A stretch of 64,000 nt of DNA, from positions 1,613,146 to 1,677,145 of the forward strand of contig NZ_JAAWWL010000001.1 of NCBI RefSeq assembly GCF_012272815.1. The letters run 5' to 3'. The DNA comes from Croceivirga thetidis. GTDB taxonomy: Bacteria; Bacteroidota; Bacteroidia; Flavobacteriales; Flavobacteriaceae. The notes under the pieces are model-generated. The model ran no database searches. It was not told the DNA's origin and was given only the letters and a program-made list of their open reading frames with translations. This document shows positions 1-64,000 of this stretch, one piece after another (the first letter of the stretch is position 1; every line of letters starts with the position of its first letter). The position numbers were made by a program, and so were the translations under genes.

Positions 1-1373
1 ACTATAATGGTGAATATCCAAGTAGGTATGAATAGATAGTAAAAGGACATTACATTCAAGGCATTCAGGCCAAATCCAAATAATAGTCCCAATATCCAAG
101 AAGCAATGGCAGGCAGGCTATGAACATAATCTTGATATTTGGACCAATAACGAGTATAGCCTATTCTGGGAAATATTTGGTGTTCTGCAAAAACTATGGC
201 GCCCACTGGAGCAACCAATAGGCCCGCATAGGTCAATAGGGGTAAAATCTGCGAAAACACAAAAGGAAAGCATGCAATTAGCACCATGGCCAAACCTACT
301 ACCAAGGTTGTATTTCGACGTGAATATTTTGAAAATATGGCTTGCGCCGCCAACCCTGCTCGGTATAGATTAGTGATAGCAGTCGTCCAACCCGCCACGA
401 TAACAATGACAAAACCAGACCAGCCCAAAGCGTAATAGGCGACATCACCTGGATCAAGTTCAACAATTGTTTTTCCTAGAATTACGGCCGCACCGGCACC
501 CATTATTCCTGCGGCAATCCAGGCGATATAATGCCCAAAGAGCATACCGGTGCTGGTTGCCAAACCATAGGTCTTTTTCTTGGCATAGCGCAAAAGGGCC
601 ATGTCAATTAATCCAAAATGGGTTATCGTGTTAGCGGCCCAAGCAAAACCAATAACTTCCAGTAATCCTATACCTGGCTCACCATTACTGTTGACTCCAG
701 TCCAAATCGATTGGCTTCCAATATGGACAAATTCAGACCAGCTTTGAGGAAGAACTTTACCCACCACCTCAAGAGACAAGGCAGGTAATAATACCAAGGC
801 TCCACTTAAAAACATGACAAAGAGCCAAGGTGCACAGATTCCAGAAAAATCGGAAACAGCTTTAAAACCATAAATAGCCACAAAAACCACAAATAAGCCA
901 ACAAGTATAACAATAAGTACGAACCAAAAATTTGTTGGATACCAATCAAGTTGGGCGGGAATATTAAAGGCAAATCTTACCGCCGTCGCAGACACCGTTA
1001 CCATGGCAGCTGAAATGACTGTAAAAATCAGAACATTTGCCCAATCATAAAGTTTTGACATGTTGGCACCTGCAATTTTTTTGAGATAGGTATAAAGACT
1101 TAATCTCGTTTCAACAGCAATGGGAGTTGTAATCAAGGTCCAACTAAGTATGGCCAGAACATTACCAATGAGCAAACCTATTATAATGTCCATGGTTTTT
1201 GCACCCAAGGCCACAAATGTTGCTCCAATTACAAATTCAGTTGCTGCTACATGTTCTGCAGCGTACAAACCTGCAAAATGTGTCCAGTCATGAAGTTTGT
1301 GTTTTGCAACGGGGAGCTGTTCTTCTTGAAGATTTTTAATTTGAGAAAAATCGTCAGTTTTCTTATTGGTCAT
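1..1373 (-). CDS. NCS1-type membrane permease (partial, 3' end outside window)
   Basis: I read an open frame on the minus strand from an ATG at 1373 to the window edge (457 codons, no stop seen). The product begins MTNKKTDDFSQIKN and then has about a dozen hydrophobic segments. Segments such as GATFVALGAKTMDIIIGLL and the long run of Gly/Ala-rich helices fit the nucleobase:cation symporter-1 family (LeuT fold, uptake of cytosine, allantoin, hydantoin-like or thiamine-like compounds). It follows the RraA-like gene with a gap of about 70 bp and is probably in one transcript with it, starting at the divergent promoter near 2221. That promoter shares the putative alginate operator, so the substrate may not be a nucleobase; this is inference. 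The family call is fairly sure, the substrate unknown. Confidence 0.7.
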   Translation of the reverse strand, partial: MTNKKTDDFSQIKNLQEEQLPVAKHKLHDWTHFAGLYAAEHVAATEFVIGATFVALGAKTMDIIIGLLIGNVLAILSWTLITTPIAVETRLSLYTYLKKIAGANMSKLYDWANVLIFTVISAAMVTVSATAVRFAFNIPAQLDWYPTNFWFVLIVILVGLFVVFVAIYGFKAVSDFSGICAPWLFVMFLSGALVLLPALSLEVVGKVLPQSWSEFVHIGSQSIWTGVNSNGEPGIGLLEVIGFAWAANTITHFGLIDMALLRYAKKKTYGLATSTGMLFGHYIAWIAAGIMGAGAAVILGKTIVELDPGDVAYYALGWSGFVIVIVAGWTTAITNLYRAGLAAQAIFSKYSRRNTTLVVGLAMVLIACFPFVFSQILPLLTYAGLLVAPVGAIVFAEHQIFPRIGYTRYWSKYQDYVHSLPAIASWILGLLFGFGLNALNVMSFYYLFIPTWIFTII

Positions 1374-1444
1374 TTATTTGTGGTTAATCTGTTGAAGATA
1401 GTAGTGTTTGACCAAACTTAATCATTCTAAAAAAGATTACTGAC

Positions 1445-2158
1445 TTAGTTTTGGGGTCTTTGCCATTCTTGAAATTCATCAAGAACAGCCGGATTGGTTG
1501 GCGGATACAGGCCTTTTATTGAGCTACCACCGTTCACTTTTTCCAATACAAATTCTTCAAAAAGTGTCATTTGTTTACATTCATTAGCGACCTCTTCTGC
1601 CATGTGCTGAGGAATGACCATTACCCCATCATCATCACCAACAATAACATCGCCAGGAAAAACGGCAACATCCCCACAAGCAATTGGTTCATTTACTGCA
1701 ATAGCTTGGTGGAGGGTCAAGTTTGTTGGCGCCGAAGGTTTTTGATGAAACGACGGAAAATCAAGTTCAGCGATTTCAGCCGAATCACGAAAACCACCAT
1801 CGGTGACCATTCCGGCCACACCACGTTTCATTAGTCTTGTGGCCAGAATTGAACCGGCAGAAGCTGCTCTCGCATCTTTACGGCTATCAATGACCAATAC
1901 ATAATTTTCAGGGCATTCTTCCACCGCGACACGTTGTAAATGTTTCGGGTCTTTAAAGACTTCTATGGTATTCAGATCTTCACGTGCCGGTATATATCTC
2001 AAGGTATATGCCTGCCCGACCATGGTCAATTGCTTCTTTCGTAATGGTTGTACACCTTGTATAAATTGGTTTCTTAATCCTTTTTTAAAAAGACAGGTTG
2101 CAATTGTAGCTGTACTTACACCTTTAAGTTGCTGTATTGTGAAATTGATTTTTTCCAT
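1445..2158 (-). CDS. RraA-like / HMG aldolase family protein
   Basis: The 237-residue product belongs to the RraA-like superfamily, which includes 4-hydroxy-4-methyl-2-oxoglutarate/4-carboxy-4-hydroxy-2-oxoadipate aldolases and oxaloacetate decarboxylases as well as the RNase E inhibitor RraA. The hallmark is TDGGFRD near residue 120, whose Arg and Asp bind the oxo-acid and the divalent metal in the aldolases. GDVAVFPGDVIVGDDDGVMV near residues 160-180 is the other conserved block. The length matches the aldolase-like branch rather than the shorter classical RraA (about 160). It is the first gene of a leftward pair with the NCS1 permease and is divergent from the PL7 lyase gene at 2266. A role in 2-oxo acid metabolism is more likely than RNase control, but the substrate cannot be read from the sequence. 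Confidence 0.75.
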   Translation of the reverse strand: MEKINFTIQQLKGVSTATIATCLFKKGLRNQFIQGVQPLRKKQLTMVGQAYTLRYIPAREDLNTIEVFKDPKHLQRVAVEECPENYVLVIDSRKDARAASAGSILATRLMKRGVAGMVTDGGFRDSAEIAELDFPSFHQKPSAPTNLTLHQAIAVNEPIACGDVAVFPGDVIVGDDDGVMVIPQHMAEEVANECKQMTLFEEFVLEKVNGGSSIKGLYPPTNPAVLDEFQEWQRPQN

Positions 2159-2220
2159 CCGATTTAAGCTGCCAAAGATTACTATTTCAGAATTTATTTG
2201 TTAAAAATTTGTCAAGTATT

Positions 2221-2260
2221 CAAATATACATATATTTGGTTAACCAAACTGGTAAACCAA
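2221..2260. promoter_or_regulatory. Divergent promoter region with two-unit GntR operator
   Basis: A Bacteroidota -7 box TATATTTG reads rightward at 2231-2238 and the same octamer reads leftward at 2221-2228, giving divergent promoters for the PL7 lyase and the RraA-NCS1 pair. TTGGTTAACCAA (2236-2247) and CTGGTAAACCAA (2249-2260) follow, 13 bp apart start to start. The first overlaps the rightward -7 box and both cover the expected -33 area of the leftward promoter. The same sites occur at both susC promoters and before the GntR gene. A bound regulator would plausibly repress both directions. Confidence 0.65.
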
Positions 2261-2265
2261 TTTAA

Positions 2266-4281
2266 ATGAACAAAATACTCTTTTCATTATTTTCTAGCCT
2301 TTTATTGGTTGCAGCATGTAAAAATCAAAGCAAAGACATCACCCAAACCGCAACACTTCCGAAGGCGCAAGAGGTCTTGCCTATATTTCAACATTGGAAC
2401 TTAATTTTAGGTGACGGTTCAAACGTGGGGCAGGCAGTGAATTTTGAAGATGAAGACTTCTTTTACACCGCAAAAGACAATACTAGTGAATGGGTCGTAT
2501 TCAAGTCTCCTAATGCAGGCAACACCCACGGTACTTCCAATAACACAAGAACCGAATTGGCCCAATTAAAAAAGTGGTCACCGATGACAAATGCTAAAAT
2601 GAGTGCAAAGCTCAAGGTGATGAATGTTTCAACCACAGGAGACCCAAGCGTTGCCTCAACTTATTCGGTTGTTGTCGGACAGATTCATAGTGCTGATGGT
2701 CATGAAAATGAGCCACTAAAAATATTTTACAAGAAATTTCCGGGTCATGAGAAGGGATCGGTTTTTTGGAATTATGAAATCAATACCGCTGGCGACGATA
2801 ATTCAAAACGATGGGATTACTCTTACCCTATTTGGGGTTATGACTTTTCCGTCGTTGCCACCAATGAAGGTGCAATGCCACCAGAGCCTAAAGACGGTAT
2901 CGCTTTAGGTGAGGAGTTCGGTTATACGGTGCTCATCGAAGATGGATTGATGCACTTGACTTTTGAAAGTGAGGGCAACGAAACAAAAACTTTTACCAAA
3001 AACCTTATTACTTCTGAATATGCCACAACAGAAAATATTCCGGAGCAGGTAAAAATGCTTTTTGTTCCTATTGGCCAAGATGGTTTGGAACGTGAAAATG
3101 CCTATGCTGACGAGGGGTTATTCTTTAAACTGGGCTGTTACAATCAGACCAATGGTAAAGACCCTAAGGTAAATCAAGTTTGGTGTTCAGGAGCGGAGAC
3201 CTTTGGTGGAGACTTGAAAAAACAATACGAGACCGGCAACTATGCCGAGGTTTGGTTTAAATCGGCAAGTATCGAAATTTCTGATGAGGCCTATTCAAAT
3301 GCCGGTTACTTCGAAGCGAACGACGGTCTCAGTCAAAAAACGGTTGTTCCCCATGAGGTTATACCATTTATGGATAAGTTCAAAATATTAATGGGAGATG
3401 GCACTAGAGAAGATGACCTTACCCAATTTGAGGACAAGAACTTTTTCTATACCGTAATTGATGGTACACGAAGATGGGTGGTCTATAAAACCCCAAATTC
3501 AGGTGTTACCTCGCCAAACTCGAGCAATACCAGAACCGAACTGCATGAAAAAAGGGAATGGATTCCCGAAGAAGGAGGTAAACTTTCAGGTACTTGCAAA
3601 GTGATGCAAGTATCAGTTTCAGGAGATGCCAGTGTAGCGGCCTCATATTCGGTAGTTGTCGGACAGATTCACAGTGGGGAAGGCCATGAAAACGAACCCT
3701 TGAAGATATTTTATAAAAAGTTCCCGGGACACAAAAAAGGATCGGTATTTTGGAATTATGAAATCAATACCGCTGGTGATGACAACTCAGGCCGATGGGA
3801 TTTTTCTACAGCAGTGTGGGGACATGATATGTCGGTCATTGGGCAAAGCAAAGAAGATTTTCCTCCAGAACCTGAGGACGGAATTGAACTGGGCGAAGAG
3901 TTCAGTTATGAAGTAAATGTTTATAAAGGTATAATGTATTTGACTTTTAAAAGTAAAGGTCATGATACAAAGACATTTACAAAGAACCTGATCCAGTCTG
4001 AATATGTGAATAAATCAGATATACCAGCTCAGGTGCAACAACTTTTTGTTTCGATTGGACAAGATGGTACAGAGCGACCTTCCGCTTATAGTGGAGAGCT
4101 CGGATATTTTAAACAAGGAGCCTACAATCAAACAAATGGTAAAAGTCCTGAAACGAATAAGGTCTGGTGTGCAGGTGCTGAGACCTATGGCGGTGACATT
4201 ACAAAACAGTATGAAAATGGCTGCTATGCTGAAGTTTGGTTTAGAGAAGCTACCGTAGGTCCTGGTGAGCCGGTAGACTAG
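2266..4281 (+). CDS. Tandem-domain PL7 alginate lyase, lipoprotein
   Basis: The 671-residue product has a lipoprotein signal (LLVAAC near residue 18) and two homologous PL7 (alginate lyase 2) domains, about residues 40-345 and 365-660. Domain 1 shows TRTEL with R95, GQIH with Q139/H141 and GCYNQ with Y292. Domain 2 shows R423, Q467/H469 and GAYNQ with Y620. These are the family's Arg, Gln/His and catalytic Tyr, so both domains look active by residue content. QIH is usually linked to G-containing substrate. The lipid anchor and the missing spacer after it suggest attachment to the outer membrane. It is first in the rightward block, about 60 bp before kdgF, behind the operator at 2236-2260. Most PL7 enzymes have one catalytic domain, so the duplication is unusual. 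Whether the enzyme is endo- or exolytic is not visible. Confidence 0.85.
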   Translation: MNKILFSLFSSLLLVAACKNQSKDITQTATLPKAQEVLPIFQHWNLILGDGSNVGQAVNFEDEDFFYTAKDNTSEWVVFKSPNAGNTHGTSNNTRTELAQLKKWSPMTNAKMSAKLKVMNVSTTGDPSVASTYSVVVGQIHSADGHENEPLKIFYKKFPGHEKGSVFWNYEINTAGDDNSKRWDYSYPIWGYDFSVVATNEGAMPPEPKDGIALGEEFGYTVLIEDGLMHLTFESEGNETKTFTKNLITSEYATTENIPEQVKMLFVPIGQDGLERENAYADEGLFFKLGCYNQTNGKDPKVNQVWCSGAETFGGDLKKQYETGNYAEVWFKSASIEISDEAYSNAGYFEANDGLSQKTVVPHEVIPFMDKFKILMGDGTREDDLTQFEDKNFFYTVIDGTRRWVVYKTPNSGVTSPNSSNTRTELHEKREWIPEEGGKLSGTCKVMQVSVSGDASVAASYSVVVGQIHSGEGHENEPLKIFYKKFPGHKKGSVFWNYEINTAGDDNSGRWDFSTAVWGHDMSVIGQSKEDFPPEPEDGIELGEEFSYEVNVYKGIMYLTFKSKGHDTKTFTKNLIQSEYVNKSDIPAQVQQLFVSIGQDGTERPSAYSGELGYFKQGAYNQTNGKSPETNKVWCAGAETYGGDITKQYENGCYAEVWFREATVGPGEPVD

Positions 4282-4344
4282 CAACTGTTCCATAAATCTT
4301 GAGACAGATTAGAAAATACACGGTTACATAATTGAAGAAAACTT

Positions 4345-4719
4345 ATGAAGAGATTTAGCGATAAATATATTACGACCAAAGAAATAGAATGGGAAGAGCT
4401 TGGTGGTGGAGTATCAAGAAAATTTTTAGGCTACGACAATCAAATAATGATGGTCAAGGTAAAATTTGAAAAAGGAGCTTTAGGTGCTCCTCACCAACAT
4501 TTTCATACACAGGCGACCTATTGTGTTTCCGGTAAATTTGAATTTGAAATTGCTGGGGAAAAGAAGATCGTTGAGGCCGGTGATGGAGTTTATATAGAAC
4601 CTAATTTATTGCACAGCGCAGTGTGTTTGGAAGAAGGCATGCTAATAGACACTTTTAGCCCCGTAAGGGAGGATTTTCTCAGCGGCGATGGGGTTTCATA
4701 TTTTGGAGAGAAAAAGTGA
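4345..4719 (+). CDS. kdgF: KdgF: cupin that converts unsaturated uronate to DEH
   Basis: The 124-residue single-domain cupin has the KdgF metal site: H50 and H52 in PHQHFHTQ, Q56, and H90 in EPNLLHS. KdgF speeds the otherwise spontaneous conversion of 4,5-unsaturated monouronates (from alginate or pectin) to the linear 4-deoxy-5-keto uronate, DEH. No signal peptide is seen, so it acts in the cytoplasm. It sits 63 bp after the tandem PL7 gene and is probably cotranscribed. The following 450 bp hold the susC1 promoter and leader, so the first transcription unit is likely just these two genes. An AT-rich inverted repeat (about 4723-4752) right after the stop could help termination but is weak. 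Confidence 0.9.
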   Translation: MKRFSDKYITTKEIEWEELGGGVSRKFLGYDNQIMMVKVKFEKGALGAPHQHFHTQATYCVSGKFEFEIAGEKKIVEAGDGVYIEPNLLHSAVCLEEGMLIDTFSPVREDFLSGDGVSYFGEKK

Positions 4720-4845
4720 CAAATTATTACAATACATAATCAAAATTGTAAATGAACAAAGTATTTAAAGCGAATACTGTTAAGAATTCACGATTTTCTG
4801 TTAAACAGAATGATAAATTCCTAATATTTTAACATTTAAATCAAA

Positions 4846-4883
4846 AAATCGTTTTTCATTAACAATTAGATAACATATATTTG
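4846..4883 (+). promoter_or_regulatory. susC1 promoter with shared 18-nt upstream element
   Basis: AAATCGTTTTTCATTAAC (4846-4863) is followed after 19 bp from its T-tract by the -7 box TATATTTG (4876-4883). The susC2 promoter has the same layout and the same 19-bp spacing with one change in the 18-mer. The T-tract probably stands in for the usual -33 TTG element. Confidence 0.6.
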
Positions 4884-4931
4884 GTCAACCAAATTGGTTT
4901 ACCAGTTTGGATTACCAAAATGGTTAATCAT
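4881..4931 (+). promoter_or_regulatory. susC1 operator array, 13-bp period
   Basis: TTGGTCAACCAA (4881-4892), TTGGTTTACCAG (4894-4905), TTGGATTACCAA (4907-4918) and a weaker ATGGTTAATCAT (4920-4931) lie exactly 13 bp apart. The first overlaps the -7 box. The inverted TGGTnnACCA form fits FadR-type GntR binding sites, and the FadR-type gene at 18879 has the same sites at its own promoter. Repression relieved by an alginate-derived sugar acid is the likely logic. Confidence 0.7.
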
Positions 4932-4964
4932 AAAAGTGAGAAAATGACAAATTGAAAAAATAAA

Positions 4965-4992
4965 AAAAGGATAGGTGCACGCCTATCCTTTT
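4965..4992 (+). terminator. Terminator-like hairpin inside susC1 leader (possible attenuator)
   Basis: AAAAGGATAGG and CCTATCCTTTT form a perfect 11-bp stem around a 6-nt loop, ending in four T. It lies about 75 bp downstream of the promoter and 176 bp before the susC1 start. It may halt or slow transcription early. The susC2 leader has only a small 5-bp stem at the matching place. Confidence 0.5.
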
Positions 4993-4994
4993 CG

Positions 4995-5046
4995 ATGATT
5001 ACTTCTTTCGGAGGGAAGTAATTGTGAATCTGCACATGAGAAAGCC
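4995..5046 (+). ncRNA. Conserved susC leader hairpin element, copy 1
   Basis: This 52-nt block is nearly identical to 13987-14039 in the susC2 leader. ATTACTTC (4998-5005) pairs with GAAGTAAT (5015-5022) around the loop TTTCGGAGG. In copy 2 the last stem pair changes from C-G to U-G and stays paired. The loop carries a Shine-Dalgarno-like GGAGG but lies about 145 nt from the start codon, so it is more likely a cis-regulatory RNA element or sRNA target than a ribosome site. Confidence 0.5.
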
Positions 5047-5168
5047 CATGTACTTTACGAAATTACAAAATTCATTTGGGTTGCTCTTTAAAACGAAGAA
5101 TTGTTCCTAATAAAACAGAACTATTTCCACGGTAGAAAATAGAACTATTAGAAATTAACTGAAAACAA

Positions 5169-8100
5169 ATGAATTTAAGAACTAAACTTATTCTGGTTGT
5201 TGTGTTGCTGGTCAACATACAACTATTTGCACAAAACATTACGGTTACAGGTACTGTGACCGATGCTAGTGGTGTGCCCATTGCAGGGGCTAATGTATTG
5301 GTTGTAGGCACCACTAACGGAACTCAAACTGATTTTGATGGTAATTACAGCATTACTGCGGCTTCAAATGCTGTCTTACAATTTTCCTATATCGGATTTG
5401 CAACACAGAGTGTACCTATAATTGACAAAAGTGTCATAAATATTACGCTGCAAGAAGACCGGAGCCAATTAGACGAGGTGGTTGTAATTGGTTATGGTAC
5501 TCAAAGAAAATCTACGGTAACTGGGTCAATCTCGAAAGTTGTAAATGAGAACCTTGATCAAATTGCTGTGGCTAGGGTCGATGACGCTTTAATTGGCCAG
5601 GTTTCTGGGGTAAATATTCAAGCTACAAACGCCGAAGCCGGAGGAGCTCCTACTATTACGATTAGGGGTGTCGGTTCAATTAATGCCGATACTGGCCCTG
5701 CTTTAGTTGTCGATGGTATTGTTGTTAGTTCAGAATTTTTGGCGAATATAGACATGAACGATGTTGAATCTTTTGAAGTGTTGAAGGATGCAGCATCCGC
5801 TTCTATATATGGAAGTGAGGGAGCAAATGGGGTTATTCTTGTTACAACAAAAAGTGGAAGGTCTGGTAAGACTCAATTTAGTTATCAAACTTTTACAGGA
5901 TACAAACAAGCCCATGGCAGTGAAGACTACAAGAAAGATTTGAACGAGTGGGCTGCCCTAGAACAACAAGCTACTGGCACCCTTTCTGGTGAAACACTCT
6001 ACGCCTTGGATTTAGTAAAAACCACAGGTATTAATAGAGATTGGCAAGACGTTTTCTTTGACGGAGGTTTCATAACTAGCCACTCTCTTTCCGCCCGAGG
6101 CGGAAATGAAAATTCAACCTTTAGCGCTTCATTACGATCTTTAAGTGACGAAGGTGTTATTATTACTGACGATTATAAATTGTGGACCGGAAATTTAAAA
6201 TTTGATACCAAAGTTGGTAAACGCCTGAAATTTGGTATTAGAGCCACTCCTTCTTATACTGAACAGCGAAGACTACCTACGTCAATCCATAATCCAACTC
6301 GTCAATCCCCATGGTTGCCGATTTATCATACCGAGGAAACACTGCAATTTATCAACCGAGATGTATATCCCGATGTAGGTGTTGGTGACTATTTCTGGGA
6401 AAATCACCTAGAAAATAGAGATTATGATGAGGATGGAAGCAACGAGCGCCCAAGAACATCAGGTGATTCAAACCCCTATCAACAGTATGTTGAAAGGCAA
6501 CATTACGAATACAATACAAAACTTTTTGGATCAAGCTATTTGAGTTACAAACTAATGGATGGTTTGACTTTTAAAAGTTCCGTTGGTATCACTTTAGAGC
6601 AGCGCAGAAGAGACAGATATGATGGGGTTAATTATCATGCTTCAGGTGCTAGCCGCTCCAACTTTTATTTACAAGAACGCTTTAGAAAACGTATAATAAA
6701 TGATAATACCCTTAACTACAATAAAAATTATGGCGACCACAGTCTAAATCTTTTAGGAGGGTTAACGGTTCAACAGCGTACCACTGAATTGACAGAGACC
6801 GAAATCAATGGTTTTACAGATGATCGTTTGCGAAATATCAATGGCGGTAATCCAGATAACTTAACGTCCTTTCAATCTAATGGTGAGCGCAAGAAAATTG
6901 GTCTTTTCGCTAGAGTAAATTATGCTTACAAAGACAAATATTTATTGAACGCCTCGTTCCGTAGAGATGGAAGTTCCGTATTCGGTAATGATACCAAATG
7001 GGGTAATTTCCCAGCTGTATCTGTTGGATGGAATGTGGCCAAAGAGGATTTTCTACTTTCAAGTGAGGTAATCAGTAATTTTAAGTTAAGAGCTAGCTAT
7101 GGTCTAACAGGTGCCGAGAATTTTAATTTGGATACTCTTGAAGAAACTATCTGGCCGTATTTGTCTTTATTGCAAAACACAAATGCTGTAGTAGATGGAG
7201 CATTGGTTTCAGGTTCTTCACCTTTAAATATTGCAAATTCAGCATTGGGTTGGGAGGCTTCGGAAGAATTGACTGTTGGGCTCGATTATGGATTTTTAAA
7301 TAATCGAATAACCGGTTCAATAGATTATTATCAAAGAAATAGTAATGACCTGTTACTCGAAAATCCTGTTTCTTATTTAACTGGGTTCAATGCCGGTATT
7401 GTCAATCTGGGAGAAGTACAGAATAGAGGATTGGAATTTGAGTTGCGAACTAGAAATATTTCCAAAGAGAAATTTCGTTGGAGCTCAACATTAATTGCAT
7501 CGACCAATCAAAATGAATTGTTGAGTTTTGGTGATTCCAATAATGCACTTATTGAGGATACCTACGGTAGAAATTCACAATGGATAAATCGGGTTGGCGA
7601 GCCAATATCATCGTTCTGGGGCTACGTTGTAGATACTGAAAAATATGACGACACTGAATTCAGGGTTGCATACGTCGACAACCCATGGAACAGAATCAAT
7701 GGTCAGGCAGATGATACCATTGTTGTAGATCTTAATGGAGATGGTATCATAACAGAAGATGACAAAACCATTCTTGGAGATCCTTACCCAGATTTAATTT
7801 ACAGTTTTACCAATGAATTCCAGATAGGAAATTTTGACCTGTCCTTTATGGTACAGGGCAGCTTAGGTGCTCAAGTGAATAACATAGGTGATCAATATTT
7901 CTACAATTGGTTTGGAAATAGAACTAGGAGTGGTGGAGAATTACAGGCTGTGGCTGACGGTTTGGTTCCACATCCATCATTTATTCAAGAAAAGGTACTT
8001 ACCAGTGAGGTTATTGCAAGTGCGGACTATTTCTCATTACGCAATGTAAATATTGGATACAATTTTAGTGGTAACATTTTAACGGATATAGGCTTATCCA

Positions 8101-8270
8101 ATCTTCGTTTGTATGCGACTGCGCAGAATCTCTTTTACATCACTGCGAGTGATTATCATGGTTTTAATCCTGAACACGATGACAACGGCAACGTAAGAGC
8201 CTATGGTTCTCAACGTGCCGGTACTCCGATTTTTAGAACGGTAACCTTAGGTCTGAACGTAGATTTTTAA
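5169..8270 (+). CDS. SusC/RagA-type TonB-dependent outer membrane transporter 1
   Basis: The 1033-residue product starts with a signal peptide ending in LFAQ, then a carboxypeptidase-regulatory-like domain (about residues 25-100), the TonB-box region DEVVVIGYGTQ (about 100-112), a plug domain with the VLKDAASASIYG block, and a long beta-barrel ending in an aromatic residue (VDF). With SusD1 it forms the lidded importer for alginate oligosaccharides, energised by TonB. SusD1 starts 13 bp downstream. The first 115 residues are about 80% identical to SusC2 but the rest is far more different, which suggests that the promoter, leader and N-terminus were copied or converted as a block. The 5' leader is long (about 280 nt). 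Substrate is inferred from the locus. Confidence 0.92.
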   Translation: MNLRTKLILVVVLLVNIQLFAQNITVTGTVTDASGVPIAGANVLVVGTTNGTQTDFDGNYSITAASNAVLQFSYIGFATQSVPIIDKSVINITLQEDRSQLDEVVVIGYGTQRKSTVTGSISKVVNENLDQIAVARVDDALIGQVSGVNIQATNAEAGGAPTITIRGVGSINADTGPALVVDGIVVSSEFLANIDMNDVESFEVLKDAASASIYGSEGANGVILVTTKSGRSGKTQFSYQTFTGYKQAHGSEDYKKDLNEWAALEQQATGTLSGETLYALDLVKTTGINRDWQDVFFDGGFITSHSLSARGGNENSTFSASLRSLSDEGVIITDDYKLWTGNLKFDTKVGKRLKFGIRATPSYTEQRRLPTSIHNPTRQSPWLPIYHTEETLQFINRDVYPDVGVGDYFWENHLENRDYDEDGSNERPRTSGDSNPYQQYVERQHYEYNTKLFGSSYLSYKLMDGLTFKSSVGITLEQRRRDRYDGVNYHASGASRSNFYLQERFRKRIINDNTLNYNKNYGDHSLNLLGGLTVQQRTTELTETEINGFTDDRLRNINGGNPDNLTSFQSNGERKKIGLFARVNYAYKDKYLLNASFRRDGSSVFGNDTKWGNFPAVSVGWNVAKEDFLLSSEVISNFKLRASYGLTGAENFNLDTLEETIWPYLSLLQNTNAVVDGALVSGSSPLNIANSALGWEASEELTVGLDYGFLNNRITGSIDYYQRNSNDLLLENPVSYLTGFNAGIVNLGEVQNRGLEFELRTRNISKEKFRWSSTLIASTNQNELLSFGDSNNALIEDTYGRNSQWINRVGEPISSFWGYVVDTEKYDDTEFRVAYVDNPWNRINGQADDTIVVDLNGDGIITEDDKTILGDPYPDLIYSFTNEFQIGNFDLSFMVQGSLGAQVNNIGDQYFYNWFGNRTRSGGELQAVADGLVPHPSFIQEKVLTSEVIASADYFSLRNVNIGYNFSGNILTDIGLSNLRLYATAQNLFYITASDYHGFNPEHDDNGNVRAYGSQRAGTPIFRTVTLGLNVDF

Positions 8271-8283
8271 ACAGAAAAGCATT

Positions 8284-9732
8284 ATGAAGTCCATAAAATA
8301 TTTAATACTCACATTGACTATCTCGTTGATATCGTGTGATACAGATGAGTTTTTGAACCCTTTACCTGATACTGTAGTTGTTGAAGAGTCCTTTTTTCAA
8401 ACTGACGCTGATGTTGAAGCAGGTATTATAGGTATTTACGACGCATTACAGGGTGTGAATGAAAATACGGAGACCAATATTGGTGATTTCAATAGAGGTG
8501 TTCAGTTCGAACATTTATTGACCGAACATAGAACTGATAATACGCGGAATGCAACCCTTGAAGGATCTAAATCAGATTTTCATAGATATGTTGTTGATGC
8601 CAATAATGTTGAATCAGAAGATTATTACGCATCAATGTATGAGGTAATCTTTAGGGCAAACAACATGTTCCGATTTATTGAAATTGCCGATTCAGGTAAT
8701 CAGGCTCGTTATACAGCAGAAATAAAATTTCTTAGGGCATATGCCTACTTCAAATTGGTTCGTTTATTCGGTGATGTTCCTTTAGTAACTGAAGTATTGT
8801 TGCCAGAAGATAAAGAGACCCTTTTTACTCGAGTATCTAGTGATCAAATTTATGCTCAAATAATAGAAGACTTAACTGAAGCCGTAAACGTACTGGACAA
8901 TACCCAAAAGGCAAGAGCTTCTAGGGCAGCGGCCCAAGGTATTCTTGCCAAGGTATATATGAGTCAATCTACACCAAATTATACAGCTGCAAAATCGCTT
9001 TGTGAGGATATCATCAACAGTGGTAGTTTTAGTTTAGAATCAAATTTTTCAGATGTTTTTTACAATGAATTGAATGATGAAATAATATTTGCCATTCAGT
9101 ACGCATTCGGAAACACCTTAGAGAGTCAAAGCTTTTCTTCTGAATTTACCTCTTTTGTTCGGCAAGGTCGAGAAGATGGTCAGAACATAGTGAATGATAA
9201 CCTAGTTTCCGCCTTTGCTGCCTTTGGAGGTGATAGAGGCCCCCAGTCATTTATTAATTTGGGAAGTTCCATTGAGGTTATTAAGTTCTTACCTGAAGGT
9301 TCAGATGTTACAGTTTCACCGCCAACTTATGGCGATAATGCTAGAAATGCTGGTAACGATTACATCGCCTTACGCTATGCAGATGTACTTTTATTACACG
9401 TAGAGGCATCCATTGGGTCAGGTACAAGTACTACAGATGCTGCGGCCTTGCAGTCCTTCCAAATGGTGCGGGACAGGGCATTTCCAGCAACAGCTCCAAA
9501 TAGTGTATCCAGTGTGTCAAAAGAAGAACTTTTGAATGAAAGAAGGGTTGAGTTGGCATTTGAAAATCAGCGTTGGTTTGATTTACTGCGCTTTGGAGTT
9601 GCAGAGTCTGTCCTAGGAGCACATTCTGATGAGATGGGATATATCTTTTCAGGTAGGGATTTATTATTACCAATACCTGCTAGGGAAATTAACTTAAGTG
9701 ATGGGCTTTTAACGCAAAATCCAGGATATTAA
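8284..9732 (+). CDS. SusD/RagB-type glycan-binding lipoprotein 1
   Basis: The 482-residue lipoprotein has its lipobox at LISC (Cys18). It has the SusD layout: an N-terminal region with FFQTDADVEAGIIGIYDAL, TPR-like helices (AEIKFLRAYAYFKLVRLFGDVPLV) and the C-terminal ERRVELAFENQRWFDLLRFG block, ending in a typical ITQNPGY-like tail. It caps SusC1 and binds the oligosaccharide at the cell surface. It sits 13 bp after susC1 and 12 bp before the PKD lipoprotein, so the three are one operon segment. Confidence 0.92.
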   Translation: MKSIKYLILTLTISLISCDTDEFLNPLPDTVVVEESFFQTDADVEAGIIGIYDALQGVNENTETNIGDFNRGVQFEHLLTEHRTDNTRNATLEGSKSDFHRYVVDANNVESEDYYASMYEVIFRANNMFRFIEIADSGNQARYTAEIKFLRAYAYFKLVRLFGDVPLVTEVLLPEDKETLFTRVSSDQIYAQIIEDLTEAVNVLDNTQKARASRAAAQGILAKVYMSQSTPNYTAAKSLCEDIINSGSFSLESNFSDVFYNELNDEIIFAIQYAFGNTLESQSFSSEFTSFVRQGREDGQNIVNDNLVSAFAAFGGDRGPQSFINLGSSIEVIKFLPEGSDVTVSPPTYGDNARNAGNDYIALRYADVLLLHVEASIGSGTSTTDAAALQSFQMVRDRAFPATAPNSVSSVSKEELLNERRVELAFENQRWFDLLRFGVAESVLGAHSDEMGYIFSGRDLLLPIPAREINLSDGLLTQNPGY

Positions 9733-9744
9733 AAATAAGATACT

Positions 9745-11712
9745 ATGAAATACATTATAAACTTTCTTAGAAAGATAAAACCCATGGCCATAACAATGTT
9801 CATTGGGGCCATAGTAATGAGTTGTGTTGGAGATGAACTTTTCAGAGATGAATTGCCTGGAGCAAATTCGAAAATTGATGAGATTTTTCCTGCTGCTAAT
9901 TTTTCCTATGCATCTTCTTCAGACGATTTTAGAATAATTAACTTTACGAATCTTTCATCTGAGGCTTCGACATATTCATGGGATTTCGGCAACGGAAATA
10001 CCTCTGAAGAGCAAGATCCTTCCTTCACATTTGCGGCAGGTGAAGGTACTTATCCAGTGACCTTGACCGCAATTGATGGTAACGGGATGACCGGTTCCGT
10101 AACCATAGATGTTATTGTTGTTGAAGGACCATTTCAACCTATCATCAATGAGGCTGGTTTTGAGGATGATACGCTACCTGAAGGTGGAGGTGACGGTCGG
10201 GACTCGTGGAGAAATAATGCCCTCGGCGGTGTCATCCAAATTACTGGTAGTCCAGTTACTTTTGGGGATCAAGGTGCAAAGTTGCCCGTTCCAGCAAGAG
10301 ATAGAATTGGGTATCAAGAAATAACCGTTGAGCCAGACACCAATTACGATTTAAGTTTTTGGTATACGATGTTGAGTGGTTCGAGTGATCCGAGACTGAT
10401 AGTTTCTGTATTAGGGGTAACGGATAATGGGGGAACCTTTGAAACAGCTGAAGATGTTGCTAATGGAACTATTGCCTCTGTTACCGTGACCAATGATGAA
10501 GAGCCCGATGTTTATATTCAACAGAAGTTATCGTTCAATTCCGGAACGAACAATTCCGTAGCAATATTTTTCACGAATGGTGAAGTTGAATGTAGATTGG
10601 ATGATTTCACCATAGAGGTAGGTGCTGTAGGTGCAGTTCCGCCATCGGTAGGTTTTGAAGCGCTTCAAAGCGAGGCTAACTTTCTTGAATACAGTTTTGT
10701 GAATGCCTCAACAGGTGCAACAAGTTATGAATGGGATTTTGGAGATGGGAATTCATCAACGGAAGAATCGCCAACTCATGTTTACATGACTGCAGATACC
10801 TACACAGTAACTTTAGTGGCTACCAACGATGCTGGTTTATCAAATAACTTATCACAAACCATAACCATATTAGCTCCGGTAACTGCCGCGTTTACTTCTC
10901 AAGTAGACGAAAATGATTACAGAACTTATACATTTACTGATGCATCAGAAGGTGCGGCGTCTTTATTGTGGGAGTTCGGAGACGGTTTTCAATTTACTGG
11001 CATGAACCCAACACATACCTATGACGAAGACGGAACTTATGAGGTGAAACTCACTGCTACTAGTATCACTGGCAATACTTCAGTAGCAACCGAAACAATC
11101 GTAGTGGCTGAAGGATTTGTTGTTCAGGTACTGAATGGAACGTTCGATGAATTTACTGTTAATACTGGTGACAACGCTGATGCTTGGGACATGACGCCGA
11201 ACAGTACGGTGGTGGATAACAACGGAAACACAGTGGATAGCCCCTATGACCCATTATGGGATAACGGGGCGCTAGATAGTTGGTTAAACGATTTCTTTAA
11301 TGACAGCAGTGAGCAGCCAGCTTCAACTTCTGATGGAGCGAATGGAACTCGCGGTGGAAAATTGAATGAGGCCTCGCGTAGGTTATATCAAGTAGTACAG
11401 GTGCAGCAAGGCAGTACTTATAACTTTTCGATTGATACACGTTCAGAAGCTGCAGGTGTAAATACAGAAGTATACATTCTGAATACACAGATAGAAGATG
11501 AACTTGGTATAAACGCATCTTCTTCTGATCCAGCCATCGACGCCTACTTCGAAATAACCAATGACTTCAATACAGATAAAAGCGTATTTACTACTTCGAC
11601 TTTTTCCTTTACGGCAAGTACAAATCAAATTGTAATATATGTACGTGCTTTAAATGCGGTGGATAGTAGTAATGAAGTGTTTATTGATAATGTAGCAATT
11701 ACTAACGATTAG
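9745..11712 (+). CDS. PKD-repeat surface lipoprotein (probable glycan-binding SGBP)
   Basis: The 655-residue product has a lipobox at VMSC (Cys27) and three PKD domains with the hallmark W-[DE]-F-G-[DN]-G (WDFGNG near residue 85, WDFGDG near 330, WEFGDG near 410). Between PKD1 and PKD2, and again at the C-terminus (about residues 465-655), are two beta-rich modules of jelly-roll appearance that may bind carbohydrate. No lyase motif is seen. In SusCD loci this position is normally filled by a surface glycan-binding protein, and a PKD protein next to SusCD is also known from described alginate operons. An inverted repeat at 11741-11773 follows, so the transcript may end here. Function is inferred from layout. 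Confidence 0.75.
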   Translation: MKYIINFLRKIKPMAITMFIGAIVMSCVGDELFRDELPGANSKIDEIFPAANFSYASSSDDFRIINFTNLSSEASTYSWDFGNGNTSEEQDPSFTFAAGEGTYPVTLTAIDGNGMTGSVTIDVIVVEGPFQPIINEAGFEDDTLPEGGGDGRDSWRNNALGGVIQITGSPVTFGDQGAKLPVPARDRIGYQEITVEPDTNYDLSFWYTMLSGSSDPRLIVSVLGVTDNGGTFETAEDVANGTIASVTVTNDEEPDVYIQQKLSFNSGTNNSVAIFFTNGEVECRLDDFTIEVGAVGAVPPSVGFEALQSEANFLEYSFVNASTGATSYEWDFGDGNSSTEESPTHVYMTADTYTVTLVATNDAGLSNNLSQTITILAPVTAAFTSQVDENDYRTYTFTDASEGAASLLWEFGDGFQFTGMNPTHTYDEDGTYEVKLTATSITGNTSVATETIVVAEGFVVQVLNGTFDEFTVNTGDNADAWDMTPNSTVVDNNGNTVDSPYDPLWDNGALDSWLNDFFNDSSEQPASTSDGANGTRGGKLNEASRRLYQVVQVQQGSTYNFSIDTRSEAAGVNTEVYILNTQIEDELGINASSSDPAIDAYFEITNDFNTDKSVFTTSTFSFTASTNQIVIYVRALNAVDSSNEVFIDNVAITND

Positions 11713-11740
11713 GTATTGACAATAGCTATTTAGTTAAAAG

Positions 11741-11773
11741 CCACCTGTTTTCCTATTTGGGTTGAACAGGTGG
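11741..11773 (+). terminator. Inverted repeat after PKD gene, probable terminator
   Basis: CCACCTGTT (11741-11749) and AACAGGTGG (11765-11773) form a 9-bp stem with a 15-nt loop, followed by TTATTTAAAAATTT. It separates the SusCD-PKD block from the two PL7 genes. Read-through is likely if the lyases have no promoter of their own. Confidence 0.55.
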
Positions 11774-11843
11774 TTATTTAAAAATTTAATTGACAGGTGA
11801 TCTTCTATCAAATTATAACAAACGGAAAAAGTCTTTTTTAGAA

Positions 11844-12749
11844 ATGAACCCTTTCTCAGCAAAGTCATTACTTGTTCTTTTTTTGATTTTTAATGTTTTC
11901 ATTGCCGTAGCTCAAGAAGAAATTACGATTAAGGATGAGGTGTCCAAGACCACAAAAAAGAAAAGAAAAAAAGTTAAACTGCCAAAAGTAGATTTGAGCA
12001 ATTGGAGTGTAACTATTCCCGAGGGTAATGAAAAGGGCAGGGCCACTACCGTTGCCCCGCCAGAAATTTTGGGTTATGCCAATAATGATGTGTTAAGGCC
12101 TTATATGTTCAATGATTCAACTATTGGTGCACTTGTTTTTTACGCCTACCCTTCGAACGCAACAACGGCGAATACAAAATACTCACGTTCAGAACTACGC
12201 GAGCAAATGGAGCCGGGCAACAACAATGTTAATTGGACATTTTCTCAAGGAGGTTATTTAAAGGCCAAAATGGCAATGGGTAAAGTTTCGCGTGCTGAGA
12301 ATGGTAAATACCATAAAGTTATCATTGCACAGATTCATGGTAGATTGACCAATGAACAAAAAGAACTGATTGGCCAAAAAGATAACAATGCACCTCCAAT
12401 TTTAAAAATTTATTGGGATAAAGGTAAAATTAGGGTAAAAACAAAAGAACTGAAATATCAAGGAATAGCTGATAATGCAATGCTGCATAAAGAAGCTTGG
12501 AAAGATGATTCGGGTCGAAATTTTGAAGAAGAAGTAGGCTTTAAAAAATTCACCATAGAAATTAAGGTTTCAGATGGCAAAATGGTGGTTTCATTAAACA
12601 AAAACGAGTTTTTCGTTTACGAAAACCTGAGTCTAAAACGCTGGGGTGTTTTCGAAAATTATTTTAAAGTAGGTAACTACTTGCAGACTAGAGATCAGGG
12701 AGCCTTCGCATCGGTAAACCTTTTTGAACTAAATGTTGAACATAACTAA
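11844..12749 (+). CDS. PL7 alginate lyase, secreted
   Basis: I start at the ATG at 11844, not at an upstream TTG (11790), because a clean signal peptide begins there (MNPFSAKSLLVLFLIFNVF, ending AVAQ). The product is 301 residues. After a short Lys-rich stretch it is a single PL7 domain with YSRSELRE (R115), AQIHGRL (Q163, H165) and YFKVGNYLQ (catalytic Y279). It beta-eliminates alginate; QIH is usually seen in enzymes that accept guluronate. There is no lipobox, so it is periplasmic or released. It overlaps the next PL7 gene by 17 bp. The two are close paralogs, from either duplication in place or import of a pair. Confidence 0.9.
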   Translation: MNPFSAKSLLVLFLIFNVFIAVAQEEITIKDEVSKTTKKKRKKVKLPKVDLSNWSVTIPEGNEKGRATTVAPPEILGYANNDVLRPYMFNDSTIGALVFYAYPSNATTANTKYSRSELREQMEPGNNNVNWTFSQGGYLKAKMAMGKVSRAENGKYHKVIIAQIHGRLTNEQKELIGQKDNNAPPILKIYWDKGKIRVKTKELKYQGIADNAMLHKEAWKDDSGRNFEEEVGFKKFTIEIKVSDGKMVVSLNKNEFFVYENLSLKRWGVFENYFKVGNYLQTRDQGAFASVNLFELNVEHN

Positions 12750-13710
12750 GGACAAAACCAAAGTGCTTTTACAATTTAATTTTTTCAAGACATACACTTT
12801 AAAATTGGTTCTGATAATTACCGTAACCCTATTTGTTTGCGCTTGTTCAGGAAATAACAATTCAACTGAAGTTCCTGAAGAAATTGAAGATGACCAAATA
12901 CTTGATGAGCAAACAACTCCAGAAGAAGCGGATGAATCATCTTATACACTTCCCGAAATAGATTTAAATAATTGGAAAGTGACCTTACCGGTATCTGAAA
13001 ACGGAAGGCCGATTGAAGTAGAACCCCCGGAAATTTTAAATTATGCCAATAATGAGGTTTTAAAACCTTTTATGTATAATGATTCAATAAATGGTGCGCT
13101 AGTTTTCTACACTTACCCAGGGGCAACCACGCCTAATTCTTCATATTCCAGAACAGAGTTAAGGGAACAAATGAATCCGGGCAGCAATTCTACCAATTGG
13201 ACTTTTAAAGAAGGTGGGCGAATGAAAGGAACACTTTCATTGGATTCTATTTCGAAGGATGGTGATGGTGATTATCACCGCACCATGGTCATGCAAATAC
13301 ATGGTAGATTGACCAATGAACAGCGTGACCTAATTGGGGAAAATGACAATAACGCACCACCGATGCTAAAAATTTATTGGCAAGATGGATATATTAGAGT
13401 AGTCACCAAGGCATTAAAAGACACATCGGTTTCAGATACAGAACTCTTATACACATCTGCTTGGGAAGATGGTGCAAGTCATATTTTTCCTGACAAAGTC
13501 AATTTTGAAAAATTTAGTTTGGAGATTAAGGCATCGGAGGGAAAAATTGAAGTGGTTTTAAATGAGACCGAATCAAAAATTTTTGAAAGTGTTCATATAG
13601 ATAAATGGGGAGTTTTTGAAAATTACTTTAAGGCTGGTAACTATCTACAGTCAACGGATGAGGATTCTTACGCTAGTGTCAAATATTACAAATTAGATGT
13701 GGTACATTAA
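12733..13710 (+). CDS. PL7 alginate lyase, lipoprotein paralog
   Basis: The 325-residue product has an unusually long N-terminal region before the membrane segment and a lipobox FVCAC (near residue 36), then an acidic linker rich in Glu and Asp (about 45-70) and a PL7 domain. Key residues are R140 in YSRTELRE, Q188/H190 in MQIHGRL and Y304 in YFKAGNYLQ. It resembles the upstream lyase over the whole catalytic domain. The acidic linker after the lipid anchor resembles surface-export signals of flavobacterial lipoproteins, so it probably acts outside while its partner acts in the periplasm. The 17-bp overlap suggests translational coupling. Nothing gene-like follows until susC2. Confidence 0.88.
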   Translation: MLNITKDKTKVLLQFNFFKTYTLKLVLIITVTLFVCACSGNNNSTEVPEEIEDDQILDEQTTPEEADESSYTLPEIDLNNWKVTLPVSENGRPIEVEPPEILNYANNEVLKPFMYNDSINGALVFYTYPGATTPNSSYSRTELREQMNPGSNSTNWTFKEGGRMKGTLSLDSISKDGDGDYHRTMVMQIHGRLTNEQRDLIGENDNNAPPMLKIYWQDGYIRVVTKALKDTSVSDTELLYTSAWEDGASHIFPDKVNFEKFSLEIKASEGKIEVVLNETESKIFESVHIDKWGVFENYFKAGNYLQSTDEDSYASVKYYKLDVVH

Positions 13711-13839
13711 TTAAGTCGACGAAATTATCCTAAGAATTAAAAAAGAAGGTGAGTAGACCGCTTTGACGCTATATCTCAAATTGCATGTTTTTTCATCAAT
13801 AAATCAGATTTTCCTCAATTTTTTAACATTTAAACATTG

Positions 13840-13912
13840 AAATCGTTTTTAATTAACGTTTGTATAACATATATTTGGTCAACCAAATTGGTTTACCAGT
13901 TTGGATTACCAA
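13840..13912 (+). promoter_or_regulatory. susC2 promoter and three-unit GntR operator array
   Basis: The upstream element (13840-13857) differs from the susC1 copy by one base. The -7 box TATATTTG is at 13870-13877. TTGGTCAACCAA (13875-13886), TTGGTTTACCAG (13888-13899) and TTGGATTACCAA (13901-13912) repeat every 13 bp, in the same order as at susC1. The fourth, weak unit of susC1 is missing. The 130 bp before this (13711-13839) show nothing recognisable. Confidence 0.68.
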
Positions 13913-13986
13913 AAATTAGTTGAAATCGAATTAAAAAATGATAGCGCTTTTAAAGAATAAAAATGATACTAATGTATCCTAATGAA

Positions 13987-14039
13987 ATGATTACTTTTTT
14001 CGGAGGGAAGTAATTGTAAGTCTGCATAAGAGTAAGCCA
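13987..14039 (+). ncRNA. Conserved susC leader hairpin element, copy 2
   Basis: This is the partner of 4995-5046. ATTACTTT (13990-13997) pairs with GAAGTAAT (14007-14014) through one G-U pair around the identical loop TTTCGGAGG. The distance from stem end to start codon is 149 nt here against 146 nt at susC1. The 25 nt directly before both start codons are also nearly the same, while the stretch between is poorly conserved, as expected of separate functional blocks in a leader RNA. Confidence 0.5.
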
Positions 14040-14163
14040 AGATTGAAATTTAAACATGAAAATTCATTTGGTAAGCTTTAATGTGTACTGGAACTAACTC
14101 TGTTGAAATCTAAATTATCTCCAGAGTAGAAATTTGAACTATTTTGAAATTAACTGAAAACAA

Positions 14164-17100
14164 ATGAATTTAAGAACTAAACTTTTTATGGTTGTAGCGT
14201 TGCTTGTCAACATACAGCTATTTTCGCAAGAAGTCACGGTTACTGGTACCGTTACTGATGCAAGTGGTGTGCCCATTGCAGGAGCCAACGTTTTGGTCGT
14301 GGATACGACCAATGGAACCCAAACTGATTTTGACGGTAACTATTCAATAACGGCAGCTTCAACTGCTACCCTGCAGTTTTCCTATATTGGATTTGCGACC
14401 CAGAGTATTGCAATTAGTGGTCAAAGTATCATAAATGTTAGCTTGCAAGAAGACCGTAGTCAATTAGACGAGGTTGTTGTAATTGGTTATGGTACAAGAA
14501 AGAAGTCGTCTTTGACTGGTGCTGTAGCCAAGGTTCAAGGTGGTGAAATTGCCGCCATACAAGCACAACGTGTTGACGAGGCCTTGGGAGGTAAGCTTTC
14601 AGGGGTGCTTATTCAAAATCAAGACGGTGCTCCAGGTGCCGACCCGAAAATTCAAATTCGTGCCGCTTCATCGGTTAATGGTAATTCCAATCCTTTAATT
14701 GTGGTTGACGGATATCCGATATCTGGTAGTTTGGCTACGGTCAATCCTAACGATATTGAGAGTCTAGAGGTATTAAAAGATGCGGCTTCTGCTGCAATTT
14801 ACGGGTCTCGGGGTGCCAATGGTGTTGTGTTGGTCACAACCAAACGAGGGCGTAGCGGTAAGGCAAAATTTAGTTACAACACCTATACAAGTACCTCAAG
14901 TAGATACTTAAGGGATAATATCAAAACTACGGCTGGAGATTATGCTAACATAGCTCGTGCCAATATTGCTAACGGAACATTCAATGTTTCTGATTTAGAT
15001 CCAGCAATTGTTGAGTACAGACTTAACGGATTTGCAAATTCACCAGATGTCGTTGGTGTAGAAGATTGGTTTTTTAGAAATGGTTCAAGTATGAACCATG
15101 ATTTTAGTGTTAGTGGTGGAACCGAAGACGTAAATTATTTTGCCTCTGTTGGTTACTTGAATACTGAAGGTGTCGCAATAACACAAGGTTTTGAAAGGGT
15201 TAATGCTCGATTGAACCTAGATGCTAAATTGGGTGAAAAGTTCAAAACTGGTTTAAGTTTTAATGGATTTATTTCTGACCGTGATATTGTTGGTCATGAC
15301 ATGCGAGATTTATTAAGGGCCTATAGTGTACACCCAATTTACCATACTGATGCATCCATTGCATTTGTACAAGAATTGAATTCGCAAGCAGTTGCCTTGG
15401 GGCTAGCTTCTTTCGATGCTGGGTACAGAGGCGGTGCTGACGCACCATTCAACAACAGTATTTTTACCTTGCAGCCCGGAGATACCGCCCAAGATTGGCA
15501 TTATGGTAGAAGTGGTAATGGTATTGGAGGATCTGGCGATGCAGGTCCTGCAACCAAATTAGACAATACAGATCGCTATCAAAAAACCTATTTCGGTAAT
15601 CTAACTTCCTATTTACAATATCAAATAATTGATGGGCTTAATGTAAAGACAGTTTTAGGGGCTGATATTAGAGATACAGAAGATTATTTCTGGCGCGGTT
15701 TAGAGTTTGATTCTAGAGCTCGTAGTACGCAAACTGCACTTGACCAGACTAATGTAAAGAGGTCATCTATTTTGAGTGAAACAACTATTAACTACGCTAA
15801 AACAATCGGTAAGCATGATATTTCTGCAGTTGCAGGCCTAGAATTCCAGAATTTCTACATTCAAGGAACGTCATTGCAAGGTTCTAATGTTCCTTTTGGT
15901 GATATCATTAACTATAATCTCTTAGAGCCTGCAGATATTGCTGTTTCTGAAAGGGATGAGACGATTTCCAGAAGAAGTATATTCGGAAGAATTAATTATG
16001 CTTATGACAATAAGTACTTATTCTCAGCATCTTTAAGAAGGGATGGTGATTCAAGATTCGGGGCAAATGAGAGATATGCTACTTTTCCTGCCCTTTCCGT
16101 TGGTTGGAATGTTCACAACGAATCATTTTGGAAATCGGATGCGTGGAGTTTGATGAAGCTTAGATTTAGCACAGGTTCTTTAGGAACTACCTCTGATTTA
16201 GGTGCTTACAATTCTTTGAGTTTATTAAATCCAAGCGCTACGATTTTTGGAAATGGATTTTTGATTCCTTCTGATGTAGCGAATGAAAATTTGACTTGGC
16301 AAACCAATACGGAAACCAACTACGGTGTTGATTTAGGTTTTGCCAAAAACCGATTCCGTTTAAGTGTCGATTATTATACGTCTGATATAGAAGACATTCT
16401 TATCAACTTTGGGGTGTCTGAGGTTCTAGGTACTTCAAGCATTCGATTAAATGCAGGTGATGTTCAAAGCTCGGGTCTTGAATTTGAATTTTCAGGAAAC
16501 CTAATTCAAAAAGATGACTTCAGCTGGAATATCGGCGCTAACCTATCTACGGTTGATACAGAGATTACTGATTTGAACGGTTTGGACGAATTGCCATCAC
16601 AAATCTATGGGCAGAGTGGTCGTGGACCGGTATTTAGAAATTATGTTGGAGGAGAGATTGGAGAGATGTGGGGTATAGAAACTACAGGAGAGGTAGAAAT
16701 GGAATACTTGTCAAATCCGATTGAATTTCCTGACCAACAAAGTGGATGGAGTTACGCCGTAGACCAAAATGGTGATGGTGTAATTGACAGAACAAGAACC
16801 GTAGAAGAGGGTGGTGATTTGGTTAAAATAGGTCAAAATACGCCTGACTTTTACTGGGGGGTTAACAGTAACATGCGTTACAAAGACTTTGATATGTCAC
16901 TCCAATTTCAAGGAGCCCAAGGTGGTGATGTTTATAATATTGATCCATTGTATTATGGCTCTCAATGGGGTCGTTCTTTAAGAGATGCCTTTGACGCTGA
17001 CGGTGATGGCCTTGCTGATAATAATGGACTGCCATATGTAAGAAATAGAGATCAGACCGATGCTGTTCTTCAAGATGCTTCATATGTGGCACTTAGAAAC

Positions 17101-17340
17101 CTAACATTGGGCTATACTATTAATTCGGATTTAATGGGCAAAATAGGTATGAACTCGGCAAGGGTTTATGTTGCTGCAACAAACTTATTGTACCTGTGGG
17201 GTGATGATTATACTTCTTTTAATCCTGAAGGAGTAGAGACCACGAATTCCGGTTATGCAGGTCCAACAACTTATGGGGTGCAAGTCGGGGCAAGTCCGAT
17301 TGTAAGAAGTTTTACACTTGGTTTAAATCTTAACTTTTAA
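14164..17340 (+). CDS. SusC/RagA-type TonB-dependent outer membrane transporter 2
   Basis: The 1058-residue product has the same layout as SusC1: signal peptide ending LFSQ, carboxypeptidase-regulatory-like domain, DEVVVIGYGTRKKS near residues 100-115, plug with VLKDAASAAIYGSRGANGV, and a barrel ending in LNF. The N-terminus is almost that of SusC1 but the barrel is clearly another lineage, so the two probably import different alginate oligomers (for example by length or M/G content; inference). susD2 overlaps its stop codon by one base (TAATG), a sign of tight coupling. Confidence 0.92.
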   Translation: MNLRTKLFMVVALLVNIQLFSQEVTVTGTVTDASGVPIAGANVLVVDTTNGTQTDFDGNYSITAASTATLQFSYIGFATQSIAISGQSIINVSLQEDRSQLDEVVVIGYGTRKKSSLTGAVAKVQGGEIAAIQAQRVDEALGGKLSGVLIQNQDGAPGADPKIQIRAASSVNGNSNPLIVVDGYPISGSLATVNPNDIESLEVLKDAASAAIYGSRGANGVVLVTTKRGRSGKAKFSYNTYTSTSSRYLRDNIKTTAGDYANIARANIANGTFNVSDLDPAIVEYRLNGFANSPDVVGVEDWFFRNGSSMNHDFSVSGGTEDVNYFASVGYLNTEGVAITQGFERVNARLNLDAKLGEKFKTGLSFNGFISDRDIVGHDMRDLLRAYSVHPIYHTDASIAFVQELNSQAVALGLASFDAGYRGGADAPFNNSIFTLQPGDTAQDWHYGRSGNGIGGSGDAGPATKLDNTDRYQKTYFGNLTSYLQYQIIDGLNVKTVLGADIRDTEDYFWRGLEFDSRARSTQTALDQTNVKRSSILSETTINYAKTIGKHDISAVAGLEFQNFYIQGTSLQGSNVPFGDIINYNLLEPADIAVSERDETISRRSIFGRINYAYDNKYLFSASLRRDGDSRFGANERYATFPALSVGWNVHNESFWKSDAWSLMKLRFSTGSLGTTSDLGAYNSLSLLNPSATIFGNGFLIPSDVANENLTWQTNTETNYGVDLGFAKNRFRLSVDYYTSDIEDILINFGVSEVLGTSSIRLNAGDVQSSGLEFEFSGNLIQKDDFSWNIGANLSTVDTEITDLNGLDELPSQIYGQSGRGPVFRNYVGGEIGEMWGIETTGEVEMEYLSNPIEFPDQQSGWSYAVDQNGDGVIDRTRTVEEGGDLVKIGQNTPDFYWGVNSNMRYKDFDMSLQFQGAQGGDVYNIDPLYYGSQWGRSLRDAFDADGDGLADNNGLPYVRNRDQTDAVLQDASYVALRNLTLGYTINSDLMGKIGMNSARVYVAATNLLYLWGDDYTSFNPEGVETTNSGYAGPTTYGVQVGASPIVRSFTLGLNLNF

Positions 17341-18671
17341 TGCGTAAAAAAATGAAAACAGTATATAAATTAACATTAGGGTTGTTGCTTTTGCTTACGG
17401 CATGTGACAATGATCTAGATCAAGTTCCACCGAATATTGCGAGTGCTGATTCATTGGAAGACTTCACGGGAGTTCTAAATGCTGCCTATTTCTATCAAAT
17501 AGGCACAGTTACACCAATGGCTGTGATGGGCGATTTTAGGGCAGATAATGCTTTTATGTTTGAAGCACCATTTACCGAATTTGATGAGTATGATGCGGAT
17601 TTGCCTGTTATGGAAGATCAATTTTTCGGACCCTTCTATACCGCTGCATATAGATGTATTTTAAGTACCAATAATGTCATTGAAAATGCAACAGATGGCA
17701 CCCAAATAGGTGAAGCTAAGTTTTTAAGAGCTTTGTCTTACTTTAAACTGGTACAGGTTTTTGGAGATGTTACCGTAAACTTATCAGCAGCACCTCCAGT
17801 TGATGATACTTCTATTTTAGTCAGACTAGCTGCGACTGAAGTATATAACAGTGTTATTGTCCCAGATTTACAAGATGCCGTTGCGTCCTTAGACAATTCT
17901 GGTCTAGGTAGTGGCAGGGCAACTCAAATAGCTGCTCAGGCGCTTTTGGGTAAGGTTTACATGCACCAAGGTAATTTCAGTAGCGCCGAGGCACAGTTGG
18001 CAAGTGTAGTAAATGGTGCTACCGCTGCAGGTGTTGAGCTACAAGCGGATTTCGCTACCATCTTTGGAGTAGATAACGACTTGAATCCTGAAATAATCTT
18101 TGCAACCCAAATTTCCAGTTCAATCGTTGATGAATATGGATTCTCAGAATTTTGGTCGTGGTCTGGTGGTTTAGACACAAAATCTTTGGAGCCATTGGAT
18201 TTGGATTTGATTGCTGCCTTTGATGCCAGTGAAGCAGGTGGCGAAACAGATTTAAGAAGGGTTGTAACCATCGATGAAACTTTGTTGGCTTCACCAAAGT
18301 TTCCTCAAACTGGTGGGCCTGACCATGACTGGATTGAATTGCGCTTAGGTGATATGATTCTGTTGTATGCCGAAGCCTTAAATGAAAATGGAAATACAAC
18401 GGGAGCATTGACCGAACTCAATAAAATAAGAACTAGAGCTGGATTGTCAAATTCAACTGCAGCAAGCCAGGCTGAGGTTAGGCAGGCAATACAAGATGAA
18501 AGAAGATTGGAATTGGCTTTTGAAGGACAACGATGGTTTGATTTGGTTCGAACGGGCACAGTTGATGCTGAGATGGGAGAAGCGGTTAATCCGAATTACT
18601 ATTTGTTCCCAGTTCCAATATCTGAGGTTTTGGCGAGTGGTGGTGTAATAACCCAAAACCCTGGTTATTAA
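17340..18671 (+). CDS. SusD/RagB-type glycan-binding lipoprotein 2
   Basis: The 443-residue lipoprotein has its lipobox LTAC at Cys22. The start at 17340 overlaps the susC2 stop; an ATG four codons later would serve equally well. It shows the SusD helices (AKFLRALSYFKLVQVFGDV), the ALTELNKIRTRAGL block and the closing ERRLELAFEGQRWFDLVRTG, with the final TQNPGY shared with SusD1. It pairs with SusC2. It is shorter than SusD1 by about 40 residues, within the family range. An inverted repeat at 18748-18781 ends the unit. Confidence 0.92.
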   Translation: MRKKMKTVYKLTLGLLLLLTACDNDLDQVPPNIASADSLEDFTGVLNAAYFYQIGTVTPMAVMGDFRADNAFMFEAPFTEFDEYDADLPVMEDQFFGPFYTAAYRCILSTNNVIENATDGTQIGEAKFLRALSYFKLVQVFGDVTVNLSAAPPVDDTSILVRLAATEVYNSVIVPDLQDAVASLDNSGLGSGRATQIAAQALLGKVYMHQGNFSSAEAQLASVVNGATAAGVELQADFATIFGVDNDLNPEIIFATQISSSIVDEYGFSEFWSWSGGLDTKSLEPLDLDLIAAFDASEAGGETDLRRVVTIDETLLASPKFPQTGGPDHDWIELRLGDMILLYAEALNENGNTTGALTELNKIRTRAGLSNSTAASQAEVRQAIQDERRLELAFEGQRWFDLVRTGTVDAEMGEAVNPNYYLFPVPISEVLASGGVITQNPGY

Positions 18672-18747
18672 TTAGTATTAGGGAGTACAAAGATTAAAAC
18701 ATTAATCATTAACAATTGCATTTTGAGTTAGTTTAGTTAGGCATGAA

Positions 18748-18781
18748 GGGCTATTGGTCACTGGTTTTCGGCCAATAGCCC
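18748..18781 (+). terminator. Inverted repeat after susD2, probable terminator
   Basis: GGGCTATTGG (18748-18757) and CCAATAGCCC (18772-18781) form a perfect 10-bp stem with a 14-nt loop between susD2 and the GntR promoter. A U-tract is missing, so the end may be loose. Confidence 0.55.
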
Positions 18782-18836
18782 ATAATGTTCAAAAACTAAA
18801 AATAGAATTGTGAAGTATGCATCTAATTGCTTAATT

Positions 18837-18875
18837 TTAACAAACCAATCTGGTTAACCAATCTGGTTTAAACAA
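18837..18875 (+). promoter_or_regulatory. Autoregulatory operator in front of the GntR gene
   Basis: CTGGTTAACCAA (18850-18861) is flanked in the same 13-bp register by half-matching units at 18837 (ending AACCAA) and 18863 (starting CTGGTTTA). It ends four bases before the ATG at 18879. Binding here would let the regulator control its own synthesis. Confidence 0.62.
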
Positions 18876-18878
18876 AAT

Positions 18879-19580
18879 ATGAAGGTCGAAATTCTTACCA
18901 AATCTGAAAACGGAGATGTCCAAAAAGGAATTATCTCAAGCATTAGGGACTATATAGATTACAAAAATTTGGAGCCTGGAGACAAGCTTCCTTCAGAACG
19001 GATGCTTTCAGAGAAATTTGGAGTAAGTCGAAGTAATCTTCGGGAGACCATACAGAAATTAGAGTTTTTTGGCATACTCAATTCACGACCTCAAAGTGGA
19101 ACCTTTATTGCCAATATTGGTCGGGTGGCAATGAGCGGGATGCTTGATGATATATTGCGATTGGAAGACCCCGATTTTAAGTCATTGGTTGAGACTAGAA
19201 TTTTATTGGAGTTGAAAACAGTTCGTCTGGCATCAACTAGAAGAACCGATGAAGACCTACAAAAAATGGAAGAGGCACTTGATGCCTACAGGGCAAAAGT
19301 GCTTAACGGTGAAGATGCGGTAGAGGAAGATTTGTTGTTCCATTTAGCCATTGCAAAAGCCAGCAAAAATGCCACTATGAATACCTTCATGTTGATAATT
19401 ACGCCTGAAATTATCACCAATTTTGAAAAGTATCATGTTTGTGATTCTAGTCTTTCAATGAAAGGTATACAAGAACATCAAGCCATTTTTGAGGCCATCA
19501 AGGATAAGGACCCAAAAAGGGCCAAAGAAAAAATGAAAGAACATTTTAGCGTATTGTACCAGTATTGTTACAATACCTAG
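18879..19580 (+). CDS. FadR-type GntR family regulator of the alginate locus
   Basis: The 233-residue product has an N-terminal winged helix (about residues 10-80, with EPGDKLPSERMLSEKFGVSRSNLRETIQKLE) and an all-helical FCD ligand domain (about 95-225) of the FadR subfamily. Such regulators often bind sugar acids. Here DEH, KDG or a related intermediate is the likely effector, which is inference. The operator type TTGGTnnACCAA fits the family and occurs at the promoters of the PL7/RraA pair, susC1, susC2 and this gene. A hairpin (19590-19617) follows the stop, so it is probably transcribed alone. Confidence 0.88.
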   Translation: MKVEILTKSENGDVQKGIISSIRDYIDYKNLEPGDKLPSERMLSEKFGVSRSNLRETIQKLEFFGILNSRPQSGTFIANIGRVAMSGMLDDILRLEDPDFKSLVETRILLELKTVRLASTRRTDEDLQKMEEALDAYRAKVLNGEDAVEEDLLFHLAIAKASKNATMNTFMLIITPEIITNFEKYHVCDSSLSMKGIQEHQAIFEAIKDKDPKRAKEKMKEHFSVLYQYCYNT

Positions 19581-19589
19581 AACAATGAC

Positions 19590-19617
19590 AAAGACAAAAT
19601 TGCACGCTTTTGTCTTT
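19590..19617 (+). terminator. Terminator after the GntR gene
   Basis: AAAGACAAAA (19590-19599) and TTTTGTCTTT (19608-19617) form a 10-bp stem with the loop TTGCACGC. It is low in GC but perfect and sits 10 bp after the stop codon. Confidence 0.5.
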
Positions 19618-19731
19618 AAACTAAATGAATATTGGAGGGAAGTAGCACTTACCAAATCTGAGGTTTCAAACCACTTTTTTAAGAGCTATTACTTATGTCT
19701 TGATTGACGATTTGTCTTCTAATCAAGTTAG

Positions 19732-19749
19732 AAATCGTTTTTCATTAAC
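19732..19749 (+). promoter_or_regulatory. 18-nt element shared with the susC promoters
   Basis: AAATCGTTTTTCATTAAC here is identical to 4846-4863 at susC1. It lies 17 bp before the transporter start. No TATATTTG box and no full operator follow it, because the start codon occupies that place. It may be a binding site or a leftover of a copied promoter. An imperfect GGTTTCAAACC palindrome at about 19662-19672 is the only operator-like sequence upstream. Confidence 0.4.
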
Positions 19750-19766
19750 CGAATACAACCGTTGAA

Positions 19767-21068
19767 ATGAAATTAAAAGGTTTAAGGTGGTGGGTAGTTG
19801 GATTGGTCGCTTTGGCTGCTGTCATAAATTATATTGATAGACAGGCGTTTGGAGCATTATGGCCGGACATTGCCAAAGACTTGTTTCCAGAAATGGATTC
19901 AGATGGGCATAAAGCTATCTATGGTACGATATCCACGGTATTTATACTGTCCTATGCCGCAGGTCAAGGAATATTCGGTAAAATTTTCGACTGGATAGGA
20001 ACGAGAATGGGTTTTGCCCTCTCAATTGCAGTTTGGTCGTTTGCTACTGTGTTGCACGCTATTGCCCAAGGCGTACTGAGTTTCTCAATTTTTAGATCCT
20101 TACTCGGATTGGCAGAAGCTGGAAATTGGCCAGGTGCGGCAAAAGCAAACGCAGAATGGTTTCCGACCAAAGAACGGGCCTTTGCACAGGGCATTTTCAA
20201 TTCGGGTGCCGCTGTTGGAGGAATAGTTGCGTATCCCATAATTGGGCTACTAGCCGCTGTTCTATCTTGGAAAGCAATTTTCGTAGTGGTAGGGATATTA
20301 GGTTTTTTGTGGCTTCTACCATGGCTTTTTGTCGTTAAGACAACACCGCAATCACATCCTTGGCTTACCGATTCAGAAAGGGATTATATCCTTAAAGGAC
20401 AACAAAATCAGGATTTGGACAACGATGGAAATTATGATGAGGGTTATAATCCGAGTACTGCTAAACTTCTTGGCCACAAAGAAAGTTGGGGGGTTATAAT
20501 TGCTTCTGCTGCAATAGACCCAATTTGGTGGCTCTTTATTGTATGGATACCTATTTACTTATCTGAAGTATTTGGAATGAACGTCAAGGAAATAGCCTTC
20601 TCTGCATGGCTACCTTATGTCGGTGCGATGATAGGGGCTTGGGCAGGAGGTCTTATTGCTCAAAATCGCCTGTCTGCAGGATGGTCTGTGAATAGGACTA
20701 GAAAAATGGTAATTACCCTTGGGTGTTTGATTATGATTCCTTGCTTTTTCCTGTTAAAAGCACCTGGTACTGCTTTTAATGCGGTTGTTATAATGGCTGT
20801 TTTATTGTTTGGCTTTCAGGTGGCCATCGGTAATATTCAAACAATACCAAGTGATCTCTTTAGCGGTAAAATTGTGGGAACCCTGTCAGGCTTTGCGGGT
20901 ATGGCGGCCAAACTTGGTGCCGCAGGGTTGACCATTCTGGTAACTTTTATAACAACGGGTGGTAATTATACACCAGCATTTTTAATAGGCGTGGCCCTGG
21001 CATTAATTGCGCTTTCCGCAATTTGGCTTTTGTGCCCAAAAATTGAACCATTAAAACAAAAAGACTAA
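19767..21068 (+). CDS. MFS hexuronate-type transporter (ExuT/ACS family)
   Basis: The 433-residue product has 12 predicted membrane helices and belongs to the anion:cation symporter branch of the major facilitator superfamily, which includes ExuT and GudP. VINYIDRQAFGALWPDI in helix 1 and GLAEAGNWPGAAKANAEWF in helix 4 are typical. It most likely carries unsaturated uronate, DEH or short oligouronates from periplasm to cytoplasm. The catabolic genes follow closely (gap 20 bp to the first SDR), so it heads the operon 19767-25655. Confidence 0.85.
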   Translation: MKLKGLRWWVVGLVALAAVINYIDRQAFGALWPDIAKDLFPEMDSDGHKAIYGTISTVFILSYAAGQGIFGKIFDWIGTRMGFALSIAVWSFATVLHAIAQGVLSFSIFRSLLGLAEAGNWPGAAKANAEWFPTKERAFAQGIFNSGAAVGGIVAYPIIGLLAAVLSWKAIFVVVGILGFLWLLPWLFVVKTTPQSHPWLTDSERDYILKGQQNQDLDNDGNYDEGYNPSTAKLLGHKESWGVIIASAAIDPIWWLFIVWIPIYLSEVFGMNVKEIAFSAWLPYVGAMIGAWAGGLIAQNRLSAGWSVNRTRKMVITLGCLIMIPCFFLLKAPGTAFNAVVIMAVLLFGFQVAIGNIQTIPSDLFSGKIVGTLSGFAGMAAKLGAAGLTILVTFITTGGNYTPAFLIGVALALIALSAIWLLCPKIEPLKQKD

Positions 21069-21088
21069 AAATTAATCAAGAATAAATA

Positions 21089-21853
21089 ATGAGTGATAAT
21101 AAAGGAAAAATAGCTCTTGTGACCGGCGCTACCGGTGGTATTGGTTATCAAGTCGCGAAGCGACTAGGTAAGGATGGCTATAGTGTTGTATTGAATGGGA
21201 TTGAAGACCAACAAGGTGCTGAAAAAGTTGAAAAATTAAGTTCTGAGGGCATATCAGCAGAATATTTTGGGTTCGATGTCACGAACGAAGATGCCGTTAA
21301 CCAAAATATCAAGTCGATTGGCGATAAATATGGCAAAATAGATGCGTTGATTAACAACGCTGGAGGGTTAGGCGGAAGATCTCGATTCGAAGAAATGACT
21401 ACTGATTTTTATCGCAAGGTCATGGCATTGAATCTAGATTCCACGTTTTTCTGTTCAAGGGCGGCCATACCGTATTTGAAAAAAGCGGAATCTCCTTCAA
21501 TTATAAACTACACCTCAATAGCGGGTTGGAATGCTGGGGGTCCGGGTGCCGGTATTTATGGAACTTCCAAGGCGGCCGTACATGCCATTACAAGGGCCTT
21601 GGCCAAAGATTTGGCTGAGTATGGTATTCGAGTTAATGCTGTATCGCCGGGTACAATTGATACGCCATTTCATGCACAGATCAAGGCCACGAAACCAGAG
21701 GTTTTTCAATCATGGAAGAATAATATCCTATTAGGAAGGCTAGGTCAACCTGAGGATGTTGCGTCGGTGATATCTTTTTTGGTAGGTGACGGTGCGAAGT
21801 TCATGACCGCCGAAACAATTCAAGTTGGTGGTGGCCAAGGATTAGGTATTTAA
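21089..21853 (+). CDS. SDR family oxidoreductase 1 (candidate DEH reductase)
   Basis: The 254-residue classical short-chain dehydrogenase has the cofactor loop TGATGGIG near residue 14, NNAGG near 90 and the catalytic pair Y157/K161 in YGTSK, with the typical SPGTIDTPF. In alginate degraders an SDR reduces DEH to 2-keto-3-deoxygluconate. Two SDR genes lie together here (16 bp apart) and I cannot tell from sequence which one is the main DEH reductase. The position after TGATGGIGYQVAKRL lacks the clear basic residue expected of strong NADPH preference, so the cofactor is open. Confidence 0.8.
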   Translation: MSDNKGKIALVTGATGGIGYQVAKRLGKDGYSVVLNGIEDQQGAEKVEKLSSEGISAEYFGFDVTNEDAVNQNIKSIGDKYGKIDALINNAGGLGGRSRFEEMTTDFYRKVMALNLDSTFFCSRAAIPYLKKAESPSIINYTSIAGWNAGGPGAGIYGTSKAAVHAITRALAKDLAEYGIRVNAVSPGTIDTPFHAQIKATKPEVFQSWKNNILLGRLGQPEDVASVISFLVGDGAKFMTAETIQVGGGQGLGI

Positions 21854-21869
21854 TTAAAGAATTATCGAA

Positions 21870-22625
21870 ATGGGAAATCTTGATGGGAAAGTAGCAGTTG
21901 TCACCGGAGGTTCTAGAGATATTGGACGCGCTATTGCAATCAAATTAGCGAATGGGGGTGCCGCAGTAGTTGTAAATTATTACAATTCTGAAGATGGTGC
22001 GAAAGCTACGGTGCAAGAAATAAAATCTTTCGGCGGCAGTGCAATTGCAATAAAAGCAGATGTTTCAAATCTCGATGACGTAAAAACCCTAAAAGAAAAA
22101 ACCATTGAAGCCTATGGTAATAAAATCGATATTTTGGTAAATAATGCTGGAGGTCTTTTTGCAAGAAGAACATTGCAGGAATTTGATGCTGACTTTTATG
22201 AGAAAGTCTTAAGTGTTAATTTTAAGTCCGTGGTCTTTGTTACACAAGCATTTGAGCCATTGATGCAGAAAGGTGCGTCTATAATTAATATTTCGTCCCA
22301 AGCTGCTAGAGACGGCGGCGGTGGTGGTTCTGCGCTTTATGCTTCATCGAAGGGTGCTGTTACAACTTTTTCAAGGGCTATGGCGAAAGAATTAGGACCA
22401 AAAGGCATCAGGGTGAACGCAGTGTGTCCAGGTTTAATAGGCACAAAATTTCACGATGATTTCACTAAAGACGAGATACGCCAAAAGGTGGCTTCAGTTA
22501 CACCTTTAAGACGTGAAGGTGCTGCCGAAGAAGTTGCTGATTTGGTAGCGTATCTTGCATCAAATGAGGCTTCATTCATTGCAGGCAACAATATTGATAT
22601 AAATGGAGGGTTAGCTTTTAGCTAA
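21870..22625 (+). CDS. SDR family oxidoreductase 2 (candidate DEH reductase)
   Basis: The 251-residue SDR has TGGSRDIGRAIA near residue 13, where the Arg after Ser suggests NADPH use, NNAGG near 90 and Y157/K161 in YASSK. It differs from the first SDR across the length, so this is not a fresh duplication. The Arg in the cofactor loop and the NYYNSE segment resemble known NADPH-dependent DEH reductases of flavobacteria, which makes it my preferred DEH reductase. The neighbour could reduce another uronate intermediate or use NADH. The kinase gene follows after 35 bp. Confidence 0.8.
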   Translation: MGNLDGKVAVVTGGSRDIGRAIAIKLANGGAAVVVNYYNSEDGAKATVQEIKSFGGSAIAIKADVSNLDDVKTLKEKTIEAYGNKIDILVNNAGGLFARRTLQEFDADFYEKVLSVNFKSVVFVTQAFEPLMQKGASIINISSQAARDGGGGGSALYASSKGAVTTFSRAMAKELGPKGIRVNAVCPGLIGTKFHDDFTKDEIRQKVASVTPLRREGAAEEVADLVAYLASNEASFIAGNNIDINGGLAFS

Positions 22626-22660
22626 TTAATATTCAACGATAAACAACAATCAGAAAATAA

Positions 22661-23707
22661 ATGAAAAAAGTAGTCACTTTCGGAGAGATAATGCTCCGAT
22701 TGGCACCACAAGGATTTTTGCGTTTTTCTCAAGCGAATAGCTTTGATGTGATCTATGGTGGAGGGGAATCCAACGTTGCTGTTTCATTGGCAAATTATGG
22801 AGTTCCGGTCGATTTTGTGACCCGTCTACCCAAAAATGATATTGGGCAATGTGCCCTTATGGAAATGCGTAAACGGGGCGTAGGAACTGATAAAATTATT
22901 TACGGAGGGGATAGATTAGGGATTTACTTTTTGGAAACCGGAGCGGTCTCAAGAGGGAGTAAAGTTGTCTATGATCGGGCACATTCGGCCATGGCCGAAA
23001 TTGAGGCTGGAATGGTCGATTGGAAATCTGTCTTTACGAATGTAGAATGGTTTCATTGGACCGGAATTACGCCAGCAATCTCTCAAGGAGCCGCAGATGC
23101 TTGTTTGGAAGCGGTAAAAGTAGCCAGTGAGATGGGTGTGACCATTTCAACGGATTTAAATTACCGTGCTAAACTTTGGAAGTATTGTGATGATGCCAAG
23201 CGTGAAGAAATCATGTCTGATTTAACGGCGTACTGCGACATTGTTTTAGGAAATGAGGAAGATGCTGAGAAACATTTTGGTATTAAACCAGAAGGTCTAG
23301 ATATCACTACCCAGGGTGAACACGTGAAAGCTGAAGCTTTTCTTTCAGTTTGCAAACAGATGATGGAGCGTTTTCCTAGAGCCAAAAAAGTAATCACAAC
23401 ACTTAGAGGTTCTTTATCTGCTTCCCATAATACTTGGGCAGGTGTACTTTATGATGGTAACAAAATGTACAAATCCCCTGAATACCAGATAACCCATATT
23501 GTTGATCGTGTGGGTGGTGGAGATAGCTTTATGGGAGGATTGATATATGGGCTTTTAAAATATCCTACTGACGATCAAAATGCTTTAAATTTCGCCGTGG
23601 CCGCCTCGTGTTTAAAACATACCATCAAAGGCGATGCTAATTTAGCAACGGTCGCCGAAGTCGAGAAATTAATGAGTGGTGATGCCTCGGGTCGTGTAGC
23701 ACGTTAA
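22661..23707 (+). CDS. kdgK: 2-keto-3-deoxygluconate kinase
   Basis: The 348-residue PfkB/ribokinase-family enzyme has GEIMLRL at the N-terminus, GGGESNVAVSLANYG (substrate region, about 33-47) and RVGGGDSFMGG with catalytic base D288. It phosphorylates KDG to KDPG with ATP in the cytoplasm. It lies between the reductases and the KDPG aldolase with gaps of 35 and 9 bp, which fixes the pathway role. The length is within the usual range for the Bacteroidota KdgK group. Confidence 0.93.
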   Translation: MKKVVTFGEIMLRLAPQGFLRFSQANSFDVIYGGGESNVAVSLANYGVPVDFVTRLPKNDIGQCALMEMRKRGVGTDKIIYGGDRLGIYFLETGAVSRGSKVVYDRAHSAMAEIEAGMVDWKSVFTNVEWFHWTGITPAISQGAADACLEAVKVASEMGVTISTDLNYRAKLWKYCDDAKREEIMSDLTAYCDIVLGNEEDAEKHFGIKPEGLDITTQGEHVKAEAFLSVCKQMMERFPRAKKVITTLRGSLSASHNTWAGVLYDGNKMYKSPEYQITHIVDRVGGGDSFMGGLIYGLLKYPTDDQNALNFAVAASCLKHTIKGDANLATVAEVEKLMSGDASGRVAR

Positions 23708-23716
23708 TTCAAGAAA

Positions 23717-24385
23717 ATGAGCGAACTTAATCAAGAGCAAATAATCGTTAAAATGGGTCAGGGAGGTCTAATCCCTGTTTTCAATCACACTGATTATGAT
23801 ATTGCAAGGCAAGTTTTGGATGCTTGCTATCAAGGAGGTATACGGGTATTTGAATTCACCAATCGAGGCGATAATGCACTGGAGGTTTTTGGGAAATTGG
23901 TTGCTCACGCAGAGCAGTACCCCGATTTGTTATTGGGCATTGGAACCATATTTTCAGCTGAAGATGCTCAAAAGTTTCATCAAGTAGGCGCACAATTTAT
24001 CGTATCGCCTGCAATGATTCCTGATTTAGCGGAATTCTGTAAGGGCCAAAATATTCTTTGGATTCCAGGCTGTGGAACGGTTTCTGAAATTTATCAGGCA
24101 ACACAGTTGGGGGCAAAAGTAATCAAAGCCTTTCCTGGGAATGTCCTGGGACCTGGGTTCGTGAAATCCGTAAAAGCCGTATTTCCTAACGTACCAATCA
24201 TGCCAACAGGTGGGGTTGCGCCAACGAAAGAGAACCTAAAAACTTGGTTTGACGCTGGTGTTACCTGTGTTGGTATGGGTTCTAAATTGATTACCAAAAG
24301 TATACTTCAAGAGCGCGATTTTGATGGTCTTAGGCACTTGGTTGCTAATGCTTTGGCAACTATAGAAGAAGTTAAGCCAAACTGA
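23717..24385 (+). CDS. eda: KDPG aldolase (2-dehydro-3-deoxyphosphogluconate aldolase)
   Basis: The 222-residue class I aldolase has the Schiff-base lysine K137 in GAKVIKAFPGN, the glycine-rich LLGIGTIF and the phosphate-binding IMPTGGVAPT. It cleaves KDPG to pyruvate and glyceraldehyde-3-phosphate. The family may also act on 4-hydroxy-2-oxoglutarate. The gene follows kdgK by 9 bp and precedes the Nramp-fold gene by 4 bp, so all are translated from one message. Confidence 0.93.
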   Translation: MSELNQEQIIVKMGQGGLIPVFNHTDYDIARQVLDACYQGGIRVFEFTNRGDNALEVFGKLVAHAEQYPDLLLGIGTIFSAEDAQKFHQVGAQFIVSPAMIPDLAEFCKGQNILWIPGCGTVSEIYQATQLGAKVIKAFPGNVLGPGFVKSVKAVFPNVPIMPTGGVAPTKENLKTWFDAGVTCVGMGSKLITKSILQERDFDGLRHLVANALATIEEVKPN

Positions 24386-24389
24386 TTTT

Positions 24390-25655
24390 ATGCCAAGCGG
24401 ACCAAGTTTTCTGAAGAAATTTACTTCCTTGATATTAAGCTTTGGTCCAGGAATTTTTGCGATAGGTTATACCATAGGAACTGGTAGTGTAACTTCCATG
24501 ATTGTTGCCGGAAGTACACATGGTATGCAATTACTATGGGTCTTATTGCTCAGCTGTCTATTTTCAGGAATCCTAATTTATGTATACGGTAACTATACCC
24601 TCTTAACTGGCGAAACTGCACTATTTGCTTTCAAGAGACACTTGAAATGGGGCAGGGTTATGGCAATTTTAATAATCATTGGAATAGCCATCGGACAATG
24701 GAATTCCCTGATGGGTATAATGGGTATTTCGTCCAATATCATCTATGAGATTTTTGCCATTTATTTTCCCGGCATTTCTTCTTTTAAATACGAGGCAGTC
24801 ATAACAATTGCTTTAGTTCTAACAGCTGTTTTTTATGCACTTCTTTTGGTGGGTAGATATACTTTCTTTGAAAAGATATTGGTAGTCTTTGTGACCATAA
24901 TGGGGGTATCTTTTCTGATATCGTTGTTTATGGTATATCCATTGCCTGAAGATGTAATAAAAGGGTTAGTTCCTTCAATACCCCAGGTAAAAGGCGGTAG
25001 GATGTTGGTAGCTGCATTCGTTGGTACGACAATGGCAGCGGCCACATTTTTGTCAAGGCCCCTTTTTGTAAAAGGAAAAGGATGGACAATCAATAACTTG
25101 AAAGAACAGAAAAAAGATGCCATTGTAGCCGCGATTCTTGTTTTTGTTATTAGTGGGGCCATAATGGCCGTTGCAACAGGTGCTTTGTTTTATGAAGGTA
25201 AACCAGTAACCCAAGTTTTGGATATGGTTAATACCTTGGAGCCAGTGGCGGGTAAGTTTGCGCTCACCCTGTTCTTTTTCGGCACCCTTAGCGCTGGATT
25301 ATCTTCGATATTTCCAATATTGTTGATTGTGCCCATTCTAATAGCAGATTATCAATCAGGACAACTTGATACCAATTCAAAACAATTTAAGCGTATAACT
25401 GCATTTGCCTGTTTATTTGCGCTGATTGTACCCATTTTCGGGTCTAATCCTGTAGAGATGCAAATTCTCTCCCAAATTTTCAATGTCTTTGTTTTGCCAC
25501 TGGTTATTCTGGGTATTCTCCTGCTAATCAATAAAAAAAGCATAGTGCAGGTGCATAAAACTCATTTTCTTTTGAATATAGGTTTGGGGTTGGCATTACT
25601 ATTTGCATGTATTATTTCGTACAACGGGGTAAAGGCTCTAATCGACTATTTTTAG
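24390..25655 (+). CDS. Nramp-fold membrane protein without the metal-site motifs
   Basis: The 421-residue protein has about 11 hydrophobic segments and aligns with Nramp/MntH transporters in helix 1 (LSFGPGIFAIGYTIGTGS) and the following AG..HG.QLLW stretch. However, the DPGN metal motif of helix 1 reads GTGS (residues 30-33), and the MPH motif of helix 6 reads AAA (near residues 214-217). The residues that bind Mn or Fe in MntH are therefore gone. It sits 4 bp after eda at the end of the operon and meets the VWA gene tail to tail with a 3-bp gap. It may carry another ion or an organic acid. The fold call is fairly safe, the substrate unknown. Confidence 0.75.
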   Translation: MPSGPSFLKKFTSLILSFGPGIFAIGYTIGTGSVTSMIVAGSTHGMQLLWVLLLSCLFSGILIYVYGNYTLLTGETALFAFKRHLKWGRVMAILIIIGIAIGQWNSLMGIMGISSNIIYEIFAIYFPGISSFKYEAVITIALVLTAVFYALLLVGRYTFFEKILVVFVTIMGVSFLISLFMVYPLPEDVIKGLVPSIPQVKGGRMLVAAFVGTTMAAATFLSRPLFVKGKGWTINNLKEQKKDAIVAAILVFVISGAIMAVATGALFYEGKPVTQVLDMVNTLEPVAGKFALTLFFFGTLSAGLSSIFPILLIVPILIADYQSGQLDTNSKQFKRITAFACLFALIVPIFGSNPVEMQILSQIFNVFVLPLVILGILLLINKKSIVQVHKTHFLLNIGLGLALLFACIISYNGVKALIDYF

Positions 25656-25658
25656 AAA

Positions 25659-26993
25659 TTACCCTCCGGCGATATTCTTTTTGTTCATGTCTTGAACCGC
25701 TTTTTCAATTCCCCTTGGAGTCAGGGGAAACATGGGGACCAATTCTTTAATGGCTTGAATGGTATAGGTACCTGGCCAGTATTTTAAGGGTTCGGGGTTA
25801 AGCCAAACCGTTTTTTTGAATTTCTCTGTTATAGCTTTTATGGCAAGCATACTGTCATGGGTCAATTCGTACGGGGCCATAGCGGCGTCACCAATGATAA
25901 AGACCTTATAGTTTTTATTAAATTTCAAAAGCCTGTCAAGGTACATTGAAGTCATGCGCCTTTCATCAGACCATACCCGGTCATAAATGGTATTGTGGAA
26001 GTAAAACACCTCTAAATCGTGTGCAAATCGTGTTTTCATTTTACGGAATAGCCGTTGCACGGTGCGTACATAGGGTGACATGGAATACCCCCCATTGTCA
26101 ATCAAAACAATGATTTTAAAATCCTCGTTTTTTTCGTTTTTCAACTCGGGTATGAAAAGTCCACCTCTTTTGAGTCCAGTTTTAATTGTGGTTGGCACAT
26201 CCAACTTTTCTTGGGCACTTTCTTCAATTACCCCTTTTATCGAGGCCAAGGCCGCATCAACATTGTCATCGTTGAGTAATGAATCCCGGTCTACAGGAAA
26301 GTAGTTTTTATCACCGATTACCTTTCTGGCCATTCGGCCGCCACCCTGACCGCCAACGCGTATTCCATTTTTTGCTGCACCGCCATGTCCGTAGGGTGAG
26401 ATGCCTCCTGTGCCTATCCAATGGCTTCCACCACCGTGATTGGTGCGTTGTTGTTTACGCACCTGTTCCATGCGTTCCAGAAGTTCCTTTAAAGATAGAT
26501 CGGAGTAATCGGCCATTTTATCCAAATGCCGTTCCCTTGGATTTTGGTCATTCTGTTCCTCATCGGTATCCTCCAGATCAGGATTATCCTTATTCCAGAG
26601 TTCCAATCCATCGACTACTTGCTTGATGTCATAGGTAGTCAAATGAACTTGGTCAAGAAATGTGTTGACCAAATCCTCAGGGGTCAAATCCATATCCCTA
26701 TCCGCTTCTTCAACATAACCCGATTTCCATTTTTGAAAGGTTTCGGACCGTAGAATTGCATCTTCAAGAGATTGTCCCGGGGCAACGGGTATATTCAGGA
26801 AATACTCGTAAAAAGCTTTGATGTATGGCCCCTCTTCTTCAGGCTTCTTAACGATGATTCCTTTGAGTACGTTATGTAGGTCTCCCAATGTTTTTACCAA
26901 TCCTTTTTGCATGGCACGACGCAACACCAGTAATGTTCTTACATCGGTTTGTAAATCATGCTCTCGAAAAGATGCTGGTAAGGAACTAAGCAT
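25659..26993 (-). CDS. VWA domain protein (CoxE-like), MoxR partner
   Basis: I use the ATG at 26993, one base after the MoxR stop, rather than an upstream TTG inside moxR. The product is 444 residues: an N-terminal helical part, an acidic linker (about 155-180), a Gly-rich stretch with many GG pairs (about 205-240) and a C-terminal VWA domain (about 285-444). The metal site reads IDNGGYSMS instead of the usual DxSxS, so metal binding may be altered. MoxR-VWA pairs work as chaperone-like modules that mature or assemble other protein complexes; the client is not visible. No signal peptide, so cytoplasmic. Confidence 0.8.
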   Translation of the reverse strand: MLSSLPASFREHDLQTDVRTLLVLRRAMQKGLVKTLGDLHNVLKGIIVKKPEEEGPYIKAFYEYFLNIPVAPGQSLEDAILRSETFQKWKSGYVEEADRDMDLTPEDLVNTFLDQVHLTTYDIKQVVDGLELWNKDNPDLEDTDEEQNDQNPRERHLDKMADYSDLSLKELLERMEQVRKQQRTNHGGGSHWIGTGGISPYGHGGAAKNGIRVGGQGGGRMARKVIGDKNYFPVDRDSLLNDDNVDAALASIKGVIEESAQEKLDVPTTIKTGLKRGGLFIPELKNEKNEDFKIIVLIDNGGYSMSPYVRTVQRLFRKMKTRFAHDLEVFYFHNTIYDRVWSDERRMTSMYLDRLLKFNKNYKVFIIGDAAMAPYELTHDSMLAIKAITEKFKKTVWLNPEPLKYWPGTYTIQAIKELVPMFPLTPRGIEKAVQDMNKKNIAGG

Positions 26994-26994
26994 A

Positions 26995-27897
26995 TTAATT
27001 AAAGTATGGCCCCATATTTTGAAGGCCAATTTTACGATTTATCTGTTCCATATCGGTTTGGGTTTTTATTAACGCACCGATGCCTTCAAGGCCTTTGATT
27101 TTTTTAACGGCTTCTTTCGGGGAAGTATCTGACATATACTTTAACCAATTCAATATTTCACGTGTTGTAGGTGCGCGCTCCAATCCCAATTGTCGCAGAT
27201 TATAAAAGACCTCTAGAGCACTTTCAACAACAGTTGCATCGAGTTTAGGGTGATGTTTTTCAATAATCCGTTCCATGACATCCTTGTCAGGAAAATGAAT
27301 GAAATGGTAGATACAACGACCTTTGAATGCTGTTGGCAACTCCTGTTCCCGATTTGAGGTAATTACAATGGCAGGCATTTCTTCTTCAGAGATTTCAATA
27401 ACCTCACCAGATTCAGGCATTATAAATTTTCTATGGCTTAGGGCGTACAACAAATCGTTCGGAAACTCCCTTGGTGCCTTATCAATCTCATCAATTAATA
27501 GCACTGAATTTGGTTTACTATAAGCAATTGCTGCTGGGCCTTTAACGACATAATCGCCTAATTTTTCAGGGTTACGACCACCGGTTGACAACCGAGTTTC
27601 CAAGCCTTTTTCTTCTCGTTGGGCATTTAGGACTTCTATTTGTGAATCACGGAGGTATTTCACATGATCGAATCGAGCTACGAACTGCTCTACGTTACTT
27701 TTTGAACCAACAGGATAAACCTCCAAATCCAAACCAAGGTCATTTGCATAATGTATGGGTAATTCCGTTTTTCCGGTTCCAGGTTCTCCTTCAATGAGCA
27801 ATGGCATTCCTAAGGTTCTTGCCATATGAAATGCTTGTGCCAATTCTGGGTCACAGAGGTACTTTTCAGAACCCGCCCAGTAAGATGTCTCCGCCAT
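26995..27897 (-). CDS. MoxR-family AAA+ ATPase
   Basis: The 300-residue ATPase has Walker A GEPGTGKTE (about 37-45), Walker B VLLIDEIDKA (about 132-141), a sensor-1 region VITSNRE (near 175) and a sensor-2-type Arg region ERAPTTREI. It is the first gene of a leftward pair with the VWA gene (one base apart). It probably remodels a client with its VWA partner. The 399 bp upstream hold no other gene I can support. Confidence 0.88.
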   Translation of the reverse strand: MAETSYWAGSEKYLCDPELAQAFHMARTLGMPLLIEGEPGTGKTELPIHYANDLGLDLEVYPVGSKSNVEQFVARFDHVKYLRDSQIEVLNAQREEKGLETRLSTGGRNPEKLGDYVVKGPAAIAYSKPNSVLLIDEIDKAPREFPNDLLYALSHRKFIMPESGEVIEISEEEMPAIVITSNREQELPTAFKGRCIYHFIHFPDKDVMERIIEKHHPKLDATVVESALEVFYNLRQLGLERAPTTREILNWLKYMSDTSPKEAVKKIKGLEGIGALIKTQTDMEQINRKIGLQNMGPYFN

Positions 27898-28296
27898 GTT
27901 AAATCAAAAATTGCATTCTGTGAATTTAGCTTATTAATAAGTAACGAAGCAAGTAATGCGTTTCAGTGGGTAGTTTTTTGGGCCGAAAGTAATAATTCAG
28001 TCTTCTGATGCATTGGTTGAACAAGTGCCAAATTCGAATCCAAGGTTCTCTGATTTGTCGAAAATTGAGTTAAGTGGAAATTATTTTGAAGTCGTATTTC
28101 AACGAAACCAAATTTATTAAAGGGTATAATATATTTATATACAGCTATTTAAATTTTAAACTGATGATTCTGCTAGCTGCGTAGTCTTAAAATTTCCATA
28201 AAATAGTACCTTTTTATACATAGTACTGTAACAAAATGATTTTTGTGGCGTCTATATAGTGTAATCAATTAAAAAACATTTTTAAAAAATAGAACA
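27898..28296. other. AT-rich intergenic region without a recognisable gene
   Basis: About 400 bp between the MoxR start and the first small ORF. I see no ORF with supporting features, no tRNA and no known RNA family. It should hold the MoxR promoter (leftward) and the promoter of the small-ORF cluster (rightward). TTTTTG near 28241 is a possible -33 element, but no convincing TAnnTTTG box follows. A weak inverted repeat AGTAC...GTACT lies near 28206-28229. Confidence 0.4.
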
Positions 28297-28410
28297 ATGA
28301 AAGCATCAATCAACAGAACAGCAACAGAATCAAGAACGGGGCAATATTTCTCAACCCTAAGTGAGAGTAAAAGGTCGTTATGGGCGCAGTATCGAAACTA
28401 TAATCGTTAA
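28297..28410 (+). CDS. Small basic 37-residue protein, tandem copy A
   Basis: The ATG at 28297 opens a 37-codon frame ending in TAA. The product begins MKASINRTATES and ends WAQYRNYNR, with seven Lys/Arg and two acidic residues. A second copy at 28534-28647 encodes the same protein except residue 23 (Glu here, Asn there). By my count 14 other codons differ and all are synonymous, and the stop codons differ too. That pattern means selection on the protein, so I treat both as real genes. I know no family for it. No signal peptide or membrane segment is seen. The aromatic, Arg-rich C-terminal half could bind nucleic acid, but that is speculation. Confidence 0.72.
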   Translation: MKASINRTATESRTGQYFSTLSESKRSLWAQYRNYNR

Positions 28411-28533
28411 AAACGGCTTTAAACATTAATCCTAACAATTGGGACTGAAATAATTACAATTCAGAATATTTCGTTCCACAAAAAGTAAAAATCACAACAT
28501 CTTTGTATCATCAATCGAAAATCAAAAGAAATC

Positions 28534-28647
28534 ATGAAAGCATCAATCAATAGAACAGCAACAGAATCAAGAACTGGACAATATTTCTCTACACTTAGCA
28601 ATAGCAAAAGGTCGCTTTGGGCCCAGTATAGAAATTACAATCGCTAG
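28534..28647 (+). CDS. Small basic 37-residue protein, tandem copy B
   Basis: This second copy lies 123 bp after copy A and has the same 37-residue length with one replacement (Asn23). The flanking and intervening sequences are not alike, so the likeness stops at the coding borders, and the third-base differences rule out a recent duplication or assembly error. AAAAGAAATC before the ATG gives a modest ribosome site. Both copies lie upstream of the terminator at 28817-28842. The shared N-terminal half is nearly identical at DNA level and most silent changes lie in the second half, which may mark an RNA-level constraint or gene conversion in the first half. Confidence 0.72.
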   Translation: MKASINRTATESRTGQYFSTLSNSKRSLWAQYRNYNR

Positions 28648-28669
28648 CAATAGCACAATCAATCAAAAA

Positions 28670-28783
28670 ATGGAATCAATCATCATCAATCAATCAACAA
28701 TGGAATCTAAGGGATACGTCTTCTTTTTAAATTTAAAGAACAACAGACGAATTCGCTGGACGGAATCAATAGAGTACATCTAG
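28670..28783 (+). CDS. Third 37-codon reading frame after the tandem small genes
   Basis: An ATG at 28670, 22 bp after copy B, opens another frame of exactly 37 codons ending in TAG at 28781. The product starts MESIIINQSTMES and ends RWTESIEYI. Gly15, Phe18 and Arg26 fall at the same positions as in copies A and B, and a Trp is one residue off, but the rest does not align, so homology is not shown. An inner ATG at codon 11 is an alternative start. Length, spacing and the terminator that follows suggest membership of the same transcript. Confidence 0.4.
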   Translation: MESIIINQSTMESKGYVFFLNLKNNRRIRWTESIEYI

Positions 28784-28816
28784 GAACCATCATTATTTTG
28801 GTGGGTATCAAATCAA

Positions 28817-28842
28817 AAGCTTCTTGAATTTTCAAGGAGCTT
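28817..28842 (+). terminator. Intrinsic terminator of the small-ORF cluster
   Basis: AAGCTTCTTG and CAAGGAGCTT form a 10-bp stem (one G-T pair) with a 6-nt loop, followed by eight T (with the stem end). The hairpin is a diverged copy of the tRNA-fMet terminator at 28981-29006. Confidence 0.75.
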
Positions 28843-28847
28843 TTTTT

Positions 28848-28866
28848 TGTAGCTGAGACTGGATTC
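28848..28866 (-). repeat. Decayed copy of the tRNA-fMet 3' end
   Basis: These 19 bases match the last part of the tRNA gene and its flank (29010-29028) with three mismatches, right next to a copied terminator hairpin. Beyond this the match fades. A tRNA 3' end duplicated with its terminator is what integration and loss of a tRNA-targeting element can leave, or a local duplication. The piece cannot encode a tRNA. Confidence 0.5.
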
Positions 28867-28980
28867 ACGGCATAGTCGTGGGCCTAATGGGTGGCTTTAC
28901 AAATAAGCTCCAATTGCTTCACAATCCATCTTTTCTTTTGTTCTCAATTTTGAAGTACACTTCAGTTGTTTCCAAAAGAA

Positions 28981-29006
28981 AAGCTCCTTGATTTTTCAAG
29001 GAGCTT
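28981..29006 (-). terminator. Terminator of tRNA-fMet
   Basis: AAGCTCCTTG and CAAGGAGCTT form a perfect 10-bp stem with a 6-nt loop. On the minus strand it directly follows the tRNA 3' end and runs into a T-rich stretch (TTTTCTTTT). Confidence 0.75.
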
Positions 29007-29011
29007 CTTTG

Positions 29012-29084
<73 letters not shown>

Positions 29085-29167
29085 ATGTGGACGGCAAATA
29101 TACAACGCTTTTTTACTTTGGACAAGCCTCTTGTTTCAACTCGGTTTTATTCGGTATTTTCGAGCTT

Positions 29168-30550
29168 ATGGAGCAATTGAACAACTTTTTGGGGAATGCC
29201 ATTTCTGCGACCGAATGGCCCATGTTTTTGTTATTGATAGGTGGGGGCCTTTTCTTGGTGCTTAAATCAGGTTTCAAGCCCTATCGCTTTTTTGGTCATG
29301 CCATTGCCATAACCCGAGGTAAATACGATGATAAATCCGCAAAGGGTGATGTAAGTTCGCTTCAGGCACTTTCAGCCGCTGTTGCCGCAACTGTTGGCCT
29401 AGGTAATATATCGGGTGTGGCCATTGCCATTCACGATGGCGGTCCTGGTGTGATTTTTTGGATTTGGATGACCGCAATAATTGGCATGTGTATCAAATTT
29501 TATTCTGGAAGTTTGGCCATCATGTTTCGCACAACTGATTCAGAAGGAAAATTACAAGGAGGCCCCATGTTCTATATAACACAAGGGCTAGGCAAAAAAT
29601 ATAAACCTTTGGCCGTCTTCTTTTGTATTGCCGGATTATTTGGGTTTTTAGGCGTATTTACAGCCAACCAATTCACCGAAACGTTTATGAGTGTGGTGCA
29701 ACCTGAAGAAACATTGGTTGCTTTAGGGGGTAACGAAGATGACCCATTATTCAATTGGAAGTTGTTGGTCGGAATCCTATTGGCAATAATCTCATCTTTT
29801 GTAATTTTTGGCGGATTACAGAAGATTGCGAAGGTAGCAACAGCATTGGTGCCTTTCATGGTTATCGTGTATTTATTAGCGGTGATTTCGGTAATGGTGG
29901 CGAATGCCTCTCAGGTATTGCCATCACTGAAATTGATTCTCACTGAAGCATGGAATTTCAACTCGTTGGTGAATGGAGGCTTTTGGGGATTGGTTATTAT
30001 CGGCGTTCGTAGGGCAATGTTCTCCAATGAGGCAGGTTTGGGTTCAGCGCCCATGTACCATGGGCAATCAAAGAACGATGAACCTATTCGTGAAGGGCTG
30101 GTCGCCATGTTGGGGCCATTTATAGATACCATTCTAGTTTGTACGTTTACGGCAATAGTTTTGATTTTAAGTGGGGCATATCTCGAAGAAGGTAGTGGTA
30201 TTGTGATGACCTTAAATGCCTTTAATACTTCTTTAGGGGATTGGGGTGGCATTTTACTTATGGTAATTGTCTCGGCCTTCGCGCTCTCCACACTTTTTAC
30301 CTATTCGTATTACGGGGTAAAATGCCTTTCATTTTTGACCAATCCTAAGATTGGGAAGTTCTACAATTGGTATTTTGTTATCATGATAGTCTTTGCTGCC
30401 ATCGCTTCTTTAGATGTGGTAAAAAACCTCATTGATTTGTCCTACGCTTTAATGGTGATACCAAATATGATAGCAGTGTTATTGTTGGCCCCTAAGGTTA
30501 ATAAGGCCGCCAAGCAGTATTTTAAAAAATTACGAAGTGAGCCTCGATAA
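29168..30550 (+). CDS. Sodium:alanine/glycine symporter (AGCS family)
   Basis: I start at the ATG at 29168 (460 residues), because an upstream GTG at 29087 would add a non-homologous tail touching the tRNA gene. The protein has about 11 membrane segments and the AGCS signatures ATVGLGNISGVAIAI (helix region near residues 75-90) and SNEAGLGSAPMYHG near 280. It imports Ala or Gly with sodium. It overlaps the next gene by 14 bp, so the two are translationally linked, though their roles are unrelated. Confidence 0.9.
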   Translation: MEQLNNFLGNAISATEWPMFLLLIGGGLFLVLKSGFKPYRFFGHAIAITRGKYDDKSAKGDVSSLQALSAAVAATVGLGNISGVAIAIHDGGPGVIFWIWMTAIIGMCIKFYSGSLAIMFRTTDSEGKLQGGPMFYITQGLGKKYKPLAVFFCIAGLFGFLGVFTANQFTETFMSVVQPEETLVALGGNEDDPLFNWKLLVGILLAIISSFVIFGGLQKIAKVATALVPFMVIVYLLAVISVMVANASQVLPSLKLILTEAWNFNSLVNGGFWGLVIIGVRRAMFSNEAGLGSAPMYHGQSKNDEPIREGLVAMLGPFIDTILVCTFTAIVLILSGAYLEEGSGIVMTLNAFNTSLGDWGGILLMVIVSAFALSTLFTYSYYGVKCLSFLTNPKIGKFYNWYFVIMIVFAAIASLDVVKNLIDLSYALMVIPNMIAVLLLAPKVNKAAKQYFKKLRSEPR

Positions 30551-31001
30551 TTTCGAACATGAGTTTTTTGGGATAGGCATTCAAAACGGAAAGACCCCTG
30601 AAAATTTAGGTGCGCTATGGCGTTCTGCTCAAAACCTTGGAGCCAGTTTCATTTTTACTATAGGTAATAGATATGCAAAGCAGTCTAGCGATACCCATCA
30701 TGCAGTAAAGGCAATGCCTTATTTTCATTACGATTCGTTTGAGGCTTTTTATGAAAACTTACCAAAAGGAGCTATGCTGGTCGGGGTTGAGATGGCTGAA
30801 AACGCTGTGGATTTAGAAACGTTTCATCACCCTAGAAGATGTGTGTATTTATTGGGAGCGGAAGACCATGGTCTTACTAAAATAGCTTGCGAGAAATCCC
30901 ATCACTTAGTGAAGTTTAAGTCAGAAAAAAGTTTAAATGTGGCAATTGCGGGTAGTATTGTGATGTATGATAGGAGGTTATCAAAGCCAAGAATGAGCTA
31001 A
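30537..31001 (+). CDS. SpoU/TrmH-family RNA methyltransferase
   Basis: The 154-residue protein begins at a GTG inside the end of the symporter gene; no in-frame ATG is available nearby. It has the three SPOUT motifs: ENLGALWRSAQNLGA (motif 1), YLLGAEDHGLT (motif 2) and SLNVAIAGSIVMYD (motif 3). It forms the trefoil knot that binds SAM and 2'-O-methylates tRNA or rRNA. The short single-domain form resembles TrmL-like enzymes, but the target nucleotide is not readable. Era follows after 9 bp. Confidence 0.85.
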   Translation: MSLDNFEHEFFGIGIQNGKTPENLGALWRSAQNLGASFIFTIGNRYAKQSSDTHHAVKAMPYFHYDSFEAFYENLPKGAMLVGVEMAENAVDLETFHHPRRCVYLLGAEDHGLTKIACEKSHHLVKFKSEKSLNVAIAGSIVMYDRRLSKPRMS

Positions 31002-31006
31002 CTTTG
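30999..31006 (+). promoter_or_regulatory. Possible -7 box right before era
   Basis: TAACTTTG matches the Bacteroidota -7 consensus TAnnTTTG and ends 4 bp before the era ATG at 31011. If used, transcription would begin at or next to the start codon, giving a leaderless era message in addition to read-through from upstream. No clear -33 TTG is seen at the proper distance. Confidence 0.35.
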
Positions 31007-31010
31007 CCTT

Positions 31011-31895
31011 ATGGAAAAACCACATAAGTCTGGCTTTGTAAATATCATAGGAAACCCCAACGTAGGTAAGTCCACGCTTATGAATGCCTTTGTTGGTGAA
31101 AAGCTTTCCATCATTACTTCAAAAGCCCAAACTACAAGACATCGAATTTTTGGTATTGTGAACGGCGATGATTTTCAAGTGGTTTTTTCAGATACACCGG
31201 GTATTATCAAACCCGCATATGAAATGCAAAATGCCATGATGGATTTTGTTAAGTCGGCCTTTGAAGATGCTGATTTACTGCTTTACATGGTTGAAATAGG
31301 GGAGAAGGGATTGAAAGATGAGGCCTTTTTTAATAAGATAAAACACAGTAAAATACCGGTATTGCTATTGTTGAATAAAATTGATACCTCAGAACAGACA
31401 GTCCTAGAGGAACAAATGCAATACTGGCAAGAGTTGTTACCGAATGCTGAAATTCATCCTATATCGGCATTGGAAAATTTTAATGTAGAAGAGGTTTTCA
31501 ATCGAATTCTTCAATTGCTCCCTGAAGGTCCCGCTTACTATCCCAAGGATCAATTTACGGATAGGCCGGAACGCTTTTTCGTTAATGAGGCGATTCGAGA
31601 AAAAATTCTGTTGAACTACAAAAAAGAAATTCCCTATTCCGTTGAAGTAGAAACTGAAGAGTTTATAGAAGACGATAAAATCATCAGGATTCGCTCCGTA
31701 ATCATGGTTGAACGTGATTCACAAAAAGGAATCATTATCGGGCATAAGGGTGCTGCCTTAAAAAAAGTAGGTGTGGCCGCTCGAAAAGATTTGGAGCAAT
31801 TTTTTGATAAGCAAGTTCATATAGAACTCTATGTGAAGGTCAATAAAAATTGGCGCTCCAATTCACAACAACTAAAACGGTTTGGATACCAGTAA
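31011..31895 (+). CDS. era: GTPase Era
   Basis: The 294-residue GTPase has G1 GNPNVGKST, G3 DTPG, G4 NKID and a C-terminal KH domain with GIIIGHKGAALKKVG. Era helps assemble the 30S ribosomal subunit by binding the 3' end of 16S rRNA. Length and domain order are normal. A bidirectional terminator (31900-31932) separates it from the convergent SYLF gene. Confidence 0.96.
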   Translation: MEKPHKSGFVNIIGNPNVGKSTLMNAFVGEKLSIITSKAQTTRHRIFGIVNGDDFQVVFSDTPGIIKPAYEMQNAMMDFVKSAFEDADLLLYMVEIGEKGLKDEAFFNKIKHSKIPVLLLLNKIDTSEQTVLEEQMQYWQELLPNAEIHPISALENFNVEEVFNRILQLLPEGPAYYPKDQFTDRPERFFVNEAIREKILLNYKKEIPYSVEVETEEFIEDDKIIRIRSVIMVERDSQKGIIIGHKGAALKKVGVAARKDLEQFFDKQVHIELYVKVNKNWRSNSQQLKRFGYQ

Positions 31896-31899
31896 AATA

Positions 31900-31932
31900 A
31901 AAGAGGAGATAATTTAAAAATACCTCCTCTTT
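31900..31932. terminator. Bidirectional terminator between era and the SYLF gene
   Basis: AAAGAGGAG (31900-31908) and CTCCTCTTT (31924-31932) form a 9-bp stem around a 15-nt loop, with A/T runs on both sides, between two convergent genes. Confidence 0.7.
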
Positions 31933-31958
31933 AACTAACTAACTCAAAATAATGTAAC

Positions 31959-32492
31959 TCATTCTATAGGTGAATATTCAAATCGTTGCCCACCAACCGA
32001 TGCGTCGGCCATAAGGCCAGCCTTTGGTAGTGCAAAAACTGCAACTCCATCCTTGTATTTTGCATTAAAAGCGATTCCAGACTTCACTGCCACAGCAGAA
32101 GCCCCTGCAGCGAATTGAAATTCATCTTCTTTAAATCGTTCTAAATCGGTTTCTGTTTCAAAAAATATGATTTCTATGATGGCTTGCCCACCAGCTTGTA
32201 GGCCGATACTTAGTTTCTTTAAATCGGCCATGCCAATGACATCTCCTTTTTGATACACCACACCGGTGCCAGAAGCACCTCCGATAATAAGCCCTCCTTT
32301 TCCAACATTAGGAAAAATCACATATCCGGCAGAATCATCAAAAAAGGATTGCAGACTTTCGTCGTTATCTAAAAGGGTTTTTTTGGCTTTCTCAGCATCC
32401 TTAAAAATCTTCATGTCCTTTGCATCTTGTGCATTTAGGAACATGTTGGTTGAAATAAAAAGAAATGAGAATAAGTAAAAGGTAAATTTCAT
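31959..32492 (-). CDS. SYLF-domain (Ysc84-like) lipid-binding protein
   Basis: The 177-residue product has a signal peptide ending LNAQ and a SYLF domain: SAGYVIFPNVGKGGLIIGGASGTGVVY and the closing GLMADASVGGQRFEY. The family binds phosphoinositide-like lipids in eukaryotes; its bacterial role at the envelope is unclear. It is monocistronic by position, with 126 bp to the next gene. Confidence 0.85.
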   Translation of the reverse strand: MKFTFYLFSFLFISTNMFLNAQDAKDMKIFKDAEKAKKTLLDNDESLQSFFDDSAGYVIFPNVGKGGLIIGGASGTGVVYQKGDVIGMADLKKLSIGLQAGGQAIIEIIFFETETDLERFKEDEFQFAAGASAVAVKSGIAFNAKYKDGVAVFALPKAGLMADASVGGQRFEYSPIE

Positions 32493-32618
32493 TAAGTTGT
32501 TTTAAATAGATACGCGAGTTCTAACATCTTTAGTCGTTAAAGCAATGTTAGAAAGTTCAAAAATTATGTTACTTCTTATTTAGGACTGTACTCGTTACTT
32601 TTAATTGCAATTGCTGAT

Positions 32619-33131
32619 TTAGTCCGTATACTTTTTCTGTATAGCGATAAATAATTCATCAGCATACTGCCGCAAGGCTTCCATTTGAGATTTACCCTTG
32701 GCTTTGCCCAATCTTCCAAAGGCATAGAAACAGAGCCATAGAAATACTAGAAGTAGCATACCGATAATTAATAAGTTCACATTGTGACCTAAGGTATATT
32801 TTGAGTAGGCAAATACTCCCAAGATTAAAAACAAGGTTGCAACACCAAAATGTAGAAACATAAAAAAAGTCCATAAAGTTGGATTAGGTCCAAACACCCC
32901 ATGTATACTACTCTTACCTTCACTGAAGGAACTAATCTCCAGGTGCAATTGTGGTGACCAGAAATTGGTTTGTCCTTTTTGAAACCTAATATAGACGTGT
33001 TCATCAACCCGCTTGATTAAAAAAGGATTTTTGGCAGTTATATCAAATTCCTTTTTCAATAATTCGAAATCGGCAAATAGCTTAATCTCAAATCGAGGTC
33101 GCAAGATTATTTCATAAACGAGCTCACTCAT
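32619..33131 (-). CDS. Hypothetical membrane protein with two TM segments
   Basis: The 170-residue protein has a soluble N-terminal part of about 85 residues, two closely spaced membrane helices (about 88-110 and 117-137) and a Lys-rich C-terminal helix. I recognise no family. It is divergent from der with 73 bp between starts. Confidence 0.6.
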   Translation of the reverse strand: MSELVYEIILRPRFEIKLFADFELLKKEFDITAKNPFLIKRVDEHVYIRFQKGQTNFWSPQLHLEISSFSEGKSSIHGVFGPNPTLWTFFMFLHFGVATLFLILGVFAYSKYTLGHNVNLLIIGMLLLVFLWLCFYAFGRLGKAKGKSQMEALRQYADELFIAIQKKYTD

Positions 33132-33182
33132 TTAAATGGTTTAGGCCCCAATAAGTTATCTAATTTTCTATGTAATTAATGC

Positions 33183-33190
33183 TACTTTTG
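33183..33190 (+). promoter_or_regulatory. -7 box of der
   Basis: TACTTTTG fits TAnnTTTG and ends 14 bp before the der ATG, giving a very short leader. No strong -33 element is evident. Confidence 0.45.
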
Positions 33191-33204
33191 CCAAAAATTA
33201 AAGC

Positions 33205-34506
33205 ATGGGCGGCATTGTAGCCATTGTGGGAAGACCAAATGTTGGAAAGTCAACTTTTTTCAATCGGTTGATTCAAAAAAGGGAGGCAATTGTTGATGCC
33301 GTTAGTGGCGTCACCAGAGATCGACATTATGGTAAAAGTGATTGGAACGGTAAGGAGTTTTCGGTTATCGACACCGGAGGATATGTAGTTGGTAGTGACG
33401 ATATCTTTGAGCAAGAAATCGACAAGCAGGTAGAATTGGCCATTGATGAAGCAGATGCTATAATTTTTATGGTTGATGTGGAGTCTGGTGTTACAGGTAT
33501 GGATGAGGATGTTTCCAATTTGTTGCGCCGAGCAAACAAGCCCACCTTTTTAGCGGTAAACAAAGTGGACAACGCCCAACGGGAAGCAGACGCCACTGAA
33601 TTTTACGCTTTAGGGCTAGGAGAGTATTATTCCATATCAAGTATCAACGGTAGTGGAACAGGTGATTTGTTGGATGCCTTGGTTAAAGAATTGCCTGATG
33701 TTGTTGAAGAGGAAAGTGAACTGCCGAGGTTTGCCGTTGTTGGGCGACCAAATGCGGGCAAATCCTCCTTTATAAATGCCTTAATTGGCGAGGACCGCTA
33801 TATTGTCACCGATATTGCGGGTACTACGCGAGATAGCATAGACACCAAATACAATCGCTTCGGGTTTGAGTTCAATTTGGTAGATACTGCTGGAATTCGT
33901 CGAAAGGCGAAGGTCAAAGAAGACTTGGAATTCTACTCTGTAATGCGTTCGGTTCGTTCCATTGAATATGCAGATGTAGTCTTAGTGATGTTTGATGCCT
34001 CTCGCGGATTCGACGGACAGGTGCAAAATATTTTCTGGTTAGCCCATCGGAATAACAAGGGAATCGTAATTCTGGTCAATAAGTGGGATTTGGTCGAGAA
34101 AGAGACCAATTCGGTTCGGGACTACACCAAAAAAATCAAAGAGGCTTGTGAACCCTTTGTTGATGTGCCTATAATTTTCATTTCGGTCTTGAACAAACAA
34201 CGAATTTTCAAGGCTATTGAAACTGCTGTTGAGGTATATAAAAATCGTTCGCGAAAAATCAAGACTCGTGAGTTGAATGACGTTATGCTCCCGATAATTG
34301 AGCGCAAACCTCCCCCAGCAATTAAGGGTAAATATGTGAAGATCAAGTTCTGTACGCAACTGCCTACCCATTATCCGCAATTTGCTTTTTTCTGTAATCT
34401 ACCCCAATATGTTCGTGATCCCTACAAACGGTTTTTAGAGAATCAGATTCGGGACAAGTTTGATTTTAATGGTGTGCCGATTTCGGTATTTATTCGAAAG
34501 AAATAG
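33205..34506 (+). CDS. der: GTPase Der (EngA)
   Basis: The 433-residue protein has two consecutive GTPase domains, each with a G1 loop (GRPNVGKST near residue 9 and GRPNAGKSS near 180), DTGG / DTAG G3 motifs and NKVD / NKWD G4 motifs, then a KH-like C-terminal domain. Der is needed for 50S ribosomal subunit assembly. Its last 17 bp overlap the convergent AraC-type gene. Confidence 0.96.
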
Positions 34507-35608
34507 GGCGAACTTTCTTTTGATATGCGCTGGGGCTGCTGCCCGAAATTTTTTTGAACACTCGGTTAAAAGTAGATTTAGAATTGAATCCAGAATCGAA
34601 AGCAAGACCAAGCAATGAATATTTCTGATAGGCTTCATCTTGCAATAAACCTTTGACATGCTCAACCCGATGTTTGTTCACAAAATCTATAAATGGCAGT
34701 TGCAATCCATTATTTATACACTCTGAGACTTGGCGTTTTGGTAGGTTGAGTTGTTTTGCAAAAGTCTCTAAGCTTAATTCTGGATCTAAATAGTACTTTT
34801 CAGAAATCATCTTTTTTGTAACCCTTTCCAATAGTTTCTGGTCGATTTGTTTAGATTCCTCTCGTATCACTTTTAAAGGCACAGAGCTCAGGCCATGTTT
34901 GATTTTCTGTTGAAAAAGACCACCAACTGCCAAAAACAAGACCAATAAACCCATAGGTAAGGCTAGAACCACCTGATCTGGAAAGTAATGGAAAAATGTG
35001 CGTAAAAAGGCTTCAAATAACCAAGCTATGGAGAGTATTGATATGCCTAAAAACAACTGACGTAGCCAACGTAAATCGAATTTTGAAATTTCTGAAAATT
35101 CATTGCTTATCATATCCTGGTAACGACGAACTAACCTGTAAGAGAGATAGGTGTATACAAGTAATGAGACCAGTGATAGATTAAATTCCAAGTTATAGGT
35201 AAACGGTTCGTGAACCTCCATCCAAAACCATCTGCGGAAAGCATAGTCGTTCAACCGAAGAAACACATACAGTGCAAACTGTAGAAATACCGGTATAAAA
35301 TGTAGCCAATCGCTCCGCTCAAAGGAGAATTTTTTTAGCACTAATGATTTGGAGTATAAGTATAGAAGAGGTCCAAACCCTAAGGAAAAATAAATGGGTA
35401 AAAAGTAGAAATTAGGGTTTTGCCGATAGATACCTGCATATGAGAAGAAGGCATCGCAAAGCCAAAAAGAAAACGCCAGAACCATAAGCCCCAAGTACCT
35501 TTTTGCTTGTGCTCTTTTGCCGTTTGCCAATAAAAGAATAGCGGCAAAAATGCCCTGGGAAATAATCATACCCAATACAACAACCGATAAGTTGAACTCT
35601 ATTTTCAC
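34490..35608 (-). CDS. AraC-family regulator with N-terminal membrane domain
   Basis: The 372-residue product has about seven hydrophobic helices in the first 235 residues and an AraC-type helix-turn-helix pair at the C-terminus (about 265-368, with [27 protein letters not shown] seen as the second HTH, given here only by its ends). Membrane-bound AraC proteins are common in flavobacteria and sense unknown signals. It overlaps the upstream YceI gene by 4 bp (ATGA type), so it is coexpressed with it, and overlaps der tail to tail by 17 bp. Confidence 0.85.
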
Positions 35609-36144
35609 TTTAAAACCAAATTGAAAGCAACTGTGAATTTGTCTTTGATAGCCTGTGAGCCTAAGTTCTTAAAAAAACTGTTTGAATTGTAGTTGATTCC
35701 GAATTTGGTTCTATCAATTTCGGTCTTGCCGCTGATAATCATACCTGACTCGCTTTTTTTAGTATTACAGGGCACGCTAATTTTATTAGTAACACCCCGC
35801 ATGGTCAATTGGCCAATTAGATGGGTTTCGCTTATCTGTTCAATGGTGAAAATTGCGGTCTTGTGTTTACGCACATAAAAGAAGTCCTCACTTTTTAAAT
35901 GCTCGATCAATTGTTGGTTGTCGTGGGCCATGGTGGTCATATCAAACACAATTTCACCCTTGATGGGGTTGCCGAATTGGTCCAATTCAAAAGATGCATT
36001 TTTAATGTTCAGGGTACCATTAAGGGAATATCCACCGATAGCTCCGTAGCCTGTCCAATCTACCGAATGGTCGATAAGCGTAAGGTTTTCGGTTTGTGCA
36101 AATAAAGTTACTGTTGTTACTAAAAAAATGATTAGAGTTTTCAT
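35605..36144 (-). CDS. YceI-family periplasmic protein
   Basis: The 179-residue protein has a signal peptide (LFAQ) and the YceI lipocalin-like fold: VDWTGYGAIGGYSLNGTLNI, the H-L-K-S-E-D-F-F block near residue 85 and GQLTMRGVTNKISVP. Family members bind long-chain isoprenoids or similar lipids. It lies 7 bp after the next gene upstream (36152-36649) and overlaps the AraC gene, forming a three-gene leftward unit. Confidence 0.87.
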   Translation of the reverse strand: MKTLIIFLVTTVTLFAQTENLTLIDHSVDWTGYGAIGGYSLNGTLNIKNASFELDQFGNPIKGEIVFDMTTMAHDNQQLIEHLKSEDFFYVRKHKTAIFTIEQISETHLIGQLTMRGVTNKISVPCNTKKSESGMIISGKTEIDRTKFGINYNSNSFFKNLGSQAIKDKFTVAFNLVLK

Positions 36145-36151
36145 ATCGCAA

Positions 36152-36649
36152 TTAGTTTTGGGATTGTAATTCAGCTTCAGTTTCGATAATGCCTATACCT
36201 TTGTAAATCGTTCCAGAAGGGTCTTTGGCCAAAACGTACCAAAGAGCATCACCCGCAAAAAGATCGTTGCCAAAGCGGGTATTTTTCTCAAAGCAATAGC
36301 TTTCTTTTTTCAACTTCTTGTCAAGAATACTAAAGGCCTTTTTAGCTTCCTTTTTTGAAAATTTCATATTGGGTAGCCATCCTTTTTCCTTTATCCAGAT
36401 AAAACTACCCGCCTCAATGATTTGAAGATTATCCAGTATGGGAATGATACAGGTATCATGCTCCCATTTGTATTTGGCTTCATCGGGTTTATTTGTTAGT
36501 ACTGGATAATTGGGGCTTGGGGTGTGGTAGAGTATGAGTCCAGTGCTGATTCCTCTTAATTGTTCGGGATAAATTCTTGAACGGTCTATCCAAGCTTCTT
36601 GAGCATAAAGGCTATGAGTCGTGATTAAAAAAATAATTAGGTATTTCAT
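36152..36649 (-). CDS. Hypothetical secreted protein
   Basis: I start at the ATG at 36649, where a signal peptide begins (MKYLIIFLITTHSLYAQ); an upstream GTG would only add an antisense stretch of the peroxidase gene. The product is 165 residues, with four to five hydrophobic strands and a fairly basic middle (KFSKKEAKKAF). I recognise no family. First gene of the leftward YceI-AraC unit. Confidence 0.65.
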   Translation of the reverse strand: MKYLIIFLITTHSLYAQEAWIDRSRIYPEQLRGISTGLILYHTPSPNYPVLTNKPDEAKYKWEHDTCIIPILDNLQIIEAGSFIWIKEKGWLPNMKFSKKEAKKAFSILDKKLKKESYCFEKNTRFGNDLFAGDALWYVLAKDPSGTIYKGIGIIETEAELQSQN

Positions 36650-36782
36650 ACTATTGAATTTTGGACAAATTTGCTTCTCAAAATGATGCCAATCGACCCA
36701 AAACAGGTATTGGGTCGTATTTCGATACCTTATTGACTCATGGGTTAGTGGGTGAAAGATGCTACCTTTGAAAAAAGAGCAT

Positions 36783-37265
36783 ATGGAAACGCAGACCACT
36801 TCATTTTACGATATATCATTAAAGGCCTTGGATGGTTCAGACTTGAACCTTGCTGATTTTAAAGGAAAGCACCTGTTATTTGTAAACGTCGCTTCAAAAT
36901 GTGGGTTTACCCCGCAATACAAAGAGCTGCAAAAATTAAGCGATATGTATACTGATAATTTAGTGGTCATTGGTTGCCCTTGTAACCAATTTGGGGGTCA
37001 GGAACCTGGTGATGCAAATCAAATTCAAGGTTTTTGTGAGCTAAACTTCGGGGTTACCTTTCCCTTAACCGAAAAATTGGATGCCAAAGGAAGTAACCTA
37101 CACCCGTTATACAAATGGTTGACATCAAAAGAATTGAATGGTAAGAAAAACTCAAGCGTAAAATGGAATTTTCAAAAGTATCTGGTAAGCCCGGAAGGGG
37201 AGCTTATTGACTATTATTATTCGATAACCAAGCCATCAAGTAAAAAAATCACAAAGCATCTTTAA
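36783..37265 (+). CDS. Glutathione peroxidase-family thiol peroxidase
   Basis: I choose the ATG at 36783 (160 residues) because a -7-like TACCTTTG lies at 36763-36770, which would place the in-frame ATG at 36759 upstream of the transcript. The catalytic set is visible: Cys in VASKCGFTPQY, Gln in CNQFGGQEPG and Trp/Asn in VKWNFQKYLV. It reduces hydroperoxides, probably with thioredoxin, in the cytoplasm (no signal peptide). Confidence 0.9.
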   Translation: METQTTSFYDISLKALDGSDLNLADFKGKHLLFVNVASKCGFTPQYKELQKLSDMYTDNLVVIGCPCNQFGGQEPGDANQIQGFCELNFGVTFPLTEKLDAKGSNLHPLYKWLTSKELNGKKNSSVKWNFQKYLVSPEGELIDYYYSITKPSSKKITKHL

Positions 37266-37277
37266 TTACGGGCATAA

Positions 37278-39638
37278 TTACTCCGAAGCCAACCCAACTT
37301 TAATCCTCTGCTCCAATCGATTGCCTTTTTCATCAATAACCGAAAGCAGGTAATCCCCGGGTTCAGGGGTAAAAGCCAATTCGTGAAATTCATTGGTAGT
37401 TCCGATAAATTGGTCATCGAGATACCAAAATATCACAGTTGTCGGTTGTTGATGTGCCAATTTAAAAACAACTTCACCGACTCCTCCACCAAATTCTCTC
37501 GGTAATAGAATGGTTTCGTTCTTTTCAGGAAAGATAAACTGCATTAAAGGATTCAATTCGGTCTGGCATCCAGGTAAAAATGAAGGAGTTTCCCGATACT
37601 CAGGATGTTTTTTACCGTAATAATAGGCCAGAACAGGGGGTAAGGTGAACCAACTTTTTTGATGGATTTGCTCCAATGGATAACATTCAGCAGTAACCTG
37701 ATAACGTTCTGAAGAGTCCAATTGCAATAGGCTATGATATGGACAGGGTTTAGTTTGAACCCCTTTTTTAGGCACCCATTCGGATATGACGTTTTCGCAA
37801 TCAGGCGTTGCCAGAAATCCGCTTTCCGCGCAGTTTTTGACTTCGATTAATTCATCATAGGGGCTATCAAACCAACCACTATTGGGCAAGCGTTCCAATA
37901 CATCAAATAGCAGAGGAGCCGCAGCTTCTAATCCTGTTAGGCCAGGTCTTCCTTCGCCATCGGCATTACCGGCCCATACACCAATCGCATATTTTGGGGT
38001 CACGCCTACGGCCCAGGCATCTTTAAAACCAAAACTGGTGCCTGTTTTCCAAGCCAAAGGTTGCGACTCATTAAAAAATGACCAATTTTCTTGACCTGTA
38101 GGCCGGTTCACTTTTTTGAGCGATTCAAAGACATTATATACCGCTCCTGCATTCAAAACTGGGGCTTGTTGCAGTTTCTTTTCATCTCTAGGCGATTCTA
38201 TTAAAAAGCTTGCTGGTTCAAAAGTGGAATCCGAATATTCACTTGATGTTTGGTTAAAGAAATTCAAAGTTCTGGCCATTCCCGCATAAGCATTGGTCAA
38301 TTGCCATAACGAGGATTCGGCACCCCCAAGAATCATGGATAAGCCATAATGACTAGCGGGTTTATCCAAAGAAGTAATTCCGGTTTCTGGAAGGAGTTTA
38401 TAAAACTTTTCCAATCCATAGTTTCGTAATAACCGAACTGACGGAACATTCAACGAACGCGATAAAGCGATATCAACAGGGACCGCACCATCATAACCGC
38501 CATCAAAGTTTTCAGGCGTGTACCCATTAATTACGGTTGGAATGTCTTCAACCAAGGTTCGGGGGAGTACGATTCCATCTTGCAGGGCAGCGGTAAACAA
38601 GAGTGGTTTTAAAACGCTTCCCGTACTTCGATTTCGTTGAATAATATCGACAAAGGGGTCGTGTTCTTCTTCTGTTTGGGCATTCCCGACATAGGCTAAA
38701 ACATTGCGATTTTCAATATCCAAAACCAATACTGCCAAGTTATGGATTTGGTTTTGTTGTAAGGTTAAATGATGATTGGCCACCAGCCGATTACACTGCT
38801 GTTGTAGATTGAAATCGATACTGGTTTTCCACCGTTTCGACCGCTGTTCTTTTCGTAACAACTCTACCAAATGGGGTGAGGTTTCGGGCAACCGCAATGG
38901 TTTTTTTGGCAAGGGTTCCTCCAACGCCAGTTCATAGGCTATGGAATCCAAAACCGCATTATCGAGCAGTTTTTTAAGCAAGCGATTTCGTTTTTGTCGG
39001 AGCTGTTCGTCTTTTGTTCCAGGAAAAATGAGGGAGGGGGCATTGGGCAACACCGCTAAAGCCGTAGTTTGGCCCCAACTCAATTTATGGGCTGGAACCC
39101 CAAAATAACGCCAGGAAGCGGCATCGAGGCCTACTACATTGCCCCCAAATGGTGCGTGGGAGGCATAAAGATTCAATATCTCCGCTTTCGAATACTTGGC
39201 TTCGAGACGTGTCGCCATACATAACTCTACCAATTTTTCACCATAGGTCCGTTTCTTGTTTTGGCGACTAAGACGGATTACTTGTTGTGTCAAGGTACTG
39301 CCACCACGTCGGCTATCAGTAGTGATATTACTCCATAGTGCCTTGGCGATGGAAATCGGATTAAACCCTGGATGTTGGTAAAAATGTTCATCCTCAAAAT
39401 ACCGAATACTGGCCTCAAACTTTTTAGGTACGGAGTCCAATGGGGGAAATCGCCATTGTCCATCATCGGCAATTCGAGCCCCAAGTAAAATCCCTTCTTT
39501 ACTTTCAACTACTGTGGCATAGTCTGAATCAAAAAGTTGTCTAGGGAGGCAGAATAACCAGACTAGAAAGAGGCTTAAAACAATCAATAATTTGATTCGA
39601 TGATGATTCCAGATAATATGTAGCCTTCTTTGAATCAA
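37278..39638 (-). CDS. pbpC: Penicillin-binding protein 1C (PbpC)
   Basis: The 786-residue bifunctional enzyme has an N-terminal membrane anchor (about 14-31), a GT51 glycosyltransferase domain (EDEHFYQHPGFNP and RRGGSTLTQQV), a transpeptidase domain with SxxK (STGSVLKPL), SLN and KTGTSFG, and a C-terminal BiPBP_C domain. It builds peptidoglycan in the periplasm. The start must be the TTG at 39638: an in-frame TAA lies two codons upstream and no Met follows for a long way. It pairs with the alpha-2-macroglobulin gene, as in many Gram-negative bacteria. Confidence 0.93.
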   Translation of the reverse strand: MIQRRLHIIWNHHRIKLLIVLSLFLVWLFCLPRQLFDSDYATVVESKEGILLGARIADDGQWRFPPLDSVPKKFEASIRYFEDEHFYQHPGFNPISIAKALWSNITTDSRRGGSTLTQQVIRLSRQNKKRTYGEKLVELCMATRLEAKYSKAEILNLYASHAPFGGNVVGLDAASWRYFGVPAHKLSWGQTTALAVLPNAPSLIFPGTKDEQLRQKRNRLLKKLLDNAVLDSIAYELALEEPLPKKPLRLPETSPHLVELLRKEQRSKRWKTSIDFNLQQQCNRLVANHHLTLQQNQIHNLAVLVLDIENRNVLAYVGNAQTEEEHDPFVDIIQRNRSTGSVLKPLLFTAALQDGIVLPRTLVEDIPTVINGYTPENFDGGYDGAVPVDIALSRSLNVPSVRLLRNYGLEKFYKLLPETGITSLDKPASHYGLSMILGGAESSLWQLTNAYAGMARTLNFFNQTSSEYSDSTFEPASFLIESPRDEKKLQQAPVLNAGAVYNVFESLKKVNRPTGQENWSFFNESQPLAWKTGTSFGFKDAWAVGVTPKYAIGVWAGNADGEGRPGLTGLEAAAPLLFDVLERLPNSGWFDSPYDELIEVKNCAESGFLATPDCENVISEWVPKKGVQTKPCPYHSLLQLDSSERYQVTAECYPLEQIHQKSWFTLPPVLAYYYGKKHPEYRETPSFLPGCQTELNPLMQFIFPEKNETILLPREFGGGVGEVVFKLAHQQPTTVIFWYLDDQFIGTTNEFHELAFTPEPGDYLLSVIDEKGNRLEQRIKVGLASE

Positions 39639-39664
39639 ACTTTAGTTCCGATTAGGAAAATATT

Positions 39665-39799
39665 TCAATTATTTTTTCTTCGGGTGTCTTCGTTGAAACT
39701 CATCCCATTTCTTTTCCGCTTCTTATTTGCAGAAATCATCCCAGATATTGCAGCTATCACTGCAGGAAGAAATAAAAGAATGAATATCCAGAACAACAT
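39665..39799 (-). CDS. Small membrane protein between the A2M and pbpC genes
   Basis: A 44-codon frame on the minus strand begins with MLFWIFILLFLPAVIAAI, a single hydrophobic helix, followed by a highly basic tail (KKRKRNG and RRKNN). It lies between the A2M stop (39823) and the pbpC start (39638) in the same direction. The shape of one helix plus positive cytoplasmic tail fits a small membrane protein, possibly an accessory of PbpC. No homology is known to me. Confidence 0.4.
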   Translation of the reverse strand: MLFWIFILLFLPAVIAAISGMISANKKRKRNGMSFNEDTRRKNN

Positions 39800-39822
39800 C
39801 TAAATGTTTTTCAAAAGATTTT

Positions 39823-42800
39823 TCATTTGGATACTGTAATCCATTCTCCCTTGGTTCGTGCAAAATAATCGTTGTTATACATGGCTTCTGCTTGTGCTCC
39901 AGGTAGATAATAGTCGCCCATATAGGAAGCATTCAACTTGATAGTGAAGGTTTTGGTTTTTCGACCATCCAAATCAAAATAGTACTGCACACGGTCATCC
40001 CGAATGTCTACATAATCTGCTTTTGTGCTATTAGGGGTGCCCAAGTCAGTAAAACTGGTATTCACAATTTCCCAACCACTTGGGAATAGTTGTGTCAATG
40101 CGATATTGTTCACATAATCTGCAGTGGAATTATAAACGGATATCTGCGCAGTGATTTCCGTGCCCTGCATCAGGTTGCTCACATCCATTGATTTTCCCGT
40201 TCCATCTAGAAACTTAGCTGTGACTTGAAGCCCTCTAGATTCAGCCAATTCTTCTCCCAAAGGCAGTTTTCCGTATTGAACAAGGTTTACATAGACCAAG
40301 TTATTCTGATTGTTTTTCAAGCTAACTGAATTGTTACCCATTTGTGTTTGTAGTTCCCGTTGTACGATTGCTTTTTGGGTTTCGATATTGGTGCCATCCA
40401 ATTGTACTTTTATGGCTTTGCCACCATTTTTTGCCACCATTTTTGACAGCGCCAAAAGGGCATAGGCCGTTTCTTGGGTGCTGAACCATCTGCTGGAATT
40501 CAAACTTTTCGCCAGACCTTGGGCCAATTCGCTTTGCTTGCTGTCACCTAAAATGACCATGGTCTCCAAGGCCATAGCACGGTTACGAAAAACGGAGCCA
40601 TACGAATGGTAATCGTAACGGTACGGCCTGAAATCAATATTGGCTTTACCAGCCAACGATTTGGCTATTTGTTCTTTACCCGTTAATGCATAAGCCGCGG
40701 CCAATCGCCATTTGGCATTGTTGCTTAATTTCTTTGCCTCACGTAGACGGTTCATGGCGGAAAGCTCTGGTTCACCCGCAAGGGCCAAAGTATACAAGCG
40801 ATACGCTTGAGCCAAATCACTGTTGTAGGAAGTCTGCTGGTTGCTCCACTGACGTGCCATTTTTTTCTGATAGCGCAACCAATTGCTCATAAAGGTCAGT
40901 GGTAGGGCAAAGCCTTTCTTTTTTGCTTCGAGCATAAAATGTCCGGCATAGCTGGTACCCCAATCATCTACGTAGTACGCTCCTGGCCAATACCCAAGGC
41001 CACCTTCAGGTAGTTGTCGGTCTCCTAATTTTCGAATTGCAGCTTTGACATTGTTTTCAAGCTCCTTTTTCTTGTCAAAAGTGATGTCCAAAATATCGGA
41101 CAAATACAATTGAGGAAAAACTGCTGAAGTAGTTTGCTCAACACAACCATGTGGATAACGAATGAGATACCCCAATCGTTTTTCGAGGTTCATCGGTGGT
41201 AAGGTAGAAAACTCCAAAATCGCGGCGTTATTACCTGCCGTTCCAAAAGTTTCAAAAGGAATGTCCAACGAAGCATTGGGTTGCAACTCTTGTAGGGTTA
41301 TTTTTGATGAAATCGGATTTGGATTCTCTACATCCAATTCTATTTCGTAACTCGCCTTTTCACCTGCACCTGATGCATTCACTTTTATTTTCTGGATGGA
41401 CGGATTCGGCAGCACTTCAAAATCAAAATAGACCATTTGCTCTCCCACAGACGCAAATTGAAGACTTTGGCTGGTTGGTCCAAGGGGTTTTATACCATCC
41501 CCAGTTTGAATGCTGATTTTGGCATTTTTAACTTTTTTCTCCATGGCAAATACGGTCACGGGTATGGTGACTTTTTCACCAGGAGATAACTTTCTAGGAA
41601 TCGAAGCCAAAACCATCAAAGGTTTGCGTACGGGAACACTTTTATCCGCATGGCCATAAGCGCTATTGGCATTGCCAGCAACAACCATGGTTTTTACGGC
41701 ACCTACATAGTTGGGCATATCCAACTCATGGGTAGCGGTTTGCCCAGCTTTTAATTCAAATGGGCCCAAATAGGTGACCACTGGTTTAAAACGTTGCGCT
41801 TTTCTGTTTTTTGCACCAGCAGCAGCGTCACCACCACCGACAGCATAAATGTTCCCCACACTAACTGAATAGGACCCCATGACATCATCAAAAATGTCAA
41901 AGGTCTTGACGCCCAAAGCTTGTTTGGCATAAAACTCAGCATGAATATCTGGGGTGGTGTAGCGGGTTAAATCCAACAGTCCTTCATCAACAACAGCCAA
42001 GGAGTAGGTCATCGGCTTATTATTGGTTTCGGACACCTTTACGGTGTAGCTTTCCTCGGGTTTCAGGACATCAGGCATGCTCAATTTTGGTTTCAAAACT
42101 GTTTCTGGGTTTTCAACCAAGATGGGAACAATGCCGTACAAACGTATGGGGAGGTCGTTATCGACACTTCCATGTGGCTGTAGCAAAGAGATATTTACAA
42201 ATACATTGGGCGCCATTTCAGGGGAGATGGGGATATTGACTTTGGTCTCCTTACTTTGGGTGTCCACCCATTTGGTATACAGTACTTCGCTACCATTCTC
42301 AATACTGACCAAAGCATTTCCGCCTTGGGAAGAAGGGAAGGTAATTACCGCTTCTTCATTGGTTTGATATTGCTCTTTGTCGGTTGCGAACAAAAGAATT
42401 TTGGCACTTTCACTATCGCCATCAGCAGGGCGGTTCCACCAATCTTTGTAGAAATAGGTGGTCATGCCGGTTGCATGCCCCGAGGCTTCATCTATAATTC
42501 GAATCAGATAACGCCCACCTTCATTTTCAGGTACGGTAAGGTCAAAAGTGGCCTTACCATTGCTTCCAGTGGTTACCGAAAACGACTGCATGGGTCGATG
42601 AACTTGACTATTCTCGTATCGTGAGAGATTGTCGTAGCCTCGATTCCACCACCATCGCCATTCAATTTTAAACAGTTTGATTTCCAATTTTCGATTGCCA
42701 CTTGCTTTACCTTTGGTGTCTACTGAAACTACATCAAAATTGGTCTTTGAACCGGTCGGGTACGAACCCCAACGGTCAGGCTCTGGAGCCTGAAGGCCTG

Positions 42801-45387
42801 CAAAGTGGGTGAAAGGCGCGAGATTTTTTGAATAGACATCCATGGAGAAATCCCCACCACCTTCAAATGCTTTGGTTGTAAATGTAGCTTGAAGCATTCC
42901 CGGGGCTTTGCTTCCAACCGCTAACTTCTTGCTGAAATTTCCATTACCTTCATTATCGAGGTTTCCGCTAAAGAAAGGCATTTCAATTTCAGAGAACTTT
43001 CGAACAGGGTCTATGAAAACATAATTTTCGAAATCGGGAAATGCGGTGTAGACATTTCGTAATTTGACATCCATTTCAAACTTTAGATTTCGAGCTGGTG
43101 CTCCATGCAGCCATTGCACATTTGCTTTTCCAGTAGTTGCCTTATCTGTTTGTAAAATATCGTCATCAAAATCCAAGGCGATTTTCAGTCGATTTGGTTT
43201 TACAGTAGCAATTTTTAGCACTTTATTGAATTGTGCACCACCGACCAATACTTTGGCATTCCAATTACCGGTTGGAGCATCTTGAGCCGTCTCGATGGGG
43301 AAATAATAGAAGTTTCCTGTTTTTTTTGATTTGTTTTCCAGTGTTGGTCGCTCAGTACTGGCAACAGTTCGTTCTACCAGTTTGCCCCTTGGATCGGTAA
43401 CCTCTAAAACCACTGGGTGATTCTCAGGCAAGGGATTGCTCTTATCATCCAACACAAAGGTCAAATGCAGTGTATCACCGGGGCGATGAACTCCGCGTTC
43501 TGCATATAAAAAGCCTTGAATGCCCTTCTCCAAATATTGCCCGGAAACATCAAACTTGCTTAAGCTCAGGGCATTCCCATCTTCCAATTTGGCATAGGCA
43601 TAGTTGTTGCCTTGTCTTGCAACAACAAAAGCCACTTGGTTTTCTGAATCGAATATGGCTACCCCATCAGGGTCGGTGATGACTTTTGATAGAGCCTGTT
43701 GTTGGTAATTGTAGAAAGTCACTTCCGTGTTTCCTTGTGGTTGGGCATTAAGAAGATCCGTGGCGAATGCATGGTAGGTGTTGTTGTTGCCTTTTTTAAC
43801 GATCAATCCAAGATTACTGCCCAATACGTGAGTGTATGCCTCACGGTCCTGACTATAGTAGGCTGGATGACATGGGTTGTCACGTTGTTGCCAATTGTAA
43901 CTATTTTGTCGCCATGAGTACATCTGATTGTCCCAAAACAATTGTTCGCGTTCTTCCTCTTCTTCCCTTGAATCAGCGGTGGTAATTTCTTCTTCATAGT
44001 AATCTTCTCCATATTCATCTTGAACCTGAACCGTGGGTGCGTTTTCACAATTGTAAAGGGAGTAGTCTTGATTGAATTTGAATTCTATTCGATACAAAGC
44101 CCCTGGGTCAGGATTTATTAATTCTGAAAGATCTAGGGCATGCGCTTTCCACTGATTATTCGAAGCATCTGTACCAAGATTCAAAACCTTGAATGCCACG
44201 CGACGACCTACTTTTTTTAAGTCGTAGGGATAACTGATTCCTAGATTGGACTGCTGTAAGTGCTGGAGTACATTGTCTTGAAATATTTTAATGACCCGAA
44301 CTTCAACTTGTGATAAATTGACCGTTTCAAAGTAAATCGGTGTTTTGTCGGCGTTTGGTAAAATGGTTCCTTTTGAAATTAATCGCACTTGGGGTTTCAA
44401 TTGTTCGAAAGAAACCAGCTCTGAAAATTCTTGGCTTAGCTTATTGCCGTATTGATTTTTGAGTCCTTCAAAAACGTTTACTCGTACTTGGCCGGTCAAC
44501 AGCGTTGAAGGATACACATTTAAAACATTGCCATTCACTTCGTATCGAAGACTTGGGGCATTTTCAATCGTAACCAATCCATTTAAGTTCTGGTTTTCAT
44601 CCAAGGGTTCTGAAAAGTTCAGTGCCAGCATGGGGCTTGGTGAAGCTGTAGTTTTGGCATCAACTACCACAAACTTATCCTTGCCGGGTATGTTGAATGT
44701 TTCTGAACCTTTGTTGTCAGCCCCCAATGATTTTCCATCCCAAGATATTGTGATTTTTTGGTCATTTTTACCTCGAGGAATACTGTCAATGGTGAAATTG
44801 AAGTATTGGGCCATGGTGTCTTCACCCTCCCATTTTATATTGAGATTTTTACTATCGAATGTTGCTTTTAATAGTTGCTTGACTTTCCCTGCGGGCATGA
44901 TATCTGCCCCTTGTAAGGTTCCGTTGAGGTATTGCCATTCCCGACTGTAGGATTGTAACTGGTCCAAATTTATTTTAAAGTTTGGGTCTAAAGTCTTAAA
45001 GGCGAAACTGTAGGTTTTGAGTTCTTTTTGAATCCCTGGGAAAAGTTTGTCCAATCGAAGCGTGGCTTGGTACTCGGTTCCAGACTCCATAGGTTCAGAA
45101 GGCTCAAAGACCAAACCGCTGGTATTGGTTACCATCAGTTTCCCTTTAAGTGCCGGTGCAAATTTTAAGTACTCGACAGGTAGTTCTTGATTGAGTTCAA
45201 ACTGATCCATGGGTTTGTTGAACAACACTTTAATTTCAGCGCCAATACTGATTTGCCCATAGGTATTGAAACTAATGTACTCCCGAAATTGATATAGGTT
45301 GTCCTGGTCGTCTAGGTCAACTTTTTTCTTGCACGAAACCTGAAATGTAAATGCTGCTAATAAAAGAATTGCAATTCTTCGTATCAT
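39823..45387 (-). CDS. Bacterial alpha-2-macroglobulin lipoprotein
   Basis: The 1854-residue product has a lipobox QVSC (Cys19), a run of macroglobulin (MG) beta domains, a central bait-like region, and a thioester domain with PHGCVEQT, in which Cys1415 and the Gln two after Glu form the thioester. Bacterial A2Ms trap proteases in the periplasm and are thought to guard a damaged envelope together with PbpC, whose gene follows downstream. The intact CxEQ shows it is of the covalent-trapping kind. A Glu/Asp-rich stretch (EEEEREQLFWDNQ, near residues 460-480) is an unusual insertion. Confidence 0.93.
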   Translation of the reverse strand: MIRRIAILLLAAFTFQVSCKKKVDLDDQDNLYQFREYISFNTYGQISIGAEIKVLFNKPMDQFELNQELPVEYLKFAPALKGKLMVTNTSGLVFEPSEPMESGTEYQATLRLDKLFPGIQKELKTYSFAFKTLDPNFKINLDQLQSYSREWQYLNGTLQGADIMPAGKVKQLLKATFDSKNLNIKWEGEDTMAQYFNFTIDSIPRGKNDQKITISWDGKSLGADNKGSETFNIPGKDKFVVVDAKTTASPSPMLALNFSEPLDENQNLNGLVTIENAPSLRYEVNGNVLNVYPSTLLTGQVRVNVFEGLKNQYGNKLSQEFSELVSFEQLKPQVRLISKGTILPNADKTPIYFETVNLSQVEVRVIKIFQDNVLQHLQQSNLGISYPYDLKKVGRRVAFKVLNLGTDASNNQWKAHALDLSELINPDPGALYRIEFKFNQDYSLYNCENAPTVQVQDEYGEDYYEEEITTADSREEEEEREQLFWDNQMYSWRQNSYNWQQRDNPCHPAYYSQDREAYTHVLGSNLGLIVKKGNNNTYHAFATDLLNAQPQGNTEVTFYNYQQQALSKVITDPDGVAIFDSENQVAFVVARQGNNYAYAKLEDGNALSLSKFDVSGQYLEKGIQGFLYAERGVHRPGDTLHLTFVLDDKSNPLPENHPVVLEVTDPRGKLVERTVASTERPTLENKSKKTGNFYYFPIETAQDAPTGNWNAKVLVGGAQFNKVLKIATVKPNRLKIALDFDDDILQTDKATTGKANVQWLHGAPARNLKFEMDVKLRNVYTAFPDFENYVFIDPVRKFSEIEMPFFSGNLDNEGNGNFSKKLAVGSKAPGMLQATFTTKAFEGGGDFSMDVYSKNLAPFTHFAGLQAPEPDRWGSYPTGSKTNFDVVSVDTKGKASGNRKLEIKLFKIEWRWWWNRGYDNLSRYENSQVHRPMQSFSVTTGSNGKATFDLTVPENEGGRYLIRIIDEASGHATGMTTYFYKDWWNRPADGDSESAKILLFATDKEQYQTNEEAVITFPSSQGGNALVSIENGSEVLYTKWVDTQSKETKVNIPISPEMAPNVFVNISLLQPHGSVDNDLPIRLYGIVPILVENPETVLKPKLSMPDVLKPEESYTVKVSETNNKPMTYSLAVVDEGLLDLTRYTTPDIHAEFYAKQALGVKTFDIFDDVMGSYSVSVGNIYAVGGGDAAAGAKNRKAQRFKPVVTYLGPFELKAGQTATHELDMPNYVGAVKTMVVAGNANSAYGHADKSVPVRKPLMVLASIPRKLSPGEKVTIPVTVFAMEKKVKNAKISIQTGDGIKPLGPTSQSLQFASVGEQMVYFDFEVLPNPSIQKIKVNASGAGEKASYEIELDVENPNPISSKITLQELQPNASLDIPFETFGTAGNNAAILEFSTLPPMNLEKRLGYLIRYPHGCVEQTTSAVFPQLYLSDILDITFDKKKELENNVKAAIRKLGDRQLPEGGLGYWPGAYYVDDWGTSYAGHFMLEAKKKGFALPLTFMSNWLRYQKKMARQWSNQQTSYNSDLAQAYRLYTLALAGEPELSAMNRLREAKKLSNNAKWRLAAAYALTGKEQIAKSLAGKANIDFRPYRYDYHSYGSVFRNRAMALETMVILGDSKQSELAQGLAKSLNSSRWFSTQETAYALLALSKMVAKNGGKAIKVQLDGTNIETQKAIVQRELQTQMGNNSVSLKNNQNNLVYVNLVQYGKLPLGEELAESRGLQVTAKFLDGTGKSMDVSNLMQGTEITAQISVYNSTADYVNNIALTQLFPSGWEIVNTSFTDLGTPNSTKADYVDIRDDRVQYYFDLDGRKTKTFTIKLNASYMGDYYLPGAQAEAMYNNDYFARTKGEWITVSK

Positions 45388-45717
45388 CGGTCAGTTGTTT
45401 GTTTAAAGATACGGTCAATTTTTTGGGAGACCCTACAGGTTATCAAAACCTTAAAGGTCTGAAAGGCCAAGTTTTATAAAATTATTAGGATTGTGACAGG
45501 CCTAATGCCAACATCATTTTAATACTTTTAAAGGAACCAATGAACTCATTTAAACTTTTTCAGTTTGCTAAAAAAATGTTGTTTTCAACCCTGTTTTTGC
45601 CTTTTTATCCTTCCGTAACTCTGCTATGCAACTCAAAAAAGTCTTCAACAGTACTGAAACCATCAATTTTCGCTTAAACCCAAAAAGTCAAAATGAGTTC
45701 AATAAAAAACAACAATC
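45388..45717. other. Intergenic region with a nested inverted repeat
   Basis: 330 bp between A2M and the NTF2-like gene. AGACC...GGTCT enclosing AGGTT...AACCT at 45428-45460 looks like one copy of the short palindromic repeats common in flavobacterial intergenic DNA. A 31-codon frame (45626-45721) ends in an ATGA overlap with the next gene but has no other support. The promoters of both flanking genes must lie here. Confidence 0.4.
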
Positions 45718-46149
45718 ATGAAAAGACTATTTCTAACCACCTTCGTAATTGTATTGTCTTTATCATTTGGCAATGCCCAAGAAACCGATTACGAATTGGT
45801 CGCACAAACCGTTAATTATTATTTGGAAGGAGGCAATAACAACGATTATGAAACCCTGAAAAAGGCCTTTCACGAAACAGCTACCATGAAATATATTACA
45901 GACGAGGGCTATAAAGAAGTCAACGCTCTTGAATTCTTTTCGGGCATGGATGCTTCAAAGCCCAAACCAACCCGTAAAACCCGAATTTCTGACATTACAA
46001 TTTCCGGTCATGCTGCCAATGCTCGATTGGAAATCGAATACGAAACCTTCAGTTTTGTCGATTTTATGAACCTGCTGAAAATAGATGGTGAGTGGAAAAT
46101 CGTTAACAAGATTTTCTATCGCATGCCTAAAATGTCGACGGTTCAATAA
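45718..46149 (+). CDS. NTF2-like (lumazine-binding type) secreted protein
   Basis: The 143-residue protein has a signal peptide ending GNAQ and an NTF2-like fold of the putative lumazine-binding branch: VAQTVNYYLEGGNNNDYETLKKAFHETATM seen at about residues 27-58, and the closing DFMNLLKIDGEWKIVNKIFY typical of the group. The ligand or reaction is unknown. Confidence 0.8.
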   Translation: MKRLFLTTFVIVLSLSFGNAQETDYELVAQTVNYYLEGGNNNDYETLKKAFHETATMKYITDEGYKEVNALEFFSGMDASKPKPTRKTRISDITISGHAANARLEIEYETFSFVDFMNLLKIDGEWKIVNKIFYRMPKMSTVQ

Positions 46150-46153
46150 AAAG

Positions 46154-46279
46154 ATGATTGAGGAGATTTTTGTGTTGATAATAGAATTTTTCAAAGGAAA
46201 TTCAAAAACATCTTATATCGTAGCGGCGTTATTTTTGGTTGCTCTAATGGCTGCAATTATCATCATAAAGTTTAAGTGA
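46154..46279 (+). CDS. Possible small membrane protein
   Basis: A 41-codon frame starting MIEEIFVLIIEFFKG four bases after the preceding stop carries one hydrophobic helix (YIVAALFLVALMAAIIII) and ends in KFK. An AAAAAG stretch precedes the ATG. It meets the leftward oxidoreductase gene with 4 bp between ends. The tight fit between two genes supports it; nothing else does. Confidence 0.4.
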   Translation: MIEEIFVLIIEFFKGNSKTSYIVAALFLVALMAAIIIIKFK

Positions 46280-46283
46280 AATA

Positions 46284-47894
46284 TCATACAGGTTGGCCTA
46301 TAGATTGGGATTTCATAACATCTTTGATAACGTTCTTTTTAAGAATAGTTGATGCTGTAAGGTAACCTGCTAAAAGTGCACCACCCACTCCGCAAGTTAC
46401 AATGTCCTGACCTGTTAGGTATAGGTTTTTGATAGGCGTTCGAGGCTGTAAAAATCGGTGCCCATAACGTTCTGGGTTGTGATCAATTCCGTAGAGTTCA
46501 CCCAGGTCATAGTTCATAAAATGTTGGGTTGTTATTGGGCTTGAAAGCTCATAACAGTCAATCTTGCCCTTTACCTGAGGTTCCAGTTTATAGAGTTCCG
46601 CCAATAGACGTTGTGCTAATTTTTCTTTAAACTGTTCATAGTCATCACCACGTTTTTTCCATTTAGTTCCGCTCCATTCTTTGAATAGTTCATAGGGCAT
46701 GGGTGCTATAATGTCAATAGTACTTTTGCCAGGATAACGTTCAGACCATGAAGGGTCCTTAGCCGAAGGGAACGAAATGTACACGACTGGCATGGGTTGT
46801 TCAATATCTTTAGCATAGCGTTCAGTCGCCTCATCATGATCAACATCTTCTGGGTAAATCCAATAATTTGCTTTTGGGAGCTGTAATTCGTCCGGAGTGC
46901 CATTTAATCCAATGTAGAGACAGACATGGGCCACAGAGGGAGATAGTTTTTTAAGTTTTTCGTCCAATTGGTATTTTTCAGAAACCTGATTTGGAAGGAA
47001 CTTGTCGTAGGTGTTAACAATACCGGCACCACTAATAATTATTTCGGCAAAATACGTTTTGCCATCAGCAAGTTTCACCCCTTTTGCTTTATTGCCCTCA
47101 ACTAAAATCTCAGTTACCTCGGCATTGGTCAATATGGTTCCTCCGGCAGCTTCAATAACGGGGTCGACCGTTTCAACAATTCGTGCCGACCCACCAATTG
47201 GAAAATAGCCACCATTGAAGTAATGCTTAACAACAGAAACGTGCATTGCAAAACTACTTTTTGAAGGTGGTAGTCCATAATCGCCATATTGGCCAGTCAA
47301 GACCTTGATTAATTCTTTGTTCGAGGTCAATTCTTGCAAAACTTCCAAAGTACTTCGACTGGCAAAAGATGAATAACCCTTTCGCATTTTTCCACCCACC
47401 AATTTTTGCATCAGTGGTGGCATTGCCTTCTCTGCATAGAAATCACGACTTGCTTTAGATACTTGAAAAACCAAGTCAATGTACTTGTCAATCGCTTCAG
47501 CTTCATCTGGAAAATAGGCTTTCATCTGATTGGCGAAATTGGTCACGCCCTTAGGAAAATCATAGGTATTTGGGCCGATAACAATGCGATCATAGACAGG
47601 CCCCATATCGGCCCATTTTAGTTCACCGTCGGTAACATAATCAAAGAGTTGTTTCAACACTCCTTTGTCCCGCCCCATTTCACCAATGTAGTGGATGCCT
47701 ACATCCCACTCATAACCACGACGTTTAAAAACATGGGTGTACCCCCCAGCTGTATAATGTCTTTCCAGCACCAATACTTTTTTACCTTCCTTCGAAAGAC
47801 AGGCAGCTGTAGCTAGACTACCCATTCCGGAACCAATAATAATGGCATCGTATTTATCGGCTAGGGTATGTTTCTTTTTATAGGATTGGACCAT
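46284..47894 (-). CDS. FAD-dependent oxidoreductase, RetSat/phytoene desaturase-like
   Basis: The 536-residue enzyme has an N-terminal dinucleotide fold (IIGSGMGSLATAACLSK, about 18-34), LERHYTAGGYTH, and a C-terminal FAD-closing motif (YLTGQDIVTCGVGGALLAGYL). It resembles all-trans-retinol 13,14-reductase and carotenoid isomerase/desaturase proteins. It probably saturates or isomerises a polyene lipid. Carotenoid or flexirubin genes are not seen nearby, so the substrate is open. Transcribed alone. Confidence 0.82.
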   Translation of the reverse strand: MVQSYKKKHTLADKYDAIIIGSGMGSLATAACLSKEGKKVLVLERHYTAGGYTHVFKRRGYEWDVGIHYIGEMGRDKGVLKQLFDYVTDGELKWADMGPVYDRIVIGPNTYDFPKGVTNFANQMKAYFPDEAEAIDKYIDLVFQVSKASRDFYAEKAMPPLMQKLVGGKMRKGYSSFASRSTLEVLQELTSNKELIKVLTGQYGDYGLPPSKSSFAMHVSVVKHYFNGGYFPIGGSARIVETVDPVIEAAGGTILTNAEVTEILVEGNKAKGVKLADGKTYFAEIIISGAGIVNTYDKFLPNQVSEKYQLDEKLKKLSPSVAHVCLYIGLNGTPDELQLPKANYWIYPEDVDHDEATERYAKDIEQPMPVVYISFPSAKDPSWSERYPGKSTIDIIAPMPYELFKEWSGTKWKKRGDDYEQFKEKLAQRLLAELYKLEPQVKGKIDCYELSSPITTQHFMNYDLGELYGIDHNPERYGHRFLQPRTPIKNLYLTGQDIVTCGVGGALLAGYLTASTILKKNVIKDVMKSQSIGQPV

Positions 47895-47979
47895 TTCTAA
47901 TCATTTACCTCCCAATGTACCGAATTATTTAAGAAGTAGTGAAGGAATGGATTTTCTTATGCCCCATTTTTGTTGAAGT

Positions 47980-48453
47980 TCACTCTAGTGTGATTCTAAT
48001 GACCTGATAGGGATTTTCTTGAATTATCCCGTCAATGGAAATTGATTCGGGTGTAGGAAGTCCAGCGCAACATTCCCCGGTGGAAAGCACTATGTTGAGG
48101 TCCAGATCCGCGGAATATTCATTACCAATATTGAGTTGTAACGCGTAATCTTGAGGTTGCCAATCAGTACTTTTTAAAGTAAGAATGGTTTCGGTCGTAG
48201 AGCCATATTGAATCTCAATATCTTGAAGCGTTAATTCAAAATCCTCGATGTCACTCCCTGTAATTGTAACGTCTTCAAGGGTATAGGTTCCATTTTCGAA
48301 AACATTGAAATCGTCGGAAGTGACTTGAAATGAAACTGAAGAAAAAGGGTCACATGCGCATTCCAAAATAAAATCTTCTTCATTTTCATTTTTACAACCG
48401 GCCAAGCAAAGTAGTAAGCAAAGACCTAAGAAGAGAGATTTGATTTTTGACAT
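47980..48453 (-). CDS. Hypothetical lipoprotein, paralog of its neighbour
   Basis: The 157-residue product has a lipobox CLAGC (near residue 20) and a beta-rich body with no family I know. The C-terminal GECCAGLPTPESISIDG resembles GDCCGGIPLLESLAIDG of the upstream neighbour, and both contain a double Cys. The two genes lie 10 bp apart and come from a duplication. Confidence 0.65.
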   Translation of the reverse strand: MSKIKSLFLGLCLLLCLAGCKNENEEDFILECACDPFSSVSFQVTSDDFNVFENGTYTLEDVTITGSDIEDFELTLQDIEIQYGSTTETILTLKSTDWQPQDYALQLNIGNEYSADLDLNIVLSTGECCAGLPTPESISIDGIIQENPYQVIRITLE

Positions 48454-48463
48454 CTTACTGGGT

Positions 48464-48931
48464 TTAATTTAGTTCAACCAAATGAACGTTATAGAGTTCA
48501 TTTTCAGGAATCGCTTCTCCATCAATCGCAAGTGATTCCAGCAACGGAATGCCCCCGCAGCAATCTCCCTGAGAAAGTCCAATATCAGTAGTTATTGGTA
48601 CTGAAAAGTCTGAGGCCAATTCAAGATTTAAGTCGTATTGTATTGGCTCCCAATCACTATTTGAAATAAAAAGGACCGTTTTGGTTGAAACTTGATTTGC
48701 ATCGTCTAAAAATTCTATAGCAGCGATGGTTAACTCAAAGGTTTCTGTGTTTTCACCTTCTAAAGCAATTTCATCTAAAATGAAAATGGCTTCCTCTAAA
48801 ACATTCGTATTATTCTGGATTAATTCAATCGCAATGATGGGCTGTCCAAGGCAGGATACTCCATCACAATCCTCTCCTAGACATCCAAAAGCAAAAAAAA
48901 GAGGCAACAGTAAGAAGTACGTCTTTTTCAT
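48464..48931 (-). CDS. Hypothetical lipoprotein, paralog of its neighbour
   Basis: The 155-residue product has a lipobox FGC (near residue 17) followed at once by a Cys-rich segment (CLGEDCDGVSCLG). The body aligns with the 47980-48453 product, including SDWEPIQYDLNLELA against TDWQPQDYALQLNIG. Both are probably surface or periplasmic lipoproteins with disulfide bonds. First gene of the pair. Confidence 0.65.
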   Translation of the reverse strand: MKKTYFLLLPLFFAFGCLGEDCDGVSCLGQPIIAIELIQNNTNVLEEAIFILDEIALEGENTETFELTIAAIEFLDDANQVSTKTVLFISNSDWEPIQYDLNLELASDFSVPITTDIGLSQGDCCGGIPLLESLAIDGEAIPENELYNVHLVELN

Positions 48932-48990
48932 TGATGATTTTCAAGTAAGATGAAGGGGAGCATTAAGCGTTGCTTTTTCAAGTGAAATTT

Positions 48991-49794
48991 TTACCACCCG
49001 CCTGAGGCGCCACCACCTCCAAATCCGCCACCGCCGAAGCCACCGCCAAAGCCGCCAGAACCAAATCCGCCGCCTCCGAAACCACCTCCAGATGATCCAC
49101 CGCGATAACCACCACGACCCATGTTACTAAGGATGATCATATCCCAAATATCGAGTCCACTACCACCGCGACCACCTCGGTTATTTCGACCTCCACCTCT
49201 TTTACCACGATTGATCAAAATCATCATGATGATAAAGAAAATAATTAGGGGTAACAGCTTCTCAAATTGTGAATAGCCATTATTATTAAAGGTGCGTTCT
49301 TCAGTAAACTGACCGGTCAAGACCTGAAAAATAGCATCAGAACCGGCATTTAAACCACCGTAGTAATCCCCTTGTTTAAATTCGGGAATGATAACTTGTT
49401 CAATGATGCGTTTACTCATCAAATCGGTAAGAAATTCTTCAACTCCGTATCCGGTATTGATGGCGATTCTGCGGTCGTCCCTAGCTAATAGAATTAGAAT
49501 ACCATTGTCTTTGTCAGCTTGACCGATGCCCCATTCTTGACCCCATTGGGCCCCGAGATAGTTTATGTTTTCACCTTCTGTTGAAGAAATTATAGCAACA
49601 ACAATTTGCGTTGAGGTACTGTCTGAATACCGAATTAATTTTTGCTCCAGTTGCCCTCGTTGAACAGCATTGAGAAGATTTACGTAATCGTAAACACTTG
49701 TTTCTTTTTCTGGCTTTGGCGGAATATCAAATTGTGCCCAACTAAATGCGCCCCAAAAAATCAGTACTAAAAAACTAGCCTTTTGAAACCGCAT
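48991..49794 (-). CDS. TPM-domain protein with Gly-rich tail
   Basis: The 267-residue protein has a signal peptide (FSWAQ), a TPM domain (about 30-160, with TQIVVAIISSTEG and GILILLARDDRRIAINTGYG), a membrane helix (about 178-193) and a tail of GG/FGG repeats from about 200 on. It is the membrane member of the LemA-TPM-TPM operon seen across Bacteroidota. The molecular role is unsettled; plant TPM homologues work in photosystem repair. The Gly-rich end is low-complexity. It overlaps the next TPM gene by 20 bp. Confidence 0.85.
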   Translation of the reverse strand: MRFQKASFLVLIFWGAFSWAQFDIPPKPEKETSVYDYVNLLNAVQRGQLEQKLIRYSDSTSTQIVVAIISSTEGENINYLGAQWGQEWGIGQADKDNGILILLARDDRRIAINTGYGVEEFLTDLMSKRIIEQVIIPEFKQGDYYGGLNAGSDAIFQVLTGQFTEERTFNNNGYSQFEKLLPLIIFFIIMMILINRGKRGGGRNNRGGRGGSGLDIWDMIILSNMGRGGYRGGSSGGGFGGGGFGSGGFGGGFGGGGFGGGGASGGW

Positions 49795-50212
49795 CGCTCA
49801 ATTCATTTTCATCGCCATGGAGCCAAGGAAAGTGTGCTTCCAACTCCTTACCTGCATTTAGAATACCGGCAATAATGCCTTCAGTGAATTCACCATTGGC
49901 AAAGTGTGATTGAATTTTCTCTTTGGTTGACTCCCAAAATCCCCTAGGTACCTCTTTGTCTATTCCTTTATCGCCATAAATGACAAATTTTTTGTCCTCA
50001 ACAGCCACATAGATGAGCACACCGTTTTCATCTTTAGTATTGTCCATTTTTAAAAAATGAAATACCTGCTGGGCGCGACTAAAATGGTCAATTTTGGCCG
50101 AAGCTTCAATATGTACCCGAATTTCACCTGAGGTGTTTTTTTCGGCTACCAAGATGGCATCGACTATTTTTTGCTCTTCTTCAGCAGTTAAAAAGGCTTC
50201 GACCTTGTTCAT
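49775..50212 (-). CDS. TPM-domain protein, soluble
   Basis: The 145-residue protein is a lone TPM domain (TSGEIRVHIEASAKIDHF, GVLIYVAVEDKKFVIYGDKGI, EGIIAGILNAGKELEAHFP) without signal peptide or membrane segment. It is the middle gene of the LemA operon, 3 bp after lemA and overlapping the next TPM gene, so the three are coupled. Confidence 0.85.
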   Translation of the reverse strand: MNKVEAFLTAEEEQKIVDAILVAEKNTSGEIRVHIEASAKIDHFSRAQQVFHFLKMDNTKDENGVLIYVAVEDKKFVIYGDKGIDKEVPRGFWESTKEKIQSHFANGEFTEGIIAGILNAGKELEAHFPWLHGDENELSDAVSKG

Positions 50213-50215
50213 ACG

Positions 50216-50809
50216 CTAGTCGAAATTAAAATCGACGTCTGGGGCTTGCTCTGCTCCAGCATCTGCTTCGTAATAGGCCAATTCATCGAGGTTGAAAAAT
50301 CCTGCCAAGACATTATTCGGGAATGTTTTGATGTGTTCATTATAAGGCCTGATGGTTTCGTTGAAACGATCCCTTGCCACATTAATTCGATTCTCAGTTC
50401 CTTCCAATTGAGACTGTAATTCCAAAAAGTTTTGGTTGGCCTTTAAATCTGGATAACGTTCTACGGTCACCAATAAACGTGACAAGGCTGATGATAGGCC
50501 AGATTGTGCTTCTTGAAATTGGGCCAACTCTTGTGCATTCTGAGGGTTGATATTTACCTGAGTCGCTTTGGCTCTTGCTTCTATGACATCGGTTAAAGTA
50601 CCGCGCTCAAAATCGGCTGCCCCTTGAACCGTTTTGACCAAGTTTCCTATCAAATCATTACGTCGCTGGTATGAACTTTCTACTTTGGCCCAAGCTTCTT
50701 TTGTGGGTTCTTCCAGTTTTACTGCAGTATTGTAAAAGCCTTTGGCCCAAGCAAAAATTGCAAAAACAAGTACGCCCAGTACAACCAAGGGTATTAACCA
50801 TTTTTTCAT
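50216..50809 (-). CDS. lemA: LemA family membrane protein
   Basis: The 197-residue protein has one N-terminal helix (about 4-22) and a long helical LemA domain with SYQRRNDLIGNLVKTVQGAA, ARAKATQ and NVARDRFNETIRPYN. LemA proteins are anchored with a short outer or inner tail and are of unknown molecular function. First gene of the leftward LemA-TPM-TPM operon. Confidence 0.92.
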   Translation of the reverse strand: MKKWLIPLVVLGVLVFAIFAWAKGFYNTAVKLEEPTKEAWAKVESSYQRRNDLIGNLVKTVQGAADFERGTLTDVIEARAKATQVNINPQNAQELAQFQEAQSGLSSALSRLLVTVERYPDLKANQNFLELQSQLEGTENRINVARDRFNETIRPYNEHIKTFPNNVLAGFFNLDELAYYEADAGAEQAPDVDFNFD

Positions 50810-50895
50810 AATTCTCTTGTTTTAATTTATAGTGGTTAGGTAACTATTAGAAACAAATTACACTGAAAAGTTACACTTTCCTCTGAATTAGTTTT

Positions 50896-51225
50896 CTATA
50901 GATTCTCTTTAATTTTCAAAAGTTCGGATTTTATCTTTTGAAGTTTTTCAATGACTTCAAAATTGGAAAGGGTCTTGTGTTTTTCTTCCTTCAAATGAAT
51001 TTTAGCACCTTCTAGGGTAAAGCCTCGTTCTTTGACCAAATGAAAAATCAGCTGTAGATTTTTAATGTCTTCAGGAGTGAATTTTCGATTACCCTTGGCG
51101 TTTTTTTTAGGTTTTAAAACATCGAATTCCTTTTCCCAAAAACGTATGAGTGAGGTGTTTACACCAAAGGCTTTGGCTACCTCGCCAATACCATAATATC
51201 TCTTTTCCGGGAGTTCAACATGCAT
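50896..51225 (-). CDS. MerR-family regulator
   Basis: The 109-residue protein has an N-terminal MerR winged helix (YYGIGEVAKAFGVNTSLIRFWEKEF) and a short coiled-coil; a ligand domain is missing. It overlaps the M23 peptidase gene by one base and belongs to its transcript. A target in envelope upkeep is plausible by position only. Confidence 0.87.
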   Translation of the reverse strand: MHVELPEKRYYGIGEVAKAFGVNTSLIRFWEKEFDVLKPKKNAKGNRKFTPEDIKNLQLIFHLVKERGFTLEGAKIHLKEEKHKTLSNFEVIEKLQKIKSELLKIKENL

Positions 51226-52202
51226 CAGTCAAGTGATTGGTTCTCTTGTTCAGCGTACTTGAGCATGTTTTTGAATTCTTCAGCAGTCAAGCTTCCATAA
51301 TAGAAGTTAATTGGGTTTATCCGCTCACCATCCTTCTTTATCTCATAGTGTAAATGTGGTGCCTCGGAACGTCCAGTATTTCCGACAAAACCTATTAAAT
51401 CACCACGTTTAACCTGCTGGCCGACACTAACATTGTACTTGCTTAAATGTGCATATAGCGATACATAACCGTAGCCGTGATTGATTCTGATATGCTTTCC
51501 AAAACCTGCTGAGGCATTGTCAGCACGAATGACCTTACCATTACCTGAGGCGAAAATGGGTGTTCCCCTTGGTGCTGTGAAGTCCATGCCGTAATGCATT
51601 TTTCTTGTTTTCAAAAATGGGTCAGTTCGCCATCCGAAACCTGAGGCCATTCTCGTCAAATCTTCATTTCTAACAGGCTGAATTGCAGGAATGGCGGCCA
51701 AGAGCTTCTCTTTTTCTTCGGCCAATTTTGCGATTTCGTCCAAAGATTTTGATTGGATGACCATTTGTTTTTGAATGACCTCCAATCTTTTGGTCACATC
51801 AATAATCATCTCTGAGTTCTTGTAGCCTTCCAACGATTTGTATCGATTAACCCCACCAAAACCAGCCTTTCGTTGCTCTTCGGGTATGGGATTAGCTTCA
51901 AAGTACAAGCGGTAAATATTGTTGTCGCGATCTTCGATGTTGGCCAATACCTCTCCCATCTGCTGCATCTTGCGGTCCAAAATTTCAAATTGTAGCTCGT
52001 AGTTCTGAACCTCTCGCTCTAATGATAGTTCTTTAGGCGTATTTACTAGACTGGTATTTAAAAGGATAATCAATCCTAGTAAACCGAAAAGGGCAGACCC
52101 TAATAGAAAGAAAAATAAATTACGATACCGTTTCGACTTTTTGGGTTCGATTTTTCGGTACGATAGCGTATCGGGGTCGTAATAGTATTTAACCTTAGAC
52201 AT
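51225..52202 (-). CDS. M23-family peptidoglycan endopeptidase, membrane-anchored
   Basis: The 325-residue protein has a cytoplasmic Lys/Arg-rich start, one membrane helix (about 30-50), a coiled-coil (about 60-170) and an M23 domain (about 185-310) with zinc ligands in HYGMDF and HLHYE and the GHVGNTGRS-like GFVGNTGRSEA turn. It cuts peptide cross-links in peptidoglycan or recruits amidases. It is divergent from alaS (103 bp between starts). Confidence 0.92.
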   Translation of the reverse strand: MSKVKYYYDPDTLSYRKIEPKKSKRYRNLFFFLLGSALFGLLGLIILLNTSLVNTPKELSLEREVQNYELQFEILDRKMQQMGEVLANIEDRDNNIYRLYFEANPIPEEQRKAGFGGVNRYKSLEGYKNSEMIIDVTKRLEVIQKQMVIQSKSLDEIAKLAEEKEKLLAAIPAIQPVRNEDLTRMASGFGWRTDPFLKTRKMHYGMDFTAPRGTPIFASGNGKVIRADNASAGFGKHIRINHGYGYVSLYAHLSKYNVSVGQQVKRGDLIGFVGNTGRSEAPHLHYEIKKDGERINPINFYYGSLTAEEFKNMLKYAEQENQSLD

Positions 52203-52305
52203 GATTGGTTTTTGTTCTATTTTTGATCACTTAAAATAGAAAACAGCCAAATATAGAAATTGTTTTGTTTGGTTCGTTAAAATTAATTAAAGCTTAACTG
52301 GCAAG

Positions 52306-54921
52306 ATGACATCACAAAAGGTTAGAGAACAGTTCTTAAACTTTTTTAAAAACAAGGAGCATAAAATTGTTCCGTCAGCACCTTTGGTCATAAAAAATGA
52401 TCCTACATTGATGTTCACCAATGCGGGTATGAACCAATTCAAAGAGTTCTTTTTGGGCAATTCCCAAGCTAAGGAGAAACAGGTTGCAGATACCCAAAAA
52501 TGTCTTAGGGTAAGCGGTAAGCACAACGATTTGGAAGAAGTAGGTAAGGACACCTACCACCATACCATGTTCGAGATGTTGGGCAATTGGAGTTTTGGAG
52601 CCTACTTTAAAAAAGAAGCAATTGAATGGGCTTGGGAGCTATTGACCGAAGTCTACGGCATAGATAAAGACAGTTTATATGTTACGGTCTTTGAAGGCAG
52701 TGATGATGCAGACAATTTAGAGTTGGATAAAGAGGCTTTCGAATTCTGGAAAGCGATATTGCCTGAGGAGCGAATCCTCATGGGGAACAAAAAAGACAAT
52801 TTCTGGGAAATGGGGGACCAAGGTCCATGCGGACCATGTTCCGAGATTCATGTTGATATTCGTTCCGAAGCTGAAAAAAAACAAACCCCCGGGTCTAAAT
52901 TGGTGAATAAAGACCACCCGCAGGTTGTCGAGGTGTGGAATTTGGTCTTTATTCAATACAATCGCAAAGCCAATGGTGAGCTCGAAGATTTGCCAGAAAA
53001 GCACATTGATACCGGAATGGGTTTTGAGCGACTTTGTATGGTATTACAGGGAGTTCAATCAACTTACGATACCGATATTTTTACACCGCTCACAAGAGAA
53101 ATAGAAACTATTACAGGTCATAAAGTTGGACTAACTGAGGAAGTAGATATTGCAATTCGAGTTGTGGCAGACCATATTCGTGCGGTTTCTTTTGCAATTG
53201 CTGATGGGCAGTTGCCCAGTAATACGGGAGCGGGCTACGTTATTAGACGAATTTTGCGGCGTGCGGTGCGCTACGGATTTACCTTTTTAGATGCCAAAGA
53301 ACCTTTTTTGTATCGTTTGGTCAAAGTACTCATCGAAATCATGGGTAAAGCTTTTCCAGAATTGAAGTCACAACGGCAATTGATTGAAAATGTAATTAAG
53401 GAAGAGGAGAACTCATTTTTAAGTACGTTGGAACAAGGCTTGGTGCTGTTGGATTCCATAGTGAAATCCACGAGCGGAAAAACCATTGATGGAGATAAGG
53501 CATTTGAGCTGTACGACACTTTTGGATTTCCTATCGATTTAACCTCGTTGATTCTCGAGGAAAAAGGTTATGAACTGGATACCGCAGGATTTGAAAAAGC
53601 ATTACAGGCTCAAAAAGACCGTTCACGTAAGGCTTCAGAAATCTCCAAAGCGGACTGGACTGTTCTACATGCCGATTCTGAACAGGAATTTGTTGGCTAC
53701 GATCAGTTGGAAACCGAGGTGAAGTTGGTCAAGTATCGAAAGGTTGAAAGTAAGAAAGATGGGGAACAGTATCAATTGGTATTTAATTTAACTCCTTTCT
53801 ATGCCGAAGGTGGTGGTCAAGTTGGGGATAAAGGCTATTTAGAAGCCTCTAATGGTGATATTACCTATATCATCGATACTAAAAAGGAGAACAATGAAAT
53901 CGTTCATTTCTCTGAGAGCCTTCCCAAACATCTTGAGGGTACTTTCAAAGCCTCGGTTGATGAAAAACAACGCTATAGAACTGCCGCGAATCATACGGCT
54001 ACGCACTTATTACATCAAGCGCTTCGGCAAGTTTTGGGCACTCATGTAGAACAAAAGGGTTCGGCAGTCCATTCCAAATACTTGCGATTTGATTTTTCAC
54101 ATTTTTCAAAGTTGACAGTAGAAGAATTGCGGGAAGTGGAAAACTTTGTCAACGCACGTATTGAAGGTAAATTACCTTTTGAAGAAAACAGGAATATCCC
54201 AGTAAAAGAAGCCTTGGCCCAAGGGGCGATGGCACTTTTCGGCGAAAAGTATGGTGATACCGTGCGAACGGTTCGCTTCGGTCAGTCAATTGAATTATGT
54301 GGTGGAACACATGTACAGAATACTAGTGATATCTGGCATTTCAAAATCACTTCTGAGGGAGCTGTTGCAGCTGGAATTCGAAGAATTGAGGCGATTACTA
54401 CAGATGCTGTAAAAGACTTTTACTTTACCAACAACCGTCAGCTTTTTGAAATTAAAGACTTGTTGGGTAAAAATCAAGATCCGGTGAAAGCGGTGGCATC
54501 GATGCAAGATGAAAACGCCCAGCTAAAAAAACAGGTTGAAGCACTGTTGAAGGATAAAGCGAAGGGTTTGAAGTCTGAATTATTACAACGAGTAGAAAGC
54601 CACTCTGGTGTGCAATTTTTAGCTGAAAAAGTAGATTTGGATGCCGCAGGTATGAAAGACTTGGTCTTTGAAATGGGACAGGACAAAACTGATTTATTTG
54701 TTTTACTAGGAGCTGAAAAAGAGGGTAAAGCCTTGTTGACCTGTTACATATCAAAAGAACTTGTAGCCTCAAAAGAATTGAATGCTGGGCAAATAGTTCG
54801 GGAACTTGGTAAATATATTCAAGGCGGTGGCGGCGGTCAACCTTTCTTTGCTACTGCTGGTGGTAAAAACCCTGCTGGGATTGATGAGGCCTTAGAAAAA
54901 GCCAAAGCCTTCATCTCATGA
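52306..54921 (+). CDS. alaS: Alanyl-tRNA synthetase
   Basis: The 871-residue class II synthetase has the catalytic core, an editing domain with the HTATHLL zinc motif (near residue 563) and CGGTHV (near 666), and the C-terminal DHHA1-type domain with [14 protein letters not shown]. Length is normal. It charges tRNA-Ala and clears mischarged Ser/Gly. The next gene overlaps its stop by 4 bp. Confidence 0.97.
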
Positions 54922-55544
54922 AAAAAATTCTCTTTGGTGCTTTAATCGCGTTGGCTTCGGTGCTCATTTATAAATCATGTACAGATGATGCGGAGAACAA
55001 GAAAATCTTGAAAGAAAACTCTATGCTCCTGCAAGAGCAGTTGAAGAACGTTTCGAAGCTTATCGTTACCGAAGGTAATTTCGCTGAGGTTTACAATTAT
55101 GACGACTCCAAAGAATTGTTCGGACCCTACATTCGATTGGAGAAAAAAGCTCTTGTAGTGGTCAATGCAGAGGTGGCCATTGCTTTTGATATGTCAAAAC
55201 TGGAGTATGATATCAATGAGGATTCCAAGACCCTCGCATTAAAATCAATCCCAGAACCCGAAATAAAAATTAGCCCTGATTTTGAATACTACGATGTTAC
55301 TTCGGGCTATTTGAATCCTTTTGAGGCCAAGGATTACAACGCAATTAAAGAAAACGTCAACGAATCCTTATTAAAAAAAGTAAAGCAATCAACCTTGATT
55401 TCAAACGCTGAAAATAGATTGGTCTATGAATTATCACGTTTGTTGGTATTGACGAATTCCATGGGTTGGTCTTTGGCCTACAATGAGCAACCCATTAAAG
55501 AAGTTCAAGATTTAGAGGTATTTAACCAAGTGCTTATCGACTAA
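54918..55544 (+). CDS. DUF4230 protein, membrane-anchored
   Basis: The 208-residue protein has an N-terminal helix ([18 protein letters not shown]) and a DUF4230 domain ([16 protein letters not shown] onward). The Cys at residue 21 does not make a proper lipobox. It is translationally coupled to alaS through an ATGA overlap and runs 33 bp into the 3' end of the convergent hydroxylase gene. Function unknown. Confidence 0.8.
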
Positions 55545-57278
55545 TTCAAGACCATCATCAATTAGGTGCCCAACTTTTGGGTTATCTAGTTTTACCTGTT
55601 CTAAATGTGCTTTAATCTTTTCTGCTAATTCCAGGCTATTGTCCATTTTTGCCAACTCGTAAAGTTCAACGGAGAGCAACCAATCTGTGGGATAGCTTTC
55701 TTGGAGTTCTTTAAAGATTTTACTTCGTGATATGGTCCTGTCTTTTTCTTCCCTCCAATCGCGAATGCGTTGGTACAGGGTTTCCAGGCGAAGTCGAGCG
55801 TCATCTTTTGGTTTTTTAATGGTACTATCAGACAATTCGTGGGTTACCATATCAAAACTCTGTACATCGGCAGGTCCGTTAAAACAAGAAATGACTTCTT
55901 GTCCTACAGCCATACTATAGGTTTCTCCCTCCGACTTGAATATCACCTCTTTTTTATGTTTGACAACACAATTCTCGAACGTGACCAGTAGTATTTTACC
56001 TTGTAGATTACGTGTTCCGGTTATGATTTTGCCTGAAAGGGTAATTTCGCCCTCGAATTCTAAGGTGATGATTTCCCCCTCAAAAATATTGTAGGCTTTA
56101 AGGTCTCGTGGCCCCATGTTTTCTATGGCCAAATTGATGCCTTTTAACTTTCCTAAAGGTGTTCCAAATCCATTGCTGTGCTTTTCAATGCCATGTCCAA
56201 TGAGTTCTTTTTCGTGATAGGCCAGCGCCGTCTCACCTTCGGTTTGCACATAAACAGGCTTGCCCTTATGTGAAATCACCCTAGTGAAATTTCCAGAAAT
56301 CTGAAGCCCCGTGCTTAGCATAATGGTGCACAACTCCTTTGAATCGATTAGTTTATTGATGCCTTCCAATCCACCGGTTCGCAGTGCCATGGTATTTGCA
56401 AAATCTTCCAAGACTTGTGATAGATGGGCGAAGTTTGGAGTAACAAAAAGCTGTGGTTGCGGTTTTGTAATATCAAATTCAGTCACTGCCGCTTTATTGG
56501 AATAGGGTAACTTTTTTACTTCATCGGTCATACACCAGCTACTTTCGCCAATAGAGGAAAGAAGACCAGCTCCATAGATTTTTGGGTTATCTACCGAGCC
56601 GATGAGGCCATATTCAACCGTCCACCAATGTAGATTGCGAATGAGCGCCATTTCACTGGGTGTACCCATATTTTTTTGAAGCTCCTCAATTTTCTTTTCG
56701 GCAGCTATGATTTCTTCTTTTGGAGTGCCTTCGGCTTCTTTGATAATGGAAAGATGCCTTACAGCTTCGTAAAGTTCATAATCTTTGGCGCTTGAAATGG
56801 CCTTACAGCCGATTTCACCAAAACGACGTAAATACTCTGCATACTCCGGATTTGCGATTATGGGGGCATGTCCTGCGCCTTCATGAATGATATCTGGAGC
56901 GGGTGTGTATTCTATGTTCTCAAGTTGGCGAATATCAGAAGCAATCACCAGAACATTATAGGCCTGAAACTCCATAAAAGCAGCTGGTGGAATGAATCCA
57001 TCTACAGCTACAGCAGCCCAACCGATTTCCTTTAAAATTCGGTTCATGCCATACATATTGGGGATGTGGTCAATGGAGATTCCTGTTTTCTCAAGCCCCT
57101 CAACATAAGATTCATCCGCAACCTTACTTAAGTAATCAACATTTTTGCGCATAACATAGCGCCATACCGCCTGATCAATTGAAGAATATTCTTCATAGTT
57201 CTGTGGTTTAATATATTGTCTTAGATGACTTGGTAATTTATCTAAAACCGGATTGCTCTCATAGGCCTTGTCTTTCAT
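55512..57278 (-). CDS. Aromatic amino acid hydroxylase (phenylalanine 4-monooxygenase type)
   Basis: The 588-residue enzyme has the iron-binding HEGAGHAP (two His, near residue 132) and the third-ligand Glu in WWTVEYGLIG (near 220). The catalytic part takes about the first 320 residues. The remaining 260 or so are a long C-terminal extension found in the Bacteroidota form. It hydroxylates Phe to Tyr with a pterin cofactor. It overlaps the DUF3291 gene by 4 bp, and an Lrp regulator is divergent, which fits amino-acid control. Confidence 0.9.
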   Translation of the reverse strand: MKDKAYESNPVLDKLPSHLRQYIKPQNYEEYSSIDQAVWRYVMRKNVDYLSKVADESYVEGLEKTGISIDHIPNMYGMNRILKEIGWAAVAVDGFIPPAAFMEFQAYNVLVIASDIRQLENIEYTPAPDIIHEGAGHAPIIANPEYAEYLRRFGEIGCKAISSAKDYELYEAVRHLSIIKEAEGTPKEEIIAAEKKIEELQKNMGTPSEMALIRNLHWWTVEYGLIGSVDNPKIYGAGLLSSIGESSWCMTDEVKKLPYSNKAAVTEFDITKPQPQLFVTPNFAHLSQVLEDFANTMALRTGGLEGINKLIDSKELCTIMLSTGLQISGNFTRVISHKGKPVYVQTEGETALAYHEKELIGHGIEKHSNGFGTPLGKLKGINLAIENMGPRDLKAYNIFEGEIITLEFEGEITLSGKIITGTRNLQGKILLVTFENCVVKHKKEVIFKSEGETYSMAVGQEVISCFNGPADVQSFDMVTHELSDSTIKKPKDDARLRLETLYQRIRDWREEKDRTISRSKIFKELQESYPTDWLLSVELYELAKMDNSLELAEKIKAHLEQVKLDNPKVGHLIDDGLELVDKHLVKYL

Positions 57279-57745
57279 CGCATTTCGATTTTATTTCCAC
57301 TAGAATCATAAAACTCCCGAAACGTAAAAGCTTCAGGGGTAGGTCCTTTTTCTTCCAAAAGTTGTAATCGCTCTTTCGCCATTTCCAATGTAGGCACCTC
57401 ACCTTCTTGCAGCCACCACATTACGAATTGGGATGGGCCACCCATATCGAACCATTTCTTTTTGTTTCTTAGAAAATAGCTGTGAACGGTACTGTAAACA
57501 AATCCTTTAAAGGATTCTACATCCTCCCATAAACTAACGTTTACGGCCATCATTTCGTCTTGAAACGGAGATTCAATGTATGAGGCAGAGCGGCCTTGTT
57601 CATCTTTTAAGCGCCATAGGAACCCTGGACTGTCCTCTGCTAGCTTGTTGACAGGTTCAATAAAGTCAACAAATTCCTTCATGATTGGGTCATCCAAAGA
57701 CGCCTTAAAACGGGCAATATTGGCTTGAGCAAGATGATATAACAT
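57275..57745 (-). CDS. DUF3291 protein
   Basis: The 156-residue protein matches DUF3291: MLYHLAQANIARFKA, the SPGFLWRLKDEQG segment and SQFVMWWLQEGEVPT. It resembles dimeric ferredoxin-like monooxygenase folds. Its overlap with the hydroxylase gene suggests a supporting role in aromatic amino acid turnover, but this is context only. Confidence 0.82.
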   Translation of the reverse strand: MLYHLAQANIARFKASLDDPIMKEFVDFIEPVNKLAEDSPGFLWRLKDEQGRSASYIESPFQDEMMAVNVSLWEDVESFKGFVYSTVHSYFLRNKKKWFDMGGPSQFVMWWLQEGEVPTLEMAKERLQLLEEKGPTPEAFTFREFYDSSGNKIEMR

Positions 57746-57848
57746 TGGGATTGATTTGGATTAAAGTTAGAAAATATAGGTTAATAAACCATATATTGAT
57801 AAAATATTGGGAAATATTATGGAAATAATTATTTATTAAAGGAATTAG

Positions 57849-57856
57849 TACTTTTG
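57849..57856 (+). promoter_or_regulatory. -7 box of the Lrp-family gene
   Basis: TACTTTTG fits TAnnTTTG, 34 bp before the ATG at 57891. The 124-bp gap between this gene and the divergent DUF3291-hydroxylase operon is AT-rich and likely holds Lrp sites. Confidence 0.45.
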
Positions 57857-57890
57857 AGCTATTCAATTTTTGTTAAAAACAGGAATTTCT

Positions 57891-58358
57891 ATGGAAGAAC
57901 GACTGGATAGCATTGACCGAAAAATTCTTAGAATTTTAGAAAAGGATGCCAAAACCATGGTCAAAGACATTGCCGAACAATTAAACTTGACCAAGACACC
58001 GGTTTATGAACGTATCAAACGATTGGAACAACAGGGGTTTATAAAAAATTATGTTGCCATAGTCGATAATCAGAAGATTGAACCGAGTATAACTGTATTC
58101 AGTTTTGTCTTACTAGAGGCGCAAAAAGGGCATTTAATGGATGACTTTTTGCGACAAGTATCCAGTTTTGAAGAGGTTACAGAGTGCTTCGTTGTTGGTG
58201 GTGAATTTGATTTCCTACTCAAGGTAGTAGTAAAGAATTTGGACTCCTATTATGATTTTGCAAAGGTGAAAATTGCAAGTCTACCCAATATCGGTGCTGT
58301 TAAAAGTGCATTTGTATTGAAGGAAGTTAAAAATGAAAAAACCTTTCCACTTTTGTGA
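57891..58358 (+). CDS. Lrp/AsnC-family regulator
   Basis: I start at the ATG at 57891 (155 residues) rather than a TTG at 57870. It has an N-terminal HTH (DRKILRILEKDAKTMVKDIA onward) and a C-terminal RAM ligand domain (ECFVVGGEFDFLLKVVV). It likely senses an amino acid, probably Phe or Tyr, and controls the divergent hydroxylase operon. A strong terminator overlaps the end of the coding region. Confidence 0.9.
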   Translation: MEERLDSIDRKILRILEKDAKTMVKDIAEQLNLTKTPVYERIKRLEQQGFIKNYVAIVDNQKIEPSITVFSFVLLEAQKGHLMDDFLRQVSSFEEVTECFVVGGEFDFLLKVVVKNLDSYYDFAKVKIASLPNIGAVKSAFVLKEVKNEKTFPLL

Positions 58359-58368
58359 AAAGGTTTTT
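58337..58368 (+). terminator. Terminator at the end of the Lrp-family gene
   Basis: AAAAACCTTT and AAAGGTTTTT plus CAC/GTG form a 13-bp stem with one mismatch around a TTTT loop. The stop codon (58356-58358) lies inside the 3' arm, so the gene end doubles as terminator. Confidence 0.75.
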
Positions 58369-58453
58369 CCCTCTAGTAAGTGCTCGAACACTAAAAATAC
58401 AACTAAACACTCATCACCTAAAATCGAGACACCTACCTTCTTGTTTTTATTTC

Positions 58454-59056
58454 TTAGTTCACAGCAACTACCTGGTTTGGTGGGTATGCGCTCATAATTT
58501 CAGATACGAACTCTCGAATTCGTTCTTCTTTTTTCTCTATGTTTTTGGTGTTGTTCAAGTTACCAACACCTCGACCTTGCCATACCAAACCTTTGTTTCG
58601 ATTATCAATAAGATCGATAAATAACGAACCTTCTGTGCGGGTAGAGACATTAGGCCCCCAGGCACCACCCCAGCCGGGTCCCCAACCGAAGCCTCCCCAG
58701 CCCCAGCCTCCCCAGCCAAAGCCGCCCCAGCCCCAGCCGCCCCAACCCCAACCGAAGTTGTTGTTGTAGATGTCGACTTGCTCACGTTCTTTAGTGAAGA
58801 TATTGACCAAAAGGTCAGGATCTTGAGATTTTACATAGCCCATTCTAGACATTTCGGCCTCGATTGCACTCAAGATTCGTTTTTTGTCTAAATCAGAAAT
58901 TTGGGCCTGATCGATACCTGTTTTATAAAAGGCATAGCTCTTATACTCTGTGAAATTTGCTTTACTGTCGTAATCAGTTGCAACACGAACGCTTACACAT
59001 GAGGCAAAAAAGGTGAGCAGTAGTAGTGGCAACACTAGGGTTTTCATTTTTTTCAT
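58454..59056 (-). CDS. DUF4136 lipoprotein with Gly-Trp repeat insert
   Basis: The 200-residue lipoprotein (lipobox FASC, Cys20) has the DUF4136 frame (DYDSKANFTEYKSYAFY, then the closing GLVWQGRG and IREFVSEIMSAYPP). Between the two halves lies a stretch of WGWGG/FGWGG repeats (about residues 100-130), about six units, that is longer than I expect for the family. Gly-Trp repeats may bind or self-associate. Monocistronic by position. Confidence 0.82.
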   Translation of the reverse strand: MKKMKTLVLPLLLLTFFASCVSVRVATDYDSKANFTEYKSYAFYKTGIDQAQISDLDKKRILSAIEAEMSRMGYVKSQDPDLLVNIFTKEREQVDIYNNNFGWGWGGWGWGGFGWGGWGWGGFGWGPGWGGAWGPNVSTRTEGSLFIDLIDNRNKGLVWQGRGVGNLNNTKNIEKKEERIREFVSEIMSAYPPNQVVAVN

Positions 59057-59128
59057 ATCAATATTTTTAAGAATTAGAAGACTTTGGTACTTCTCTTTTA
59101 CACCACAAAGATTGTGCCGAAAAACAGC

Positions 59129-59302
<174 letters not shown>

Positions 59303-59457
59303 TTATAAGTCAAATTTAGTTCATATCGGTATTATCTAAGTGCTAAACTGTTGCCAAAACTCGTTTTGTCCGGGCCTTTATTCCAAACACCGATATCTTT
59401 ATTCAACTTTAAGGGAATCCCATTATATTTGAGGACCCCACAAAAATAAATTGCAAA

Positions 59458-59790
59458 ATGATATTGGTCTTTAAATATCTGTTTCGAAGCAATTATGTGG
59501 GTCTAAGCCTTTGGCCCTTCATTATTGTTAAGGAAGACGTGTACAAACGTGACAACGTTCTAATAAACCACGAAAAAATACATTTAAAACAGCAGCTAGA
59601 ATTGCTGATTCTTCCCTTTTACCTTTGGTATGTAGTGGAATGGATGCTACGGTCCCTAATTTATTGGGATACCTACAAAGCCTACCAAAATATAAGTTTT
59701 GAACGTGAAGCTTATGAAAACGAAAAAGAGCTTGGCTACCCACAACGTCGCCGTCCCTATAGCTTTTTAAAGTACCTTGTGCGCCCATAG
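59458..59790 (+). CDS. Small membrane protein with HExxH motif
   Basis: The 110-residue protein has HEKIH at residues 38-42 (the HExxH zinc-binding form), a hydrophobic helix right after it (LELLILPFYLWYVVEW) and an ExE-AYENE block at 82-89 that could give the third ligand. The arrangement recalls a minimal M48/M56-type metalloprotease core. It is 2 bp before the PLP enzyme gene, so the two are coupled. I know no named family. Confidence 0.65.
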   Translation: MILVFKYLFRSNYVGLSLWPFIIVKEDVYKRDNVLINHEKIHLKQQLELLILPFYLWYVVEWMLRSLIYWDTYKAYQNISFEREAYENEKELGYPQRRRPYSFLKYLVRP

Positions 59791-59792
59791 CG

Positions 59793-60698
59793 GTGCAATC
59801 ATTCAATCAAGACATATCAAATAATTTTTTGAAAGATGCTGAGGTCTCGCTTACTATTAAGCGGGAAGATTTGTTGCATCCAATAGTTTCAGGAAACAAA
59901 TTCCGCAAACTAAAATACAATCTACTGGAAGCCAAAGAGCTGGGTAAAAGTTGTTTGCTGACCTTTGGTGGAGCCTATTCCAACCATATTTTGGCAACGG
60001 CTGCAGCTGCTAATCAGCATGGATTAAAATCAATTGGAGTTATTCGGGGGGAAGAGTTGAAAGGTAACTGGTTTGAAAATCCAACATTGCGTCAAGCTAA
60101 ACAATTCGGAATGGAATTTTTCTTCGTGAATCGCGATACTTATCGACTAAAGGATTCCGAATCATTTCTGGAGAAATTAAATTCAAAATTTGGCGATTTT
60201 TATTTACTTCCTGAAGGCGGAACAAATAACCTGGCCATTAAAGGATGCGAGGAAATCTTGGAGAGAGATGATAAAGCCTTTGATTTTGTCTGCACCAGCG
60301 TTGGTACTGGCGGAACTATGGCAGGTATTATAAATGCAAGCCATAGTCACCAATATATTCTTGGGTTCTCAGCACTAAAAGGTGAATTCTTGAAGGATTC
60401 AATTGCTAATTTGACCGACGCCGGTAATTGGAAAATCATTGACGATTATCATTTTGGAGGATACGCAAAGGTTGATTTGAAATTGATTGAATTTATCAAT
60501 TCGTTTAAAGCAGAATTTAATATCCCCCTTGATCCCATCTACACTGGAAAGCTGTTTTACGGTCTCTTCGATTTGATAAAAAAAGGATATTTTCGCTCTA
60601 AGTCCAAGATTTTGGTAATTCACACCGGAGGTCTTCAAGGTATTTCTGGTATGAATACTGTATTGAAAAAGAAAAATTTACCGTTATTAAAAATATGA
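59793..60698 (+). CDS. ACC deaminase / D-cysteine desulfhydrase-like PLP enzyme
   Basis: The 301-residue fold-type II PLP enzyme starts at a GTG 2 bp after the preceding stop. The PLP lysine is in SGNKFRKLKYN, the phosphate cup region shows GGAYSNHILA and the closing VCTSVGTGGTMAG. It resembles 1-aminocyclopropane-1-carboxylate deaminase and D-cysteine desulfhydrase; sequence alone does not separate them. It overlaps the next gene by 4 bp. Confidence 0.88.
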   Translation: MQSFNQDISNNFLKDAEVSLTIKREDLLHPIVSGNKFRKLKYNLLEAKELGKSCLLTFGGAYSNHILATAAAANQHGLKSIGVIRGEELKGNWFENPTLRQAKQFGMEFFFVNRDTYRLKDSESFLEKLNSKFGDFYLLPEGGTNNLAIKGCEEILERDDKAFDFVCTSVGTGGTMAGIINASHSHQYILGFSALKGEFLKDSIANLTDAGNWKIIDDYHFGGYAKVDLKLIEFINSFKAEFNIPLDPIYTGKLFYGLFDLIKKGYFRSKSKILVIHTGGLQGISGMNTVLKKKNLPLLKI

Positions 60699-61543
60699 AG
60701 GTACGATTTGTGGTTACGCTTTTGGTAGCCATTTTATTAAGTAGCTGCGGTGCCAAGAAGCGAACAACAAGTTCTAGGGTAGATACCTCAAGTAAACGAA
60801 TTGCTTACCAGCCCAATTCCGGTATTGAAGGTACTAACTATAAGAAAGAGGCTTTATATCCCATGCCTGAAGACCCAGGTAGCTTCAAGCAATTTAATAT
60901 CATCTCAACCGAGGATTATGTTGATTCGTTCAAAGAAATAGCCCAATACGAGATGAAGGCCTTTGGTATACCTGCCAGTATTACCCTGGCCCAAGGTATC
61001 CTTGAAAGTGCTTCTGGGCGAGGTGAATTGACCAAAAAAACCAATAATCATTTCGGCATAAAATGCCATTCAGGCTGGCAAGGGGAGTATGACTTTCATG
61101 ATGATGATGCCAAGGGAGAATGTTTTCGAAAATACAATCATCCTATGTATTCATTTCGAGATCATAGTATTTTCCTAGCGTCTCGTTCGCGCTATCGTTT
61201 CTTGTTCAATTACAGCAGGGACGATTACAAAAAATGGGCTTACGGACTTAAAAAGGCCGGCTATGCAACCGATCCTAAATATCCGCAAAAGCTTATTACC
61301 CTAATTGAACGCTATAACCTTGACATCTATGACCAGCAGGTAGTTCAAGGTGGGTTGGACACTGTTCGAAAACCCAAGCAATTTGAAGTATTCTCCCATA
61401 CAGTGGAAAAAGGGGACACACTTTACGCCATTTCAAAAAAATATGCAGTCTCGGTTGACGAAATCATTCGATTGAATAATCTTAAATCAACAACGATTTC
61501 AATAGGCCAAGTCTTAAATTTGCGTAGGGAAAGTTCAAATTGA
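60695..61543 (+). CDS. Glucosaminidase (GH73) lipoprotein with LysM
   Basis: The 282-residue lipoprotein (lipobox LSSC) has a GH73 domain (ASITLAQGILESASGRGELT and NNHFGIKCH, the Glu of ILESA being the likely acid) and a C-terminal LysM (HTVEKGDTLYAISKKYAVS, about 228-278). It cuts glycan strands in peptidoglycan. It overlaps the PLP enzyme gene by an ATGA and precedes hemL by 41 bp. Confidence 0.93.
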   Translation: MKVRFVVTLLVAILLSSCGAKKRTTSSRVDTSSKRIAYQPNSGIEGTNYKKEALYPMPEDPGSFKQFNIISTEDYVDSFKEIAQYEMKAFGIPASITLAQGILESASGRGELTKKTNNHFGIKCHSGWQGEYDFHDDDAKGECFRKYNHPMYSFRDHSIFLASRSRYRFLFNYSRDDYKKWAYGLKKAGYATDPKYPQKLITLIERYNLDIYDQQVVQGGLDTVRKPKQFEVFSHTVEKGDTLYAISKKYAVSVDEIIRLNNLKSTTISIGQVLNLRRESSN

Positions 61544-61584
61544 TTTGAACCACTCCGTTTACACAATTAACTACAAGAACAATT

Positions 61585-62862
61585 ATGCGATACCAGCGTA
61601 GTAGTGCACTTTTTGCGGAAGCCAAAAAATATATTCCCGGTGGGGTAAATTCGCCGGTTCGAGCCTTTAAAGCAGTAGGTGGTGAGCCCATTTTTGTGAA
61701 AGAGGCAAAAGGAGCGTATCTGACCGACGAGGATGGAAACCAATACATTGATTACATCTCATCCTGGGGGCCGTTACTTTTTGGTCATGCCCATAAGCCA
61801 GTGCTCAAAGCGGTAGTCGAAAAAGCAAAGAAAGGAACTTCTTTTGGTATTCCTACTGAAATTGAAACAGAGCTTGCAAAGCTAGCGGTCAGTATGGTGC
61901 CCAATATCGATAAAATACGGTTTGTGAATTCGGGTACTGAAGCTTGCATGAGCGCAGTTCGATTGGCTAGGGGATATACGGGCAGGGATAAAATCATAAA
62001 ATTTGCTGGTTGCTATCACGGTCATTCCGATTCGTTTTTGATTCAAGCAGGCAGTGGTGCAGTCACGTTCGGTAGTCCAAATAGCCCAGGAGTAACCCAG
62101 GGTACAGCTAAAGATACTTTACTAGCAAATTACAACGATTTGGAAGGTGTTAAGGAACTCGTGGCAGCAAATAAAGGTGAAATTGCTGGTATAATTCTTG
62201 AACCGGTAGCCGGAAATATGGGCTGCATTATCCCAACAGATGAGTTTGTTAAAGGCTTAAGACAGATTTGCACCGAAGAAGGTATTTTACTCTTATTTGA
62301 TGAGGTAATGACCGGCTTTCGATTGGCAAAAGGGGGCGCACAAGAAGCTTTAGGAATCAATGCAGACATCGTCATGTTCGGTAAAGTTATAGGAGGCGGT
62401 CTACCTGTTGGTGCTTTTGCTGCCAAGGCCGAAATTATGGCTCATTTGGCTCCAGAAGGACCGGTTTATCAAGCGGGTACCTTAAGTGGAAACCCGTTGG
62501 CAATGAGCGCCGGCTTGGCCATGCTGACCGAAATTGACCAAAATCCACAAGTCTTCGAAAGCCTATCCAAAAAAACGGAATATCTACACAACGGCATTAC
62601 AGAGATTTTGAGTGCAAAAGGCATTGCCCATCAAATCAATCGCTTTGGTAGTATGGTATCGGTGCATTTTTGCGAGGACCCCGTGGTTGATTTTGCTTCT
62701 TCGGCCAAGGGTAATAATGAAAGCTTTAAAAAATACTTTCACGGTATGTTGGACCAAGGTGTCTATCTGCCGCCATCCGCCTTTGAAAGCTACTTCTTAA
62801 ATGATGCGATTAGTTATGCTGATTTGGATAGAACGATCAATGCCGTAAGTACTATTTTCTAG
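61585..62862 (+). CDS. hemL: Glutamate-1-semialdehyde 2,1-aminomutase
   Basis: The 425-residue PLP enzyme has the PLP lysine in [15 protein letters not shown], the GPLLFGHA substrate region and FDEVMTGFR. It makes 5-aminolevulinate from glutamate-1-semialdehyde in the C5 haem pathway. Length is normal. Confidence 0.96.
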
Positions 62863-62882
62863 GATACTCCTTACATTGAACT

Positions 62883-63776
62883 CTATTTATTTTTAAGATA
62901 AAATTCAATAATCAGTTCAGCTAATTCCTCGCCTTTTTCTTCTTGTATAAAATGTCCAGCATTTAGCATTTTATGGTCTTGCCCGTGAGTACCAGGGACT
63001 AGTTTTTGAAAGATTTTCTCGGCACCTAGCATAATCGTATCCTCATCGCCAAAAATGGTTAGAAAAGGTTTGTTCCAAGTTTTAAGTATTCCCCATGCGG
63101 CACCATTTTTCTGCGCTTCTGGGTCATCAGCATCTACTGGAACCAAAGTAGGAAACATTCGTGCGCCAGCTTTGTATTCTTCAGAAGGGAAGGGTGCATT
63201 ATAGGCTTCTAACACGCTTTCTGAGAGGGAAGTAATTGTGCCCATATCTATAACCTTTCCAATATCGAATCCAAGTGAAAACTGGGAATATTCCCGCCAT
63301 CTCATAAAACTTTCGGGCATAGGCACAATTCCTGTTGGCAAACCGGTATTGGAGGCGACCACCATCGAAAATCGATTTTCCATTTGGGTGATTAGTCGAA
63401 GCCCCAGCAAACCACCCCAATCCTGACAAAAAAGTAGGATGTCTTTTAGGTCTAGCTTTTCAATGAAGGCAGTTAACCAGTCTAAATGTCGTTGATAGCT
63501 ATATTCTTTCTTTTCTATCAATTTATCCGACCTTCCAAAACCGATTAAATCAGGCGCAATGGTTCGAAATTTGCCAGAAAGTTTTGGAATCATTTTTCGG
63601 TAAAGGTAAGACCAACTGGGCTCTCCATGAAGTAATAGCACAACTGGCCCGTCAGCCGGACCTTCCTCTACGTAGTGCATTTGTATGCCCGATTCAACTT
63701 CTAAATAATTAGGTTTGAAAGCATAACCTTCCAAGTTGTTGAATCTTTCTTCTGGTGTCTGTATAATTTTCTTCAT
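62883..63776 (-). CDS. Haloalkane dehalogenase-like alpha/beta hydrolase
   Basis: The 297-residue hydrolase has HGEPSWSYLYRK (oxyanion region), the nucleophile Asp in FCQDWGG, the acid in GDEDTIM and the His in NAGHFIQEE. Asp as nucleophile and the Trp next to it point to a dehalogenase rather than an esterase. Natural substrate is unknown; brominated or chlorinated compounds are common in the sea. It is convergent with hemL. Confidence 0.87.
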   Translation of the reverse strand: MKKIIQTPEERFNNLEGYAFKPNYLEVESGIQMHYVEEGPADGPVVLLLHGEPSWSYLYRKMIPKLSGKFRTIAPDLIGFGRSDKLIEKKEYSYQRHLDWLTAFIEKLDLKDILLFCQDWGGLLGLRLITQMENRFSMVVASNTGLPTGIVPMPESFMRWREYSQFSLGFDIGKVIDMGTITSLSESVLEAYNAPFPSEEYKAGARMFPTLVPVDADDPEAQKNGAAWGILKTWNKPFLTIFGDEDTIMLGAEKIFQKLVPGTHGQDHKMLNAGHFIQEEKGEELAELIIEFYLKNK

Positions 63777-63786
63777 CGTTGAAAAA

Positions 63787-64000
63787 TTAAGCGTGCGTAA
63801 GGCGTTGAATAATATTTTTATGCGCAGGAAATAGATTGGTTAGTTCTAATGAGGTCTTCAGTTCAAAATCCTCGTAACTAAATCCCGGAGCAACCGTGCA
63901 ACCAACTAGGGCATAGGCATTTTCATCTTTGACTTCAGCCGCAAACCAATTACCACCCTTAACGACGTATTGTGGAATTTCATCCTTCAATAGTGCATTG
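63787..64000 (-). CDS. Cupin_5 (DUF985) protein, partial at the right edge
   Basis: The minus-strand frame is open to the window edge (about 71 codons seen) and ends at 63787. EIPQYVVKGGNWFAAEVKD and VGCTVAPGFSYEDFEL are typical of the DUF985/Cupin_5 family. The N-terminal half lies outside. A TTG at 63990 is internal, not the start. It precedes the dehalogenase gene by 10 bp in the same direction. Confidence 0.82.
   Translation of the reverse strand, partial: NALLKDEIPQYVVKGGNWFAAEVKDENAYALVGCTVAPGFSYEDFELKTSLELTNLFPAHKNIIQRLTHA

Follow-up and report, generated by a model that had tools for sequence, protein, structure and literature searches.

Small proteins induced under stress are a known kind of bacterial gene product, and LmrR is said to be encoded in an autoregulated operon of the PadR type. 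Among flavobacterial promoters, the closest published frame that we found in the accessible part of the literature is the SM6 class of F. psychrophilum, an ECF-type class with an ECF sigma/anti-sigma pair, and the genes listed for it in the part of the source available include that pair, an ABC-transporter ATPase and membrane proteins (PMC9723704). We describe here three tandem 37-codon genes within a 64,000-nucleotide stretch of Croceivirga thetidis DNA (the window), which we read, with somewhat better than even confidence, as a stress-protein array of an unmodelled family under the joint control of an ECF sigma factor and a PadR-type regulator. The family, its arrayed form and its double control all appear to be new; literature searches with partial coverage of journals and of bioRxiv returned no description of the family, and its peptide strings gave zero matches there. 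The strongest clue to function is the ECF-type promoter and the inverted repeat upstream of gene 1 (Table 1).

Table 1. Features of the array and its upstream region (positions in the window)
Feature	Positions	Strand	Basis
Inverted repeat AGTAC-N13-GTACTG beside the -35 element, candidate site of a PadR-type regulator	28205..28228	+	Match G000:C1:1641351-1641373
ECF-sigma-type promoter TGTAAC-N16-CGTC, 70 nt before gene 1	28227..28252	+	Only match to the pattern in the window, both strands
Gene 1, type A, 37 aa	28297..28410	+	Translation, profile match
CATCTTTG, like the housekeeping sigma -7 box TAnnTTTG, before gene 2 (candidate)	28498..28505	+	Read in the sequence
Gene 2, type A, 37 aa	28534..28647	+	Translation, profile match
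Gene 3, type B (divergent last member), 37 aa	28670..28783	+	Profile without window sequences, E 1.5e-12; relatives in the same place in the genus
Terminator-like hairpin with T run, after gene 3	28815..28851	+	1 found against 0.5 expected in shuffles; weak by itself

A preliminary description of this stretch proposed two real protein genes kept by purifying selection, and the sequence comparisons bear out the selection and correct the number, since a third member follows. Genes 1 and 2 each encode 37 residues that differ solely at position 23 (Glu or Asn), and their stop codons are TAA and TAG. Fifteen codons differ between them, 14 synonymously and one with the amino-acid change; the 17 base differences lie at third (14), first (3) and second (0) codon positions, and the Nei-Gojobori dN/dS is 0.030. 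The flanks are regarded as unalignable because only 23% of the 60 bases upstream and 33% of the 60 downstream are identical in ungapped comparison. Gene 1 has the described composition of seven Lys/Arg and two acidic residues, and gene 2 has one acidic residue. A profile built from 86 relatives, with the window sequences excluded, matches gene 1 at E 1.9e-19, gene 2 at E 1.3e-19 and the divergent gene 3 at the value given in Table 1, with no further match at E <= 1 among the 1833 frames of the window. Comparison with relatives, the check proposed in the preliminary description, gives dN/dS values of 0.02-0.09 for genes 1 and 2 against five named relatives, one saturated value aside, and of 0.13-0.41 for gene 3, synonymous divergence being near saturation in several of these pairs. 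In 28 within-array pairs of equal length and more than 60% identity (one identical, one saturated), the differences number 281, 86 and 85 at codon positions 3, 1 and 2. From these comparisons the array genes are, with near certainty, conserved coding genes. Small genes of such size may be omitted by gene callers with length limits, and what had been a blank intergenic stretch is now occupied by a conserved gene family for which a sigma factor, a regulator and a stress are all predicted.

A tRNA-Met gene (anticodon CAT) lies on the minus strand at 29011-29084, and the preliminary description had named it as a neighbour; at 60 further array loci, a few of them cut short by contig ends, some 3 kb separate the array from the closest tRNA found, and the tRNA neighbour is incidental. 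Two near-identical CAAGGAGCTT hairpins occur in this region, one after the array (Table 1) and the other on the 3' side of the tRNA-Met gene (28979-29008). On the other side, a MoxR-like ATPase gene and its neighbour adjoin the array (25659-27897), and 20 other genomes, of which 10 belong to the same genus, contain no match to the ATPase at E <= 1e-60. Array neighbours vary generally: no transporter gene recurs across 65 arrays, and no gene family, such as a RiPP maturation enzyme, recurs next to all of them when neighbours are clustered and domain names assigned for a sample.

That no family model was recognizable is borne out by the searches, which place the genes outside Pfam, NCBIfam, PHROGs and PADLOC. 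Neither Pfam nor NCBIfam gives a match to genes 1-3 at thresholds up to E 10, 89 members have nothing at E <= 0.01 in these two libraries, 34 members have nothing at E <= 0.01 in PHROGs or PADLOC, and the best PDB match has an E value of 0.14. A phage origin was considered and rejected, with no tblastn match at E <= 1 in a phage collection and none in PHROGs. The expected relatives in Bacteroidota do exist, and profile searches replace the local view of two genes with a multi-copy family distributed across Flavobacteriaceae: 43 of 299 sampled genomes of that family match at E <= 0.01, 36 of them at 1e-5. A phylum-wide sample of 345 genomes gave eight matches, of which four are strong and all from the same family as the window's genome, and four are partial (E 0.0017-0.009). 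Within the genus of the window, 4 of 11 genomes match at E <= 1e-5. Named contigs carrying the type-A motif (58 stretches) include Maribacter, Arenibacter, Pricia, Croceitalea, Croceivirga, Allomuricauda, Pelagihabitans, Kriegella, Ulvibacterium, Muriicola, Pseudozobellia and Aurantibacter.

Members are often arranged in tandem. The window and 60 loci chosen from the matches, with some single sites and short contigs excluded, contain 139 members in 65 arrays of one to five genes (22 single, 19 double, 18 triple, five quadruple and one quintuple). Several relatives in the genus keep the three-gene layout of the window, with spacings of about 240 nt from gene 1 to gene 2 and about 137 nt from gene 2 to gene 3. 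For arrays of at least two genes with an ECF-type promoter, the commonest orders are AAB, AAAB and AB, the last member being different, and AA, AAA, AAAA, BB, BBB and ABB are also present. Tandem copy number is suggested here as a means of setting the dose of a very small protein. Of the single-copy members, three (L069, L100 and, by clustering, L110) are part of a MacB/HlyD-type efflux operon or stand at its head, a placement that fits an envelope theme. Shortened versions of about 24 aa (MRTTIFNNSKRVRWSAHRNYAIKS), containing the C-terminal core only and again in tandem, are seen at L103 (5726-6290 and 11222-11433) and L111 (6242-6555). A second small-protein family of about 37-43 aa (e.g. 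MKTLYPHQTRPRVYFQLGFGWNTDKLYDIK...) often occupies the first position after the ECF-type promoter; it stands ahead of the first array gene at L077, L084, L087, L089, L091, L095, L099, L104, L116, L120 and L125, has a lone member behind an ECF-type site at L280, and is absent from the window. The one member of this second family that was checked has no Pfam match.

A nearly fixed block lies upstream of the arrays, reading TAAAATAGTACCTTTTTATACATAGTACTGTAACAAAA...CGTCTATATAG in the window, and contains the motif TGTAAC-N16-CGTC, which we take to be a form of ECF sigma promoter. It is called at 40 of the 65 arrays, with a spacer of 16 in 38 and of 17 in two, and upstream of 48 of 59 arrays in a named set assembled from one type-A pattern. 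Because the named set has some genomes in common with the first, the two counts are not independent, and the pooled figure of 88 of 124 arrays is for overlapping sets. The promoter is not called at 25 of 65 and 11 of 59 arrays respectively, and at least two of these negatives are near-misses, L103 having a mis-set start called upstream of the promoter and L133 a variant promoter. Judged from the promoter sequences, control of the arrays by an ECF-type sigma factor is highly probable.

Which sigma factor this might be is suggested by its own gene. The pattern TGTAACA-N15/16-CGTCT has 123 matches in 24 array genomes against 18 for the reversed pattern; 98 of these loci were read and 97 sites located, most array sites being excluded. 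One ECF sigma gene stands behind the same promoter at 20 sites, in 20 of the 24 array genomes and mostly 47-78 nt before the start. The orthologue in the window's own genome (G000:C2:908573-909076, 79% identity) has TGTAACA-N15-CGTCA in front, with CGTCA in place of CGTCT, and is followed by a 141-aa protein and then by two that resemble the DUF4252 protein of L235; an ABC transporter elsewhere in this genome has the same promoter. Further sites precede genes for a roughly 112-aa protein whose N-terminus is signal-like (13), ABC-transporter ATPases (5), DUF4870 (4) and DUF2807 (4) proteins, MacB-like permeases (3), TolC-like proteins (2), M16 peptidases (2), Rce1-like proteins (2) and one Pmp3 protein. 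These groups are sequence clusters, from each of which one or two representatives were compared with Pfam. The sites of the protein of about 112 aa are L240, L269, L270, L285, L288, L296, L308, L310, L313, L318, L320, L323 and L336, and the one member checked has no Pfam match. At L289, L311, L331 and L332 no frame of at least 35 aa starts within 260 nt of the promoter site. We read the sigma factor as a putatively autoregulated one of the envelope-stress type, the stress being suggested by the co-promoted and neighbouring genes. An envelope-stress role for the arrays is likely, the theme resting on the names of the co-promoted genes.

Other sigma factors could read promoters of the TGTAAC-N16-CGTC type, and the window's own genome has 15 further, weaker matches to the array-linked sigma factor. 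Sigma genes near seven arrays (cluster c10) were considered as the cognate sigma factor and set aside, the promoter form being missing in four of the seven. The other three, at L097, L105 and L118, have TGTAAC-N17-CGTC, with a spacer that exceeds by one base the N16 seen in 38 of 40 array promoters. In each case the gene encodes a different ECF sigma factor (194-197 aa), is close to a single array gene and has the promoter before itself, a second and similar sigma circuit, and such a sigma factor is a possible second reader of these promoters. Two other sites in the window's own genome were judged to be chance occurrences, an exact GTACTGTAACA inside a TolC-like gene (G000:C1:1149563) and a site with no gene read downstream (G000:C3:175913).

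The inverted repeat beside the -35 element is closely tied to the arrays rather than to the promoter class as a whole. It lies within 420 nt upstream of 85 of the 88 arrays with an ECF-type promoter as against 4 of the 36 without, and AGTAC-N13-GTACT occurs at five of the 97 sigma-promoter sites, all five being arrays, and at none of the 92 others. Searched alone in 25 genomes as GTACY-N9-ATAGTACTG, the repeat has 34 matches in 21 genomes against three for the reversed pattern; 33 of these are at arrays (two being palindromic doubles), and the remaining one precedes a DUF4870-PadR-PspC-like operon in G225 by 61 nt. The PadR of this operon was present in all 30 genomes tried, including three without array matches (G164, G631 and G001), and a similar repeat is found upstream of the operon in 29 of the 30 as against none of 30 reversed stretches. 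This repeat has 0-3 mismatches of 25 in 27 genomes and four in two, as scored with a consensus drawn from some of the same loci. PadR, PspC and DUF4870 are confirmed by Pfam in the window's own genome, where the PadR gene is at G000:C2:1084468-1084788. PadR is probably the protein that would act at the predicted array operator. Because PadR is present in genomes without arrays, it does not exist for the arrays; and because the repeat also precedes the PadR operon, the array promoters seem to have adopted an older PadR site.

There may be a second, basal input. The gap of 123 nt before gene 2 contains CATCTTTG, which resembles the housekeeping sigma -7 box given as TAnnTTTG in the available part of the F. 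psychrophilum study (PMC9723704). A similar nnATTTGTA or CTTTG element is seen in many of 23 gaps of 100-320 nt within arrays, and nine of 10 inspected arrays without an ECF-type site begin behind such a housekeeping-like element. Gene 2 thus seems to have a housekeeping promoter of its own, as far as the motif can tell, in which case nearly the same protein would be supplied both basally and on induction.

From the shared promoter, the genes of the regulon and the repeat, we infer that the arrays encode envelope-stress small proteins under the sigma factor and, as predicted, probably under PadR. Gene 1 would be transcribed by the ECF sigma factor of the lineage, whose own gene is behind the same promoter, and a dimeric regulator, most likely the PadR of the DUF4870-PadR-PspC operon, would act at the repeat beside the -35 element. 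What the product does is less firmly indicated. The protein has by reading no signal or membrane segment, its net charge has a median of +6 (range +1 to +10, 130 members), and [KR][KR]..W is present in 125 of 130 members; in a weak AlphaFold model (mean pLDDT 72, pTM 0.31) a helix at residues 25-32 is the sole confident element. The product, whose charge is about +6, may act stoichiometrically in the cytosol, its C-terminal helix K-R-x-x-W-x-x-x-R-N-Y/F binding an anionic partner (RNA or the inner membrane face) when the envelope is under stress; the dose would rise with tandem copies, and types A and B would be made together. We favour such a binder because of the stress control, the tandem dosage and the paired last type, although bulk action of a cationic, aromatic C-terminal helix on its anionic partner is a tentative reading that we hold at rather less than even confidence, the helix itself being modelled.

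Several other readings of the same features have to be weighed. The peptides may be RNA- or ribosome-directed regulators whose Arg- and Trp-bearing helix binds a specific RNA and alters transcription or translation under stress. The median charge and the near-universal [KR][KR]..W motif would suit such a role, as would a short basic helix as the only confidently modelled element, and the core SKRAQWAQYRN may resemble the end of the arginine-rich motif of lambda N; however, PDB and Pfam searches reveal no relation to a known RNA-binding family, and we regard this reading as possible and somewhat doubtful. A feedback role, in which the peptides bind PadR, the sigma factor or the partner protein of the sigma factor and so tune the stress response, would be consistent with the prediction that both regulators act on the arrays at once, but PadR is also present where arrays are not and the copy number seems excessive for a signal, so that such a role is unlikely.

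Two further alternatives fare worse against the sequence data. Cationic, short peptides with one conserved Trp, encoded in tandem, are reminiscent of leaderless, bacteriocin-like antimicrobials with an immunity transporter, and the window's own genome does have an ABC transporter behind the same promoter, although it is located elsewhere. No transporter recurs beside the 65 arrays, however, the three singletons in MacB/HlyD-type operons notwithstanding, and the sequences are polar and show strong conservation instead of variability, which makes an antimicrobial function very improbable. The short units, often about 150 nt apart, and the strong promoter could also describe repeated small RNAs whose frames are by-products and yield no protein, but the excess of third-position differences in the within-array pairs and dN/dS values far below 1 leave this with almost no probability; non-coding RNA is ruled out on the codon positions, and the only Rfam family above its gathering score is tRNA.

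Returning to stress peptides that bind an anionic partner, a fuller and distinctly speculative version, which we hold with low confidence, is that the arrays constitute a lineage-specific, dose-amplified peptide arm of the flavobacterial envelope-stress response, in which RNA- or membrane-binding 37-mers would be made in bulk when the ECF sigma factor is active and PadR is released, the distinct last member serving as a partner. If true, this peptide arm would be a new class of cytosolic envelope-stress effector.

The promoters invite comparison with the SM6 class, which is likewise flavobacterial and ECF-type, its CGT box at -10 being conserved; in the part of that source available SM6 is described as low-nutrient induced and linked to type IX secretion, and small-protein arrays, PadR and PspC are not mentioned there, and the likeness does not imply that its sigma factor is the one acting at the arrays (PMC9723704). 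The sites described here outline an ECF envelope-stress regulon across Maribacter-like marine flavobacteria. As a matter of kind, the array products are like known small stress-induced proteins in their very small size and their predicted envelope-stress regulator, and unlike them in having by reading no membrane segment, in matching no sequence of the libraries searched and in being encoded as tandem near-identical copies with a different last member. The regulatory arrangement is like that of LmrR-type operons in that a PadR gene has an inverted repeat upstream of its own operon, and unlike it in that the repeat is also found in the promoters of unlinked small-protein arrays, where it is predicted to serve as an operator.
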